From Deltaproteobacteria bacterium HGW-Deltaproteobacteria-19 (GTDB taxonomy: Bacteria > Desulfobacterota > Syntrophia > Syntrophales > PHBD01), in assembly GCA_002841865.1 (NCBI GenBank), contig PHBD01000014.1, positions 1 through 64,000 on the forward strand: DNA of 64,000 nucleotides, in the 5' to 3' direction. Position 1 is the stretch's first letter. Every line of letters starts with the position of its first letter. Made by a program: the position numbers and the translations under genes. The notes under the pieces are model-generated. The model ran no database searches, was not told where the DNA came from, and worked only from the letters and a program-made list of their open reading frames with translations. Below, in pieces: positions 1 to 64,000 of this stretch.

Positions 1-42
1 CAGCCGATGATCGTCGAACGCTACCGCAACGAAGTGAAGTAA
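1..42 (+). CDS. 3' end of a CDS (…QPMIVERYRNEVK*), possibly an ABC transporter substrate-binding protein
   Basis: Open frame from the window edge to taa at 40-42; identity inferred only from the permease-like sequence downstream. Confidence 0.4.
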   Translation, partial: QPMIVERYRNEVK

Positions 43-83
43 CTCGCGCAATTCCGGGATGCACGGGCCGGCCGGACCGACCC

Positions 84-1013
84 GTGCATTTCCGGACGCG
101 ACCCCCGGACATGATCTTTCTACTCCTGCCTGCGGCCGCCTTCTTCGGGGCCTTCTTCATTCTGCCAATGTGCCGGCTGTTTCTCTTCGGCGGCAGCGGT
201 GCGCGCGGCTGGTCGGCCTACACCGCCATCCTCACCGATCCGATCTGGTCGGAGCGGTGCAGCCCCGTTTCGTGGGCGGGACCCCGTCGTTACCGGGCGC
301 CGGGCATCCTGTTCGACGACCTGCCGCCCATCGACGCGGTCCTGGTATCCCACAATCACTACGACCATCTCGATTTGCCCACGCTGGAACGCCTTGCCGG
401 AAAGGGCGTGCCGCGGGCGATCACGACCCTCGGTAACCGGGAACGAATCCGGGAAGCGGGCCTCCCCGCCGTGGAGGAGATCGACTGGTGGCAGTCGGTC
501 CGCCTGTCCTCCGACGTCACGGTGACGCTGGTTCCCGCTCAGCACTTCTCATCCCGGACCCTCTGGGACCGCAACAGGACTCTCTGGGGAGGTTTTGTTA
601 TCTCCGGACCGTCGGGCAATGTCTACTTCGCCGGGGACACGGGGTACGGACCCCATTTCCGCGAGATTGCCCGCCGCTTCGGCCCCATCCGGATGGCGCT
701 CCTGCCGATCGCGCCGTTCAACCCGCAGCGGTCGAAAGAACCGTCCCGGGTCCGTTTCCCGAATGTCCACATGGGTCCCGACGAGGCTGTTCAGGCACAC
801 CTGGACCTGGGGGCCCAGGTGAGTATAGCTGCACATTTCCAGGTATTTCAGTTGGGTTGGGATGGTTTTGACGAGGCCCCGAACGGGGTCGCCTCAGCGC
901 TGAAGGAAAGGAATCTTGCTCCCGCCTCGTTTATCGTGCCCGCGTTCGGACGGGCCGTTTCCGCTCCCCGGGAGACGGAAAGCGCAAGAGCATTTTCCCG
1001 GGAAGCCTCCTGA
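84..1013 (+). CDS. Chimeric ORF: ABC permease N-terminus fused to MBL-fold (UlaG/NAPE-PLD-like) metallo-hydrolase
   Basis: MBL motif SHNHYDHLD, then FAGDTGYGPHF and AAHFQVFQLG; residues before LTDPIW are permease-like (FLLLPAAAFFGAFFILPMCRLFLFGGSGARGWSAYTAILTDP). Alternative ATG at 111. Confidence 0.7.
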   Translation: MHFRTRPPDMIFLLLPAAAFFGAFFILPMCRLFLFGGSGARGWSAYTAILTDPIWSERCSPVSWAGPRRYRAPGILFDDLPPIDAVLVSHNHYDHLDLPTLERLAGKGVPRAITTLGNRERIREAGLPAVEEIDWWQSVRLSSDVTVTLVPAQHFSSRTLWDRNRTLWGGFVISGPSGNVYFAGDTGYGPHFREIARRFGPIRMALLPIAPFNPQRSKEPSRVRFPNVHMGPDEAVQAHLDLGAQVSIAAHFQVFQLGWDGFDEAPNGVASALKERNLAPASFIVPAFGRAVSAPRETESARAFSREAS

Positions 1014-1035
1014 CTCGGGCAGTTGTCCCTGAGGG

Positions 1036-1755
1036 TCAGCCCCGTCCCAGGTATTTCTCCCTGTTCTCCAGGAAATTACGATAGAGCCGATAGTTCTCCG
1101 TGTCCTCGTATTTTACCGGTGCGATGGGAATGCGGTCGAAGCTGAAGATGACGGCCTCGGGGCAGGCCAGCAGGATCGGGGAATGGGTCGCCATGATGAA
1201 TTGCGTGTTCCCGGCGCGGCTCACGGTGGAAAGGACCTCAAGCAGTTCGAGCTGTGAGCGGGGCGAAAGGGCCGTTTCCGGTTCGTCCATCAGGTACAGG
1301 CCGCGGATGGCATAGCGGGCGCGGAAAAAGGACATCACCGACTGGCCGTGGGACTGGGTGAGGAGAGACCGGCCGCCCAGGAAATCGAGCTGGCCCGGAT
1401 CCGCCGCCGCCCATTCCTCGATGATCCTTGCAAAGTCCCGGAACACGGAAGATCCGAAAAACGAACCGGGCACGTGGCCATCCGTCCATTCCACGGAGAT
1501 ATACTCGCAGAACCGCTTTTCATACGGGTTGCGCTTGATTCGCCTTCCCTCGACATTCTGCCAGATGTGAATGCCGCAGCGCCGCGCGATGGCCTCCAGC
1601 AGGGTGGACTTGCCCGTCCCGTTTTCTCCGGTGAAAAGCGTGACGGGAGTCTCAAAGCGGAGACCCTGCGTCCGCTGAAAAGCGGCAAGGTTGAAGGGGT
1701 ATGTGTCCCGCACCGGATAGCGGTCCGGATCGAGTGTGACACACTTCAGATGCAT
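1036..1755 (-). CDS. AAA family ATPase (ABC/RecF-like predicted ATPase)
   Basis: Walker A GENGTGKSTLLEAIA, LMDEPETALSPRSQLELL, ATHSP; start MHLKCVTL overlaps the upstream gene's stop by 10 nt; the longer ORF to 2010 runs antisense-like into the methyltransferase. Confidence 0.85.
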   Translation of the reverse strand: MHLKCVTLDPDRYPVRDTYPFNLAAFQRTQGLRFETPVTLFTGENGTGKSTLLEAIARRCGIHIWQNVEGRRIKRNPYEKRFCEYISVEWTDGHVPGSFFGSSVFRDFARIIEEWAAADPGQLDFLGGRSLLTQSHGQSVMSFFRARYAIRGLYLMDEPETALSPRSQLELLEVLSTVSRAGNTQFIMATHSPILLACPEAVIFSFDRIPIAPVKYEDTENYRLYRNFLENREKYLGRG

Positions 1756-2444
1756 GCGGGCTCCTTTTTTTTCCTGGCTTCCAGGACGGTGTACGGGCAG
1801 GTCGGGGAAGAGGAGGTGGCGATGTCCTCGAACCCGGCATCGGCCGCAATGGCGGCGAGATCCAGCCCGGAGCAGCCCCGGCCGAAGATGATGTTCCGGA
1901 GCCCCCAGAAGAGCAGGGGATCCAGGAGACGGTAGGGGCTCAACCGCTTCATGTAGGTCCTGAGCTCTCCGTCCGTCGTCTCCCCGTCGGTCTCCGACAG
2001 GATGATCCACCCGCCGGGGCGGAGGACGCGGCGGATTTCCGTCAATCCCCGCCGCTTGTCCGGCCAGTGCTTGAAAGACCCGACGGTGAGGACGCCCGCG
2101 AAGGATGCATCCGCGAACGGGAGATCCATCGCATCGGCCTGCCGGAAACGGCAGTTCGTTATGCCCTTCTTCCGGCGCAGGCGCTCGGCGGAGCGGACCT
2201 GCGTGATGGAGTAATCGATGCCCGTGATCATCGCCTCCGGACGAAACGCCGCGAGGTTCAGGGCCACGTAGCCCCGGCCGGTGCCGACATCCAGGTATGA
2301 ATCCGGACGGCCGGGGGGCGCCCGCCTGGCGATGTCCTCGAAAAGATCGAAGTTCGCCCTCTGGATGTGATGGTTATAGACAGGGCCGAGGAGGTTCCAC
2401 ATCCACCGGGCGTCCCGGGCCTTCGTGAGGATTTTTTTCAGCAT
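1746..2444 (-). CDS. Class I SAM-dependent methyltransferase (UbiE-like)
   Basis: SYLDVGTGRGYVALNLA, RQADAMDLPFADASF, EIRRVLRPGGWIILSE. Confidence 0.85.
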   Translation of the reverse strand: MLKKILTKARDARWMWNLLGPVYNHHIQRANFDLFEDIARRAPPGRPDSYLDVGTGRGYVALNLAAFRPEAMITGIDYSITQVRSAERLRRKKGITNCRFRQADAMDLPFADASFAGVLTVGSFKHWPDKRRGLTEIRRVLRPGGWIILSETDGETTDGELRTYMKRLSPYRLLDPLLFWGLRNIIFGRGCSGLDLAAIAADAGFEDIATSSSPTCPYTVLEARKKKEPACI

Positions 2445-2478
2445 GGCTTCGGCGGTGCCGGGAACAAGGGTCGGGCCT

Positions 2479-4410
2479 TCAGATCTTCAGGCCGACGGTC
2501 AGGCCCTCTTCGACGGCCTCCCGGATCATCCGGGGCCGGACGCAGTCTCCGATGGTGTAGACTTCCGGGGCTTTTCCCCGGAAGGCCTCGACAACCGCCG
2601 GGTCCAGGCGGAGGCCCGCGGCGAGAACCACCGCATCGCCCTCGATGAATTCGGGGGTTCCCTTCCGGCTTACCTTCACGCCTTCTCCGGTGATCTCCTC
2701 TACCGTCGTCTGGGTCTCGAGGCGGACCCCCAGCATCTTCAGCATTCCCAGGAAGAACGGCCGGTAGCTGGAGGAGATGGTCGGCGCCAGGCGGTCCAGC
2801 ATCTCCAGGACGGTGACGCTCGTGACACCCTTGGTCTTCGAAACCAGGAACTCCGCCGTTTCGCATCCCACCAGGCCGCCCCCGAGGACGATGACCCGGC
2901 CTTGGACGACTTTATTTCCAGTCAGGACGTCCTCCGCGGCCACGACGTGTGCCGAGTCCACTCCGGGGATTTTCGGTACGATGGGGACGGCCCCCACGGC
3001 CAGGATCAAGGTTTCTGGCTGCTCCAGCTCCACGGTCCGGGGATCCAGCGCGCATCCCAGGCGGATCTCAACGCCCGCCTTGCGGGCTCGCACAGCCAGG
3101 CTCCGGGTGAGGTTCGCGATTTCATCCTTGTGGGGCGGCAGGCATCCGATCCGCATCCAGCCGCCCAGCTCCGGCTCCCTCTCGAAGAGGGTGACCCGGT
3201 GCCCCCTCTCGGCGGCCGTCAAGGCCGCCTGCAGGCCCGCGGGTCCGCCGCCGGCCACGAAGACCTTTTTTGCCTTCCCGGCGGGTGTCGAGACGTACAG
3301 CAATTCCTTCCCCGTGCGCGGATTGACGGTGCATCCGGCGGATGCGCCGCAATGGGGATCCTTGTAGACGACCATGATGTCGGAGAGGCAATTCCCGCAG
3401 GCGAGGCAGGGAACGATTTCATCGGCGCGCCCCTCCTTTGCCTTGTTCGGGAGATATGGATCGGCGATGAGGGCTCGCCCCATCCCGACGAAATCAGCCT
3501 GTCCCTCCGCAATGATCCGCTCCGCCGTTTCCGGGTCGTTGATCCGGTTGGAGGCGATGACGGGAATGCCGACGACGCCCCGGATCTGGCCGGCCAGGGG
3601 GGCGAAGGCCCCCTTCGGCACCATGGACGCCACGGTGGGAACGCGCGATTCGTGCCACCCGGTGTAGGTGTTGATGAAATTCACACCCGCCCGCTCCAGG
3701 GCCTGGGCCACGATTTTCGACTCCTCGATGGTGTGCCCTCCCGGCATCTGCTCCTCCACGTTCAAGCGGACACCCAACGGGAAGTCGTCCCCCGCCTCCC
3801 GGCGGATGCTCGCGATGATTTCGAGGACAATCCGCATCCGGTTCTCCAGGCTTCCTCCGTACTGATCGTCTCGCTGGTTTGTGATGGGAGACAGGAAGCG
3901 GTTGAGCAGGTAGCCCGCGCCGACGATGAACTCCAGGGCGTCGAAGCCTCCCTTGCGGGCCCGCCCGGCCGCCTTCCCGAAATCCTCGACAAGCCCGTGG
4001 ATCTCTTCGATCGTGAGGGCCCGGGGGACCCCCCGCATCATCTGGTTCAGAACCGGAGAGGGACCGACGAGCTCGGGCACGTCGTCTTTGAAGACCATGT
4101 GGTAGGACGTGATGAGTTGACAGGCGGCCTTGGCCCCGTGGGCCTGGATGGCCTTTGTGAACCGTTGAATTCCCGGCAGGTAGCGGTCGTCGAAGACGCC
4201 GGGCGCCATGTGAGAGCCGGCGTACATGGGGGTGAAAGGGATGATGATCATGCCCGCACCGCCCTTTGCCCGCTCGGCGAAGTAGGTGATGAAGCGGTCT
4301 CCGACGGATCCGTCGGGTTCCGAATACCCCATGGTCATGGGCAACATAACGATGCGATTCCTGATTTCCAGGTTTCCGATGCGTCCGGGGGTGAACAGGT
4401 GCTGGAACAT
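2479..4410 (-). CDS. NADH:flavin oxidoreductase / 2,4-dienoyl-CoA reductase-like flavoenzyme (OYE + FAD/NAD domains)
   Basis: N-terminal OYE TIM barrel, CLACGNCLSDIMVVYKDPHCGASAGCTVNP cluster motif, FVAGGGPAGLQAALTAAERGHRVTLFE. Confidence 0.9.
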   Translation of the reverse strand: MFQHLFTPGRIGNLEIRNRIVMLPMTMGYSEPDGSVGDRFITYFAERAKGGAGMIIIPFTPMYAGSHMAPGVFDDRYLPGIQRFTKAIQAHGAKAACQLITSYHMVFKDDVPELVGPSPVLNQMMRGVPRALTIEEIHGLVEDFGKAAGRARKGGFDALEFIVGAGYLLNRFLSPITNQRDDQYGGSLENRMRIVLEIIASIRREAGDDFPLGVRLNVEEQMPGGHTIEESKIVAQALERAGVNFINTYTGWHESRVPTVASMVPKGAFAPLAGQIRGVVGIPVIASNRINDPETAERIIAEGQADFVGMGRALIADPYLPNKAKEGRADEIVPCLACGNCLSDIMVVYKDPHCGASAGCTVNPRTGKELLYVSTPAGKAKKVFVAGGGPAGLQAALTAAERGHRVTLFEREPELGGWMRIGCLPPHKDEIANLTRSLAVRARKAGVEIRLGCALDPRTVELEQPETLILAVGAVPIVPKIPGVDSAHVVAAEDVLTGNKVVQGRVIVLGGGLVGCETAEFLVSKTKGVTSVTVLEMLDRLAPTISSSYRPFFLGMLKMLGVRLETQTTVEEITGEGVKVSRKGTPEFIEGDAVVLAAGLRLDPAVVEAFRGKAPEVYTIGDCVRPRMIREAVEEGLTVGLKI

Positions 4411-4630
4411 TTCCTTCTCCTTTCGATATGATCCCTGGCGGGGTGGGCATTGGCCCGGGAATCGGCGCCATCAGCGGGGTCGATGGACGGGTCGTTGCGG
4501 TCGGTATGGGTTTCATACCTGAATCCGGGCCAGGCTTCAATCCTTGATGACACCGGCCGGTGAGATTTCCCGGGGCGGACCCGGCAAACCGGGTGGCCTC
4601 CCCTGAAAATTCACCTTGAAAATTCAGGGA

Positions 4631-4659
4631 TTGACACCAGGGTACGGCTCTCCTACACT
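4631..4659 (+). promoter_or_regulatory. Candidate sigma-70 promoter: TTGACA-N17-TACACT
   Basis: TTGACA 4631-4636, 17-nt spacer, TACACT 4654-4659; tandem TGAAAATTCA repeats immediately upstream. Confidence 0.5.
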
Positions 4660-4870
4660 GCCGGCACATGCGGCTTCGGGAGACAGATACTTTCCTTCTC
4701 ATCAGAAAAGGTGACAGCATGACGAGAACCAGAACATGCGCCTCGCCGCCATGCATTTCCTGGCCGTGGCTTTCCTCCTCACGGCAATCACGACCGACTG
4801 TCCCGCTCTCCGGCAGAACCAGGTCATCGGGGCCACGCAGACCCTCCCGGCAACCGTTGACCGAAGTCGC

Positions 4871-5821
4871 ATGAATACCCGCAGAAAGACTGTCCGGCGG
4901 ACCGCCCTTCTCTCCTTTTTCATACTGCTGTCCGGTTGCGCCGCTACGGTTGAACGATCCGCCCCTGTCCCGGGAAATGCCGTCCCCCGACTTCCCCCGT
5001 CCACTTCACTCTCCATGGCAACCGTTCACTTCCCTTCCCTGGACGAAGACATAACCGGAGGAGCGCCTACCACCATCAAGGGGCTTCTCGTCCGGCCGGG
5101 AGGCCCCGGGCCGTTTCCGGCGGTTGTGGCCCTTCACGGGTGTTCAGGGCTTTATGGACGTTCCGGCCGTCTCTCCGCCCGGGAAGCGGACTGGGCGACA
5201 CGGCTGGTCAGCTACGGATATGTCGTTCTGTTTCCCGACAGCTTTACGCCCCGGAACCTCCGGGAAGTCTGCACTCGCCGTGACCTGGCGGGCATGCCGA
5301 GCCGTGAGCGGCCCCGGGACGCCTACGGGGCGCTCCTGTGGCTCCAATCGCAGGATTTCGTCCGGAAGGACAGGATCGCCCTGATGGGCTGGTCCCACGG
5401 AGGCTCGACGATCCTTGCCGCCGTCGGGAAGAACGCGTCCGTCCGTCCGCCCTCCCTGGTCCATGATTTCCGCGGAGCCGTCGCTTTCTATCCGGGATGC
5501 CGCGTTGCACGGCGTTCAGCCGATTGGAGCACGCGGATCCCGTTGACGATCCTGATCGGGAAGGCAGATGACTGGACCCCCGCGGCCTCCTGCATCTCGC
5601 TGGTCGAGAGGGTGAAGAAGGAGGGAGGACTCGTCGAAATCGTGGTCTACGAATGGGCGCACCACGGGTTCGACACTCCCGGGCAGCCACTCAGGGTCCG
5701 GAGCGGTCTGGCCCGTACTGCGCGCCGGGACGGAACGGCCACGGTCGGAACAGACTCCGTCTCGCGTGCAGATGCAATGATCCGGGTGGAGAAGCTCCTG
5801 AAAGCCTTCCTGGGTCCCTGA
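4871..5821 (+). CDS. Dienelactone hydrolase family lipoprotein
   Basis: Lipobox LLSGC after MNTRRKTVRRTALLSFFI; VVALHGCSGL, ALMGWSHGGST, EWAHHGFDT. ORF extends upstream to 4736. Confidence 0.8.
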   Translation: MNTRRKTVRRTALLSFFILLSGCAATVERSAPVPGNAVPRLPPSTSLSMATVHFPSLDEDITGGAPTTIKGLLVRPGGPGPFPAVVALHGCSGLYGRSGRLSAREADWATRLVSYGYVVLFPDSFTPRNLREVCTRRDLAGMPSRERPRDAYGALLWLQSQDFVRKDRIALMGWSHGGSTILAAVGKNASVRPPSLVHDFRGAVAFYPGCRVARRSADWSTRIPLTILIGKADDWTPAASCISLVERVKKEGGLVEIVVYEWAHHGFDTPGQPLRVRSGLARTARRDGTATVGTDSVSRADAMIRVEKLLKAFLGP

Positions 5822-5928
5822 CAGAACTTCCTGAAGATGGTTTTCCAGTTCCCATTCCGCTGTTTCCGCACAAGATGATCTTCTGATCCGCACCTCATCG
5901 CATCCTTCCTCTATAAAATATATACAGA

Positions 5929-5944
5929 TGTGATCTTCATCACA
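5929..5944. promoter_or_regulatory. CRP-type palindrome TGTGATCTTCATCACA
   Basis: Perfect TGTGA-N6-TCACA (TGTGAT-N4-ATCACA) in the AT-rich intergenic region upstream of the Roadblock/MglA cluster. Confidence 0.7.
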
Positions 5945-6041
5945 GACATCAAATCCGTTTTCAGTAATATCCATCCGCAACAATCAAAAGTGCGAAGGGA
6001 TTCATGATGTGGAATTCCCTTTGTCGAATGCGGAGGAGGCG

Positions 6042-6239
6042 GTGGGAGAAAAACTGGTGTGCATCTATGAACTCGTAACAGAAAAAATCGGGTTGAAGGG
6101 AAGGCTCGAACTTGCCGTGAAAACTGGAATCTCCATGAGTCAGGCTGTCGAGGTGGATGATTCGGATGAGCTCATTCAGAAGTTCAAACATGCGGCAAAC
6201 GCTATCTATGACGCGTATTACGGCAAGACAACTTCGTAA
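6042..6239 (+). CDS. Small (~65 aa) conserved protein A, paralog of 7617..7817
   Basis: GTG start preceded by GGAGGAGG; MGEKLVCIYELVTEKIGLKGRLELAVKTGIS aligns from residue 1 with the second small protein. Confidence 0.75.
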   Translation: MGEKLVCIYELVTEKIGLKGRLELAVKTGISMSQAVEVDDSDELIQKFKHAANAIYDAYYGKTTS

Positions 6240-6254
6240 TTGTTTCGGCAGGAG

Positions 6255-7106
6255 ATGAAGCCCGTGGAAGGTTCCCTCAAGAGAGATCTCAAGCTGATTG
6301 TAGACAATGACGGCTTTTCAGAGATCCAGCCACATGCGGAAAAACCGGGTTCGAAAGAGGAATTGAATCGCTGGCCGATCTGCGGCCTTCCGGTGGGGAG
6401 TTTTCTGCAGGTAATCGCAATGGACCAGCAGACATGTATTCTGGAGGTCTATCAGAGTGCCGATCGCCAGGGCCGTTTCTGCTTTGTTCAGGGGGCCCTT
6501 TATGATGCCGTCTGTAACGGCCTGGAAGGAGAAGAGGCGGCACTGGAGATGGTTTCCTGGGAAAACGTCAGGCTTAATATCAAGCAGATTATCAAGGCCA
6601 GTGGCTTCGTCAGGAAGATCGACAAGAGTCTCATGTCGATTCTGATGGAATATTCAAGGCGCCGGGACGAGGCGGAAGAAAAGCAAAGCAGCGGGGAAGA
6701 AGAGGAAGCGAATGCGGAGGACCATGACAGGGATGGAGACAAGTTTAAACGGTGCCTCCGCATCGTTCGGGAGGATATGGGGGATGCACTCATCTCGGCA
6801 AGCATTTCCGACCTTCGCAACGGGAAGGTGCTGGCTTCGCATCATGATCGCAAAACACTGGAAACCGCTCAACTGTTCATAAAGCTGACGGGTTCCCTCC
6901 GAAAGGCTTTCGAAAAAGATTCCGAACAAAAGCGACTCGGCGGCCACTACATTCTGGACCTCAAGGAAGAGCAGACGCTCATGATCCTTCGTTTTGATGA
7001 GCATCAACTGGGTATCCTGTTCAACAACGTGAGGTGCTCATTGGGTCTTGTCCTGAATGCCATCGTCCCCAAGGTTGCCAGGACGTTTGACGACACCGGT
7101 TGTTGA
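6255..7106 (+). CDS. DUF4388 (PATAN)-like + Roadblock/LC7-like domain protein
   Basis: GSFLQVIAMDQQTCILEV…GRFCFVQGALYDAVCNGLEGEEAALEMVSWENVRL (DUF4388-like); C-terminus resembles the next Roadblock protein (CLRIVREDMGDALISASISDLRNGKVLAS…). Confidence 0.7.
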   Translation: MKPVEGSLKRDLKLIVDNDGFSEIQPHAEKPGSKEELNRWPICGLPVGSFLQVIAMDQQTCILEVYQSADRQGRFCFVQGALYDAVCNGLEGEEAALEMVSWENVRLNIKQIIKASGFVRKIDKSLMSILMEYSRRRDEAEEKQSSGEEEEANAEDHDRDGDKFKRCLRIVREDMGDALISASISDLRNGKVLASHHDRKTLETAQLFIKLTGSLRKAFEKDSEQKRLGGHYILDLKEEQTLMILRFDEHQLGILFNNVRCSLGLVLNAIVPKVARTFDDTGC

Positions 7107-7224
7107 GCAATCCCGGATCCGGATGAAGGATGCATGAAGGGGAGGTGGCGGCTGATTCTTGGGGAGACGGGTGTTGGGAGATTGTTAAGCAAAAAAATAC
7201 CAATATTTTTTAAGAGGAGGCGTG

Positions 7225-7596
7225 ATGAACATACAGAAATTGAACGGCTGTCTGGAGGGGTTGAGGAAGGATCTGGGGGATGGTCTCCTGGCATCGAGCA
7301 TCGTATCTACGGACGACGGACAGGTACTGGTAGCGACAGACAGATCCAATACGGCCGGAGCTACCCTGCTGAATGAAATTACGGCGTCCATTCGTGAAGG
7401 CCTGAAGACATACCCCGTGGAACTGGGCCAGTATTATTACATCGACGTTGCCGGGAATATGGGCATCCTGGCCATTCCTTTCGGTGACTACCAGTGGGCG
7501 ATCGTTGTCAACAAAAAGCAGGTCAAGCTGGGGCTGCTTTTGAATGTTGTTCTGCCCAACATCATCAATGCATTCGAAGATGCGGTCGTATCTTAG
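7225..7596 (+). CDS. Roadblock/LC7-like protein
   Basis: LNGCLEGLRKDLGDGLLASSIVSTDDGQVLVATDRS…GQYYYIDVAGNMGILAIPFGDYQWAIVVNKKQVKLGLLLNVV; SD gaggagg. Confidence 0.7.
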   Translation: MNIQKLNGCLEGLRKDLGDGLLASSIVSTDDGQVLVATDRSNTAGATLLNEITASIREGLKTYPVELGQYYYIDVAGNMGILAIPFGDYQWAIVVNKKQVKLGLLLNVVLPNIINAFEDAVVS

Positions 7597-7616
7597 AAAA
7601 GTGGAGGGGAGGGACG

Positions 7617-7817
7617 ATGGGAGAAAAAATGGTCCGGATTTTTGAGATCGTCATGGAGCAGGCAGGTCTCAAAGGGCGAATGGAACTGGCGACCAGGACG
7701 GGAATTTCCCAGACCATGGCGTCTCAGATGAAGGATACCGAGGAGTTGGTGAAAAAATTAAAGGAAAACGCCAATTTGATCCTCGATCGGAGCAATCTGA
7801 ATACAATCGGCCATTGA
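7617..7817 (+). CDS. Small (~66 aa) conserved protein B, paralog of 6042..6239
   Basis: MGEKMVRIFEIVMEQAGLKGRMELATRTGIS; SD gagggga. Confidence 0.75.
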   Translation: MGEKMVRIFEIVMEQAGLKGRMELATRTGISQTMASQMKDTEELVKKLKENANLILDRSNLNTIGH

Positions 7818-8051
7818 GGCGCGCCTTTCCGCGGCAGGTCAGCGTTAAGGAAACGCCCGGCACGGATTGCCGCAACAAAGGGCCTCAGCGCATTGCCCTG
7901 GAATCGGGCGGAGGCGGACGGCCCTGCCGTAATGAAGAAACGGATAACGCCCGGCCGGTTATGCACTGCCGGTCACGGAGCCGACGGGAGATGAAATGAA
8001 TATCGAGCGTCCCATTCATGCAGGGCTCTGCCGATCAAGAGAGATATCGCT

Positions 8052-8441
8052 GTGAGTCTGATCCTGGGCCGGCAACATCTTGATAAGATCCAGGACACCT
8101 TGCAGAAGAACCTGATCGGGTTGGGTGTCCAGAATACCATGCTGATCGATATGGCCGGCAATGTCATTGTTACGGTCGATAACGGAGTGAAGAAGCGCGA
8201 CATGTATTCATTGGCCGCGCTCGCGGCGGCCAATTTCGGGGCCATGTGCAGCATGGCCAAAATCGTAGGGGAGGATGAATTCTCCCTCCTTTTTCACAAG
8301 GGACAGAAAGAAAACATCTACTTCAGCAGAGTGAATGACGAATTCCTCCTGATCAACATCTTTAACAACGATGTGACCCTGGGATTTCTCAGACTGAAGA
8401 TGGCCCAGGTCATCGAAGAATTGTCCAGTGTATTGGATTAA
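8052..8441 (+). CDS. Roadblock/LC7 domain protein (MglB-like)
   Basis: GVQNTMLIDMAGNVIVTVDNG…DMYSLAALAAANFGAMCSMAKIVGEDEFSLLFHKGQKENIYFSRVNDEFLLINIF; GTG start; directly upstream of MglA. Confidence 0.8.
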   Translation: MSLILGRQHLDKIQDTLQKNLIGLGVQNTMLIDMAGNVIVTVDNGVKKRDMYSLAALAAANFGAMCSMAKIVGEDEFSLLFHKGQKENIYFSRVNDEFLLINIFNNDVTLGFLRLKMAQVIEELSSVLD

Positions 8442-8516
8442 GGAAAATCTTCATTCCGCCGGCATCAGGCTGAATGGGCAAAGCGTGTAAGGCATTCAGG
8501 CAAGGAGGAAACGGAT

Positions 8517-9134
8517 TTGGCATTCATCAACCTGAAGGATCGAGTCATTCAAGCAAAGATTGTCTACTACGGCCCCGGAAGATGCGGAAAAACGACAAAC
8601 CTGGAATTCATCTACAGCAAGTGCCGCGAACAAATTAATTCCGAAATGGTGACAGTCAAGACACAGGGTGACCGCACTCTCTTCTTTGATTTCTTTCCTT
8701 TCGATATCGGGAAGATTGCCGGATATGACGTCAAAATTCAATTGTACACCGTGCCGGGCCAGGTGAAATACAACTCGACGAGACGACTCGTATTGAAAGG
8801 TGTGGACGGCGTCGTGTTCGTGGCGGATTCCGAGGCGGAGCGGCGAAGCAAAAACATATCCTCCCTGATGAATCTCCAGGAGAACCTTGCTCTTTACAAC
8901 AAGAATATCTTCGAGATGCCATTGGTCATTCAGTACAATAAACGGGATCTTAAAAAGCAGGGGATCGAGGTGCTGGATGTCGAGACGATGGAGAGGGACC
9001 TCAACGTCGAACTGAAAGCGCCGTCATTCGAGGCCAGTGCGCTGGACGGAGACAACGTTGTCGCGACCCTGAAGAGAATCATATCGCTGACCATGTCCTC
9101 CCTGGAAAAGGAACTGGAGAACGGGGATTGGTAA
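8517..9134 (+). CDS. mglA: MglA-like small Ras-family GTPase
   Basis: KIVYYGPGRCGKTTNLEFIY P-loop, LYTVPGQVKYNSTRRLVLKGVDGVVFVADS, IQYNKRDL; TTG start with AAGGAGG SD. Confidence 0.9.
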   Translation: MAFINLKDRVIQAKIVYYGPGRCGKTTNLEFIYSKCREQINSEMVTVKTQGDRTLFFDFFPFDIGKIAGYDVKIQLYTVPGQVKYNSTRRLVLKGVDGVVFVADSEAERRSKNISSLMNLQENLALYNKNIFEMPLVIQYNKRDLKKQGIEVLDVETMERDLNVELKAPSFEASALDGDNVVATLKRIISLTMSSLEKELENGDW

Positions 9135-10195
9135 TGAAAGAATCGTCATTCGTTCGGGAAGTGGAAAATCGCCTCGATGTCCTGTTCGGGATCGGTCTGG
9201 ATCCTGCGGATCGCAGCAGGAATGCCGGACCGGATCAAGTGAATGCCAGGGACATTCTCGAAGATATTGCCGTAGAATCCGGGGAAGAGGCCGGGCAGGA
9301 ACGAAGCGCCGCATCGCTATTGAACATGGACGATCATTCAGAAGGCAATGATGAGTCCGCATCAGCAGGCCGGGACGGACGCTGTCATATCCTTCTTGAG
9401 GAAGCCGGGAAAGAAACGGAGACGGATTCCTTCGTTGCTGATCATCCCAGCCTGGATGAGATCGCATCCGTTGCCGAGTCGCCCGAGGCGGTCAGGGATG
9501 GAGATGAGCGCTTTGAGCGGATTTTCGGTGATATATCGTCATTCACGCCGGCATTGTTTTCTCCGGTCAAGAATCTGAAAAGCATTATCCTGTCCCTCGA
9601 ATGGGAAATCAGCGATGCCATATTGAACAGGCTGGATGCGGAACTGAGCGGTTTGCAGGAGCTGTATCGCAACGAGCGGACCATTCTTGGTTTCTTGAGG
9701 ATTCTCCGGTTCCTGGAACGTTATATCCGGGTGAAACAGGGAGATTCACATACAGAGTCCATAAAATTGCTTTTTTCCATCTACGATGACCTTGAACGGA
9801 TCATCCTCTCGATAACCATGGCGGAGGAAATAAAACGGGCCATCCTGATGGTTGATATCGGGAAATACAGGAATTGGGTGGAGAATATCGACCTCTCCGC
9901 CTGTCCGGGGGCGGACATCGAGGAGAACGGCGCGTCTTCGGTTGCGGAACCCCGGAGCCCCGTGCCCGAGGCGTTGCCGTCCGCTGATGTCGAAGAGGGG
10001 CGATCCGCTGACGGATTCGAAAATGCCGGGCCGGATGTTTTTGCATCCATGAAAACCATGGAGCCGCACGAGGCATTCGCCTGCGCGCTGGAAGAGATCA
10101 GGAAGATGATCCACAGCGAGTTCGAGGCGCTGAGAGCGGAGATGCGAATGCATCAGTCGGGGAAGACGCAGCCGCCGGCAGGAGCGGACGGATGA
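9134..10195 (+). CDS. Uncharacterised protein, translationally coupled to mglA
   Basis: Start ATG overlaps the MglA stop (TAATG); acidic N-terminus, helical centre (SFTPALFSPVKNLKSIILSLEWEISDAIL…). Confidence 0.7.
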   Translation: MKESSFVREVENRLDVLFGIGLDPADRSRNAGPDQVNARDILEDIAVESGEEAGQERSAASLLNMDDHSEGNDESASAGRDGRCHILLEEAGKETETDSFVADHPSLDEIASVAESPEAVRDGDERFERIFGDISSFTPALFSPVKNLKSIILSLEWEISDAILNRLDAELSGLQELYRNERTILGFLRILRFLERYIRVKQGDSHTESIKLLFSIYDDLERIILSITMAEEIKRAILMVDIGKYRNWVENIDLSACPGADIEENGASSVAEPRSPVPEALPSADVEEGRSADGFENAGPDVFASMKTMEPHEAFACALEEIRKMIHSEFEALRAEMRMHQSGKTQPPAGADG

Positions 10196-10275
10196 CGGGG
10201 GAAACCGTATACAGGAAGGGAAGTGCCTGTTGCGCTGGTTGCTTTCAAACGGATTGCCGATGAGGACTGCCGGAA

Positions 10276-10434
10276 ATGATCGTTTTCTGTGAAGAATGCG
10301 GTGAAAGAATCATTATTGAACCCGAGGAGATCAAGGAATCTGTCATCATCATGGTCTGCACGGCCTGCAGTGACGTCATCAGGATAACGGTTCCGGATAC
10401 GGCAGGGCAGGGGCCGCGGGTTCAGAAAGCCTGA
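10276..10434 (+). CDS. 52-aa zinc-ribbon protein (absent from the supplied ORF track)
   Basis: MIVFCEECGERIIIEPEEIKESVIIMVCTACSDVIRITVPDTAGQGPRVQKA*, two CxxC pairs. Confidence 0.65.
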   Translation: MIVFCEECGERIIIEPEEIKESVIIMVCTACSDVIRITVPDTAGQGPRVQKA

Positions 10435-10518
10435 GAAATGAACCGGGCATCGAATTCATTCCGACACAAACCGGTGTGATGACAGCATGCCGGGATTCCA
10501 TGGAGTCAAAGGGCAGAG

Positions 10519-11754
10519 ATGAACACTCCGAATGAAACGTTCGACTTGATTCGTGAAAAACAGGAGCTGGATGCTTTTTTATCGACATTCGCAACCGTGA
10601 GTCCGTCTCCGCCAATGGAAGAAGAGAGGGAACCCGATCCCGTCCCGTCCGTTGTTCCTTTTTCGTTGACCTATGCGAAAGACGATAAGCCCGCTTCCGC
10701 AATGAAAGATCGTTCCTCCGGCGGGATGCCGGACACGCCGGTTCCGGCACCCTCCTCCCTTTCCCAGGCGGAGGCTGCGAAGGATTCATCTGTGGAAGAG
10801 ACTGCGGCGGCTGCCCCGGAAAGCGAATTGGGCAGAATGCCTTCTCCGGAAAGGGATCCGGGTAAGCAGCCGGAATCCCAGCTCCCGGTACCGGACATGC
10901 CGGCTCCGCCGCCATCTTCTCTTTCACCGGTGGAAACCGTCAGAGATCCATTCCCGGAAAAAGTCGAGGCTGTTGTCGCGGAAGGCGAACAGGAAGGATC
11001 GCCGTCCCCTGAAGCGTTGGAAAACAGCAATGAAATACCAGAGATGGACCGGACCCTGAGGATCGAACGGAGAAAGACAGAAGAAGCGGCCTCCATGAAT
11101 GAGCAATCCCCCGAATCGGTCGAGGACAACGGTGCGAAAAACGGGGAGACGACAAATGTGTCCGCTTTGCCCGGCAGCCGGAAAAAAACCCGGCGGCCAT
11201 TGATCCTTTCAGGCCTTATCCTGTGCCTGGTTCTCGCGCTTTCTGCACTCGGCTATTCCTGGCTCCGGCCTTCCAGCGGGCATGGAGCCGTTCATTGGTT
11301 GTCCATGAATGTTCCTTTTGCCCAGAAATATCTGGAAGTCGGACAGCCGTCTCGGAATCCCGCAGGTGAGCAGGTTGGAATCGTCAACCTGCAGCAGCGA
11401 CTCATCAGAAACGCGGCTCTTGGCCGGGATATCAGGGTCATTGAGGGAACGGCGTTCAACCGGGGACATGAAAACATATCGGGAATCAGGGTCAGGGGGG
11501 AGCTTTACGGCTCCCGGGGTACGCTCCTGGCGGCGCGGATGGCGTACTGCGGAAACATGATGACCGTCGATCAGCTGGAGACCATGGGAGAGGATGAACT
11601 CCGTCTGGCGCTCTCGGTTTCTCAGGCAAACCTCCAGCTGACCAGCGTGGTTCCGCCCGGAGGTCAGACGCCGTTCATGATCGTATTCGTCCACGAGCCG
11701 GCAGGGACCGTCCAGGCAATGGTTGAACCCGTCAGTATGGAAAGGGTCCGCTGA
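10519..11754 (+). CDS. DUF3426-like single-pass membrane protein with disordered N-terminal region
   Basis: TM LILSGLILCLVLALSALGYSWL; C-terminal IRVIEGTAFNRGHENISGIRVRGELYGSRGTLLAARMAYCGNMMT. Confidence 0.7.
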   Translation: MNTPNETFDLIREKQELDAFLSTFATVSPSPPMEEEREPDPVPSVVPFSLTYAKDDKPASAMKDRSSGGMPDTPVPAPSSLSQAEAAKDSSVEETAAAAPESELGRMPSPERDPGKQPESQLPVPDMPAPPPSSLSPVETVRDPFPEKVEAVVAEGEQEGSPSPEALENSNEIPEMDRTLRIERRKTEEAASMNEQSPESVEDNGAKNGETTNVSALPGSRKKTRRPLILSGLILCLVLALSALGYSWLRPSSGHGAVHWLSMNVPFAQKYLEVGQPSRNPAGEQVGIVNLQQRLIRNAALGRDIRVIEGTAFNRGHENISGIRVRGELYGSRGTLLAARMAYCGNMMTVDQLETMGEDELRLALSVSQANLQLTSVVPPGGQTPFMIVFVHEPAGTVQAMVEPVSMERVR

Positions 11755-11919
11755 CCGTGATGTCCGTTGTCATGGACCCTTTTGGCTGCAGATTTCTTAA
11801 GGATCGCGGCTTATTGTCCTGTCGGGTGGAGATGTCGCCGGCTCCGCAAGATATTATGATGAATCCCCCTCCCCCCCTGATCGTTTCTCCCGCAGGCGCC
11901 TCGGTTTCCGGTTCTGATC

Positions 11920-14223
11920 ATGCAAGAGACGATTAAAGATATTAATCATAATGAAATCAACGAACTGGAGGAGATTCTCCGCCTCCAGAACGAACTTCAG
12001 GACATAACCAACGAAATCTATGCCTCCGAGAGCATGGCGCAGATATTCACCGATTGCAGCAAGCGGATCATGAATCTTTTCAATGTCGAAGCGGTGAACA
12101 TCTATGCCGTCGACAAAAAGAGGAGGGAAATCTACACCATCATCGAGGCGAGACACCTGTTCAGAGAGCAGAGAATGGCCGTCAACAACCGGACGATCCC
12201 CGGTTATGTTGCGGATACGGGTGTTATGATCAACGTCGCGGATGTTCACGATCAAAGCGAGATGAAAAGCCGCTGCAAAGGATTGGATCTGGCCGGCGAT
12301 CGGGACGGCAGATCGAATGCTCAACTGAAGCAGGTCATGGCCACGCCCATCGTTCATGAGGGCGAGACCATCGGCATCATCGAGGTGATCAACAAACTTG
12401 GGCGGGACGGCAGATTCGTCGATGAAGAACCCGTTCTGCTGCAGGAAATTTCAGAGGTTCTCGCCATCGCGTTCTCCAATCATGCGCGATATGCGCGCCG
12501 GGGAAAAACGCGCTTCGATTCCCTCATCCGGAAAGGTTTCCTGAAGGAAGAGGAGCTCGACCAGGCCTGGGACGAATCACGGGAACAGAAAGAAACCATG
12601 GAAGGCTTCCTGATGAGAAAATACAATGTCTCGAAGGAAGACCTCGGCAAATCGCTGGAAGAGTTTTATCGGTGCAGATTCTTCCAGTTCAGCGACAGAT
12701 TCCCCATTCCCGCGGAACTCCTGACCAGGCTCAACAAAGAATACCTGCTCCGGGAGTTGTGGGTGCCGATTGAGAAGACAAACGGAAACATTCATATCCT
12801 TCTGAGCGACCCCGACAATATCATCAAGCGGGACATGATTGAAAACCTCCTGAAGACGAAGGCCATCCGGTACGATGTCGCCCTTCCGGAGGACATCTCA
12901 AAATATATCAACTATTTTTATCAGTCTCACGGGGATGAATCGTCGATTTCGGATATCATCGGCAGACTGGACAACACGGACGAGGGGGAAAACGAAGACG
13001 AGGAAGAGCCGGTCACGGAATCGGACAGCGCGATCATGTTGCTCGTCAACAAGATCATCAACGATGCGGTGAGCCGGCGGGCATCCGATATCCACGTTGA
13101 ACCCAATATCACCAAAAGGAACGTGGAGGTCCGCTTCCGCATCGACGGCGACTGCGCCGTTTACCAGACGGTTCCCTTCAGTTACCGTGCCGCCCTCGTG
13201 TCGCGTATCAAGATCATGTCCAACCTGGACATCACGGTCAAAAGGATTCCCCAGGACGGCAAGATCAAGTTTCGCCGGAACGGAAGCGATGAGATCGAGC
13301 TTCGCGTGGCGACGCTGCCGACCCAGGGAGGAGTCGAAGATGTTGTGATGCGCCTTCTCGCCAAAGGGGAAACGCTGCCCCTGGAGGCCATGGGAATGCT
13401 GGACAGGAATTATGCCGAACTCCTCAAGGTCTGTGAAAAACCCTACGGCATGATCCTTGTGGTCGGGCCTACGGGCTCGGGGAAAACGACGACCCTCCAT
13501 GCCGCCCTTCGCCACATCAACACGCCGGAGAAAAAGATCTGGACGGCCGAGGACCCTGTGGAAATCACCCAGTACGGCCTCCGGCAGGTCCAGGTGCAGC
13601 CCAAGATCGGATTCGACTTTGCCACCGCAATGCGGGCCTTTCTTCGCGCCGACCCGGACGTGATCATGGTGGGGGAAATGCGTGACTTCGAGACGGCCAA
13701 AACCGGCGTGGAGGCTTCCCTGACGGGACATCTCGTTTTCAGCACCCTGCATACGAACAGCGCCCCGGAAACCATCATCCGGCTTCTCGACATGGGCATC
13801 GATCCCCTGAACTTCGCCGATGCCCTCCTTGGGGTCCTTGCCCAGAGGCTGGTCCGGACATTGTGCAAGAACTGCAGGGAACCTTATCATCCGACCATGA
13901 AGGAATATGAGGAGATGGCCGGGAGTTATGGAAGGGAACTTTTTGAAAAACTGGCAGTTCCCTATACAAGCGATCTGACCCTGTACCGGCCCAGGGGTTG
14001 CGATCTCTGCGACAGGTCGGGATACAAGGGACGCGTAGGCATCCATGAACTTCTCATCGCCAGCGACAGCGTGAAGCGGCTCATCCAGAAAAACGAAACC
14101 GTCGAAGTGCTGCGTGAGAAGGCCATGTCCGAAGGGATGTCCACGCTCCTCCAGGATGGAATTCAGAAAGCCCTCCGGGGTGTCACGGACTTCCGGCAGG
14201 TCCGGAGGGTCTGCATCAAGTAG
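11920..14223 (+). CDS. GspE/PilB-type secretion ATPase with N-terminal GAF domain
   Basis: GAF-like N-terminus; VVGPTGSGKTTTLHAALRHI, AEDPVEITQYGLRQVQV, LRADPDVIMVGEMRDFETA, tetracysteine LCKNC…GCDLC. Confidence 0.9.
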   Translation: MQETIKDINHNEINELEEILRLQNELQDITNEIYASESMAQIFTDCSKRIMNLFNVEAVNIYAVDKKRREIYTIIEARHLFREQRMAVNNRTIPGYVADTGVMINVADVHDQSEMKSRCKGLDLAGDRDGRSNAQLKQVMATPIVHEGETIGIIEVINKLGRDGRFVDEEPVLLQEISEVLAIAFSNHARYARRGKTRFDSLIRKGFLKEEELDQAWDESREQKETMEGFLMRKYNVSKEDLGKSLEEFYRCRFFQFSDRFPIPAELLTRLNKEYLLRELWVPIEKTNGNIHILLSDPDNIIKRDMIENLLKTKAIRYDVALPEDISKYINYFYQSHGDESSISDIIGRLDNTDEGENEDEEEPVTESDSAIMLLVNKIINDAVSRRASDIHVEPNITKRNVEVRFRIDGDCAVYQTVPFSYRAALVSRIKIMSNLDITVKRIPQDGKIKFRRNGSDEIELRVATLPTQGGVEDVVMRLLAKGETLPLEAMGMLDRNYAELLKVCEKPYGMILVVGPTGSGKTTTLHAALRHINTPEKKIWTAEDPVEITQYGLRQVQVQPKIGFDFATAMRAFLRADPDVIMVGEMRDFETAKTGVEASLTGHLVFSTLHTNSAPETIIRLLDMGIDPLNFADALLGVLAQRLVRTLCKNCREPYHPTMKEYEEMAGSYGRELFEKLAVPYTSDLTLYRPRGCDLCDRSGYKGRVGIHELLIASDSVKRLIQKNETVEVLREKAMSEGMSTLLQDGIQKALRGVTDFRQVRRVCIK

Positions 14224-14341
14224 GAATCCGGCCGCGTTCCCCCGCCAACGGCCGGGCCGTCACTCTCTCCCTTCAAATCAGGCCATTCCATGCCGCGTCC
14301 TGCGGCCTTGATCCTTTTTCCTGCCCGGATTGTGTTTTGCG

Positions 14342-14370
14342 TTGACAATGACACAGGGTTCTTCTAATTG
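14342..14370 (+). promoter_or_regulatory. Weak candidate sigma-70 promoter (TTGACA-N17-TAATTG)
   Basis: TTGACA 14342-14347 upstream of the J-domain gene; -10 match is poor. Confidence 0.3.
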
Positions 14371-14453
14371 CATGGGACACAGGCCCTCCGCGAACGCCGT
14401 CTGAGGAATCCGACTGAATCAACATCCGCGCTGAGGCAAAAAGAGGGACCGCC

Positions 14454-15236
14454 TTGCAGAAGAGTGAAATCCACACCTCCGACCTGTTTGATGCCTGTCA
14501 TGTCCTCTTTGGGAAACAGACCGACGTATCCGTTCAATTCCTGAACAATTACCTAAAACTGTCCGGTTTGAAAGCGGCCTATCGGAAAAGGGCCCGGGAG
14601 ACCCACCCGGACCGTGCCCTGTTGCTCGCCGTCGAATCCGATATTCTCGAGGAGCAGTTCAAGCAGGTCCAGTCCGCCTTCGAGCGGCTTCGCCTCTATC
14701 TGGAGAATCCTTCCCGATTCCGCTTGATTGAAGGAAACCCAGGTCGTGCATCGGCCTCCGCCTCGCGGGAAAACGGCCCGATCAAGAGGAAGGCGGCGTG
14801 GAAGCGTGATCCGTTGCGCGATCATGTCCATACAGGTCCGATTCCCGGGGGCAAGCTTCTCCTGGGCCGCTACCTTTACTATGCGGGCGTGATTTCCCAC
14901 CGGATCCTGGTCGATGCGGTGGTTTGGCAGAAGAGGCAAAGGCCTCCGCTCGGGATGATCGCCTGCCAGTGGGGCTTGCTGGCCCGGGAAGACATTCTCG
15001 TCATACTGAAGCGCTGCATACCCGGGGAGCGTTTCGGCGAATGTGCCGTCCGCCTCGGGTACATGGACGACAAACAGCTGCGCCGCCTGACGGCATGGCA
15101 AAAACTGCTGCAGCCCCGGTTCGGCGATTTCTTTGTTTCAAGGGGGATCCTCACGGCCGGGCAGATTGACCGCCTGGAAAAGGATCATTGGCAGCACAAC
15201 TGGAACTGCAGAAGGAATCCGAGGAAGCGTTCCTGA
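14454..15236 (+). CDS. J-domain protein with C-terminal GspE-N-like repeats
   Basis: AYRKRARETHPDRALL (HPD motif); repeated LGRYLYYAGVISHRIL… / FGECAVRLGYMDDKQL… / FGDFFVSRGILTAGQI…. Confidence 0.65.
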   Translation: MQKSEIHTSDLFDACHVLFGKQTDVSVQFLNNYLKLSGLKAAYRKRARETHPDRALLLAVESDILEEQFKQVQSAFERLRLYLENPSRFRLIEGNPGRASASASRENGPIKRKAAWKRDPLRDHVHTGPIPGGKLLLGRYLYYAGVISHRILVDAVVWQKRQRPPLGMIACQWGLLAREDILVILKRCIPGERFGECAVRLGYMDDKQLRRLTAWQKLLQPRFGDFFVSRGILTAGQIDRLEKDHWQHNWNCRRNPRKRS

Positions 15237-15271
15237 CTCTTGCTGTGATGGGGACCATGAAACAGCCGATC

Positions 15272-15958
15272 ATGACGATTCGCACCGACTCTCTCCTCCG
15301 GGAACTGCCCATTTTCCGGGGCCTTCCCGGGGGGGACGTCGCCGAGTTGCGGATGATGATGGGCGAGCGGAACTTCCGCAGGAATGATGTGATCCTGTTC
15401 GAAGAGGACACGCCGCGCTGCCTCTATGTGATTTATGAAGGCCGGGTGAAGGTTGCGCAGATTGACGAGGAAGGGCGGGAGCAGATCCTGGCCGTCCACA
15501 AGCGCGGCGATTTCTTCGGCGAGATGGCCCTCCTGGACGGAAAGACGTCCCCGGCGAGGGTCGTGGCCCTGGAAGAGACGCGTGTCGGGTTCCTCCGCCG
15601 GGCGGATTTCGAGACACGTTTCCTGAAGAATCCCATTGCCGTGAGGCAGATCATCTCCCTGCTCTGCGAGCGGCTCCGGGATTCCTGGTTCATGCTCAAG
15701 GTCCTGAATCTTCAGCGGGCGGAAGACCGGGTCCGGGCCGTCCTGGGCCACATGGCGACCCGCTTCGGGGCGAGGGATGCGCGGGGCACCGCAATCCGTC
15801 TCCGGATGACCCACAGCGAGCTGGCCGATTATGCATCCCTCTCCCGGGAGACGGTCAGCCGGATCCTCAAGCGTCTGGAGCAGGCCGGGGAGATTTCCGT
15901 TCTCGAAAAAAGAAGAATCCTGATCACACCGAGTTTTCAAAAAGTCGATATTATGTGA
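15272..15958 (+). CDS. Crp/Fnr family transcriptional regulator
   Basis: cNMP-binding fold (FEEDTPRCLYVIYEGRVKV…RGDFFGEMALLDGKTSPARVVALE) + HTH MTHSELADYASLSRETVSRILKRLEQAGEI; alternative starts 15248/15257. Confidence 0.9.
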   Translation: MTIRTDSLLRELPIFRGLPGGDVAELRMMMGERNFRRNDVILFEEDTPRCLYVIYEGRVKVAQIDEEGREQILAVHKRGDFFGEMALLDGKTSPARVVALEETRVGFLRRADFETRFLKNPIAVRQIISLLCERLRDSWFMLKVLNLQRAEDRVRAVLGHMATRFGARDARGTAIRLRMTHSELADYASLSRETVSRILKRLEQAGEISVLEKRRILITPSFQKVDIM

Positions 15959-15969
15959 CGTCCGTCACA
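15954..15969. promoter_or_regulatory. CRP-type palindrome TGTGACGTCCGTCACA
   Basis: Perfect TGTGA-N6-TCACA overlapping the crp-family gene's stop codon. Confidence 0.65.
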
Positions 15970-16071
15970 TTTGCCCCCCTTCTTTTCTGGCAATCTGCCT
16001 CCCAAACTCTTCTGCCGGCCCACAGGTCCATTTCCCGGGCCGGTCCCCTTTACAGCATTCGGAGGTGGAAT

Positions 16072-16341
16072 ATGGAATCACTCTGGGCGACGGACGTCGT
16101 TATCCCCCTTTCCAGTCTCATCACCGTGTTACTGCTCAGCACGCTCGGGCTGATCATGGGGCGCCTGAAGCTGACCCTGTTTCTGATGTACGGGTACCTC
16201 ATGTACTGGGGAAGGTTGTGGGATGTCTCCATCTTCACGGACTCGGCCTCGCGGTTGAGCGGCCCGGCATTGCTGATCACCGGCCTGTTCCTCCTGCTGG
16301 TGCTCTTTGCCATGCTCGGGCTTGTCTTTCACCGGGAATGA
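16072..16341 (+). CDS. Small integral membrane protein
   Basis: MESLWATDVVIPLSSLITVLLLSTLGLIMG…; SD cggaggtgg; two or three TM segments. Confidence 0.6.
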   Translation: MESLWATDVVIPLSSLITVLLLSTLGLIMGRLKLTLFLMYGYLMYWGRLWDVSIFTDSASRLSGPALLITGLFLLLVLFAMLGLVFHRE

Positions 16342-16551
16342 CGGTCTGAGCAGCCGCAATCCGGAACCCGACAGGCCGGACGATCCTGTTCTCACGGAGG
16401 AATCCGACCGGTCGACGATCAGCCCGCCTTGTCCTTTCGACGGCATGTCCGTCCCTCATCATGCGGGACCGGACAACCGGCGGGAGAACAACTTTATCTT
16501 GCCCGATCCCCCCATACAGGCTATCAGGGAAAAACTTTTTCGGGGGGACTC

Positions 16552-16851
16552 ATGAAACACCGCGTCATCCAGTGTGCGACCGGTTCCATGGGCAGGACCT
16601 GCCTGCGGGCCGTCATCGATCATCCCGACCTGGAACTGGTGGGTCTGTATGTCTACAGCGACCGGAAGGCCGGCCGGGATGCCGGCGAGATCGCGAGGCG
16701 AAATCCTACGGGGGGTGATCGCAACCTCTTCTGCTCTTTGCGCCGTATCGAAGACGATTTTCCGGGGGTGACAAATTCCCCCGGCTGTGCAAAGAAGCGA
16801 CCGGAACATGGCGGAACGGATAAAAAAGAAAATCACGGAGGTTCCCTTTGA
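16552..16851 (+). pseudogene. Degenerate N-terminal fragment of a DapB-like (dihydrodipicolinate reductase family) protein
   Basis: MKHRVIQCATGSMGRTCLRAVIDHPDLELVGLYVYSDRKAGRDAGEIAR; frame shifts at a G6 run, homology then resumes as TGVIATSSA in the other frame and ends. Confidence 0.65.
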
Positions 16852-17933
16852 CAAACGATGTGTATGCCCAATTGGCGAAAGTACTCGACACACTGCCCAA
16901 TGGTTTTCCCAGGACCGATAGTGGCGTGGAAATCAAGCTTCTCAAGAGGATCTTCACCCCCGCCCAGGCGGAGCTGTTCGGCCGGCTGCGGCTGACGTTC
17001 GAGACGGTGGAAGAGATCGCTGCCCGGAACGGCATGCCGGTGGAAGGCCTGAAAGGCGCCCTCATGGGCATGGCCGTGAGGGGACAGGTCTTCACGATCA
17101 AACCCGGGGGAGTCCGGCGCTTCCGGATGCTGCCCTGGGTCTTCGGGATCTACGAGTTTCAGCTCGACAGTATGGACAGGGAGTTTGCGGAGTTGAACGA
17201 GGAATACTGGCCGTATCTTTCGAAACAGTTCTTTTCCGACACGCCGCAGTTGATGCAGACCCTTTCCGTGGAGGAAACCGTTCCTTCGCACCAGGAAGCA
17301 CTGCCTTATGAGAAAGTATCGGCGATCATTGAAAAGGGGCGGTCATTCATGGTCAACGAATGCATCTGCAAGAAGGAACAGGGGCTGCTGGGGAAGCCCT
17401 GCGACCGGCCCGTGCATGTCTGCCTGGGCATCTCCCTGGAGCCCGGGGTCTTCGAAAAGACGCCTTCGGCCCGCATCCTGACGAAGGAGGAGGCCTGTGC
17501 CCTCCTGAAAATGACGGAGGACGCGGGCCTCGTGCACCTCACCGGCAACGTGCAGACGGGGCACTACTACATCTGCAACTGCTGCAAGTGCTGCTGCGGG
17601 GTGCTCCGGTCGATCAACGAATTCGGGGTCCCCGCATCCCGGGCTGTCAACTCCCATCATTATGCCGTGATCGACGCCGATCTCTGCACGGGCTGCGGGA
17701 TCTGTACGGACAGCCGATGCCAGGTCGGCGCCGTGGTGGAGGAGGGGGACGCCTACCGGGTTGTCCGGGAGCGGTGCATCGGCTGCGGGCTCTGCGTCAC
17801 CGCGTGTCCGATGGAGGCCATCCGGCTGGTCCGCAAGGAGCGGGAGGAGATCGATGTCCCGCCCCTTGCCGAAGACACGTGGTTCGACGAGCGGGGACGC
17901 CGCCGGGGAGTGGATTTCAGCACGTACAAGTAA
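16848..17933 (+). CDS. Cys-rich 4Fe-4S dicluster protein (paralog of 48982..50295)
   Basis: NECICKKEQGLLGKPCDRPVHVC, YICNCCKCCCG, CTGCGICTDSRCQ, CIGCGLCVTACPMEAI. Confidence 0.85.
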   Translation: MTNDVYAQLAKVLDTLPNGFPRTDSGVEIKLLKRIFTPAQAELFGRLRLTFETVEEIAARNGMPVEGLKGALMGMAVRGQVFTIKPGGVRRFRMLPWVFGIYEFQLDSMDREFAELNEEYWPYLSKQFFSDTPQLMQTLSVEETVPSHQEALPYEKVSAIIEKGRSFMVNECICKKEQGLLGKPCDRPVHVCLGISLEPGVFEKTPSARILTKEEACALLKMTEDAGLVHLTGNVQTGHYYICNCCKCCCGVLRSINEFGVPASRAVNSHHYAVIDADLCTGCGICTDSRCQVGAVVEEGDAYRVVRERCIGCGLCVTACPMEAIRLVRKEREEIDVPPLAEDTWFDERGRRRGVDFSTYK

Positions 17934-18071
17934 CAGCTGCGCCAGAACAGGGCCTGCCGGCCGGTCCCGGCGGCAGGAAAGAGGCAACCGGTCAGGCGGG
18001 CCGCGCGTCCCGGAGCGCGGCGGCCCGTCATACGCTCCTTCCTCTGGAACCGATCCAACGGAGGTGAAGGA

Positions 18072-18722
18072 ATGTTGACTGCCGTCATTCTCCTGTCTGC
18101 CGTTCCTCTCCTGGCGGGCCTTCTCTATTTCAGGAAACGGCAGTCGCTGCCGGGGATCGCCCTGACCAAGCCCTCCCTGTCGGCGCTCTTTGTCCTGGCC
18201 GCCCTGACCGGCTCCCATGGCCACCCCCAATATTTCGCATTCATCCTCGCGGGTTTGCTGTTCTGCCTGGCCGGCGACGTGTTCCTCATTTCCGCCTCGA
18301 GGAAGTTTTTCCTGGCGGGCCTCATCGCATTCCTGGCCGGGCACGTTTTTTACAGCATCGCTTTCTACACCGTGGCGTCGCCGGGCAGTTCGACCCTGTT
18401 TGCCGCGACGGCGTGCTGCCTGCTGAGCGGCGCCTTCTTTCTCCGGATCAGGCCGTACCTGGGAACCATGATGCTCCCGGTTGCGGCCTATGTCGCAATC
18501 ATTACGATCATGGTCATCGGCGCCGCGACCCTCATGGGTGAAAGCGGGCTGCCGGTCGGCGGACGGGCTTTGGCCCTGACAGGCGCCGTCTTCTTCTATC
18601 TGTCGGATCTCTTCGTCGCCCGCGAGCGGTTTGTGAAGCATGAATTCCTGAATCGCCTGGTCGGCCTGCCCCTGTATTACGCGGGCCAGTTCATGATCGC
18701 GTTCTCCACATCGCTTCTGTGA
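18072..18722 (+). CDS. YhhN family (lysoplasmalogenase-like) membrane protein
   Basis: Multi-TM; LTKPSLSALFVLAAL, LLFCLAGDVFLI, GALMFYLSDL-like FFYLSDLFVARERFV. Confidence 0.75.
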   Translation: MLTAVILLSAVPLLAGLLYFRKRQSLPGIALTKPSLSALFVLAALTGSHGHPQYFAFILAGLLFCLAGDVFLISASRKFFLAGLIAFLAGHVFYSIAFYTVASPGSSTLFAATACCLLSGAFFLRIRPYLGTMMLPVAAYVAIITIMVIGAATLMGESGLPVGGRALALTGAVFFYLSDLFVARERFVKHEFLNRLVGLPLYYAGQFMIAFSTSLL

Positions 18723-18990
18723 ACACATCAACCTGATGGCGTTGCTCCTGACGAGTCCGGCTTCCATGCCTGAAACAGTCCATTCCGTCGGCCCGATACA
18801 CACGGGCCTGTCCCGACGGACCGGGAAACCACTTTTCTGATACCCGGTTGCCACCGGCGGAAAATTCATTTCGGTTGACAGGGAAAGAATCGTTTCTTAT
18901 CCTGCACAGCAAGCGAAAACAGCGATCGCCTCTGCTGTTCGTGAACATCCTGAAGACGTTCCAGAGGCAGGCGACGGGTCAAAGATCGGC

Positions 18991-20061
18991 GTGCTCCGTC
19001 TTCCGGCCGAGCGTTTCGTTCATGCTCGAAAAAAGAAAGGACTCCCCGTGGGTGTGAAGCATTTCCCTCTTGCCGTTTTTCATTACGCTCTTTCTCTCAC
19101 CGCCCAGATTCTCAGCCTGGGAATGGCCGTCGTCCTGATCGCAACCGCATACTCAGTGACCGTTCCCCGCCTTGCTCCGTACGGCATATCGATGGGAAAA
19201 GACTATCGATATGCCAAGGCCGCCTTCGCGCTCGAACAGACGATCACGAAGCCCGTCCGCGCTGTGATCCCCATCCGGATCGGCGGGCACGACATGACGC
19301 CATGGATTGTCCTGGTTGCGGCATTTGTCCTGACCTTCTGGTTCAATACCCTGAGCCACCGCTATTTCTACGAGGGACAGTACCATCGCTACCAGAAGAA
19401 GTTCGATGACATGAAGAGCCGGCTGCGTATATCCGATCACGCGATGCGCGCCCTGCCGATCGGCCAGCGGCTGGACCAGCTCAAAACGGCGAAGCGGAAG
19501 GAGCGTGAACAGATCCTCCGGGAATTTGCCGAGGCGAAGCGGAAACTCGACGAGAAGGGGCGTGAACTTGCCTTTCTGTCCATCGACGTCGTGGACTCCA
19601 CGGGCATGAAGCAGGACGAGGACAAGGCCGTCGTTCAGAACGATTTCACCCGGTACCGCCAGTTCGTCAGCGGGATCTTCGACGAACACAGGTGCCTGAA
19701 GTCGACCTGGACGCCTGACGGGGTCATGGCCTGCTTCCCGGCCGTGGACGATGCCGTGCGCGCCGCCCGCGCCGTCATCACCGATCTGGATACGTTCAAC
19801 CGGGAGGTCAGGCAGCTGCGGCGCGAGTTTGCCGTCCGCTGCGGTGTGAACTCGGGATTCGTCATCTACGACGGAAGCGTACCCCTCGAGGAGATCAGCG
19901 ATCCTGCCATCGATATCGCCGGGCACATGCAGAAGCATGCCGACCGGAACGCGATCGGCATCCCGAAACCTGTCATTGAACCGTCCCTCGTTAACAGCGG
20001 CTTCACGCCGTCAGGCAAAGTCATCGACGGGTACGAAATTTTCGAATGGAAAAAGGGCTGA
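18991..20061 (+). CDS. Membrane-anchored adenylate/guanylate cyclase-domain protein
   Basis: Two TM segments, coiled-coil, then LAFLSIDVVDSTGMKQDED…TPDGVMACFPAVDDAVRAARAVI…VRCGVNSGFVIYD; real start may be GTG near 19048. Confidence 0.75.
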   Translation: MLRLPAERFVHARKKKGLPVGVKHFPLAVFHYALSLTAQILSLGMAVVLIATAYSVTVPRLAPYGISMGKDYRYAKAAFALEQTITKPVRAVIPIRIGGHDMTPWIVLVAAFVLTFWFNTLSHRYFYEGQYHRYQKKFDDMKSRLRISDHAMRALPIGQRLDQLKTAKRKEREQILREFAEAKRKLDEKGRELAFLSIDVVDSTGMKQDEDKAVVQNDFTRYRQFVSGIFDEHRCLKSTWTPDGVMACFPAVDDAVRAARAVITDLDTFNREVRQLRREFAVRCGVNSGFVIYDGSVPLEEISDPAIDIAGHMQKHADRNAIGIPKPVIEPSLVNSGFTPSGKVIDGYEIFEWKKG

Positions 20062-20229
20062 AGCGGGCCCTCTTGAGCCATCTCTCGTCCGATTCGCCGG
20101 ATCCCTTCAAACCGCCGTTCAGTTGGTCTCAGAAAACTCTCCGCTCGTGGAGGTATACAGGGGACGGGCTTGTCTGCATCCACCTTTCGTCGCGTCATTC
20201 CCGGATCGACGTTTTCCGATACCTGCTTT

Positions 20230-20853
20230 TTATGGAAGCAGGAGTCCGATGATCGCCAGGATCACCGCCTGAAAGAAACGGATGACCGGGTCCAGGACGC
20301 CGAGATACAACAGGCCGATGATGATGAAAAAACCGAAGGGCTCGATCCGGGCCAGGGCGTTCTGAACCTTCACGGAGGTGAAGCCCATGAGGATTTTCGA
20401 CCCGTCCAGCGGCGGGATGGGGATGAGGTTGAAGGCGGCCAGGATGATGTTGATTTTCGCCAGGTAATAGAGAAACGTCGCAATGGTCCCGGACGGCTGC
20501 GGCTCCAGGATCCGGTACAGGAGAAAAGCGAGGAAGGCCAGGATCATGTTGGCGACGATTCCCGCCGAGGAGACCAGGATCAGTCCCATGCGGGCGTTGC
20601 GGATATAGGCGAGATTGAAGGGTACCGGTTTTGCCCAGCCGAAACCGACAAGGAACAGCATGATCGTTCCGATCGGGTCGAGGTGACTGATTGGATTCAG
20701 GGTCAGTCTGCCCATCGCTTTCGCGGTGGGATCCCCCATCCTCCATGCAACCCAGCCGTGGGCCAGCTCGTGGATGATGATGGAATACAGGAGCGGGATC
20801 GCCAGGAGAACGAAGGTCAGCGGATCTCGGATCAGCAGGTTGAGCAAACCCAT
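20230..20853 (-). CDS. Site-2 protease family (M50) membrane metalloprotease
   Basis: HELAHGWVAWRMGDPTAKAMGRLTLNPISHLDPIGT; NLIPIPPLDGSKIL. Confidence 0.9.
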   Translation of the reverse strand: MGLLNLLIRDPLTFVLLAIPLLYSIIIHELAHGWVAWRMGDPTAKAMGRLTLNPISHLDPIGTIMLFLVGFGWAKPVPFNLAYIRNARMGLILVSSAGIVANMILAFLAFLLYRILEPQPSGTIATFLYYLAKINIILAAFNLIPIPPLDGSKILMGFTSVKVQNALARIEPFGFFIIIGLLYLGVLDPVIRFFQAVILAIIGLLLP

Positions 20854-21181
20854 TCAATGGTCTCCCTTCGGAAGATTCGGACGTACAGGCTGCATGGTAC
20901 ACGTCCGGCGGCGGCAATACCAGATTGATTTTCAGCGGCCGCTGTCGTATTTCACCAACTGCGGGATGCATCTCAGTTCAGGCAGACCCGATTTCCCGAG
21001 TCGTTGAAAACCATACCGACAGGCGAAGTGATGATGACAAGCGAGATGGAAATCCGAAAAAGGCTGGAAACCGACCGGCGAATAGACAGGTTTCATTTTC
21101 GCGGTGCCGACGGCCGCTTCATCTGACTGGAGACGGTTGCGCGATCGGTCAGGCGGACGATTACTGCAGAAAGGAGGAGCC

Positions 21182-22525
21182 ATGAGCGACAGCGCAGCGA
21201 AAGAGCGGGATCGTTTCCTTGCCGGCCTTGCCGGACTCTTTTCCGTCTCCGTCTCCGATTTGCGTGGCATTATCGTCGGATTCCATGAAGATATGGCGCA
21301 CGGCCTGGCCGGGGAGCGGAGTTCCCTGCAAATGATTCCCTCCTTTGTGGGCCGTCCCACGGGCAGGGAAAAGGGGCGGTTTCTCGCCCTTGACCTGGGC
21401 GGGACGAACTGCCGCGTCCTGGAGGTGGAGCTCGACGGAAGGGGCGGGGCCTCGATCGCAGCGGCGAGCCGTTTTGTGATTCCGCAGGACTGCATGCACG
21501 ACGAAGGCGAGCGGCTCTTCGATTTCCTTGCCGGGTGCATCGACTCCTTTATCCGGGAACATGCCCGCCGGGAAAGGAGGCGGGAACGGGTCCTCGCTTT
21601 CACGTTCTCCTTCCCCGTGGAGCAGCATTCGGTATCTTCCGGCACACTCATCGGCTGGACGAAAGCGTTCACGGCCTCCGGCGTGGAAGGTGAGGACGTC
21701 GCGGCGCTGCTTTCCGGGGCCATGAAGCGCAGAGGGCTCGGATCCGTCCGCATCGCGGCCCTGACGAACGACACCGTGGGGACGCTCGTGGCCGGATGCT
21801 ACGCCGACCGTTCCTGCGACATGGGTGTAATCCTCGGGACGGGGACAAACGCCTGCTATTTCGAGAACACAGCCCGGATCGGGAAGTTTCCCGGGCCCTT
21901 CCGCTCCGTGGAGATGATCGTCAACATGGAGTGGGGGAATTTCGACCGGCTGAAAGCCAACCGGTATGATGCGATGCTCGATGCGGCCTCTCCCAACCCC
22001 GGCCGGCAGCAACTGGAGAAAATGGTGTCGGGCATGTACCTGGGAGAGATCGCCCGGCTTATAATCCGGGAGATGATGGAGCGGCGCCTGCTCTTCGAAG
22101 AGGGGTACCATCCGACCTTTTCTGCGCCCTATGCGTTCACAACGGAGCATCTGTCCCTCCTGGCGGGAGGCTGTGACGAGGTATTCGCCGATCTCGGTCT
22201 TGCAAACCTCCCGGACGAGGACCAGGCGGCAATGCTTGAGATCGGCCGTCTTGTCGCCCTCCGGTCCGCGTGTGTCGCCGGCGCTGCGATCGCCGCCGTC
22301 ATAACCTGGATGGAGCCCGGTCTGGAGGCAGACCATGCCGTGGCGATCGACGGAGCGCTGTTTGAAAAATACCCGGGATACCGGCATAACATGCAGGCTG
22401 TCATGATCGAGCTTCTCGGAGACAGGGCTGGAAGGATCGCGCTTGTGCCCGCCAGGGACGGTTCGGGAATCGGCGCCGCCGTTGTCGCCGCCGTGGCGGC
22501 CAAGACCAGCCGCCGGATTGCATGA
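21182..22525 (+). CDS. Hexokinase (eukaryotic-type hexokinase fold)
   Basis: FLALDLGGTNCRVLEVEL, FTFSFPVEQHSVSSGTLIGWTKAF, ALTNDTVGTLVAGCY, VILGTGTNACYFE. Confidence 0.9.
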   Translation: MSDSAAKERDRFLAGLAGLFSVSVSDLRGIIVGFHEDMAHGLAGERSSLQMIPSFVGRPTGREKGRFLALDLGGTNCRVLEVELDGRGGASIAAASRFVIPQDCMHDEGERLFDFLAGCIDSFIREHARRERRRERVLAFTFSFPVEQHSVSSGTLIGWTKAFTASGVEGEDVAALLSGAMKRRGLGSVRIAALTNDTVGTLVAGCYADRSCDMGVILGTGTNACYFENTARIGKFPGPFRSVEMIVNMEWGNFDRLKANRYDAMLDAASPNPGRQQLEKMVSGMYLGEIARLIIREMMERRLLFEEGYHPTFSAPYAFTTEHLSLLAGGCDEVFADLGLANLPDEDQAAMLEIGRLVALRSACVAGAAIAAVITWMEPGLEADHAVAIDGALFEKYPGYRHNMQAVMIELLGDRAGRIALVPARDGSGIGAAVVAAVAAKTSRRIA

Positions 22526-22594
22526 GGTTGGCGCCCCCGTGTCGGAACGTCCGATCGTCAATATCCGCCAGCAATGGCTTACTCAAGAGGGATC

Positions 22595-23848
22595 ATGAAA
22601 TTTTCAAAATACCACATCTCCGGGGAGATCAAGGAAAACCTGTCACGACTTGGTTTTAAGAGGCCGACGGACATTCAGTTCAAGGCCATTCCCTCCATCA
22701 TGAACGGAGAAGACGTTCTGGCCATCGCCCAGACGGGAACGGGGAAGACCGCGGCCTTCGCCATACCGATCGTCGATCGAATCCACAAGGCCAAGAGCAG
22801 CAGGCGCTCTGCCGGCATCCGCTGCATTGTCATGGTTCCGACCCGTGAACTCGCTTTGCAGATTGGAGAGGTCTTCACGAGCATTGCCAGTCACACGAAC
22901 GTGAAGGCATTTTCACTCCACGGCGGCGTGGAGCAGGATTCGCAGGTCAAACGGCTTCAGGACGGCATCGACATCCTGGTTGCAACTCCGGGACGGATGT
23001 TCGATCTCATCCATCAGGGATACATTCGCCTCGACCGTATCAACACACTGGTCCTCGATGAAGCCGACCGCATGCTGGACCTGGGTTTCATCGAGGACAT
23101 CAAGTCCGTGAAAAGAAAGCTCACGACGAAGCATCAGACCCTTTTCTTCTCGGCGACCATCAATCCGGAAATTAAGAAACTTGCGTTTTCACAGGTGAGA
23201 AGCACCGCAATCCGGATTCAGATCTCTCCGGAGGACCCCGTCTCAAAAAATGTTTCCCACGCGGTCATGTTTGTGGAAATGGACGACAAGCGTTTCTTTC
23301 TGGAGAGATTCATCCGGGAACATCCTGAAAGCAGGATCATCGTATTTGTCAGGACCCGCGTTCGCGCCGAAAGGGTTGCGAAAGCGATGGAGAGGGCACG
23401 GATTCCCGCGCTTTCCATCCATGGCGCAAAAGACCAGGACGAGAGGACCGCTGTGATGAAGCAGTTCAAGGACGGAGACTGCAGCATCCTGATCGCCACG
23501 GATGTCAGTGCACGTGGGATCGATATTCCGGACGTCAACTATGTCATAAACTACGATTTGCCGGAGAAGTCCGAGAATTACGTCCATCGGGTGGGAAGAA
23601 CCGGACGGGGCGTCAACAAAGGGGTGGCAATCTCATTCTGCAGCGAGGACGAGAAAGCGCGCCTGGAAGAGATCCAGCAATTTTTGAACAAAGAGATTGA
23701 AGTGATCAAGATCGATAAAGGGGACTATGCCAGAACGCTCGACATCTCCGGGGAAGAACCCAGCCTGCAGGCAATGATCGAAGAGCACGAGGCATGGGTC
23801 AGGACGAAAAAGAAGAAGAAAAAGTCCCCCTGGGTCAAGGCAAAGTAG
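22595..23848 (+). CDS. DEAD-box RNA helicase (RhlE-like)
   Basis: AQTGTGKTAAFAIP, PTRELALQI, VLDEADRML, FSATI, ARGIDIPDVNYVINYDLP, HRVGRTGR. Confidence 0.92.
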   Translation: MKFSKYHISGEIKENLSRLGFKRPTDIQFKAIPSIMNGEDVLAIAQTGTGKTAAFAIPIVDRIHKAKSSRRSAGIRCIVMVPTRELALQIGEVFTSIASHTNVKAFSLHGGVEQDSQVKRLQDGIDILVATPGRMFDLIHQGYIRLDRINTLVLDEADRMLDLGFIEDIKSVKRKLTTKHQTLFFSATINPEIKKLAFSQVRSTAIRIQISPEDPVSKNVSHAVMFVEMDDKRFFLERFIREHPESRIIVFVRTRVRAERVAKAMERARIPALSIHGAKDQDERTAVMKQFKDGDCSILIATDVSARGIDIPDVNYVINYDLPEKSENYVHRVGRTGRGVNKGVAISFCSEDEKARLEEIQQFLNKEIEVIKIDKGDYARTLDISGEEPSLQAMIEEHEAWVRTKKKKKKSPWVKAK

Positions 23849-23887
23849 CGAAAACAGTAAATGCAGCACAATCATGGAGGTCTGGAC

Positions 23888-24901
23888 ATGAACGGCGTAA
23901 TCTCCGACATCACCGTGAAAGGTTTCTTCAAACAGTCAATGGTGCTTTTCGCGGCAATCGTTTGCCTGTTGACGCCGGCTCCAGCGGTATATGCCCAGCC
24001 GGCGCTGCTCGATGCCGGCATGAGTCCCGATCGGGCCGTATGGGCCTTTGATCGGGATGTGCACGATGCCGCGAAGGATGTCCGGTTCTGGATGCGCGTC
24101 CAGAGGCAGGGGAATCTGAATCAATACGGCACCTTTGATTATTATTTCAGGGTCCGGGTGTTCAGGCCGGACAGTTCGGAGGTGTGGAACACGCAGTATG
24201 GCTTTAACGAGCAGGGCTATTCCGAGCAGACCTTCACCTTCCCGAACTTTTTTTATGACCGGAGCCCGGACAGGCGGTCGCCCTCCTTCGGCACCTGGAG
24301 GGTAAGGACGGCCGTTGTTGAAAAGGATACCAAAAGGGAAGTCTCGGTAAAAGAGTATTCGCTCCAGTTCATCGATGGAAAGAAACCGGCGCCACCTCCA
24401 ACAGCCGGTCCTGCCGTGGGAAGCGGTAAACCGTTTCCCGTTCCTCGTTTTCAGTACGGCAAATGGGTCTTGAAGGACTGGGGCATCGGCATCTATGACG
24501 AAGTGGTCACAGGAAATAATACTTATGACAGAGAAATCAAGGAGTTGAACTCCCGCGACACGTTCTCGGTCAAGGAGGTTATGAATGCCTGGTCAAAGGG
24601 ACACAAGTTCGGCGCCCTGCTTGCGGGTCCACCGGTCAAAACATACATCAACAGCAACAACATGCCCCTGTATCTCTTCGGCTACATCCTGAAGCGGCCC
24701 GGCGGCGAAATCGACGGCCGGAACCCGCAACATCGGGTCAGCCAGTATTGCAACAACCCGGGTTCGCTCATCTTCCCGTTCGACCTGAGAAAGCCGGGTC
24801 GTTACCGTCTGGAGTTCCTGCTGAGGGAGCGCGACAGGCCTTCATGGGAAGAGTCGTCCTGGGTTCCCATCGGGGGAATCGACTTTACCCTGACCGAATA
24901 G
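23888..24901 (+). CDS. Secreted protein of unknown function
   Basis: Signal peptide FFKQSMVLFAAIVCLLTPAPAVYAQP; no recognised domain. Confidence 0.65.
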   Translation: MNGVISDITVKGFFKQSMVLFAAIVCLLTPAPAVYAQPALLDAGMSPDRAVWAFDRDVHDAAKDVRFWMRVQRQGNLNQYGTFDYYFRVRVFRPDSSEVWNTQYGFNEQGYSEQTFTFPNFFYDRSPDRRSPSFGTWRVRTAVVEKDTKREVSVKEYSLQFIDGKKPAPPPTAGPAVGSGKPFPVPRFQYGKWVLKDWGIGIYDEVVTGNNTYDREIKELNSRDTFSVKEVMNAWSKGHKFGALLAGPPVKTYINSNNMPLYLFGYILKRPGGEIDGRNPQHRVSQYCNNPGSLIFPFDLRKPGRYRLEFLLRERDRPSWEESSWVPIGGIDFTLTE

Positions 24902-25056
24902 AACGGGGAGTGCCGGAGCCCATTTTCAGCAAGGGCATTGTGCGACTTGACATGACGGCTTCCATTGGGGGATAAACTCCAAGGGGGCGTATTGACCAGG
25001 AAACAGGCTGATTTACAAACGGAACCGGGGCAGTCTCGCATTGGGAGGTGTGAATC

Positions 25057-26001
25057 ATGAAAAAGAATCTCACCCTTTTTGTCATGTTGTTGCTGGCACT
25101 GATTGTTTCCTGTGCCCCCACGGGCAGTTCACGCTACCGCGAAGGCAGCAACGTGGGGCAGGAGACCGGCATGACGGTGCAGGACGAGCAGCGTCTGACG
25201 GAGGAAGCGCTTCCCAAGATGATGAAAGACTATCCTCCGGCCCAAAACCAGGAGCTGCAGAGGTATGTTTCCAGTCTGGGCATGAAAATCGTCAGGGAGA
25301 ACAACCTGGAAGGAAACCCCTATCATTATGACTTCAAGGTTGTCGACGTCGTCGATGTCAACGCGTTTGCGATGCCGGCGGGAAAGATCTTTGTGACCGC
25401 ACCGCTGATCGCGACGGCATCCAATGAAGCAGAGCTGGCTGGGGTCATTTCCCACGAGGTCGGCCACGTTGTGGCCAGGCACTCGGCGGAGCGGATGTAT
25501 GCAATGGAAAAGGCCCAGAAGAAGACGTGGCTGTACGCGGCAGGAGGGGCCGTGGTGGGTGCCGCCGCCGGTCTGGGCCTGGGGGTATTGCTTTGCGAAA
25601 GAGGCGACGCGGCATGCCTTGCAAAAGCGGCAGCCGTGGGAGGCGTGGTCGGCGCAGGGGGAGGCCTGCTCGCACAGAAATACACCTTCCTGGTCAATTC
25701 GCGGGAAGACGAACTGGAGGCGGACCGCCTTGGGTTCAGGTATGCCGTGGGCAGCGGGTACGACAAGGACCAGGTCGGGAAATTCTATGAAAAGCTCCTC
25801 ACCATGGAAAAGAAGTCACAGCAGGGTGGCGGAGCCGTGTTGAAGAGTCTTTCCGATGCGATGAGCACGCACCCTCCCAGCGAGGAGAGGGTGAAGCAGA
25901 TGAACGAGCTGGCCGCGAAAAGCCCGGAAAGAAAGGCTGTTACGAATACCCCGGGATTCACCAGGGCCAGGCAGCTCGCGGCGGGACTGCGAAAGAAATA
26001 G
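25057..26001 (+). CDS. M48 family metalloprotease lipoprotein
   Basis: Lipobox LLALIVSCAP, VISHEVGHVVARHSAERM, EDELEADRLGFRY. Confidence 0.92.
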   Translation: MKKNLTLFVMLLLALIVSCAPTGSSRYREGSNVGQETGMTVQDEQRLTEEALPKMMKDYPPAQNQELQRYVSSLGMKIVRENNLEGNPYHYDFKVVDVVDVNAFAMPAGKIFVTAPLIATASNEAELAGVISHEVGHVVARHSAERMYAMEKAQKKTWLYAAGGAVVGAAAGLGLGVLLCERGDAACLAKAAAVGGVVGAGGGLLAQKYTFLVNSREDELEADRLGFRYAVGSGYDKDQVGKFYEKLLTMEKKSQQGGGAVLKSLSDAMSTHPPSEERVKQMNELAAKSPERKAVTNTPGFTRARQLAAGLRKK

Positions 26002-26008
26002 CGGCGGC

Positions 26009-26045
26009 AAGGCCTTCCCGGCGATGAGAAGGCTTTCTTTTTTTT
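26009..26045 (+). terminator. Rho-independent terminator
   Basis: AAGGCCTTC-N10-GAAGGCTTT stem (one G-U) followed by CTTTTTTTT. Confidence 0.75.
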
Positions 26046-26164
26046 CACCCGGCCACGTGAATTGCCGCCCGGGAGCGGAAATCAGGCGCTAAATGTGATA
26101 CAGGACGCGAAACGGAGGGCACTCCGTTTGTGCGGGAATTCTTCGAGTCATGCGGGCCGTATCC

Positions 26165-26758
26165 ATGAGAATCAGCCTTCATCACATTTTTGTCGCCGTC
26201 GTGGTCGTCCTGTTCGGCGCCTCTCTTTTCTTCACGGTCCAGGTGGTCGCCTTCAAGAAGAGCCTGGCGCCCGGCTCCGCCGCCCCGGGCCTGAAAAGCG
26301 GCCAGGCGGCGGTCGTCACGAACACCATTGACGGCGACGAGGTGATCGTCAAGTGGGGCGAAGAGTCGCTCCGGGTCCGGCTTCTCGGGATCTATTCCTA
26401 TGATCCGACCGCCGACGATCCCCTGGTCAAACCCATGGCCAGGCAGGCGTTTCTCCACCTGGACAAAACCCTCCGCAACCGGGAGGTCGAGATCGTCTTC
26501 GACGAGCTGAAGTTCGATTCCCGGAAGCGGCTCCTCGCCTATCTCCAGAAAGACGGCGCCGACGTCGGACTGGAGATGATCGCCGGGGGCCTGGCCCTGG
26601 CCTACACGAAATACCCCTTCTCCAGGATGAATCCCTATCTCCTGGCGCAGGAAAAGGCCATGCAGGACAAGGCGGGTCTCTGGGCGGACCGGCAGCTGGC
26701 CCTCCGGTCCAGCCAGCTGAAGATCCTCTGGGATACGGAAAGGACGAGGGGAGACTGA
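26165..26758 (+). CDS. Thermonuclease (SNase)-like protein
   Basis: TIDGDEVIVKWGEESLRVRLLGIYSYDP…GGLALAYTKYPFSRMNPYLLAQEKAMQDKAGLW. Confidence 0.75.
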   Translation: MRISLHHIFVAVVVVLFGASLFFTVQVVAFKKSLAPGSAAPGLKSGQAAVVTNTIDGDEVIVKWGEESLRVRLLGIYSYDPTADDPLVKPMARQAFLHLDKTLRNREVEIVFDELKFDSRKRLLAYLQKDGADVGLEMIAGGLALAYTKYPFSRMNPYLLAQEKAMQDKAGLWADRQLALRSSQLKILWDTERTRGD

Positions 26759-26760
26759 CC

Positions 26761-27816
26761 GTGTACCGAATCCTTCAGCTCTTCCTGCGAAAAAGCCGGG
26801 TCCTCACGGCGGCGAACATCAAGGTGAAGGCCTCCGCGTTCTTCGTGCTGCTCCTCTGGTACGCGGCCTCGGGCTTCCTGTATTTCGAACTTCCGGGAAA
26901 ACCGGACCTGAACTGGACGGACGCACTCTGGTGGGCCCTGGTGACGATGGCGACGGTCGGCTACGGGGACATGTTTCCCGTCACGCCGGGAGGGCGTTAC
27001 CTGGTCGGCGTGCCGGCGATGGTCTTCGGAATCGGTTTCCTCGGCTACCTGATTTCCGAGATCGCCGGAACCATCCTTGAAACCCGGTCCAGGAGGCTGA
27101 AAGGCATGATCGATATCACCGCGAAAAACCACATCCTGATCGTCAATTTCAACCAGATCGACAAGGTGTTGAAGCTGATCCGGGAGCTGAAGGCCGACCC
27201 GCTGACGCAGGACCGGGCCATCTGCCTCGTCGACGACACCCTGGATGAGCTGCCGGCGGAGCTTCACACCCGGGGCGTCCTGTTCCTCAAGGGCGATCCG
27301 ACCCGGCAGGAGATCCTGCGGCGGGCGAACATCGCCGAAGCGAGTCATGCGATCGTCCTGGCGAAGGATCCTGCGGACATCCATTCCGACGACCGGAACC
27401 TGGCGACCACCCTCGTTATTGAGAGCCTGAATCCCCGGATCTTTTCCGTCGTGGAAGCGGTCAGCGCGGAGAAAATCGAGCAGCTGCGCATGGCCGGTGC
27501 CGACAGTGTCATCTGCGCCTCCGAGCTGGCCACCGGCCTGATCATCCAGGAACTTCAGGACCCCGGTGTCCAGAACGTTATCCAAGACCTGGTCAGCGAT
27601 ATCAGCGGACATCAGATCTATTTCGTACCCATCAAAAAGATGTCGAGGTGGGAGTACGGGGAACTGGTCGGCTGGGGGCTTGCCAACGGCCACACGGTCA
27701 TCGGGCTCGTAAGGGGGGGATGTCCGCTGCTCAACTGCCGGGCAGCGGAAACCATCCGGGATAGCGACCGGGCCATCATCATCAGCGGCATCCGGGCGGA
27801 CGGGGTCGTCGTTTAG
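26761..27816 (+). CDS. Kch-type potassium channel with TrkA-N (RCK) domain
   Basis: Selectivity filter TMATVGYGDMFPVT followed by HILIVNFNQIDKVLKLIRELK…LFLKGDPTRQEILRRANIAEASHAIVLA. Confidence 0.88.
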   Translation: MYRILQLFLRKSRVLTAANIKVKASAFFVLLLWYAASGFLYFELPGKPDLNWTDALWWALVTMATVGYGDMFPVTPGGRYLVGVPAMVFGIGFLGYLISEIAGTILETRSRRLKGMIDITAKNHILIVNFNQIDKVLKLIRELKADPLTQDRAICLVDDTLDELPAELHTRGVLFLKGDPTRQEILRRANIAEASHAIVLAKDPADIHSDDRNLATTLVIESLNPRIFSVVEAVSAEKIEQLRMAGADSVICASELATGLIIQELQDPGVQNVIQDLVSDISGHQIYFVPIKKMSRWEYGELVGWGLANGHTVIGLVRGGCPLLNCRAAETIRDSDRAIIISGIRADGVVV

Positions 27817-27931
27817 GACGAAATCCTGTCCCGACCTCTGCGCCGGCGAGCGCCGGTGGGAGAATAAGCCTGCCCACCCGTGGTTCCCTCCGGCGGTCTC
27901 GCAGGCAAGTCAAGCAGGGAGTAAAAACCCA

Positions 27932-28672
27932 ATGAAAATCCGTATACGGCTCGCCGTCATGATTGGACTGGTTGCCATCCTGGTATGCGGCTGCAGCAGC
28001 CCGGTCCTGAAGCAGGATATACCGGTGTCGACCAATCCGATGGGGGCCAGCATCTACGCCAACGGACAGCCCGTGGGGATAACGCCGGGCACTGTTTCGC
28101 TGGAGCGGAACCGCAGTCATATCCTGACCCTGGTCAAGGAGAACTACCGCCAGGAGGACGTGGTGATCGAAAGGCTGTACCAGAAAGACAAGGCCTATCT
28201 GAAAGCGATTCAGTCGGGCATCCATTCGGGCCTCTTTTTCAAGGACGCCGCCATGGGAGTCGGCAGCAGCATGACTTCCCTCTCCTCACAGGAGGAGACG
28301 GGGGAGGCCTACATTCTTTACCCGTCGGCCGTCAAGGTGACCCTGGCGCCCCTCGGGGGCGTCGGCAGGAACGATCCGGTCGCGCCGTCCGCACCGTCGT
28401 CGCCGGGCGCCGTCTCACCGGACCGGCCGGCAGGGTACGGCGAGGCCCCGCGAATGGCCGAAAAAGACTTTGCCCGGGAGGTCATCAAAATGGGCGCCGG
28501 AGCGGCGCTGACCCAGGTCAAACCCATCGGGAAGAAGGTGGAGGCCTCTTCCTCGTCCAGGAGCTACGTCACTCCGGGCGGAACCATGGTAACGGAAAAA
28601 TCGAGCACGTCGGTCGGCGTCGGCATCAACCCCGCGGGGCTGGTTGACGTCCTTGATGTGCTGTTCAAGTAA
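27932..28672 (+). CDS. PEGA-domain-like lipoprotein
   Basis: Lipobox LVCGCSS; VSTNPMGASIYANGQPVGITPGTVSLERNRSHILTLVKENYRQEDV. Confidence 0.65.
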   Translation: MKIRIRLAVMIGLVAILVCGCSSPVLKQDIPVSTNPMGASIYANGQPVGITPGTVSLERNRSHILTLVKENYRQEDVVIERLYQKDKAYLKAIQSGIHSGLFFKDAAMGVGSSMTSLSSQEETGEAYILYPSAVKVTLAPLGGVGRNDPVAPSAPSSPGAVSPDRPAGYGEAPRMAEKDFAREVIKMGAGAALTQVKPIGKKVEASSSSRSYVTPGGTMVTEKSSTSVGVGINPAGLVDVLDVLFK

Positions 28673-28729
28673 ATTCATGTTTTGCGACCGGGCGAAGGCG
28701 CATCGCGCTGTAGTGAGAAGGAGTAATGC

Positions 28730-29203
28730 ATGAAAAAGAGAGTGCGGATGATCCTGTGGGTCCTGCTGATTCTTGTCCCGGCGGCAACGGCCTCGGCGGT
28801 GGATCTGGCCACCCTCGACCGGGTGAGTGTCCTGATGGCGAAATCTCAGGTGATCTCCATCCTGGGTGCGCCCGCCGAAGTAACGTCGATGGGCCCCCTG
28901 AAGGTCGAACTGTACAGTGTCACCGGTGCAAGTCCCCTGGTGAGTGCGGGCTGCATCTACGAAAACGAGGCGACGCTGGCGGGGATCGCCTTTATCTTCC
29001 ACGGGGATCTCACGATCGAGACGGCGAAGAGGCTGCGGGAGAACGGATTCGCCCTTTCGGGGGGGAAAGGGACCGCTGTCCGTCTGGCGGGGAAAGACGA
29101 CGATACGGGCCTCCCTGTGATCGTCACGATCGACGTGAACAGCGAGTTGATGACGGTCATCGCCTTCGAAAAGAGGTTTTTTGAGCGAAACGTGCACCAA
29201 TGA
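28730..29203 (+). CDS. Secreted protein of unknown function
   Basis: Signal peptide VLLILVPAATASAVD; short ORF with good start context. Confidence 0.6.
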   Translation: MKKRVRMILWVLLILVPAATASAVDLATLDRVSVLMAKSQVISILGAPAEVTSMGPLKVELYSVTGASPLVSAGCIYENEATLAGIAFIFHGDLTIETAKRLRENGFALSGGKGTAVRLAGKDDDTGLPVIVTIDVNSELMTVIAFEKRFFERNVHQ

Positions 29204-29381
29204 TCGCCGAACAGGACCGCCCGGTCGCCCGGTCCCATGGTATCCCGGCTCTCCCTGCCAACCGCATTTCCGGATCATGCCCGGATTTCGAATGGGTCTG
29301 CCCGGATGTTTTTACGCAGATCGCTCCGATGTTCCATTCCATAAATCAATATTTCTCCAACAAGCAGGATTCGATGTGAAA

Positions 29382-29897
29382 ATGATGAATGCTGTGCTCG
29401 TATCGAAGCTGAGTGACTATGCTGACTGGCTTGAACTGGCAAAGGAAGTGGAGCCGCTGTTCGGTCCCATGGTCGATGATACGGCATTCTGTGACGGGCT
29501 CAAACAGGCGATCCGCGAGGGAAGGGCGTTCTGTGCCTCGGAGCCGGATGAAGACGGCCGATCCATGTTTCATGGCGGCATCGTCATTTCGAAAGATGCA
29601 AACGAGATTCTCTGGCTTGCGGTGTCCGGAGACTTCCGGGGGCGGGGAGCGGGAGCGGCCCTGCTGTCCGAAGCGGTCGGCCGCCTGGATCGGAACAGGC
29701 CGATCATCGTGACGACGTTCGACCGGACGATCACGGCGGGGCTTCCCGCCAGGAGGCTCTATCAGCGGCTCGGATTCACGGATTCCGCGGCGGCAGGGCT
29801 GAATCCGGCCGGTATTCCAACAGTTACGATGACCCTGGAGATGCGGAGCGACGGCAGTCGGTGTCTGCAACCCGACGAGCCGGCCGGCTCCCGTTGA
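29382..29897 (+). CDS. GNAT family N-acetyltransferase
   Basis: LAVSGDFRGRGAGAALLSEAVGRL, ARRLYQRLGFTDSAA. Confidence 0.7.
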   Translation: MMNAVLVSKLSDYADWLELAKEVEPLFGPMVDDTAFCDGLKQAIREGRAFCASEPDEDGRSMFHGGIVISKDANEILWLAVSGDFRGRGAGAALLSEAVGRLDRNRPIIVTTFDRTITAGLPARRLYQRLGFTDSAAAGLNPAGIPTVTMTLEMRSDGSRCLQPDEPAGSR

Positions 29898-29989
29898 GCC
29901 AAGGGTCACGTCCTTCAACATATTCTTTGATTCCGTGAGAGTGTGGACTCGCAGGACAGGCCGACAGTTCCTGAACAAAGGAGGGTGCC

Positions 29990-30463
29990 ATGACACCGGA
30001 CGAAATGAAGGACAAGGCAATCCGGATCATGTTGAAGAGGTTCCATTGAAGCCAGGCGGTTCTTGCGGTTGCGCAGGAAAAACTGGGGCAGGAAGCAAAC
30101 GAGGGGCTGATCCGGGCCATGGGGCCGTTCGGTGCGGGCCTGGCGGCCACCGGCGAGGTATGCGGGAATGTGGTCGGCGCTCTCGCCGCATTCGGCCTGA
30201 TGTTCAGCCGCAGCAGGGAGGAGGAGCGGGAGAGTCCCCTGATGTGGTCGTACTCGCAGCGATTTCTGCAGCGTTTCCGGGAGGAGATCGGCGGGGGAAG
30301 CATTCTCTGCCGGGATCTGATCGGCGTGGACTGGCAGGACAAGGCCCAGGCGAAAGATTTCCATGTCAGTGAAAAGTACCGGGAGTGCCTGCGGATCACC
30401 GGTGAAACCGCGAAGATCGTGGGCGGGATGATCGAACAACATCTCTTGTCTCAGCGGGCTTGA
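29990..30463 (+). CDS. C_GCAxxG_C_C family redox protein; candidate selenoprotein (in-frame UGA at 30047-30049)
   Basis: MTPDEMKDKAIRIMLKRFH-U-SQAVLAVAQEKLGQEANEGLIRAMGPFGAGLAATGEVCGN…ILCRDL…YRECLRITGETA*; SD aaggaggg; reading continues in frame across the TGA. Confidence 0.8.
30052..30086 (+). promoter_or_regulatory. Candidate bacterial SECIS hairpin
   Basis: TTCTTGCG-GTTG-CGCAGGAA (30060-30079, 8 bp, one G-U) plus outer CCAG/CTGG (30052-55/30083-86); apical loop starts with G, 18 nt after the UGA. Confidence 0.7.
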
Positions 30464-30523
30464 GTCTTCCACTGTCCCGGTAGGAAAACGGTGCCGGACG
30501 TCTCGATTCGGGAGGGATATAAG

Positions 30524-31060
30524 ATGAATACCATCGATCGGATGAACAGGGACGAGATCGTCGAGTTTTTGAACCGCTCCTGGATGACCCATGACGGGAT
30601 GTGGTTCTACAACTGCTTCAAGGAATGCGGCATCGAGACGGCCAACCGGCTCAACAAGGCAGCGATCCGGTCCATGGCGCCCATGGAGATGGCCAGGATG
30701 AAAAAAGCCCTGGGCATCACGGCGGAGAGGATCGAATCTTTCGCAGAATTCAGGGATTTCTTCACAGGCGCCGCCAGATTCTGCATCCCGCCGTTCATGA
30801 ACGGGAGGTTTGATACGTCCCGTGAAAACACCCTGCATTGGGAATTCGCGCCCAAGAACTGCTTTGCCTACAAGGGGATGGTCAGAATCGGGGCCATCGA
30901 CGGGTACGAGTGCGGGGTCATCTACCGGCTTGCCTGCTGGTTCGACGCCCTGGGTCTCAAGTACAGGGCAGCGCCGGAAATCACGGGCTGCCGGATGCGG
31001 TCGGGGGACACCTGCGAGGGCGAATTTGTCTTCGACTTCGGCACGTCCGCCGCGTCCTGA
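30524..31060 (+). CDS. DUF6125-like conserved protein
   Basis: RMNRDEIVEFLNRSWMTHDGMWFYNCFKECGIETANRLNKAAI. Confidence 0.6.
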   Translation: MNTIDRMNRDEIVEFLNRSWMTHDGMWFYNCFKECGIETANRLNKAAIRSMAPMEMARMKKALGITAERIESFAEFRDFFTGAARFCIPPFMNGRFDTSRENTLHWEFAPKNCFAYKGMVRIGAIDGYECGVIYRLACWFDALGLKYRAAPEITGCRMRSGDTCEGEFVFDFGTSAAS

Positions 31061-31162
31061 TCCGCCGTTCCGGGAAAATGAGGATCTGTCGCCGAAGGTT
31101 CGGCTGGTGTTCCTGGAAAAAATCAACGATGGCCGCCCGCGGGCGGAGGGAGGGAGAGGAGA

Positions 31163-32104
31163 ATGATCGTACATGACACCGTGATGACGGCGGAAGGCCG
31201 CCGCCGATCGACCCCGAAACATTTCATGTTCCTGGCAGTCTGCCTGGTGTTCCTGGCCATGACGATCGGGACGGTGTCTGCCGCCCCGGCGGACTGGCCC
31301 CATGTAGCCCTGTCCGGGGACGGCACGCCGGTTTCCTACGAGGTCTATGGCACAGGGGAGCCGACCCTGGTGTTCGTCCATGGCTGGAGCTGCGACGCCC
31401 GCTACTGGCGCGAGCAGGTGCCGTTCTTTTCCAGGACGAACCGCGTGGTGGTTCTTGATCTGGCGGGGCACGGCCACTCGGGAATGGGGCGGACGAAGTA
31501 TACCATGGGGGCCTTCGGGGAGGACGTGCGGGCCGTGGTCGAGGCCACGGGCAGCCGCCGAGTCATCCTGATCGGCCATTCCATGGGCGGCTCGGTGATC
31601 GCCGAGGCCGCCCGCCTGATGCCCGGCCACGTCGCCGGCCTGATCGGTATCGACACGCTCGAAAATGTCGAGTACCCCATGACCCGCGAAGTGCTTGAAA
31701 AGATGACCGCTCCCCTGAAAAAGGATTTCCGGGCCGGGAGCCGGCAGTTCGTCGGGCAGATGATCTCGCCCCGGACCGATCAGCGGCTTCGCGAGTGGAT
31801 TCTCGCGGACATGTCGGCGGCGCCGCCGGCCGTGGCCCTGAGCGCCATGGACGAGCTGATGATGCAGTACGTCACGGGGGAGGCGGCCAGGGTCTTCGAT
31901 CAGGTCCGTGTTCCCGTCGTCAGCGTGAACGGGGACCTCTGGCCCGTCAATTACGAGGCGAACCGGCGGCACATGCTGACCTATGACGCCATCGTCATCC
32001 CGAAGGCGGATCACTTCCTGATGATGAACCGCCCGGAGGAATTCAACCGCGCCCTGGAGAAGGCGATCCGGATGGTCCTGGAGAAGGCGGACAGGGGAAA
32101 ATAA
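31163..32104 (+). CDS. Alpha/beta hydrolase
   Basis: Signal peptide; LVFVHGWSCDARYW, VVLDLAGHGHSG, LIGHSMGGSVIAEAA, KADHFLMM. Confidence 0.9.
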   Translation: MIVHDTVMTAEGRRRSTPKHFMFLAVCLVFLAMTIGTVSAAPADWPHVALSGDGTPVSYEVYGTGEPTLVFVHGWSCDARYWREQVPFFSRTNRVVVLDLAGHGHSGMGRTKYTMGAFGEDVRAVVEATGSRRVILIGHSMGGSVIAEAARLMPGHVAGLIGIDTLENVEYPMTREVLEKMTAPLKKDFRAGSRQFVGQMISPRTDQRLREWILADMSAAPPAVALSAMDELMMQYVTGEAARVFDQVRVPVVSVNGDLWPVNYEANRRHMLTYDAIVIPKADHFLMMNRPEEFNRALEKAIRMVLEKADRGK

Positions 32105-32121
32105 CCGGGAAGAGTGAAGAA

Positions 32122-32153
32122 AACCCCGGACAGGCCTGAGTCCGTCCGGGGTT
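32122..32153. terminator. Bidirectional hairpin between convergent genes
   Basis: AACCCCGGAC-N12-GTCCGGGGTT, perfect 10-bp stem. Confidence 0.6.
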
Positions 32154-32162
32154 GATCGGTTT

Positions 32163-32308
32163 CTAGTGCCGGCCCCGCCGTCTCCGGATCCCGACGATCC
32201 CGATGAGACCCGTTCCGAGGAGCCACACCGCCGGGGGAATCGGCACGGCGTTGGCGGTCAGCCTGGCTGTTTCGATAACTCTATCATTACACAGAATCTT
32301 CTTTCCAT
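32163..32308 (-). pseudogene. Remnant of a PEP-CTERM protein gene (start region joined to sorting signal)
   Basis: Minus strand reads …TARLTANAVPIPPAVWLLGTGLIGIVGIRRRRGRH*; SD aaggagg + ATG at 32308 just upstream is out of frame with it. Confidence 0.65.
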
Positions 32309-32790
32309 GATGGCCTCCTTGTGCCGCCTTTTGTCCCAGTTCCGAAAAGGGGTCGGATCCCTTTGTCCTGCAGGTATCTCGATTGGTTCGTCGATGCCGG
32401 CAAAGGGCTCGCCCGCCTTCGCCGGTCCATCCGTTTATACATTCGTGTTTTTGGGAACACCATATAGCCGGCAGTATATTTATCTATATCTTCGGATATA
32501 TGAGGTTGGAATCTTCACGGAATGACGTGTGATTCGGGGGTGCGGATTCACGTCGCCTCTGCCCTGTTGCTGCAGGGCGAAGGGAGGGCATGTGGGCTGG
32601 CGGATTCAATCCGCTGCCTGTCCTTTCCGGAAGGCAATGAATGATTGATTTTGAGATCCATCTGAGAGTACAAACGTTGCCGCTTCAAGCGCCTTGCGCG
32701 ACGTTGGGAAGCAGGGTGCCCGGCACGTTGACGGTCGGCAGCAGGATGAGATAAACCGCACGATTCGATTCAGGTTCTCAGGAGGGAAGG

Positions 32791-34032
32791 ATGATCAAGA
32801 AAAGCAGCAAGATCAAAACGGTATGCCTTCTGGCGTTTTTATTCCTGTCATCGTTTACCGTATTCCCGCCGATGGATGTCCTGGCAGCACCCCCCGTTGG
32901 TGCCGACATGGTTTACATGACCGAGCAGTATCCGCCCTTTAACTATAAGGAAAATGGGCGGTTGGAGGGCATCGCGGTCTACCTGCTCGAAGAAATGATG
33001 AAAAAGGCGGACATTGATTTCAGCCGCGATCGGATTCGACTGACGAGCTGGACGACGGCTTACCGGGCGGCCCTGAATAAGAAGAATACCGTCCTGTTTT
33101 CCACGACGAGAACGCCGGAGCGGGAAAAGCTCTTCCAGTGGGTCGGTCCCATCGCCCCGACAAAGATCGTCCTGATCGCCCGGAAGGATCGGGCGTTAAA
33201 GATCAATGCCTTCGACGATTTGAAAGGGTTGAAGATTGCCGCACTGCGGGACGACATCGGCGAACAGCTTCTGGCCCGGGGAGGGATCAAGGGTAAGGGT
33301 GTCACCGTCAGGAAAAAAGCGGAAGACGTGATCCGCCTGCTCGAGGCAGGAACCGTCGACGCCTGGGCCTACGAAGAAACGGCAGGGCTCTGGCTGGTCA
33401 AGCATGTGGCGGCCGATCCGGGAAATTTTGAAAGCGTATACCGTCTCGGCGAAGGCGAACTCTACTACGCCGTGAGCCGGAACACCTCGAAGAAGGTCGT
33501 TCAGAAGATGCAGGACGCATTGAACGATCTCAAACGAGAAAAAACAAGGGAAGGATTCAGCGTCTACGAAGATATCGTGGATCACTACCTGAAGCCCCGT
33601 TACGTGAAAGACCGGGTTACCGACGAACAGGTGATGCAGCTGGTGGACCGTACGGCAAAAGATCTGGCCGGGGACGCCGCCGCGACGATCCGCAGGATCA
33701 ACGCCGGCGAGCATCCCTACCGGGACGGGAAAAATCCGGCCTTTTATGTTTTCCTGTACGATACGAGCGTGACGATGATCGCCCATGCCGCAAATATCAA
33801 AACGGTGGGCAGGAACTTCAAGGGCAAAACGGACGTCGACGGGAAAGCCTTCCGGGACGAAATCGTCGGCAAGGCGCTGAAAAACGGGAGCGGATGGGAG
33901 GATTACGTCTACACCAATCCCGGCGAAAGCGGCCTTTACTTCAAGACGACCTACTTCAAGGCGGCAAAGGGGAGCGACGGCAGAACGTATGTCGTCTGTG
34001 CGGGCAAATTCAAGGAAAAGCCGGGACCGTAG
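32791..34032 (+). CDS. Periplasmic binding protein (SBP_bac_3-like) fused to a C-terminal single Cache-like domain
   Basis: YMTEQYPPFNYKENGRLEGIAVYLLEEMM…; C-terminal IRRINAGEHPYRDGKNPAFYVFLYDTSVTMIAH…GWEDYVYTNPGESGLYFKTTYFK. Confidence 0.75.
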   Translation: MIKKSSKIKTVCLLAFLFLSSFTVFPPMDVLAAPPVGADMVYMTEQYPPFNYKENGRLEGIAVYLLEEMMKKADIDFSRDRIRLTSWTTAYRAALNKKNTVLFSTTRTPEREKLFQWVGPIAPTKIVLIARKDRALKINAFDDLKGLKIAALRDDIGEQLLARGGIKGKGVTVRKKAEDVIRLLEAGTVDAWAYEETAGLWLVKHVAADPGNFESVYRLGEGELYYAVSRNTSKKVVQKMQDALNDLKREKTREGFSVYEDIVDHYLKPRYVKDRVTDEQVMQLVDRTAKDLAGDAAATIRRINAGEHPYRDGKNPAFYVFLYDTSVTMIAHAANIKTVGRNFKGKTDVDGKAFRDEIVGKALKNGSGWEDYVYTNPGESGLYFKTTYFKAAKGSDGRTYVVCAGKFKEKPGP

Positions 34033-34128
34033 AGGAAGCGCGGCAATTCCCCGATCGTTCGGGAACGGATCGATCACGCCGCCGGCATTCAATGTTTCGG
34101 CAATCCCATTTCAAGGAAAGGGTTATTT

Positions 34129-34914
34129 ATGAAAAAATACGGTTGGTTCTGTCTGCTGCTGAGTTTGCTGGTTCTTTCCGGGTGTACATGTCCGTTGCAG
34201 AAGAACGTGAAAGGCTCTTCCGACCTTCAGATGCTGACGGAGGAATACCCGCCGGTGACGTTCATGAAGGACGGGAAGGTCACCGGTTTCGTCACGGACG
34301 TGGTGCGGGAGATCGCCGCCCGCCAGGGAATCCGGGACAACATCCGGCTGACCTCCTGGGACGAGGCCTACAAAACAGCCCTCAGCAAACCGAACGTGGT
34401 GCTTTTCAGCACGGAGCGGACGGAAAAGCGGGAGCAGCTCTTTCGCTGGGTGGGGCCGGTCGGGAAGAACAGCGCAATCTTATACGCGAAGAAAGGCTCC
34501 GGCATCCGGATCGACAGCCTGGATGACGCCAGAAAGGTTGCCGCCATCGCCACGACGACCGACTGGTTCACGGAACAGAACCTGAAGAGCAAAGGATTCA
34601 CGAATCTCAAAAGCTCGCCCCTTCCCGTCACCAATGTCAGGCAGCTCATGAAGGGCGAGGTTCAGCTTGCCGTCTTCACCGACGTTACCGTCCCGGAGAT
34701 TGTGAAAAATGCGGGATACAGCATGAACGACCTGGAGCCGGTCTTTACCGTGAGCAGCACCTATTTTTATATCGCGATGTCGCGCGGTACCCCCGACGAA
34801 ATAGTTCGGAAGTGGCAGTCCGCCCTGGACGGCCTGAAAGCGGACGGAACCTTCGAAAAGATATACCGGCGCTACCTGCCCAATGCCGATCTCGCCGATC
34901 TTTTGAAAAAGTGA
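34129..34914 (+). CDS. Transporter substrate-binding domain lipoprotein
   Basis: Lipobox LLVLSGCTC; MLTEEYPPVTFMKDGKVTGFVTDVVREIA…; paralog of the preceding gene without the Cache domain. Confidence 0.8.
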   Translation: MKKYGWFCLLLSLLVLSGCTCPLQKNVKGSSDLQMLTEEYPPVTFMKDGKVTGFVTDVVREIAARQGIRDNIRLTSWDEAYKTALSKPNVVLFSTERTEKREQLFRWVGPVGKNSAILYAKKGSGIRIDSLDDARKVAAIATTTDWFTEQNLKSKGFTNLKSSPLPVTNVRQLMKGEVQLAVFTDVTVPEIVKNAGYSMNDLEPVFTVSSTYFYIAMSRGTPDEIVRKWQSALDGLKADGTFEKIYRRYLPNADLADLLKK

Positions 34915-35307
34915 GGGCTCGGAGAAATCCGGTGTCAAAACTCGATCCCGGGACGAAGCCGGCCAAAGCGCCGATCCCGGTTCCTGCTGGTGCGATCTTG
35001 TGGATATGTTTGAACATAAACATCAGAAAAAGATTCCACGCATGCCTGACGACAAACATTGAAAAACACGCCCGCTTGTTATGAACAAGAGGTCATTTGC
35101 CGGAGATAAAATTGCCCGGTAGCAACTCTTCGGGGGATAAGCCCTCCAACCCTCTTATCATGGCGTACTCGGTTGTATTGGTTTTGGAACGATGAAGAAC
35201 CGCCGGGAAACGAGGCAGCAGGCGGCGAAACAAATCTCCACGTGCAAATCGGGAGGAAAAGATCTATTTGAAAATGGTTTATTGAGCAGCCGGAGGAGCA
35301 ATTTCCC

Positions 35308-36294
35308 GTGACCGGAAACCCCACCTATGAAGCCCTGCAACAAAGAATCAGAGAGCTCGAAGAGGAGTCGATCAAAGGCAAGCGGGCGATAGCGGAGCTG
35401 AGTGAAAGCGAGGAGCGCTATCGCCTTCTGGTCGAGAATGCAAACGAAGCCATTCTGGTAATCCAGGACGGGACGGTTAAATTTGTCAACAACAGGGCGA
35501 TCGCATCGTTTGGTTATTCGGAGCAGGAATTCCTGTCGATCCCAATCCTTGAATTAATCCACCCGGAAGATCGGGACGTGGTGACAGAACGCTATCTTCA
35601 AAAGATTCATGGCGATAAGATGCCCACCCGCTATACCTACAGGACTCTCCGCAAGGACGGCCAGACCCAATGGATCGCAAACAGCTCCGTCATGATCAAA
35701 TGGGAAGGACGACCCGCCACCCTCAACATCATTACCGACATCACCGACCGCAAACGGATGGAGGAGGTGCTCCTGGAAAGCGAAAAAAGATACCGTGAGC
35801 TCAGCATTATCGATGACCTCACCCAGCTCTACAATTCCAGGCATTTTTACAATCAGCTCAAGATGGAAATCGACCGTGCAGACCGATACGGACAGCCTTT
35901 GACCGTTCTGTTTCTTGACCTCGACGATTTCAAACAGTTCAATGATACTTACGGACATGTCGAGGGAGACCGGGTATTGTTGCGACTCGGCCAGGTGGTC
36001 AGAAGTCAATTACGACAGACGGACTCCGCCTATCGTTATGGCGGTGAGGAATTCATTATTTTGCTGCCCATGACCACCAGCAAGGACGGCGTCGTTATGG
36101 CGGAAAGAATCAGGACCGGATTCAAGAGAGAAAATTTTTCAGCCGTGACGGGCAAAGACGTGCATATGACGGTAAGCATCGGGATTGCTCAATACAAGCC
36201 AGGTGAAAACATGAAGGCCTTTGTACACAGGGTTGACCAGCTCATGTACCAGGCAAAGAAGAACGGCAAAGACAGGGTTTGTTCCGAGCCATAG
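35308..36294 (+). CDS. PAS + GGDEF diguanylate cyclase
   Basis: PAS EERYRLLVENANEAILVIQDG…; DRYGQPLTVLFLDLDDFKQFNDTYGHVEGDRVL…YRYGGEEFIILLP. Confidence 0.92.
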   Translation: MTGNPTYEALQQRIRELEEESIKGKRAIAELSESEERYRLLVENANEAILVIQDGTVKFVNNRAIASFGYSEQEFLSIPILELIHPEDRDVVTERYLQKIHGDKMPTRYTYRTLRKDGQTQWIANSSVMIKWEGRPATLNIITDITDRKRMEEVLLESEKRYRELSIIDDLTQLYNSRHFYNQLKMEIDRADRYGQPLTVLFLDLDDFKQFNDTYGHVEGDRVLLRLGQVVRSQLRQTDSAYRYGGEEFIILLPMTTSKDGVVMAERIRTGFKRENFSAVTGKDVHMTVSIGIAQYKPGENMKAFVHRVDQLMYQAKKNGKDRVCSEP

Positions 36295-36636
36295 CCTCCA
36301 GTGGTTCTCCCGGGAATTGCCCTCATGTCAAAAGGGCACTGAACAAGGCGCCGTCAAAGGGTTAACGGCGAAGAAGATCCTCTGTGACCTGCCCACGGAT
36401 CGTTGATCACCCTGATTCGGATTTCTGCCTCGATCTTATCAATGGCATCCCCTCAGGGGAAGGAAGGCCGAATCGGCCGGCGGTGATTGATCCGCTATTT
36501 GTTACATCCTCAAACAAAGTACGCGGCAATTCTGACGGAGATCCAACCTGTCAAACGATAATCCTTATTGACGGAAGAGGCAATCCGGCAAGAGGGAAAT
36601 GCGCCAGGGAACGGCAGGTAGACGATGGCGGTATCG

Positions 36637-39600
36637 TTACACGGGACTGAGACGAACTGGCGCCACGACCACTTCTACAAAATGTTCGCGATGATCGTCC
36701 GTCAGGGGAATTGTCTGATCCCGCTGCACGGTCCCGTCAACGGTCACACGCCCTTCATCTTCACCGGTGTGCCTCTGAATGACGTTTATGTGGTAGGTGG
36801 TCTCCCGGTACCGATAATGTACGACGAAACCCTCCCAATCGGCGGGGAGACAGGGCTCGACATGCAGTTTGTCCACTACCAGTCTGAGCCCCAGGAGTGA
36901 TTCCACCATCAGCCGGTACATCCATCCGGCTGCTCCCGTGTACCACGTCCATCCGCCGCGACCTGTGAGGGGCGGGACCGCGTAGACGTCAGCCGCGACA
37001 ACGTATGGCTCCACTTTGTACGTTCCGATCCCGTCAGCGGATCCCCCATGATTCACAGGGTTGATCATGGCAAGGAGCTCCCACGCCCGTCTGCTGTCAC
37101 CCATGGCAGCAAAGGCCATGGCGGCCCAGATGGCCCCGTGGGTGTACTGCCCGCCGTTTTCCCGGACACCGGGAACGTACCCCTTGATATAACCGGGATT
37201 CAAATCCGACGTGTCGAAGGGCGGGTCAAGAAGCTGGATCAACGCGTGGTCCCTGCGCACGAGGTGCTTATCCACTGCGTCCATTGCCATTTGAGAGCGC
37301 GCGGCGCTCCCTGCCCCGGACAGGACAGACCAGCTCTGAGCAATGGAATCAATCCGGCATTCGGGATTACCCGCTGATCCGAGGGGCGTGCCGTCATCGA
37401 AGAAAGCCCGGAGGTACCACTCGCCATCCCATCCATGCTCCTCGATGTTCCGCCGCAGCTTCCCTGCTTCGCTCTCGCAACGCTCTGCAAATGACGAGTC
37501 TCCGCGCATGCGCGCAACGACCATAAACCGCTTGAGTACATCATAGAGGAAGAATGCGAGCCAGACACTTTCGCCTTTGCCGCCTTTGCCCAACATGTTC
37601 ATGCCGTCGTTCCAGTCACCGGAGCCGATGAGCGGCAGGCCATGGTCGCCAAACCTGAGGCCCATCACAATAGCCCGGACACAGTGATCGTAGAGACTGG
37701 TCTTTTCTTCAGACCTGCCCGGCAGATCGTAATAGGAGTCCTCCTCCGCATTGACCAGGCGTCCCTTGAGGAAGCCGACGGGTTCATCCAGCACGCCGGT
37801 ATCTCCGGTGGTTAAAACGTAGCGGCACGTCGCCAGAGGCAGCCAGAGAAAATCATCCGAGCAATGGGTGCGCACGCCCCGGCCCGAGGGCGGATGCCAC
37901 CAGTGCTGGACATCGCCTTCAGAGAACTGCCGTGACGCACTGAGGAGGAGGTGCTCCCGTACGAGGTTTGGCTCGGCATGGGTGAGGGCCATCCCGTCCT
38001 GCAGCTGGTCGCGGAAGCCAAAGGCGCCTCCTGACTGATAGTAACCGCTTCGCCCCCAAAGACGGCAGGCCAGGGTCTGGTACAAGAGCCAGCCGTTGGC
38101 AAGAACGTTGAGGGATGGGTCGGGTGTCTCCACCTGAACGACACCGAGGGTCCGGCTCCAGTACTGCCAGACTGCCTCAAGGGCGACGCGTGCAGCAGCC
38201 GATCCCCGGAAGCGCTGTGCCAGGTTCTCGGCATCATCGGTATCCTGGCCTGCACCTAACGTGAATACGATCTCCCGCTCTTCCCCGTCCGCCAGTTCAA
38301 AAGCCAACTGGATCGCACCGCAGGGATCCAGAGCGGCCCCCACCCGGCCGGAAAGCCTTGACCGTCCCATGGCAGCCGGATGAGCGAGTGTTCCGTTACG
38401 CCCCAGGAATTCCGTCCGGTCTCCGCTCATGGTCCGGGTTTCAGCGTCTACATTGAAAAATGCTACCCGGTTCCCAAATTCAGCATGGTAAGGGTTCCGC
38501 GCAAAGAGGGCGCCGCTTCGATGGTTGATCTCGGTAATGACGTGCATGGCTGATTTGGGCCTCAAATCTCCCAGTACCCACTCCGCATATCCGGTGGCGG
38601 AAAGTCGACGCGACCGGCCTGAGTGGTTACGCACCTTCAGTACCGTAAACTTGACCGGAGCGTCCAGGGCCACGTATACCCAAACCTCTGTGCTGATGCC
38701 CCGTTCCGTGTGCTCGAAGACGCTGTAGCCGAATCCGTGGCGGGTGACGTACGGTGAGGCTCCGCGGCTGGGCAGCGGCATGGGGGACCAGAAATGGCCG
38801 CGGTCTTCATCGCGAATGTAGAAGGCTTCCCCGCTCGCATCGCTGACCGGATCGTTGTACCAGGGGGTGAGGCGGAACTCGTGGGCGTTTTCTCTCCAGG
38901 TATATGCAAGACCGTTTTCCGAGACGACGGTTCCGAAATGCCGGTTCGCCAGCACATTCACCCATGGCGCCGGCGTTACCTGTCCGCGGGCGGTCGAGAT
39001 GATATACTCCCGGCCGTCAGGCGTGAACCCTCCCAGCCCGTTCCCGAACATCAGGTCCTCGCGAACCTTTGCCGCTATTGCCGGGGCCTCGCCTCGTGCG
39101 GTTCGAGGCGGCACGGGGGCCGGCAACATGCCTTCCGTAAGGCTCCCCTGCTTTAAATGGTCCACGAGCGTTCCCCTGCGATCATTTATAATGACGCGGG
39201 AAACCGCCTGGAACAGGAGGCGATCCTCCTTCGATATCTGGCTGGAAGGTCTCACGAAAATTCCACCCGGTCGATCGGTCGCGTTGACTTCCGTGCCGAC
39301 GGCGACGAGCCGCATGATCTGCTCGTGAAGGAGTTGCCGATAGCCCGCTTGATCTTCGTTCCAGATCACCAGGTCCACCGCCAGTCCTTTGAGACGCCAG
39401 TAGGCGTGGGCCTGAACAAGTTGTCGTACAAGGTTGATGTTGGCGGAATCTTCGATCTGCAGAAGCACGATGGGAAGATCGCCGGAAATGGAGTAGCCCC
39501 AGAGGCCGGATTGGCCGCGACGGTTTTTCTTGAGGACTTCGGGTCCGGCACGAAGCGACGAATTTGCGTACAGGACAGACGCGGCCAGACGTCCATAAAG

Positions 39601-42600
39601 CTGCGCATCGGCTTCTGTGGCATTGATCTGCCGCAACAGCACCTGGCTATGGGTCCACGCCAGATTGAAGACACGATCGGCGAGATGCCGGTCCTGGTAT
39701 TTCCCGACAAGGTCCAAGCAGGCATTTCGTGTTTCGGCGATCCCGGTGACGATAATGACGGTTGCCGATTCTTCCGGATCGAGGGTTATTGGATATCGGA
39801 TTGCGACAATCGGATCGAGCACGGAACCCTCGCTATCCGAGAGTCCTGCGGAACATCTCATCGCTTCCGGATCGGCAACGGTGTTTCCGCGACCGATAAA
39901 CCGCATGCGGTCCGTCTCATAAGAGACTTCCCCGGTCTCGGCCCCGTGCACTGCCATGAGATGGAACATCCATGGCGACTGTTCCTCCAGGGAGCGGGGC
40001 CGACGCGTGCAGAGGATGGCCGTCTGTTCGCGAATGATCTCGGTCTGAACAAAGAGATTGCTGAAGGCCGGGTGCAGCGCGTCCTGAGCGGACGATGCCA
40101 GGACGACTTCCGCATAGCTTGTCACTTCGATCGTTCTGCTTGTCCGCGCCTTGTTCGTGATGGTCATCCGGCGCAGCTCGATATCATCCTCCGGCGAAAC
40201 CGCAATCTCCGTATGGGTGTGGAAGTCCTGATCCAGACGACGAAACTCCGCCCGTCCTTCCGAGAATACGGCCTCGTACTGCCGCGAGGATTTGAGAACA
40301 GGCTGGAAGGTCGTTGACCAGAAAGCTCCGGTTGCGAGGTCTCGGATATAGCAGAAGGCGCCCCAGTTATCGCGGGTGCTGTCTTCGCGCCACCGCGTGA
40401 CCGCCAGGTCTTTCCAGCGGCTGTACCCACCGCCCGCGTTTGTGATCATCACGTGATATCTGCCGTTCGACAACAACTGCACTTCCGGTATCGATGTGTC
40501 GGGACTCTTGTAGACGCGGACCGGCATCTCTTCTGCGTCATGAGAGGTTGCCTGCACTTCGGCAAGTTCGGTCGTGTGCGAGTAGAACGCCGTGGCCTTG
40601 GGAACCCGCTCCTGAAGCAACAGCATGGCGGCCTGAAACGAGGGGTCCGACTCGAAGCGCCGCTGCATGGGACGGTTCTGGAGCAGGAAAGCCAGCGACA
40701 GGAGACTCATGCCCTGATGATGGGCCATGAAGGACCGAACCACCGCACTCGATTCTCCCCTTGGAAGATGCGTCGGAGTGTAATCAATCGCTTCGTAGAA
40801 ACCGTACTGCCCCTCTATGCCCTGTGCGGCGAGGGTCTCGAGATTGAGGCAGGCCTTTTCCGGCGCAACCATGAGTGCCAGCGCCGAGGCATAGGGAGCA
40901 ATGACCAGATCTCCGGCGAGACCGCGTTTGAGCCCCAGGCCGGGCACGCCAAAAGGGCCATACTGGTAATTGAGATGACCGTCGATCGTGTTGTGGCCGG
41001 ATTCCGAAACACCCCAGGGTACCCCCCGCGTTTTCCCATACTCGATTTGCCTTGCTACAGCCGCCTTGCAGGTCTCGTCGAGGAGTGTCTCTTCATAGGT
41101 CGGCATGACGAGGAGGGGCATGAGATATTCGAACATGGAACCGTTCCAGGAAAGGAGAATCGGCTCTCCCGCGGCAGTTGTCAGGAGCCGTCCCAAGGCA
41201 AACCAGCTTTCCTGTGGCAATTTTCCCTGGGCAATGGCGACAAAACAGGAGAGTCTCGCTTCCGATGCCAGTAAATCATAGTAACTCTCGTCCCGCCGGT
41301 TTTCACTGATGTTGTAACCGATGGCCAGAAGATGGCGAGTCTCGTCATAGAGGAAGTCATAATCAATGAGGGCAAGTGCACCGCATTGCGATGCCAGGTC
41401 TTCGATGACGGCGATTCTCGCTCCGGCCCGGGTGCCGGCCTCCTCGATGGCTATCGAAAGCTTATCAAGCTGCTCCCGCTCATCCGGCACCTTGGCGTGC
41501 AGGTCTGCCACTTCCGGCAGCAACGTCTTGTCAAAATCGGCCAGTCTGCGCAGTGTCGGAATATCGCCGAGGCCAGGGATGTCGCCGAGCACCCGGGAAG
41601 AAAGCGAAAGGGCGGTCCATGGCGCGAGAAAAGTCAATTCATCGAGGGCCGCCCGGCATTGGCCGGCAAAGGCCCTCATCCACCATGCAGCCTGGCTCTC
41701 AGGATTGGCGTCAAATTCATGTGCCACGTCCAGGGCAGACGCGGTGACGTCAGAGAGCCTCTCCCATGCTGCCTGGCACGTATCCGGCGGGGAGATGCAC
41801 GAAGATGCCAAATCGTCCCTTATCTGAACAAGCCGGGCCGGAATGGGGTCCCCGGCGACGTCCATGAGAACGTTCAGCGTATCGAGGAGCCCGTCGAATA
41901 CCTTTGCCCCCATGATCTTCTCATCGGGGATCTCCGCGATCCCGGCCCGCAGTGTCAACAGATGGGCGGCGAGATTTCCGCTGTCCACCGTTGAAATATA
42001 CATGGGAAGCAGCGGCTTCAGAGACTCCGTGTCATACCAGTTGTAGAAGTGCCCTTTGTGGCGCTCCATGGATTCCATCGTGCGGAGCGCATCAGCCGTG
42101 CGCTTGATGAGCTCCCCTCCGGAAAGATAGCCGAAATCCCAGGCGGATACGTTGGCAAGGAGGGCCAGCCCCATGTTGGTCGGTGACGTGCGATGGGCAA
42201 TCTTGGCCAGCGGCTGTTCCTGGTAGTTGTCGGGTGGAAGCCAATGATCTGCCGGGCCGACGAACGTTTCAAAGAAATGCCACGTCTTTCTGGAGATCTT
42301 TCTCAAAAAGAGGATCTGGTCGGCGGTGAGTTCTGCTTCCCGGCGCTTGAGCGGCTCACTCATCAGCCACACAACCCCGGGAGCCACAAACCAGAGGCAA
42401 AGCACGGGCAAGGCGAAAACCAGGACGTCCGGCCTTGCAATGGCGAGATGGATCGTCACGGCAACGGCAATGGCCGGGCAGATCCACATCGTCCGGAAAG
42501 AGGCAGCAAGGCTTTTCCGGCTCTTGCGATCGGAGTCGCCCGAAGGATTCCATTCCAGAAGCCGCTTTTTCGCAACCAGCAGGCGCCAGAGGGTGCGCAC

Positions 42601-45363
42601 AACAGCATCCATACTGAACAAAGCTTCATAGGGCAGACAAAGAAGCGTAAATGCCGCCTGGCCCAGGCTCCTGGCACTTCCATGCAATGCGGCGATCATG
42701 TGCTGACCGGGAAGGACATCACCCGGCTTCTGAAGGAGATCCGCCAGGGTGCTGATCAGGGAAGGGACCACGATGATGCCCAGCACCGACAAGGTCCACA
42801 GCCAGGGCAGAGGCAAGACGGTCCAGCCGGCAAGAAGCAGGAGCGTCAGCGCCAGAGGCGAAAGGCTTCGCCGGAGGTTGTCGAAAATCTTCCATCGGGA
42901 GAGCAGGGAGAGGGGATTCTTCTGAAAACGTGCATTCGGGCCGGGAACACCCGGCAGGAGCCAGCGGAGGAGCTGCCAGTCCCCGCGAATCCAGCGGTGC
43001 CTGCGACTCACATCGGCGTCGTAGCGAGAGGGGTATTCCTCATAAAGCTGCACATCGCTCAGAAGACCTGCCCGTGCATGGCACCCTTCGATCAGGTCGT
43101 GGCTCAAAATCCGGTTTTCGGGAAAACGTCCCCGGAGAGCCTGTTCGAACGCATCCACCTCATAGATGCCCTTGCCGATGAAGGATCCTTCTCCGAAGAG
43201 GTCCTGGTACACATCGGAGACGACGCGGGTATAGGGATCGATGCCTGCATCACTTCCCCACATGCGGGCATACCGGGAACGGTTCGCCCCGGGCAGGCTC
43301 ACGGCCACCCGTGGCTGAAGGATGCCGTATCCGGCACAGATACGCTGCCTGTCTTCATCGTATTGCGGACGATTCAGTGGGTGTGCCATGGCCCCCACGA
43401 GCTGCCGCGCCGCGTCACGGGGGAGTTGCGTATCCGTGTCGAGGGTGATGATATATTTAACCTTTTCCAGTCCTTCCGTATCGCCGACGATGAGCGAAAA
43501 GCACTCTCTCGAGCCGCCACGGAGGAAGGAATTCAGTTCCGCAAGCTTCCCGCGTTTGCGTTCGTAACCCATCCAGATATGGTCCTGGGGATTGAAGCGG
43601 CGTGGACGATGGAAAAGAAGAAACATGTCTTTTTTTGAAGTTCCGTATTTCTTGTTCAGATCTTCGATTCCCTGCCGGGCCAGCAACAGGAGCGGCCCGT
43701 CATCCGGCAATGATTCATGGCTTGCATCCCGAAAATCGGTGAGCAGCACAAAACGCAGGTTTTCGTCGGTATTTGCCAGGAACCTGACCTCCAGCGCTTC
43801 CATCAGATGATCGATGCTTCCCGCACTCGTAATCATGGTTGGAACCACGACCAGGGCAGACGATTCCGGAGGAATTCCTTCGGAAAAATCCATTCGGGGA
43901 AGCGGATGGGGCGCCACAAGGAGCGTCGTCAGCCAGTTGACCAGGGCAATCGCCAACTGGCTGACACCGAGCAGGGAGACGATCGCCGTCAGCCAAACCC
44001 ACGGCCCGCGCAATCCGCCGGAGTGGGCCTCAGCAAGCAGACATCCGGTGAAGATTGCCGTGAGCACACAGATCGTGCCCAGGTAGAAGGATAAGGGAAA
44101 TCGGTGGATGACCCTTCGGATCGCGTCAGCGCAGGACAGACGCACCCCGGCACGTCTTTCGAGCAGAGCCAATCCCTTGTCCATCAAGTAGAAGCCGACG
44201 TGATTCTCACGATCGCCGTCGTCGGACTTCCCCTCGTCCTTTCCGGCGAGGTCGATCACGGCGCGCGCCACCTCGATTTCGGACAGCAGGCTGCTCTTCG
44301 CTATCTTCTCCACGATGTGACGGTATTGATCACGAGTGGCGAAATCCATCCTCCCATACACACCGGCAGGATCTTCGAAGAGGGTCTGCTCGACCGCACT
44401 CATGGTTTCGACGAATTTGCGCCAATCCATGGCGCCCAGAAAGCGGAGGCTGCCGATGCTGTTGCTGATGGAAAGCTGATCTGCCGCCTGCTGCTGGTTC
44501 TCCGACTGCACCAACTGTTCAATCGTCAGACTTGACTCGGAGAGTTGCTGCTCAATCCAGGTAAGGGGCAATGCGAGAGCGAGCCCCTGACCCTGCAGAC
44601 GGCGTGCAAACTCTGCCACGAAGGAACTGACCATGGGAGGCTTTGAGTGCGCCATGTCGGCAATGACCAGGATCAGGTTCTTCGGGCTTCTCAGGGCGGT
44701 TTCGGTGATCCGGTCGGCCCAGTAATCGGCACGGTTCTGATCATTCGTGTCGGCAGCAATCCGCGTTGCCACGCGCCGTAGATTCTCAATCAGCGCCAGG
44801 CGGATCATGATGGGAATGGCCCATAATTCGCCCAGTTGCAGCACGGTGACGGTCTGATAGGCAGCCACGAAACTCCTGAGGCTCTCAGGATCCACCCGGC
44901 CATCGCCATGAGAGATCGTCTCCAGGGCAATGTCATATACTCGGGGAAGATTTCTTGACGGACCCTTTTGCAAGCGGGGCAGTCCCTTGCTGTACCCCTT
45001 TGGCAGGTGTCTCTTGGCAATGCGAATCTGTTCTTCGATAAGGTAGAAATTGTCGAGGAGCCATTCTCCTGCCGGAGTAATCCTCCGGTTTCCTTTTACG
45101 GCCTTTGTGAGCAGGTTTCGAACTTCATGGAGGATGCCTTCATTCTCATCGAGACGCGCCAGCAATTGCTCGGGGGCATGGCCTGTGCCCAGCGCGTGTG
45201 CTGCGGCAAGGGTCTTGCCGTGTTGCTCCATCTGAGCGGTGCTGAATAACTCCGATCTGAGGGGCGGCTCATCCCCGACGCGCATATGCGGCGGACCTAT
45301 TGCGTGGAGCCGCCTCCATAATGGGCGCAGACTTCCGATCATGGTCGTGCTGAGGGACGCCAA
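36637..45363 (-). CDS. ndvB: Cyclic beta-1,2-glucan synthase (NdvB/ChvB-like; GT84 + glycoamylase-like + GH94)
   Basis: 2908-aa [74 protein letters not shown]. Confidence 0.93.
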
Positions 45364-45692
45364 GTTGAATATCTCCTCATTGTAGGTTGCGTTTAGATCA
45401 ACCAGATTGCGAATATGGCAGCGTCTTGGGCTCCCGCTCCTCGTTGATCACGGGTGTGCTGGTGTAAAGTGGGTACATGTCACTTTTTATCTACATACAG
45501 TCTATCCGCTTGATGGGTGACTTACCAGTTTTATTATTAGGTGACAGTGTTTCTCGTGAACAGATGTAAACGCGACAACATGAGTAGTTATACTGAGTCG
45601 CCTAAAAACAACGAACAAAAAGTCTTAAAAATAATGTTTCTTCTAATAATGATCACCGATACCGCACCCCATATATTGTAGTCGATCTTCTC

Positions 45693-45721
45693 TTGACACA
45701 TAAGATTCTTCTTCATATGCT
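45693..45721 (+). promoter_or_regulatory. Candidate sigma-70 promoter TTGACA-N17-TATGCT
   Basis: TTGACA 45693-45698, TATGCT 45716-45721; a second TATAAT lies at 45766-45771. Confidence 0.4.
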
Positions 45722-45807
45722 TCCGCTGTGAAAAAACGATGCCTTATCTAATTCGTTGACGAGTTTATAATCCTACACCCCTGGAGGGTGCTATGGACTG
45801 AAGATCA

Positions 45808-45845
45808 AAATCCCGATTCTCAAAAAGAGAGGGATTTATTATTTT
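45808..45845 (+). terminator. Hairpin followed by AT-rich tract
   Basis: AAATCCC-gat-TCTC-AAAAA-GAGA-GGGATTT then attatttt. Confidence 0.4.
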
Positions 45846-45895
45846 GAAATACGATGGATAAGCGAATATCCCAAAAGAGGCATGGGGGTGAACTC

Positions 45896-46417
45896 ATGAA
45901 AAAGAACCGTTCGCACGAAAAGCGGGGGGAATCCGGCCCTGTGATACCTCTGTCGGAAAGCAAGATACTATCGCACCTTTCCGGTATCAAGGTTGTGAAG
46001 AAAGGGGAAATACCTGCCGACATTCAGGCAAACACCGAAATTTATGATTTGTTAATTCTACCCACTTTTACATTATGTGCATGCTATCTGGGATATGCGA
46101 ATTATAAAATACTGGGGCAAGAAAAAGTTGATATTCCCGTCGGCTTGATCTGGGACCTGTTTAACTTCACGTCCGGTATGACCACCGGCGGGCAAATCAT
46201 GGATCGGCATCTGATGATCATCGAGAAGTCTTTTGAATTGCTTGGCTTCCATGCAGATCTTTCAGTCAAGGATAAAAATATTGTTGTCATTGATGGAATC
46301 ACAAAGATTACGGACAGAGAGAGCGGTAAGACGAAATACGTTGGGTTCAACGAAAAAGGCATAAATCCGGATATTTTCCTGCATATGTTGATGCGCGCTT
46401 TACTCAGGGGCACTTGA
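45896..46417 (+). CDS. Protein of unknown function
   Basis: ORF from 45854 (ATG) or 45896 (ATG); no recognised domain. Confidence 0.6.
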   Translation: MKKNRSHEKRGESGPVIPLSESKILSHLSGIKVVKKGEIPADIQANTEIYDLLILPTFTLCACYLGYANYKILGQEKVDIPVGLIWDLFNFTSGMTTGGQIMDRHLMIIEKSFELLGFHADLSVKDKNIVVIDGITKITDRESGKTKYVGFNEKGINPDIFLHMLMRALLRGT

Positions 46418-46678
46418 ATGCATCCTCTTGAAAGTGCCGTAATATTCGTTGAAATGGACCAGTTTGCTGCCTACGAAACGGCACACCGGGCCATTGCTGT
46501 CTGCAGTGATGATCATTTCCGCCGAGCCGGCCGGCCGGTTCAAAAGAAAGCTCAAACTCACATTTACAGATGAAAGTGATATAAAGATCGGCATCGACAA
46601 CAACCACCCAAGTCGGTCCAGACGGCAAAGCACATAGAAAAAGCAGAACCTGCAACTCGTTGGAGGAAACGCCGGGCC

Positions 46679-47098
46679 ATGAAATCCTACCGTGAAGAGC
46701 TCTGGTTCAATGTCCCCGCCCGCCGGGGCTTCGTTAACATCACCCCCACCGTGGAGGAATGCCTGAGGAAAAGCGGGGTCAAGGAAGGCCTGGTCCTGGT
46801 CAACGCCATGCACATCACCGCATCGGTCTTCATCAACGACGACGAGCCGGGCCTGCACCAGGACTATGAGGAATGGCTGGAGAAGCTTGCCCCCCACGAG
46901 CCCGTCTCCCGCTACCGCCACAACCGCACAGGAGAGGACAACGGGGACGCCCACCTGAAACGGCAGGTCATGGGCCGGGAGGTGGTCGTGGCCGTCACCG
47001 CCGGGCAGCTGGACTTCGGTCCCTGGGAGCAGATCTTCTACGGCGAGTTCGACGGCAGGAGAAAGAAGAGGGTGCTCGTCAAGATCATCGGCGAGTGA
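46679..47098 (+). CDS. YjbQ family protein
   Basis: [55 protein letters not shown]…[25 protein letters not shown]. Confidence 0.9.
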
Positions 47099-47135
47099 GG
47101 CAGGACAGGAAATCAATCCATTTCAGGAGGAAACC

Positions 47136-47693
47136 ATGTTCATGTTCATCGTGTTCGTCGGGGCGGTCGTTATCGTCGTCGTTGGCATTGGCATCTACAA
47201 CGCCCTGGTCCGGGGCCGGAACACCGTGGAGTCAACCTGGGCGGACGTCGACGTTATCCTGAAGAAACGCTACGACCTGGTGCCGAACCTGGCTGAAGCG
47301 GTCCGCGCCTATGCGGCCCATGAAAAGGCCCTCTTCGACAAGCTGTCGGAGGCCCGGTTCGCCGCTGCGGGCGCCCCGTCCCCGGCGGAGAAGACAAAGG
47401 CCGAGAATGCGCTGACGGAGGCCGTCCGCGGCCTTTTCGCCGTTGCCGAGGCCTACCCGGACCTGAAGGCCAGCGAGGAGTTCATGAAGCTGCAGCAGCA
47501 GCTCCGGGAACTGGAGGACAGCATCGAAGAGGCGCGGAGGACCTACAACGCCGTCGTCCGGGAGTTCAACATCCGGATCGAGTCCTTCCCATCCAACGTC
47601 ATCGCCACCTGGTTCGAATTCAAGAAGGCGGATTTCTTCGAGCTAGAGGCCCCCGAGGCCGAGAAAAAACCGGTCAAAGTCAGCTTTTCATGA
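47136..47693 (+). CDS. LemA family protein
   Basis: GIYNALVRGRNTVESTWADVDVILKKRYDLVPNLAEAVRAYAAHEK…YNAVVREFNIRIESFPSNVIA. Confidence 0.92.
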   Translation: MFMFIVFVGAVVIVVVGIGIYNALVRGRNTVESTWADVDVILKKRYDLVPNLAEAVRAYAAHEKALFDKLSEARFAAAGAPSPAEKTKAENALTEAVRGLFAVAEAYPDLKASEEFMKLQQQLRELEDSIEEARRTYNAVVREFNIRIESFPSNVIATWFEFKKADFFELEAPEAEKKPVKVSFS

Positions 47694-48985
47694 ATCCGGC
47701 CGGCCGCCGTCCAGGATGGATCATCCACTGGGCCTGGCTCATCCTCGGCGCCGGCTTCCTGGATCTTTTCGTCAACTATTCGGTCCGCCTCGGATATGGC
47801 GTGGTCCTGCCCGAGATGATCCGGGACCTGGGCCTCAGCCGCACCGCAGGCGGGACCATTTATAACGCCTACCTGTTCACGTATATCGCCCTGACCCCGC
47901 TGACCGGATGGCTCACCGACCGGATCGGCGCCCGGCGGGTGATTCCGGCCTGCCTCGCCGTGCTGGGCCTCGGCGTCCTCCTGATGGCGAGGGTGTCGAG
48001 CCTGGAGGGTGCCTGCCTGGCCTATGCCCTCGTAGGTGTGGGGGCCACGGGGATCTGGACCCCCGTCCTGGCCGTCGTCCAGCGCTGGTTCGCCCCGCGG
48101 CGGCGCGGCCTTGCCCTCGGCATCCTCTCGACGGGCTACGGTCTCGGATTCGCGGCGGTCGGTGCCTTCTTCCCCCTCGTGGCGATGCAGTATGGCTGGC
48201 GCCACACCTGGACCATCCTAGGCGCGGCCGCCCTGATCCTCGTGGTGGTCAACGGCGTGCTCCTTCGAAACGACCCCGCATCCTGCGGCACAACCGCCTG
48301 GGGAGGGGAGGGGGACGGAGACGCCCCGGTCCGCAGCGGGACGGCATTGCCGGCAGGCGGGCTGCGGGAGGAGATCCTCCGGAATCCGACGTTCTGGTGG
48401 ATCGGCCTTTCCTACTTCTGCATCTCCTATTCCCTCTACGGAATCACCACGTTCATGGTAGACTATGCCCGGGACCAGGTAGGGCTATCCCTCGGGGCGG
48501 CGAGTTTCCTGGCGACGATCCACGGTTCTTTCCAGGTCCTGGGCGCCCTGACAATTCTCCCCTTATCGGACCGCCTGGGCCGGAAGCGGACCATCCTGTT
48601 CTCGAACGGCTGCATCGCGCTGGCCGTCCTAGGCATCGTCGCGGCCGGTTCCAGCCAGGCGGCCCTTTCCGCCCTGGTTGCGGTTTTTGCGATTTTCTAC
48701 GGCGTCACCTTTGCCATCTACGGCGCCTGCGCCGGGGACTACTTCCCCTCGCGGATGATGGGGACCGTCATCGGGGCGTGGACGCCCCTGTACGGCGCCG
48801 GGGCCATCCTGTCTCACTGGGTTGGGGGAATCCTGCGGGACAGGCTGGGAACCTATGACATTGCATTTATGCTGGACGCGGGGATGGCTGTCGTCGCGGT
48901 GGTACTCTTCCTATTCGTCGGGAAGAGGCCGAAGCGATCCTCGGAGGCGCCGAACCACCCGGATAGGGAAGAAGCAAAGCCATGA
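47690..48985 (+). CDS. MFS transporter
   Basis: 12-TM pattern; GWLTDRIGARRVIPACLAVLGLG, LSDRLGRKRTILF. Confidence 0.9.
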   Translation: MNPAGRRPGWIIHWAWLILGAGFLDLFVNYSVRLGYGVVLPEMIRDLGLSRTAGGTIYNAYLFTYIALTPLTGWLTDRIGARRVIPACLAVLGLGVLLMARVSSLEGACLAYALVGVGATGIWTPVLAVVQRWFAPRRRGLALGILSTGYGLGFAAVGAFFPLVAMQYGWRHTWTILGAAALILVVVNGVLLRNDPASCGTTAWGGEGDGDAPVRSGTALPAGGLREEILRNPTFWWIGLSYFCISYSLYGITTFMVDYARDQVGLSLGAASFLATIHGSFQVLGALTILPLSDRLGRKRTILFSNGCIALAVLGIVAAGSSQAALSALVAVFAIFYGVTFAIYGACAGDYFPSRMMGTVIGAWTPLYGAGAILSHWVGGILRDRLGTYDIAFMLDAGMAVVAVVLFLFVGKRPKRSSEAPNHPDREEAKP

Positions 48986-50295
48986 GCCACCATCTGCAGA
49001 AGACCGGATACACGGCCCTGGTCGACCGGCTGAACCGTTTCCCCCAGGGGGCGCCGCCGTCGGAGCTGCTTTTCAAGATCCTGAAGATCCTCTTCCGTGA
49101 AAAGGAAGCCGGGCTTGTCGCCCTCCTCCCGATCCGCCCCTTTACGGTGGCCCAGGCGGCCGCCCGCTGGAAGATGGGCGTGACGGAGGCGCGAAAAATC
49201 CTGGACGAGCTGGCGGGGCGGGCAATCCTTCTCGACACGGAGGATGAGAAGGGCGTGCAGACCTATGTCCTCCCGCCGCCCATGGCCGGCTTCTTCGAGT
49301 TTTCCCTCATGCGGACCCGCGGGGACATCGATCAAAAGGTCCTGAGCGAGTTGTTCTATCAGTACCTCAACGTGGAGGACGACTTCATCCGGGAGCTCTT
49401 CGCGGACGGGGAGACCCGGCTCGGCCGGGCCTTTGTCCACGAGCCGGCCCTGCCGGACGAGCCGGGCCTCGTCATCCTCGACTACGAGCGGGCCACGGAG
49501 GTCATCCGGACCTCCCCCGTACGGGGCGTCAGCACCTGCTATTGCCGCCACAAGATGGGACACCTCGGCCGCGCCTGTGATGCGCCGCTCGCAATCTGCA
49601 TGACCTTCAACGCCTCGGCCGAATCCCTGGTGAAGCACGGCCACGCCCGGGCCGTCGGTGTGGAGGAGGGCCTGGACCTGCTCCGGGAGGCCTGGGAGCG
49701 GAACCTCGTTCAGTTCGGCTCCAACGTGCGGGAGAAGATCAACTTCATCTGCAACTGCTGCGGCTGCTGCTGCGAGGCCATGATCGCCGCCCGCCGCTTT
49801 TCTCTCCTGCAGCCGGTCCACACGACGAACTTCCTGCCGGAGGTTCAGGAAGATGGCTGCACCGGCTGCGGGCGGTGCGCTAACGTCTGCCCCGTGGAGG
49901 CCATGAGCCTGGTCTCGGCGAACGATCCCCGCCGGCCGAAGAAGCGAAAGGCCCAACTGCGGGCGGAGGTATGCCTGGGCTGCGGCCTCTGCGTCCGGGC
50001 CTGCCCGGAGAGCCGAATCCGGCTCGTGAGCCGGCCTGAGCGGGTCATCACGCCCCTCGATACCGCACACCTGGCCGTCGTCATGGCTGTCGAGCGGGGA
50101 AAGCTGCAGGATCTGATCTTCGACAACCGGGCACTCTTCAGTCACCGGGCCATGGCAGCGATCCTGGGGACGATTCTCAGGATGCCGCCGGTGACGCAGG
50201 TCATGGCATCCCGGCAGATGAAATCGCGTTATCTGGAGACCCTGATCGGGCGAATGAAGAACGACGGCGGGATCGCTCCCGCCTCCCGCGAGTGA
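48982..50295 (+). CDS. Cys-rich 4Fe-4S dicluster protein (paralog of 16848..17933)
   Basis: STCYCRHKMGHLGRACDAPLAIC, FICNCCGCCCE, CTGCGRCANVCPVEAM, CLGCGLCVRACPESRI; ATGA overlap with the MFS gene. Confidence 0.85.
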   Translation: MSHHLQKTGYTALVDRLNRFPQGAPPSELLFKILKILFREKEAGLVALLPIRPFTVAQAAARWKMGVTEARKILDELAGRAILLDTEDEKGVQTYVLPPPMAGFFEFSLMRTRGDIDQKVLSELFYQYLNVEDDFIRELFADGETRLGRAFVHEPALPDEPGLVILDYERATEVIRTSPVRGVSTCYCRHKMGHLGRACDAPLAICMTFNASAESLVKHGHARAVGVEEGLDLLREAWERNLVQFGSNVREKINFICNCCGCCCEAMIAARRFSLLQPVHTTNFLPEVQEDGCTGCGRCANVCPVEAMSLVSANDPRRPKKRKAQLRAEVCLGCGLCVRACPESRIRLVSRPERVITPLDTAHLAVVMAVERGKLQDLIFDNRALFSHRAMAAILGTILRMPPVTQVMASRQMKSRYLETLIGRMKNDGGIAPASRE

Positions 50296-50449
50296 CACGC
50301 CGGGACCCGCATTTTCCCAGCCTCCAATCCCTTCCATTTCCAGCGAAAATAGGGTATTTCGTGTCAGCAAACCGGTACAAAAATGTGCCGCATCGGGATT
50401 GAAATTGTTACGACGTGCACCAGCAACCGACGAATCTAAGGAGGAAGGG

Positions 50450-51973
50450 ATGGCCGGAAGGGCGGGAAAGGGATTCGACAACGAACAGTACATCCGGGAG
50501 CAGACCGAGGAGATCCTCGGACGCGTCAAGCAGTTCGACAACAAGCTCTACCTGGAGTTCGGCGGAAAGCTGTTGTACGACTACCATGCAGCGCGGGTCC
50601 TGCCGGGGTACGATCCCAACGTCAAGATGCGCCTCATCCGGGAGCTGAAGGGCAGCGCCGACATCCTTCTATGCATCTATGCCGGCGACATCGAACGGAA
50701 AAAGATCCGGGCCGATTTCGGCATCACCTATGACTCGGACGCCCTGAAGCTGATCGATGACCTCCGGGGGTGGGGCATCGACATCCTGGGCGTCGTCATC
50801 ACCCGCTACGACAGCCAGCCCGCAGCGGAGCTTTTTAAGAACAAGCTGGAGCGTCGCGGCGTCCGGGTCTTCACCCACCGATTCACAAAGGGATACCCGA
50901 CGGACGTCGAGTCCATCGTCAGCGACGACGGGTACGGGGCCAACGAATACATTCCGACGGAGAAGCCCCTGGTGATCGTCACGGGCCCGGGGCCGGGGAG
51001 CGGCAAGCTCGCCACCTGCCTGTCCCAGCTCTATCACGAGTACCGTCGCGGCGTGAAAGCCGGGTATGCGAAATTCGAGACCTTCCCCATCTGGAGCATC
51101 CCCCTGAAGCACCCCGTAAACGTCGCCTACGAGGCGGCCACGGCGGACATCCGGGACTTCAACCTCATCGACCCCTTCCACCTGGAGGCCTACGGGAAGA
51201 GTTCCGTCAACTACAACCGCGACGTGGAGGTCTTTCCCGTCCTGAAGCGGATCCTGGAAAAGATCACGGGGAAGGAATCCTTCTATCTGTCCCCCACGGA
51301 CATGGGCGTGAACCGGGCCGGCTTCGCCATCATCGACGACGAGGTGACCCGGGAGGCGTCCCTGCAGGAGATCATCCGGCGATACTTCCGCTACCGCTGC
51401 GAATATGTCATGGGCTTCACCGACCGGGGGACCGTGCAGCGGGTGGAGCTTTTCATGAAGGATTTCCACCTGGAGGCGAAGAACCGCGCGGTGGTGGAGC
51501 CGGCCTGGGAGGCCGCCCGGGAGGCCCGGGACCAGGAAAAGGGGAACGAGGGGATCTACTGCGGGGCGGCGATCGAGCTGATGGATGGGACGATCGTGAC
51601 GGGGAACAACTCGCCCCTGATGCATGCCGCATCCAGTCTGGTCCTCCATGCAGTCAAACACCTTGCGGATATCCCTGCCAAGATCAAGCTGCTGCCCGCC
51701 TATATCACCGACGCGGTTTGCAATCTGAAAACGGAGGCCCTGGGTGAGAAGTCCGTCAGCATGGACCTGGAGGAGACGCTGGTGGCACTTGGGATCAGCG
51801 CCGCCACCAATCCGGCGGCCCAGCTCGCCGTGGAAAAACTGCAGGAGCTCAAGGGGTGCGAGGTCCACATGACCCACATGCCCACACCGGGCGACGAGGC
51901 GGGCCTGCGCCGGCTCGGCGTCAACCTGACGAGCGAGCCCAACTTTTCGACAAAGAACCTGTTCCTGGTCTGA
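50450..51973 (+). CDS. DUF1846 family protein
   Basis: GFDNEQYIREQTEEILGRVKQFDNKLYLEFGGKLLYDYHAARVLPGYDPNVKMRLI…. Confidence 0.88.
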   Translation: MAGRAGKGFDNEQYIREQTEEILGRVKQFDNKLYLEFGGKLLYDYHAARVLPGYDPNVKMRLIRELKGSADILLCIYAGDIERKKIRADFGITYDSDALKLIDDLRGWGIDILGVVITRYDSQPAAELFKNKLERRGVRVFTHRFTKGYPTDVESIVSDDGYGANEYIPTEKPLVIVTGPGPGSGKLATCLSQLYHEYRRGVKAGYAKFETFPIWSIPLKHPVNVAYEAATADIRDFNLIDPFHLEAYGKSSVNYNRDVEVFPVLKRILEKITGKESFYLSPTDMGVNRAGFAIIDDEVTREASLQEIIRRYFRYRCEYVMGFTDRGTVQRVELFMKDFHLEAKNRAVVEPAWEAAREARDQEKGNEGIYCGAAIELMDGTIVTGNNSPLMHAASSLVLHAVKHLADIPAKIKLLPAYITDAVCNLKTEALGEKSVSMDLEETLVALGISAATNPAAQLAVEKLQELKGCEVHMTHMPTPGDEAGLRRLGVNLTSEPNFSTKNLFLV

Positions 51974-51989
51974 GAAAAACGGGTCAGGT

Positions 51990-53126
51990 TTATTTTTCCG
52001 CAATCCGGATCCGGACGGCGGTTGTACCATTGCGGGTATCGGCGGCCGCTCCGCTCGACTGCAGGTCGCCAAGCGACCGGAGGCGCTCGATCAGGTCGGG
52101 CAGGGCGGGTGAAGGGAGATTTGCCGAGAGCAGGATCCCGCCCTGTTGCACCCGGCGCCGAACGTCCCCCGCCCCCGAGGCGCGCAGCTCCCTTTCGGCG
52201 GCTGCGGCAACGGCGGTGACATCCTGCACCCGGAGCACGAGGTCTACAGCGGGAATCCGGACGGTCGCTTTCTTCTTCATCGCGGCATTGTCGGGTTTCT
52301 CCTCTTTCGCCGCCATGACGGCGGATTCGGACTGATCTTTCCGTTTTGATTCGTATGCGGCCTTCTGCCGGACTTTTCCCGCTTCCCGCAGGTCCTCCCC
52401 ACCGGATTCACGGACCGCTTCCGCTGCTGGGGGCTGTACTGCGCTACTGCCGAGAGGGGCCGCATACCCCCCGGGTCCTGCATCCGCCTTGCGTTCCACT
52501 GACGGCGGGGCGGCCCGGTCGGAAGGGCCGGTCGATCCCCGTCGGCCCGGCGGGGGCGCGAAGCCGAGGCCTTTCTCCTCGGAATCATGCGGGCGTGACA
52601 TTGCCGGTTCAGCCGACCGCGGAGGGGCGCTCCGCACGGCCTGCTCCGCCTTTGGCTCTTCCTGTCTGCGTTCCGGCGACGGGGCGGGCTCCGCGGCCTT
52701 CCGGGCCGCCTCGGGAGCGGCCGCCTTTTCCTCGATCCGGGCAGGTGGCAACGGCAGGTCCAGGGCCTGCCGCTCCGGCTCGCCGGTCCGGTAGACCTGG
52801 AAGGCCAGGACGGCAACCAGGACCATGGCAAAGGCCTGGATGGGAACCTTGATGTGCAGGGGGAAGAAGAGTGTCCGGAGAATCCCGCGCTTCGGCGCCG
52901 CCTCCTCGCGGATCCGGGTCATGATCTTCTGACTGAGCCAGGGCGGCGGCTCGACTTCCTCTAATTCATGAACGAGGCCGACGGTTTTCCGGAGATCCTC
53001 GGCGGCCTTCAGGCAGGACGGGCAGGAGGGCAGGTGATCCTCGATCCGCCTCCGCTCATCCGCCGGGAGGGCATTGTCGAGATAAGCCGACAGGCGTTCT
53101 TCGATTTCTTTGCAGGTCATCGCCAA
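51990..53126 (-). CDS. Anti-sigma factor (zf-HC2-like) with long Pro/Ala-rich linker and C-terminal unknown domain
   Basis: EIEERLSAYLDNALPADERRRIEDHLPSCPSCLKAAEDL; TM IQAFAMVLVAVLAFQVY; 10-nt overlap with the sigma gene. Confidence 0.8.
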   Translation of the reverse strand: MAMTCKEIEERLSAYLDNALPADERRRIEDHLPSCPSCLKAAEDLRKTVGLVHELEEVEPPPWLSQKIMTRIREEAAPKRGILRTLFFPLHIKVPIQAFAMVLVAVLAFQVYRTGEPERQALDLPLPPARIEEKAAAPEAARKAAEPAPSPERRQEEPKAEQAVRSAPPRSAEPAMSRPHDSEEKGLGFAPPPGRRGSTGPSDRAAPPSVERKADAGPGGYAAPLGSSAVQPPAAEAVRESGGEDLREAGKVRQKAAYESKRKDQSESAVMAAKEEKPDNAAMKKKATVRIPAVDLVLRVQDVTAVAAAAERELRASGAGDVRRRVQQGGILLSANLPSPALPDLIERLRSLGDLQSSGAAADTRNGTTAVRIRIAEK

Positions 53127-53743
53127 TCACCCAGAAGCCGGGACAGGCATTCTTTCATGGCGCTCCGCGCCCGGAACAGCCGGGAGCGGACCGTGCCGCC
53201 GGGAAGTTTGAGCATGCCGCCGATCTCCTCGTAGGAGAAGCCCTGGATATCCCTCAAAACCAGGACCTCCCGGTATTCGCCCTCCAGAGTGCCGATGCAC
53301 TCCTGAACCTTTTCCTCCCGCTCCTTCCGCTCCAGCCGTTCACTCGGATTCTCCAGAGGCGAAATGGCCCGGCAGGGGATGCACCCGCCGTCCTCCGTCG
53401 AAGGTGCCTCCGGGGCGGGCGCTTCATGCCGGGAGCGGGCCTGAGCCTGCTTCATCCGGTTCCTCGTCACGTTCAGGACGATTTCATGAAGCCAGGTGGA
53501 AAACCGCGCCTCCCGCCGAAATCTCGGCAGTCCCCGCCACGCCGACAGAAAGGCTTCCTGGACGACATCACAGGCCTCGTCGTAGTCTCCCAACATCCGG
53601 TACGCCAGGTTCAGCATCCGCTTCTGGTGCCGCTCCACGAGCGCATCGAAGGCGTCCACATGTCCGCCTTGGCACCGGGCGACTGCGTCAGCGTCCGGAT
53701 CATCGACCGGTTGGTTTGCAGGGATATCCGCGGGATCAGCCAT
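53117..53743 (-). CDS. ECF RNA polymerase sigma factor
   Basis: FDALVERHQKRMLNLAYRMLGDYDEACDVVQEAFLSAWRGLPRFRREARFSTWLHEIVLNVTRNRMKQ…VLVLRDIQGFSYEEIGGMLKLPGGTVRSRLFRAR. Confidence 0.92.
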   Translation of the reverse strand: MADPADIPANQPVDDPDADAVARCQGGHVDAFDALVERHQKRMLNLAYRMLGDYDEACDVVQEAFLSAWRGLPRFRREARFSTWLHEIVLNVTRNRMKQAQARSRHEAPAPEAPSTEDGGCIPCRAISPLENPSERLERKEREEKVQECIGTLEGEYREVLVLRDIQGFSYEEIGGMLKLPGGTVRSRLFRARSAMKECLSRLLGDWR

Positions 53744-53897
53744 TGGGATCGGAAAGCATCGCTCCTCTGAAATTGCGATCCCATGGCAGCGGAAGCCACC
53801 GTTCTTGTCAAGCCATTTCCGCTCCCCGAAGCGGGGGCAGGTTTGGAAAAACCGGCCGGATTTATTTTTCAGGCTCGTTCTTGTAAGACAACCGGGA

Positions 53898-53916
53898 GGG
53901 TGGAAAAGTTCCACCC
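53898..53916. promoter_or_regulatory. Palindrome GGGTGGAA-AAG-TTCCACCC
   Basis: Perfect 8-bp arms in the divergent intergenic region between the sigma factor and thioesterase genes. Confidence 0.45.
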
Positions 53917-54009
53917 CAGGGAACAGGGCGGAATCGGGGCTGTAAAAAAGGGGCCGACAGTGTTACGATCCGCGCGCATTCCAAGACACATAAATCTGAT
54001 TTATTTGTC

Positions 54010-54471
54010 TTGATCCATATCCGGGACGAGGTTGCACATATGGACGGAAAGGTGAGGGAGGCGATCTTCCGGCGGGTGGAGAAGGAGCCCTTCGCCCGGA
54101 AATTCGATCTGAAGCTCCTGGATCTGGCGGAGGGCTACTCCAAAGTCACGATGACGTTTACCCCGGACATGGAGAACATCTTCGGGATGGCCCATGGCGG
54201 AGCGATCTTCGCGCTCATGGACGAGGCCTTCGAAACGGCCTCCAACTCGCACGGAACAATGGCCGTGGCCCTCAACATGGGCATCAGCTTCCTGGCCACG
54301 CCCAGCCCGGGAGCGTCGATGACTGCGGAGGCCCGGGAAATCAACCGGACCACCCGGACCGCCCTCTATGAAATCAAGGTCACCGACGACGGGGGACGTC
54401 TCCTCGCCACCTGCCAGGCCCTCGTCTACCGGAAGGGAACGCCGCTCCCCTTCCTGGAAGAAGGAGCGTGA
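54010..54471 (+). CDS. PaaI family hotdog thioesterase
   Basis: NIFGMAHGGAIFALMDEAFETASNSHGTMAVALNMGISFLATPSPG; start may be ATG 54040. Confidence 0.88.
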   Translation: MIHIRDEVAHMDGKVREAIFRRVEKEPFARKFDLKLLDLAEGYSKVTMTFTPDMENIFGMAHGGAIFALMDEAFETASNSHGTMAVALNMGISFLATPSPGASMTAEAREINRTTRTALYEIKVTDDGGRLLATCQALVYRKGTPLPFLEEGA

Positions 54472-54480
54472 CGGGCCGCC

Positions 54481-55797
54481 ATGGACTGGCTCTTCACTCT
54501 GCCCGCCTACGCCAAGATCCTCGGCTCGTTCCTGGGGATACTGCTCCTGAACCGCTTCGGGGTGCCCCTCGGCGTGGCGATCCTGTCGTTCGCACTCCTG
54601 CTCACGGCCTGGACGGGAACGGGCCTGCAGGGATTCATCTACCAGATCGAGACATTCATCCTGCCCCATAACGCGCTGCTGCCCCCGATCATCCTGCTCC
54701 TTCTCTTCTTCAGCGATTCCCTCAAGCGGACGGGGCGGATGGACCGGACCATCGGCGGCCTTAAGGACTGGCTCCAGAGGAAGCATTTGATCATCGCAGG
54801 ACTGCCGGCGCTGGTGGGCCTTCTGCCCATGCCGGCGGGGGCTCTTTTCTCGGCGCCCTTCGTGGCTGCCATGGACGAGGAGAAGGAGCTGACGCCGGCC
54901 CGCAAGGTGGCGATCAATTACTGGTTCCGCCACATCTGGGAGTACTGGTGGCCCCTGTATCCCGGCGTCATCCTGGCCATGCAGTACGCGGGCCTGTCGG
55001 TCCTCACGTATTTCCTCATCCAGGTCCCCTTCACCGCCGCGGCAATCCTGGGGGGCTATCTCTTCATCCTGCGCGGCATCGGGAAGGGGAAAGGGGAGGG
55101 GATGGGAAGCGAGCGGGCAAACAGCACCTGGGATGCGGAGGCCGTGTTCTCGGCCATCCTTCCCATCGGGGTCCTGGTGCTGGTCTCCATCATGGGCTCG
55201 GCCCTCCTGCCGCTTCTCGGCGTGAAGGGAACGCTGGCCAACCTCGTGGCCATGCTGGTGGGACTGCTCCTGGCCCTGATCGCATCCTTCGCAGGCCACG
55301 GATCAACCTTCCTGCCGGCCCTCTCCCTCTTCCGGAAAAAAGAAACGTGGCTAATGGTCGTCCTCGTCCTGGGCATCCAGGCTTTCTCGGCGGCGCTCCT
55401 GTGTCCGCTGGACGGGGCGGGAGGAACCCTCGTCACAGGCATGCGGGACGAACTGGTCCGGACGGGCATCCCCCTCATCACGATCGTCATGGTCATCCCC
55501 TTCATCTCCGGGGCGGTCACCGGGGTGGCCTTCGGATTCGTCGGGGCCAGCTTCCCCATCGTCTTCGCCCTCCTGGGGCCCGATCCCTCCCTGGCCGTGG
55601 CGGCCGCGACCACGAGCTTCGCTTATACCTTCGGCTACATGGGCATGATGCTGTCGCCCATGCACGCCTGCTTCGTCGTCACAGCGGAATACTTCCGCAC
55701 ACCCATTTACGGGGCCTACCGGTACCTCCTGGGGCCGGCGGCGATCATGCTGGTGACGGCGGGGGTGCTGTCGGCGGCGTGGTATTTCCTGCTATAG
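54481..55797 (+). CDS. DUF401 family membrane protein
   Basis: Multi-TM; IPLITIVMVIPFISGAVTGVAFGFVGASFPIVFALLG, YMGMMLSPMHACFVVTAEYF. Confidence 0.8.
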   Translation: MDWLFTLPAYAKILGSFLGILLLNRFGVPLGVAILSFALLLTAWTGTGLQGFIYQIETFILPHNALLPPIILLLLFFSDSLKRTGRMDRTIGGLKDWLQRKHLIIAGLPALVGLLPMPAGALFSAPFVAAMDEEKELTPARKVAINYWFRHIWEYWWPLYPGVILAMQYAGLSVLTYFLIQVPFTAAAILGGYLFILRGIGKGKGEGMGSERANSTWDAEAVFSAILPIGVLVLVSIMGSALLPLLGVKGTLANLVAMLVGLLLALIASFAGHGSTFLPALSLFRKKETWLMVVLVLGIQAFSAALLCPLDGAGGTLVTGMRDELVRTGIPLITIVMVIPFISGAVTGVAFGFVGASFPIVFALLGPDPSLAVAAATTSFAYTFGYMGMMLSPMHACFVVTAEYFRTPIYGAYRYLLGPAAIMLVTAGVLSAAWYFLL

Positions 55798-55806
55798 AAG
55801 AAGCAC

Positions 55807-55838
55807 AAAAGGGGACAGATATGAGTATGTCCTTTTTT
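55807..55838 (+). terminator. Rho-independent terminator
   Basis: AAAAGGGGACA-N10-TGTCCTTTTTT. Confidence 0.75.
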
Positions 55839-56677
55839 GCCTTCATGTCTCAGTATCTCTGGATCCTTGCGCTCAGCTGTTTTTGAACAGCCTTGAGAGG
55901 AAATGTTCCGAATGAATGAGGATCAACGGAAACCCAACTGTGTGTGTTGCATATGATTCGGGGGATGGAAACAGTATCATCTGCACTGGAAATTTTGCGG
56001 GCATGATGCATGAATTTGACGTTCGGTGTTTCATTTTCCCTCGGCTTGTGCTAGATAGCTCCCACCGCAGGTCATTCCCCTGACCGAAGATTACCCCCAA
56101 TCTCCAATAAATCCTTATGAATCAAGCAAGTCCATGACCGAGTGGATTCTCGTGGATTACGCTTGTGCCTGCGGCATCGGGCTTGTGAACCTGCAGGATT
56201 TCAATACAGCAGGGACAGACCCGGATGCCGATGTGGGGGAAAGCACGACCCGGAAAGCCGTTCCACTCCAATGGTTCTCGATACCGCCACCATAGCGAAA
56301 GCTGCCGTGATAATTTTTGGTGCTGATCGCGAAACGCAGGATGGAACATGCATCCGTGATCGTATCCGCGTGACGGACCATTCCGACGTCTAGATTATGG
56401 CCCTGAACTGTCAATAAATGTGAGGACGAAGTGAATCTTTCAATACCGGCAACGGAAGAGGTATTTCGGTTCATGAGTATATAAAGACGATTGAATAAGG
56501 AACCGATCATTCAATGCGCTATGTTGAATTTGGCCGATGGGCTGGCAGTCCTTCTGCTTTGACAGGGGCCACCCAAAAAGTATGGGAGATTCTTCATTGA
56601 AGTTAACAATTTGAGGACATTTTCACGATCATAATGTCATATAAAGGACATTCGAGGAAGATTATATAAGGACATTT

Positions 56678-57697
56678 ATGGAAGCCGCTATTATCACTAC
56701 ATACCGCTGTCCCATGCACTGCAAGATGTGCAACATCTGGGACAACCCGTCTGACCCAAAAATAGAATTCCAGCCCGGACTCTTGAATAAACTCCCCAAA
56801 CTGGCCCTGGTGAACCTTACCGGCGGCGAGCCCTTTGTAAGGGAAGATCTGGAAGAGATTGCCCGGATCCTTTTCACAAAGACCGATCGCATTGTCATCA
56901 GCACCAGCGGCTGGTTTGAGGACCGGATCATCCGGATGGCCACGAAGTATCCCAATCTTGGGTTCCGGGTGAGCATCGAGGGGCTGTCACAGAAAAACGA
57001 TGAGCTCCGGGGACGGGAAGGCGGATTTGACCGCGGCCTGAGAACCCTCTTGGAACTGTATAGGATGGGCATTAAAGACATCGGTTTCGGCATTACAGTC
57101 TCGAACAGCAATTCCTCCGACATGCTTCATCTTTATGAACTGGCGCGAAACCTGAAGTTGGAATTCGCCACGGCAGCGTTTCATAATTCCTTTTACTTTC
57201 ACAAGGAGGACAACGCCATCACCAACATCGATGAAGTCAGTGCCAACTTCGAGGAGCTCATCAATCGCCTCCTGAAAGAAAACCACCCGAAATCCTGGTT
57301 CAGGGCATGGTTCAATCTAGGCCTGATCAATTACATCAAGGGAAATCCAAGATTTCTACCCTGCGAGGCCGGATCGGAAAACTTCTTCATCGATCCATAC
57401 GGCGAAGTCCTGCCTTGCAATGGCATGGAAGCCAAGTGCTGGCTTGCCACCATGGGGAATCTTAACGATGCAAAGGACTTTATGGAAATATGGGAGAGTG
57501 AGCAGGCAAGGAAAGTAAGGGAAGAGGTCAAAAAGTGCCCCAAGAACTGCTGGATGATCGGCTCGGCTTCTCCGGTGATGAAGAAATATGTTGTTAAGTT
57601 GCTTCCTTGGATCATCGCAAATAAGTTTAAATCCATGACGGGGAGACGAGTCTGCCGGGATCAAATGCCGGATCTCAATAGAAAATATCTAATTTAA
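56678..57697 (+). CDS. Radical SAM / SPASM-like protein
   Basis: TYRCPMHCKMCNIW (CxxxCxxC), LTGGEPFVREDL, C-terminal PCEAGSENFFIDPYGEVLPCNGM…CPKNCW. Confidence 0.9.
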   Translation: MEAAIITTYRCPMHCKMCNIWDNPSDPKIEFQPGLLNKLPKLALVNLTGGEPFVREDLEEIARILFTKTDRIVISTSGWFEDRIIRMATKYPNLGFRVSIEGLSQKNDELRGREGGFDRGLRTLLELYRMGIKDIGFGITVSNSNSSDMLHLYELARNLKLEFATAAFHNSFYFHKEDNAITNIDEVSANFEELINRLLKENHPKSWFRAWFNLGLINYIKGNPRFLPCEAGSENFFIDPYGEVLPCNGMEAKCWLATMGNLNDAKDFMEIWESEQARKVREEVKKCPKNCWMIGSASPVMKKYVVKLLPWIIANKFKSMTGRRVCRDQMPDLNRKYLI

Positions 57698-57741
57698 TAT
57701 TAGGCTTGACACAGCCGAAATGGGAAGTTCGACAAAAATGA

Positions 57742-59091
57742 TTGAATATAAACAAGAGAGCTTCTTTGTATAAACTGCGCGAGACAGATATCGTTTATTT
57801 TAGAGATAAAAATGAGATATTCACCATTATATCGAATTTTATCGCCGTTAACGGGAGTAATATACGAATCTTCTCCTATCTGCTTTTCGTCCAACTATTT
57901 GTCTTAGCAGTAGGTTTTTTTACACAAATAAAGATTGCCAATACCCTTGGTAGGGAGCTTTTCGGCCAGTTGGCATATGGATTGGCAATCGGTATATACG
58001 GTCAGGTTTTTATAAGGTTTGGTCTGGATCGAACCCTTGTCAGGGACCTCGTTCATCATCCTGAAAAAACAGAGAATATTGTTGCTGCAAGCTTGACCCT
58101 GCGATATGCGTTGTCGGTATTCCTCATCTTTGCTCTTGTTTTATGGAAGCATTTTTTTGCGGTAGATATTTCTTGGGGATTACTGCTGGTCATCATTGGA
58201 TTTTCAATTCTCTCTCTGGACCTTCAACCCGTTTATGATGCATGGAAAAAAATTCCACGCCATACGACCTATTACCTTATACAAAAGATCATTTATTTTA
58301 CAGTAGTCTGGTTTATTGTTCTTTTTTTCCCCAATTCTTTATCGATTAACTTGATTGGCACGGCTGTCCTTTCATCAGCCATTGTATTTCTTTTTCTTCA
58401 GCATAATTGGGTAGCGAATGCGATGATTGATAGAACAGAGATACGATATTCATTCTTTGCAGCGTATGAATTAGGTCGTCAAAACATACTTGTATGGTTC
58501 ACTGCGTTCGGTGGACTGTTTATCGTGTACTTTAATCAATTGATTTTAAAGTACTATGCTGGATTCTCCGAGTTGGGTAGTTATGCCGCTGCATGGCAGA
58601 TAGTAATGCTTGGAATGCTTTTTCTCGATCAGATAGCGCGCATTGGGAATCCAGCGACTGCATATTACACAAAAAGAGATGTACCGCCAAGGGCCCGTGC
58701 AACATTTATAATGAAGTACGTGAGTATAATGATGATCGCCATATCTCCTATTGTATTGGTAATGTTAGTTTTTCAAACACTTGTTTTCGAATTACTTTTT
58801 AAACCTGAATATGCCCCTGCGTCAACCTTATTGCCTATATTTGCTATATACTTGATTCTTGTGTCTGTTGGATATGTGGCGTCTCAGTATTTGCTTGCTG
58901 CCAGAAAAGAACAATATTATTTTTTTAGCATTCTCATTGGCGCAATAGCAAGTGTTTTGTTAGGCGTATCAATTATACCATGTTATGGAGCGTGGGGTGC
59001 GGCATTGACCATATGTGTATCTCATGCCCTTACAATATTAATTAATATTGCATGTATGTTTTATAATTTAAAAAAAGAAGATGAACAATAA
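57742..59091 (+). CDS. Oligosaccharide flippase (Wzx-like)
   Basis: Many TM segments; ANTLGRELFGQLAYGLAIGIYGQVFIRFGLDRTLVRDLVH; context. Confidence 0.85.
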   Translation: MNINKRASLYKLRETDIVYFRDKNEIFTIISNFIAVNGSNIRIFSYLLFVQLFVLAVGFFTQIKIANTLGRELFGQLAYGLAIGIYGQVFIRFGLDRTLVRDLVHHPEKTENIVAASLTLRYALSVFLIFALVLWKHFFAVDISWGLLLVIIGFSILSLDLQPVYDAWKKIPRHTTYYLIQKIIYFTVVWFIVLFFPNSLSINLIGTAVLSSAIVFLFLQHNWVANAMIDRTEIRYSFFAAYELGRQNILVWFTAFGGLFIVYFNQLILKYYAGFSELGSYAAAWQIVMLGMLFLDQIARIGNPATAYYTKRDVPPRARATFIMKYVSIMMIAISPIVLVMLVFQTLVFELLFKPEYAPASTLLPIFAIYLILVSVGYVASQYLLAARKEQYYFFSILIGAIASVLLGVSIIPCYGAWGAALTICVSHALTILINIACMFYNLKKEDEQ

Positions 59092-60475
59092 TAAAAATGT
59101 ATGTTCTGAAGTAGTGTCATCTGGTTTCTGTGCCGGCTGTGGCGTTTGTGCAGGTGTGTGTCCACAAAACAATCTTGAGATGCGTTTTAATGAACTTGGT
59201 GAATATAATCCATTTGAGCCTGCTATAGGAAAGTGCATCGCAAAGTGTAATGTCTGTCTGAAGATATGTCCCTTTTATGATAATGAAAAAGATGAAGATG
59301 CAATAGGCCGGGAATATTACTTTTCAGTAGAGGGGATAAAACACAACACAGAAACAGGATATTATCTGCATAACTACGTTGGTTATTCCTCACGTGGTAA
59401 TCATCGGATAAATGGTACATCTGGAGGGATGCTTACTTGGACTTTAGAAAATCTATTGAACATGCATATTGTAGATGCAGTAGTCTGTGTAAAACCAAGC
59501 TCAAGTGGTCAGCCATTTTTTGATTTTACAATATGCAACAGCGTGGATGAAATAAGGTTATGCTCACGCTCCTGTTATTACCCCGTTGAAATCAGCTCGG
59601 TTATTCGTGATATTATGGTGAGTGATAAATCTTATGCTATTGTTGGCCTTCCTTGCGTCTGCAAAGCAATAAGATTGGCGATGTCAGTTTATCCGATGCT
59701 TAAGAAGCGAATCAAATATTTACTGGGGCTTGTGTGTGGTCAGGGTAAAAGCAGCTTTTTTTTAGAGTACCTCGTCGGTCTGTCAGGTGTTGATATAAGA
59801 CGAGCAAGTAAAATATCTTTTCGTGTAAAGGATGAAAAAAAGCCCGCATCTAGTGGTGGATATATATCAATAACGCACGAAGGTCATAATGGTGTGATTG
59901 AACAACTTGTTGATTGGCATAAAGTCGCGGCACGGCCTTGGCTGGATCGATATTTTACTTTGCATTCTTGCGACTTTTGCGACGACGTGTATGCAGAATG
60001 CGCAGACGCGGCTTTCATGGATGCATGGCTCCAGGCATATTCGGATGACTGGAAAGGCCACAGTATTGTATTAATACGCAATCCTAGTATAGCAGATATT
60101 TATAAGGATGCAGATCCCATATCACTTGCAGTGAATGACATACCAATTGATAAAGTAATAGAAAGTCAATATGGAGCACTTAACGATAAACGAAGAAATA
60201 TGAAGATCAGGATGGATATAGCAAGAAGGAACGGTATAGTACTTCCCAAAAAGCGAGACTTACATTATCCGGTGCAATATCAATTTGCAATAAAACAGTT
60301 AATCCTGGATCAATTGGCTATCTCAATGAAGTTACCTGCACTGTGGAAAGATACAAACGGAAACATTGAAGTATTTCATAGAAGATCGAATGCAGAAAGA
60401 AGTGCAACTGATAGAGCAAATTTAATGATATCATTATTTCGCTATCCAAATGCTATATTAAGAAGAATATTATAA
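59081..60475 (+). CDS. FrhB-like (coenzyme F420 hydrogenase/dehydrogenase beta-subunit family) protein of polysaccharide loci
   Basis: SGFCAGCGVCAGVCPQNNLEM, CLKICPFYDNE, GLPCVCKAIRLAM, SCDFCDDVYAECADAAFMDAW. Confidence 0.85.
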   Translation: MNNNKNVCSEVVSSGFCAGCGVCAGVCPQNNLEMRFNELGEYNPFEPAIGKCIAKCNVCLKICPFYDNEKDEDAIGREYYFSVEGIKHNTETGYYLHNYVGYSSRGNHRINGTSGGMLTWTLENLLNMHIVDAVVCVKPSSSGQPFFDFTICNSVDEIRLCSRSCYYPVEISSVIRDIMVSDKSYAIVGLPCVCKAIRLAMSVYPMLKKRIKYLLGLVCGQGKSSFFLEYLVGLSGVDIRRASKISFRVKDEKKPASSGGYISITHEGHNGVIEQLVDWHKVAARPWLDRYFTLHSCDFCDDVYAECADAAFMDAWLQAYSDDWKGHSIVLIRNPSIADIYKDADPISLAVNDIPIDKVIESQYGALNDKRRNMKIRMDIARRNGIVLPKKRDLHYPVQYQFAIKQLILDQLAISMKLPALWKDTNGNIEVFHRRSNAERSATDRANLMISLFRYPNAILRRIL

Positions 60476-60487
60476 TTGTAAAGTATT

Positions 60488-61549
60488 ATGAAAGTTGGAA
60501 TACTAACATTTCATTATGCATATAACTACGGTGCGGCGCTGCAAGCCTATGGACTTCAGAAAGCATTGCAGGAACTAGGCTTCAAACCAAGCATCATCGA
60601 TTATAGATCTTTACCAATTATGGCGCACAATAGAGGATTAGGTATTTTATCCGGCCGCTTTCTATCTGTAATAAAAATGCGCAGCAGATTCAAAACATTC
60701 CAAGAAGATCATATGCTACTGTCCAAGAGGCTATATAATGCGAAGGCTATAATTAGGGAAACGAAAGACTACAAAGCACTCATTGTTGGAAGTGATCAAG
60801 TATGGAACACAAATGCAACAAACGGTGATACTATCTATTTCCTCGATATTCCACTATCAAAACACATTAAAAAGATTAGTTATGCAGCATGTTTTGGTGA
60901 AGAAGAAATAAATAAGTCTTCAAAGCAGCACATCTCTCGGTACCTGTCAAATTTCGATTTCATCTCAGTTAGAAATATGATGAGTGCTAATATCGTCTCG
61001 AAATATCACGGAACAATGCCAAAGGTTGTACTGGATCCTACAGTGTTGACTGATTTCACGTTAGTAACCTCTAAAATAATATCAATGACGCCGTATATTC
61101 TTGTCTATGCATTGCACCGTGGTAAAGATGAAAAAAAGATGACGCAGCTTGTCAATGAAGCAAAAAAAACAATAAAACTGCCCGTATATTCGATATCGCA
61201 AAGATGGGATTTCCCAATAGCTGATTGTCATATACGCAATATTGGGCCATCAGAGTGGTTGACCTATTTTGAGCAGGCAGCATTCATTATCACCGATTCC
61301 TTTCATGGGTTATTATTTGCATTGAAGTATCAAAAGCCATTTATGGTATCTGCACTTAATAATAAAGCAAATCGTATAATTGAAATTGTTAATAAATATA
61401 CCTTATCTGACAGAATTATATTAAACGATGCAGATATGCCTAAGAATGAAATTTATAAGGATGAAATTGATTATTCAAAAATATCACAAAATATGGACCG
61501 GGATGTTCAAGAATCAAGGGAATTTCTACTCAGAGCATTGAGTGCTTAA
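60488..61549 (+). CDS. Polysaccharide pyruvyl transferase family protein
   Basis: GILTFHYAYNYGAALQAYGLQKAL, VGSDQVWN, YAACFGEE, FIITDSFHGLLFALKYQKPF. Confidence 0.92.
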   Translation: MKVGILTFHYAYNYGAALQAYGLQKALQELGFKPSIIDYRSLPIMAHNRGLGILSGRFLSVIKMRSRFKTFQEDHMLLSKRLYNAKAIIRETKDYKALIVGSDQVWNTNATNGDTIYFLDIPLSKHIKKISYAACFGEEEINKSSKQHISRYLSNFDFISVRNMMSANIVSKYHGTMPKVVLDPTVLTDFTLVTSKIISMTPYILVYALHRGKDEKKMTQLVNEAKKTIKLPVYSISQRWDFPIADCHIRNIGPSEWLTYFEQAAFIITDSFHGLLFALKYQKPFMVSALNNKANRIIEIVNKYTLSDRIILNDADMPKNEIYKDEIDYSKISQNMDRDVQESREFLLRALSA

Positions 61550-61577
61550 GTCACATCAAAGCTTTCGTGAAGAGAAA

Positions 61578-62528
61578 ATGACGAATTCTTTAATATCAAT
61601 AATAATTCCTTTATACAATAAGTGTGCCTATATTGGACGTGCTATCACGTCTGTATTAATTCAAAAGTATGATTTTGAGCTTTTAATAATCGATGATGGC
61701 TCAACAGACGACAGTTATGAAGAGGTGCAAAAATTCTCTGATCAAAGGATTAATGTTTTAAAGCAGGAAAATGCAGGTGTAGCTGCCGCAAGGAATAATG
61801 GTATTTCAAAAGCAAAAGGAGAACTGGTCGCTTTTTTAGATGCGGATGACGAATGGCTGCCGGATTTCTTGGAGAGCATTGTGAAACTCATCGAGAAATA
61901 TCCGGGAGCTGGTCTTTATGCAACGTCATATGAAAAGATTCACTTAAACGGCAATCGAGAAGCTGCACACTTTAAAAACCTGCCACCACCACCTTGGGAA
62001 GGGATAATGCCAAGTTACTTCAAGGCCGCAGCGTTTGGAGAACCTCCGGTATGTGCATCGGCAGTCTGCATACGAAGAAGTGTATTTGATAAGGTTGGTA
62101 TGTTCAGTAAAGGAAGAAGAATGGGGGAGGACCTGGATCTGTGGGGCAGGATCGCATTGAGCTACCCGGTAGCTTTTACAACGAAGACCGGGGCCATTTA
62201 TCACGAGGAAGCACAAAACAGGGCATGTAACGCAAAATTCACGGAAGCAGATGAACATCCATTCATTGAGTCGTATAAAGCTCTTTACAAAAAAGAACAA
62301 ACGGCCGTGAATGAAAAAGATCTCATGTTATATATTGGAAGATTGAAGCTCGAAAATGCAAGACAGCATGTACTCAGTGGAAATTATGGCAGAGCTCGTC
62401 AGTTGCTATCTTGTGGCGTTTGTACGCCCTCCGGGATTCGCAAAATCTTATGGGGTTCACATATTAACCGATTTACACATCTAGTATGGAAGTGGAAATG
62501 CAAATTATATAGAAGAAGCACCTCCTGA
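61578..62528 (+). CDS. Glycosyltransferase family 2
   Basis: ISIIIPLYNKCAYIGRAITSVLIQ, IDDGSTDDSYE, AAARNNGISKAKGELVAFLDADDEW. Confidence 0.93.
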   Translation: MTNSLISIIIPLYNKCAYIGRAITSVLIQKYDFELLIIDDGSTDDSYEEVQKFSDQRINVLKQENAGVAAARNNGISKAKGELVAFLDADDEWLPDFLESIVKLIEKYPGAGLYATSYEKIHLNGNREAAHFKNLPPPPWEGIMPSYFKAAAFGEPPVCASAVCIRRSVFDKVGMFSKGRRMGEDLDLWGRIALSYPVAFTTKTGAIYHEEAQNRACNAKFTEADEHPFIESYKALYKKEQTAVNEKDLMLYIGRLKLENARQHVLSGNYGRARQLLSCGVCTPSGIRKILWGSHINRFTHLVWKWKCKLYRRSTS

Positions 62529-62579
62529 TTGAATGATTATGCTTGCTCCTATTTTAAAACAGCCCATTATGATTATTCT

Positions 62580-63758
62580 ATGTATCACTCAATAATGATT
62601 GCCTTAGTTTTATCTATCCTATTCATGCCGTCAATCGGACTTGCTGATACTGTCAGGGATAAATTCGACATAAAGGGATTCACCAAGGTTGTAGATGGAA
62701 AGTATATTATCAGTTTGCCGGCTGGACTTTATCAAATATCCGAGACCATTGTATTACCATCAAACACAATATTTGAAGGAACAGGTCCGAGCACGATTCT
62801 GAAAGTGGCCTCCCCGTTTTTCGGTCAGCGGTTTATCACAAATTCGAATGAAAGAGATGGTTGTGAGAACATTACGCTTCGATCTTTTAAAATGGTTTTC
62901 GATTTGCCAATTTTAACGGGTAATTTGCCGGGGATCATGCGCTTCGAAAATGTCAGGAATCTTCAACTAAATAACATAACGATGATCTTGGATACAAAGT
63001 ATTATGGAATCGATCTGTCGGCAAATATTCAAAGCGCTATTATAGAGAATAATATAATTGAAAATTGGGGACAGGGCGGCACTATAATGGTCCGTAACAG
63101 ACATCGACAAACAAATAAGGAATCCAATAATATTATAATAAGAAATAACACACTTCTTTCTGCTTATGATGAACCATTGGCTGTATTCGGATGGATGGGC
63201 TCAGTAAGAAACATAACATTGGAAGGCAATAATGTTAAAGGGGAAGGGGCATCGTTCGGTATTACTGCTTTTGCTATAGATACCCTCGGACATACAGGAA
63301 AACTGAGTGACGTGGTTATTAGTAAAAATATTATTACCGGTGGTAAGCACGGTGCCATCGGTATAAAAGGTGGTGCCACAAACATCTCCGTGTCTGAGAA
63401 TAAAATACATCATGCCGCAGGAGACGGTATCTTTATTCATACGGGCGGAAACGGATTGCCAAGAGTCAGTGACGTATTAGTGATAGACAACGAAATTAGT
63501 GATACCGGGCGGCATGGAATACTTGCTACGGGATCTGAAATCAGAATAGAAAAGAACAAGATATCTAATACTAACGCCAGCGGTGTATATATGCATGGTA
63601 CCGTCACCGTAATGGATAATCAGGTTAAAGATGCAAAACCGGGAATACTGGCAGACGGTGATCAGATGAAGTTGATAAAACGAAACAGGTTCCGCAATGC
63701 ACCTATACGTATCCTAAACAAAAAAGGTACTGAAATAAAGGGTAATATAACAGAGTAG
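62580..63758 (+). CDS. Right-handed parallel beta-helix repeat protein (secreted)
   Basis: Signal peptide MYHSIMIALVLSILFMPSIGLA; repeated NxISxNxI…-type coils (IIENNIIENWG, IIIRNNTLLSA, ITLEGNNVKG, VVISKNIITGG); alternative TTG start 62529. Confidence 0.85.
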   Translation: MYHSIMIALVLSILFMPSIGLADTVRDKFDIKGFTKVVDGKYIISLPAGLYQISETIVLPSNTIFEGTGPSTILKVASPFFGQRFITNSNERDGCENITLRSFKMVFDLPILTGNLPGIMRFENVRNLQLNNITMILDTKYYGIDLSANIQSAIIENNIIENWGQGGTIMVRNRHRQTNKESNNIIIRNNTLLSAYDEPLAVFGWMGSVRNITLEGNNVKGEGASFGITAFAIDTLGHTGKLSDVVISKNIITGGKHGAIGIKGGATNISVSENKIHHAAGDGIFIHTGGNGLPRVSDVLVIDNEISDTGRHGILATGSEIRIEKNKISNTNASGVYMHGTVTVMDNQVKDAKPGILADGDQMKLIKRNRFRNAPIRILNKKGTEIKGNITE

Positions 63759-63806
63759 AATGTCACTATATAATGAAACGATTAATCTAATAATATTGGA
63801 ATATAA

Positions 63807-64000
63807 ATGATAAACACTACTCTTGAAAAAGATGCCCTACAACAGCCCATATCGTCTCAGGATTTCAAGTGGGATTCGATTCTTTACTATTATACTATAT
63901 ACATTTGTATTATTCTCGTCGGTGGTCTCATCGAGGTCCAGACAACGATATATGGTGCTGCCTTGTTTCTCATACTCCTGTATAGCCGCTATTGGCGATA
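63807..64000 (+). CDS. 5' end of a membrane protein (possible O-antigen ligase/polymerase), truncated by the window
   Basis: MINTTLEKDALQQPISSQDFKWDSILYYYTIYICIILVGGLIEVQTTIYGAALFLILLYSRYWR…. Confidence 0.5.
   Translation, partial: MINTTLEKDALQQPISSQDFKWDSILYYYTIYICIILVGGLIEVQTTIYGAALFLILLYSRYWR

Follow-up and report, generated by a model that had tools for sequence, protein, structure and literature searches.

A conserved MglB-MglA gene cluster of Desulfobacterota, with a PilB-like ATPase, as a probable switch for type IV pilus extension

The 64,000-nucleotide stretch of DNA analysed here (the window) carries a run of genes for an MglA-type GTPase, Roadblock proteins and a PilB-like ATPase, and no pilin, platform or secretin genes adjoin the ATPase gene at this locus. 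Which machine, if any, does the GTPase control? In Myxococcus xanthus MglA-GTP drives the localisation of PilB via SgmX; binding of MglA to PilB, PilT or PilM was not seen (PMC7519303), and direct MglA-PilB and SgmX-PilB contacts were sought and went undetected (PMC7519303; PMC11580455). Here switch, candidate adaptor and motor are clustered across many families, forming a small testable set. We consider it probable, at roughly three chances in four, that the cluster works as a switch through which a GTPase governs type IV pilus extension. If so, it would explain pilus extension in bacteria that lack canonical PilB, and for syntrophic and sulfate-reducing communities it would bear on surface contact.

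Gene content of the locus

Open reading frame and domain searches recovered every reading frame of the first-pass annotation between 6042 and 15236 on the plus strand (Table 1). F gave Ras/Arf matches in the domain searches; its best PDB match was to M. xanthus MglA chains (E 1e-55), and the P-loop (GPGRCGKTT), R53, T78 and Q82 are all present. E scored 40.6 bits against Robl_LC7 (PF03259; cut-off 23) and 60 bits against the NCBIfam MglB model, which is below the cut-off of that model.

Table 1. Genes of the cluster and their predicted products (window coordinates).
Gene	Coordinates	Strand	Product
A	6042-6239	+	65-aa helical protein; paralog of D
B	6240-7106 (start may be 6264)	+	PATAN (DUF4388, PF14332) and C-terminal Roadblock-like domain
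C	7225-7596	+	Stand-alone protein with predicted Roadblock fold
D	7617-7817	+	66-aa helical protein; paralog of A; 20 bp past C
E	8052-8441	+	Roadblock protein of MglB type; predicted MglA GAP
F	8517-9134	+	MglA, Group-1-like small GTPase
G	9134-10195	+	Conserved adaptor candidate; 1-bp overlap with F
H	10276-10434	+	52-aa zinc ribbon
I	10519-11754	+	Long N-terminal part bearing the FDLIREKQELDAFLS motif; single TM helix; C-terminal domain resembling DUF3426
J	11920-14223	+	GAF-MshEN-T2SSE ATPase; PilB-like, separate clade
K	14454-15236	+	J domain near cut-off and MshE-type c-di-GMP motif

The N-terminal domain of B matched DUF4388, which we take to be the PATAN domain, with 37.1 bits (cut-off 25). 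C had no Pfam matches, and its comparison with the MglB family by hhalign, in which the alignments were shallow, found nothing. The AlphaFold (AF2) model of C (pLDDT 91) is of the Roadblock fold, matching M. xanthus MglB in Foldseek with E 4e-6 and a TM score of about 0.8. About 30% identity to C identifies the C-terminal domain of B as a putative Roadblock domain. The structural match of C to MglB and the B-C identity therefore uphold the earlier proposal that the locus encodes three Roadblock proteins, with E recognised by Pfam, C by predicted structure and B by way of C.

The small proteins A and D are 49% identical to each other and belong to a family (13 sequences, 15 invariant columns) that was seen only in Syntrophales-type loci; the pairing of C with D recurs in two other loci (L039 and L045). 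The zinc ribbon of H scored 21.9 bits against PF13717 (MJ0042-type; cut-off 30.3), and its ortholog in L020 reached 42.1 bits and carries a HAMP domain. A zinc-ribbon precedent in Myxococcus is reportedly provided by GltJ. The single TM helix of I lies at 228-246, and the Pfam match to DUF3426 (PF11906) stayed at 23.6 bits, under the cut-off of 27.7.

K, the J-domain protein that had been counted as a member of the module, scored 26.1 bits against DnaJ, slightly below the 27.8 cut-off, and contains two stretches of the MshE-type c-di-GMP motif (43 bits, cut-off 38). Conservation of K was confined to 3 of 19 genomes, and it was therefore dropped from the module. A gene for a Crp-family regulator (15248-15958) starts 11 bp after K.

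Conservation of the cluster and its pilus neighbours

A genome-wide search for MglA gave 60 loci, nearly all from deltaproteobacterial/Desulfobacterota records and most of them from MAGs, in which neighbouring genes were scored with iterated profiles. MglB lay at most 1.2 kb from mglA in 51 of 54 loci and G in 52 of 55, so that the clustering is not due to chance. MglB-MglA-G is thus conserved across Desulfobacterota, in nearly all loci examined. J was linked in 23 of the 36 MglA loci that either showed J or extended downstream for 9 kb or more. The gene-neighbourhood check accordingly bears out the first-pass annotation in that the MglA/MglB/Roadblock module is conserved and genetically tied to a PilB-type ATPase.

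The surroundings of the core differ between orders. In Desulfobacterales MglB, MglA and G are followed, in this order, by a winged-helix-like protein, a zinc ribbon-Cache-HAMP protein, a 327-aa protein, a PAS protein, a receiver-PATAN protein, a small protein and J; the counterpart of H is thus fused to Cache-HAMP TM sensor proteins, whereas the zinc ribbon and the TM protein are separate genes in Syntrophales. One locus (L039) presents C-D-B-D-E-F-G-H-I-J as one uninterrupted run, and for most Syntrophales relatives J is placed outside the run, at a distance of about 4-6 kb from mglA. In a genome of family f39 a class III cytochrome gene is found inside the module, between the Cache protein and G (L133 10478-10984).

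A profile of the G core, searched within the phylum of the window, gave 93 matches among 396 genomes, representing 69 of 247 genera; G was absent from 13 of 15 other genomes of the same order, and one genome (G067) has G and no detected mglA. Sixty further G loci were annotated with a heuristic gene caller and labels taken from similarity scores, for a total of 80 loci from 33 families. A J-type ATPase was linked in 23 of them (13 families), and J immediately followed G in 17 (10 families). PilM was linked in 16 (6 families), and J-type ATPase and PilM were never found together (0/80). Four loci of one family contained a pilin-like gene; in the remaining 37, neither J, PilM nor a pilin-like gene was in reach, partly because of contig ends. 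The pilin-like gene of these four loci (L221, L222, L229 and L234, family f38) is of GspG type and lies directly upstream of MglB-MglA-G.

The cassette stands beside PilM and pilMNOPQ in families f9, f12, f14, f22, f78 and f98; PilS/PilR-like genes intervene in f9, f12, f78 and f98. Four loci (L118, L206, L207 and L212) have a contiguous PATAN-MglB-MglA-G-PilS-PilR-pilMNOPQ arrangement. Since the same set recurs, among many syntrophs and sulfate reducers, beside either J or pilus assembly genes, it looks like a built-in control unit of the pilus rather than a separate machine.

The PilB-like ATPase and the machine it serves

All three domains of J (GAF, MshEN and T2SSE) exceed their Pfam cut-offs, and the protein retains an intact Walker A, GEMRD and both CxxC pairs. 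By sequence J is nearest to PilF/PilB structures. It scored 500.6 bits against the PilB equivalog model TIGR02538 (cut-off 675.65) and is therefore termed PilB-like rather than PilB; the score against the GspE model TIGR02533 was 482.5 bits (cut-off 630.25). In a phylogenetic tree the J clade stands apart from canonical PilB with a support of 1.0. The cut-offs and the tree rule out both assignments, canonical PilB and GspE, and no gsp genes were among those called around J. Within the J clade, linked copies from Desulfobacterales and f39 form one subclade and linked Syntrophales copies another, which suggests that linkage to the module may have arisen more than once. The sensor domain also differs, being GAF in the window and TPR-like in Desulfobacterales.

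The genome to which the window belongs contains four secretins, T2SSF matches from three proteins and eleven T2SSE matches. Its type IV pilus genes are scattered, with pilMNOPQ on C10, pilC on C14 and pilT/U on C9. No canonical PilB was found in this genome, and neither pilMNOPQ nor the lone pilC has a neighbouring pilB. Two of the T2SSF platform proteins are in T2SS loci and the third is the lone PilC. The two T2SS-type loci are separate (C8 and C82), each with its own GspE and GspF. As both GspE genes are accounted for in this way, the candidates left for PilB are J, a second ATPase, J' (on C34), and a short protein on C72, all three of which fall into the J clade. J' (L075 9063-16231) is located after glycyl-tRNA synthetase genes and before genes for a CHASE2-like protein, a PP2C phosphatase and an FHA protein, domain types that were assigned by analogy with L126. 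In L126 itself, from a genome with no detected mglA, PP2C and FHA genes precede G.

Among 23 G-positive genomes, canonical PilB was found above the curated cut-off in 13 and was absent from 10. J-type ATPases, called by length, score and, where fetched, position in the tree, were present in all 10 genomes without canonical PilB and in 2 of the 13 with it (Fisher p 7e-5 by genome and 0.005 by family). This distribution suggests that J acts as an extension motor in place of canonical PilB. In several J genomes the other PilB-like matches lie with gsp or MSH-like genes.

Since J' and the C72 protein are also members of the J clade, J is not necessarily the main pilus motor. It might instead power some other type IV filament or secretion system, such as a dedicated second pilus or a T2SS-like exporter, which would be polarised by the MglA module, with J' or the C72 protein serving the main pilus. 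The presence of three J-clade ATPases in one genome, the position of J' next to the CHASE2-PP2C-FHA genes and the two or three J paralogs of many J-bearing genomes are in line with this. We nevertheless regard it as unlikely, because a mere three T2SSF proteins (two T2SS, one lone PilC) are available to such machines, no additional pilin or secretin locus lies next to J, and the cassette adjoins pilMNOPQ in the six other families.

Two further readings have far less to recommend them. The GAF and MshEN input domains of J, together with the lack of adjoining pilus genes noted at the outset, could speak for a regulatory ATPase or nucleotide sensor in a signalling hub rather than an assembly motor; the intact catalytic motifs and the substitution of J-type proteins for canonical PilB across genomes make this very improbable. 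Even less credit is due to the idea, put forward in the first-pass annotation, that a polarity or assembly system encoded here is self-contained and stands apart from type IV pili. It drew on the absence of pilus genes from the window locus, an absence that extends to the Desulfobacterales loci examined, and it is largely refuted: the same cassette adjoins PilM or pilMNOPQ in six families, which largely corresponds to the arrangement that the annotation itself had named as evidence against its proposal, and the pilus genes missing from the locus are found elsewhere in the window genome. Strong PilM matches also occur in 25 of 27 G-positive genomes, although PilM is common in G-negative genomes as well.

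Protein G and the proposed switch

Genes F and G meet in TAATG. In an alignment of ten G proteins a conserved helix at the N-terminus precedes a helical core and a long C-terminal helix, and the AlphaFold model is confident in the core only (about residues 142-253). A motif of the form [ILV][DEN]xLF (LDxLF in the G of the window) is near-universal close to the N-terminus, and long versions of the protein, for example in L130 and L131, have several further copies inward. In several homologs a CheW domain is found at the C-terminus (E 5e-17 in L121, 3e-15 in L122 and 4e-6 in L118). G belongs to no Pfam family. For the core, several CheA P1 entries ranked near the top in Foldseek (E 0.7, none significant), and comparison with PDB and Pfam profiles gave no credible family and no profile support for CheA P1, so that the resemblance of the modelled core to CheA P1 is to be taken as a lead only. 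Near the N-terminus of I, FDLIREKQELDAFLS, duplicated in L008 (5095-6204), loosely resembles the motif of G, and the two proteins may bind the same partner.

If the cluster is indeed a switch for pilus extension, MglA would cycle between GTP and GDP with E as its GAP. The main effector or adaptor would be G, whose reading frame overlaps that of MglA. The motif of its N-terminal helix would dock on a partner within the module, either MglA or a dimer of Roadblock proteins, and its helical core, joined by CheW in other lineages, would connect to the machine or to chemosensory input. B and C would form the link between switch and motor, in the manner of the PATAN regulators that act on PilB1 in cyanobacteria. 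H could serve as a zinc-ribbon contact and I as a membrane anchor, their place being taken elsewhere by zinc ribbons fused to Cache-HAMP sensors. J would be the PilB-type extension motor of the scattered pilus, with a sensor domain of its own, and activated MglA would place or activate it at one pole, thereby setting where and when pili extend. Counting against this reading are the score of J below the PilB cut-off, the two further J-clade ATPases of the genome, the distance of J from mglA in most Syntrophales relatives, the absence of G from 13 of 15 other same-order genomes, the genome with G and no detected mglA, and the failure to see MglA bind PilB, PilT or PilM in M. xanthus. A bolder proposal, to which we give somewhat less than even odds, is that G founds an unrecognised family of MglA effectors (LDxLF-type motif, CheA-P1-like core, optional CheW tail) wiring the GTPase to the pilus motor, and also that sensor-fused ATPases of the J type have taken the place of canonical PilB across a large part of Desulfobacterota, syntrophs among them.

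MglA control of pili in Myxococcus and PATAN-PilB contact in cyanobacteria are already known. With the MglA/MglB-SgmX-PilB system of M. xanthus the cluster shares a Group-1-type MglA with R53/T78/Q82, an MglB partner and a PilB-type motor as the proposed output; it differs in that switch, PATAN/Roadblock proteins, adaptor candidate and motor are encoded in one locus and in that the motor carries a GAF or TPR-like sensor of its own. In Synechocystis PATAN regulators bind PilB1 and PilC (PMC12288463), and in both the cyanobacterial systems (PixG, PixE and others) and the window a PATAN protein accompanies a PilB-type motor. B, in contrast, is a putative PATAN-Roadblock fusion without a receiver domain and is located with MglA/MglB; MglA is not mentioned in the cyanobacterial reviews searched on PATAN regulators. 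Some Group 1 mglA genes are near PATAN genes, their neighbourhoods otherwise varying widely (PMC4316618). The actinobacterial conservons (CvnA-D) are likewise operons of an MglA/MglB-type GTPase with conserved uncharacterised partners, whereas the window locus has no Cvn-type histidine kinase and its output gene encodes a PilB-like ATPase. Finally, the ATPase of the canonical pilB-pilT-pilC-pilS-pilR cluster is also a T2SSE/MshEN protein, serving type IV pili as J is proposed to do; J is longer, forms a separate clade, lies away from pilT/pilC and occurs mostly where canonical PilB is missing.

The cluster is undescribed in the literature searched on mglA with pilM operons, Desulfobacterota pili and cable-bacteria gliding, a search in which few subscription journals were covered, and descriptions of the adaptor family and of the PilB replacement were not found there either. 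The first-pass annotation was therefore right in calling the partners undescribed as far as G, A/D and H/I are concerned. In early co-culture of Syntrophobacterium fumaroxidans, type IV pilus genes and MglA were jointly upregulated (PMC10787695). Another GTPase-ATPase pairing was observed in two loci (L171 7231-11752 and L172 7165-11469), where a second MglA-like GTPase, a histidine kinase and a PilB-like ATPase bearing a receiver domain at its N-terminus follow one another in one run, the domains having been checked by Pfam in L171 only.
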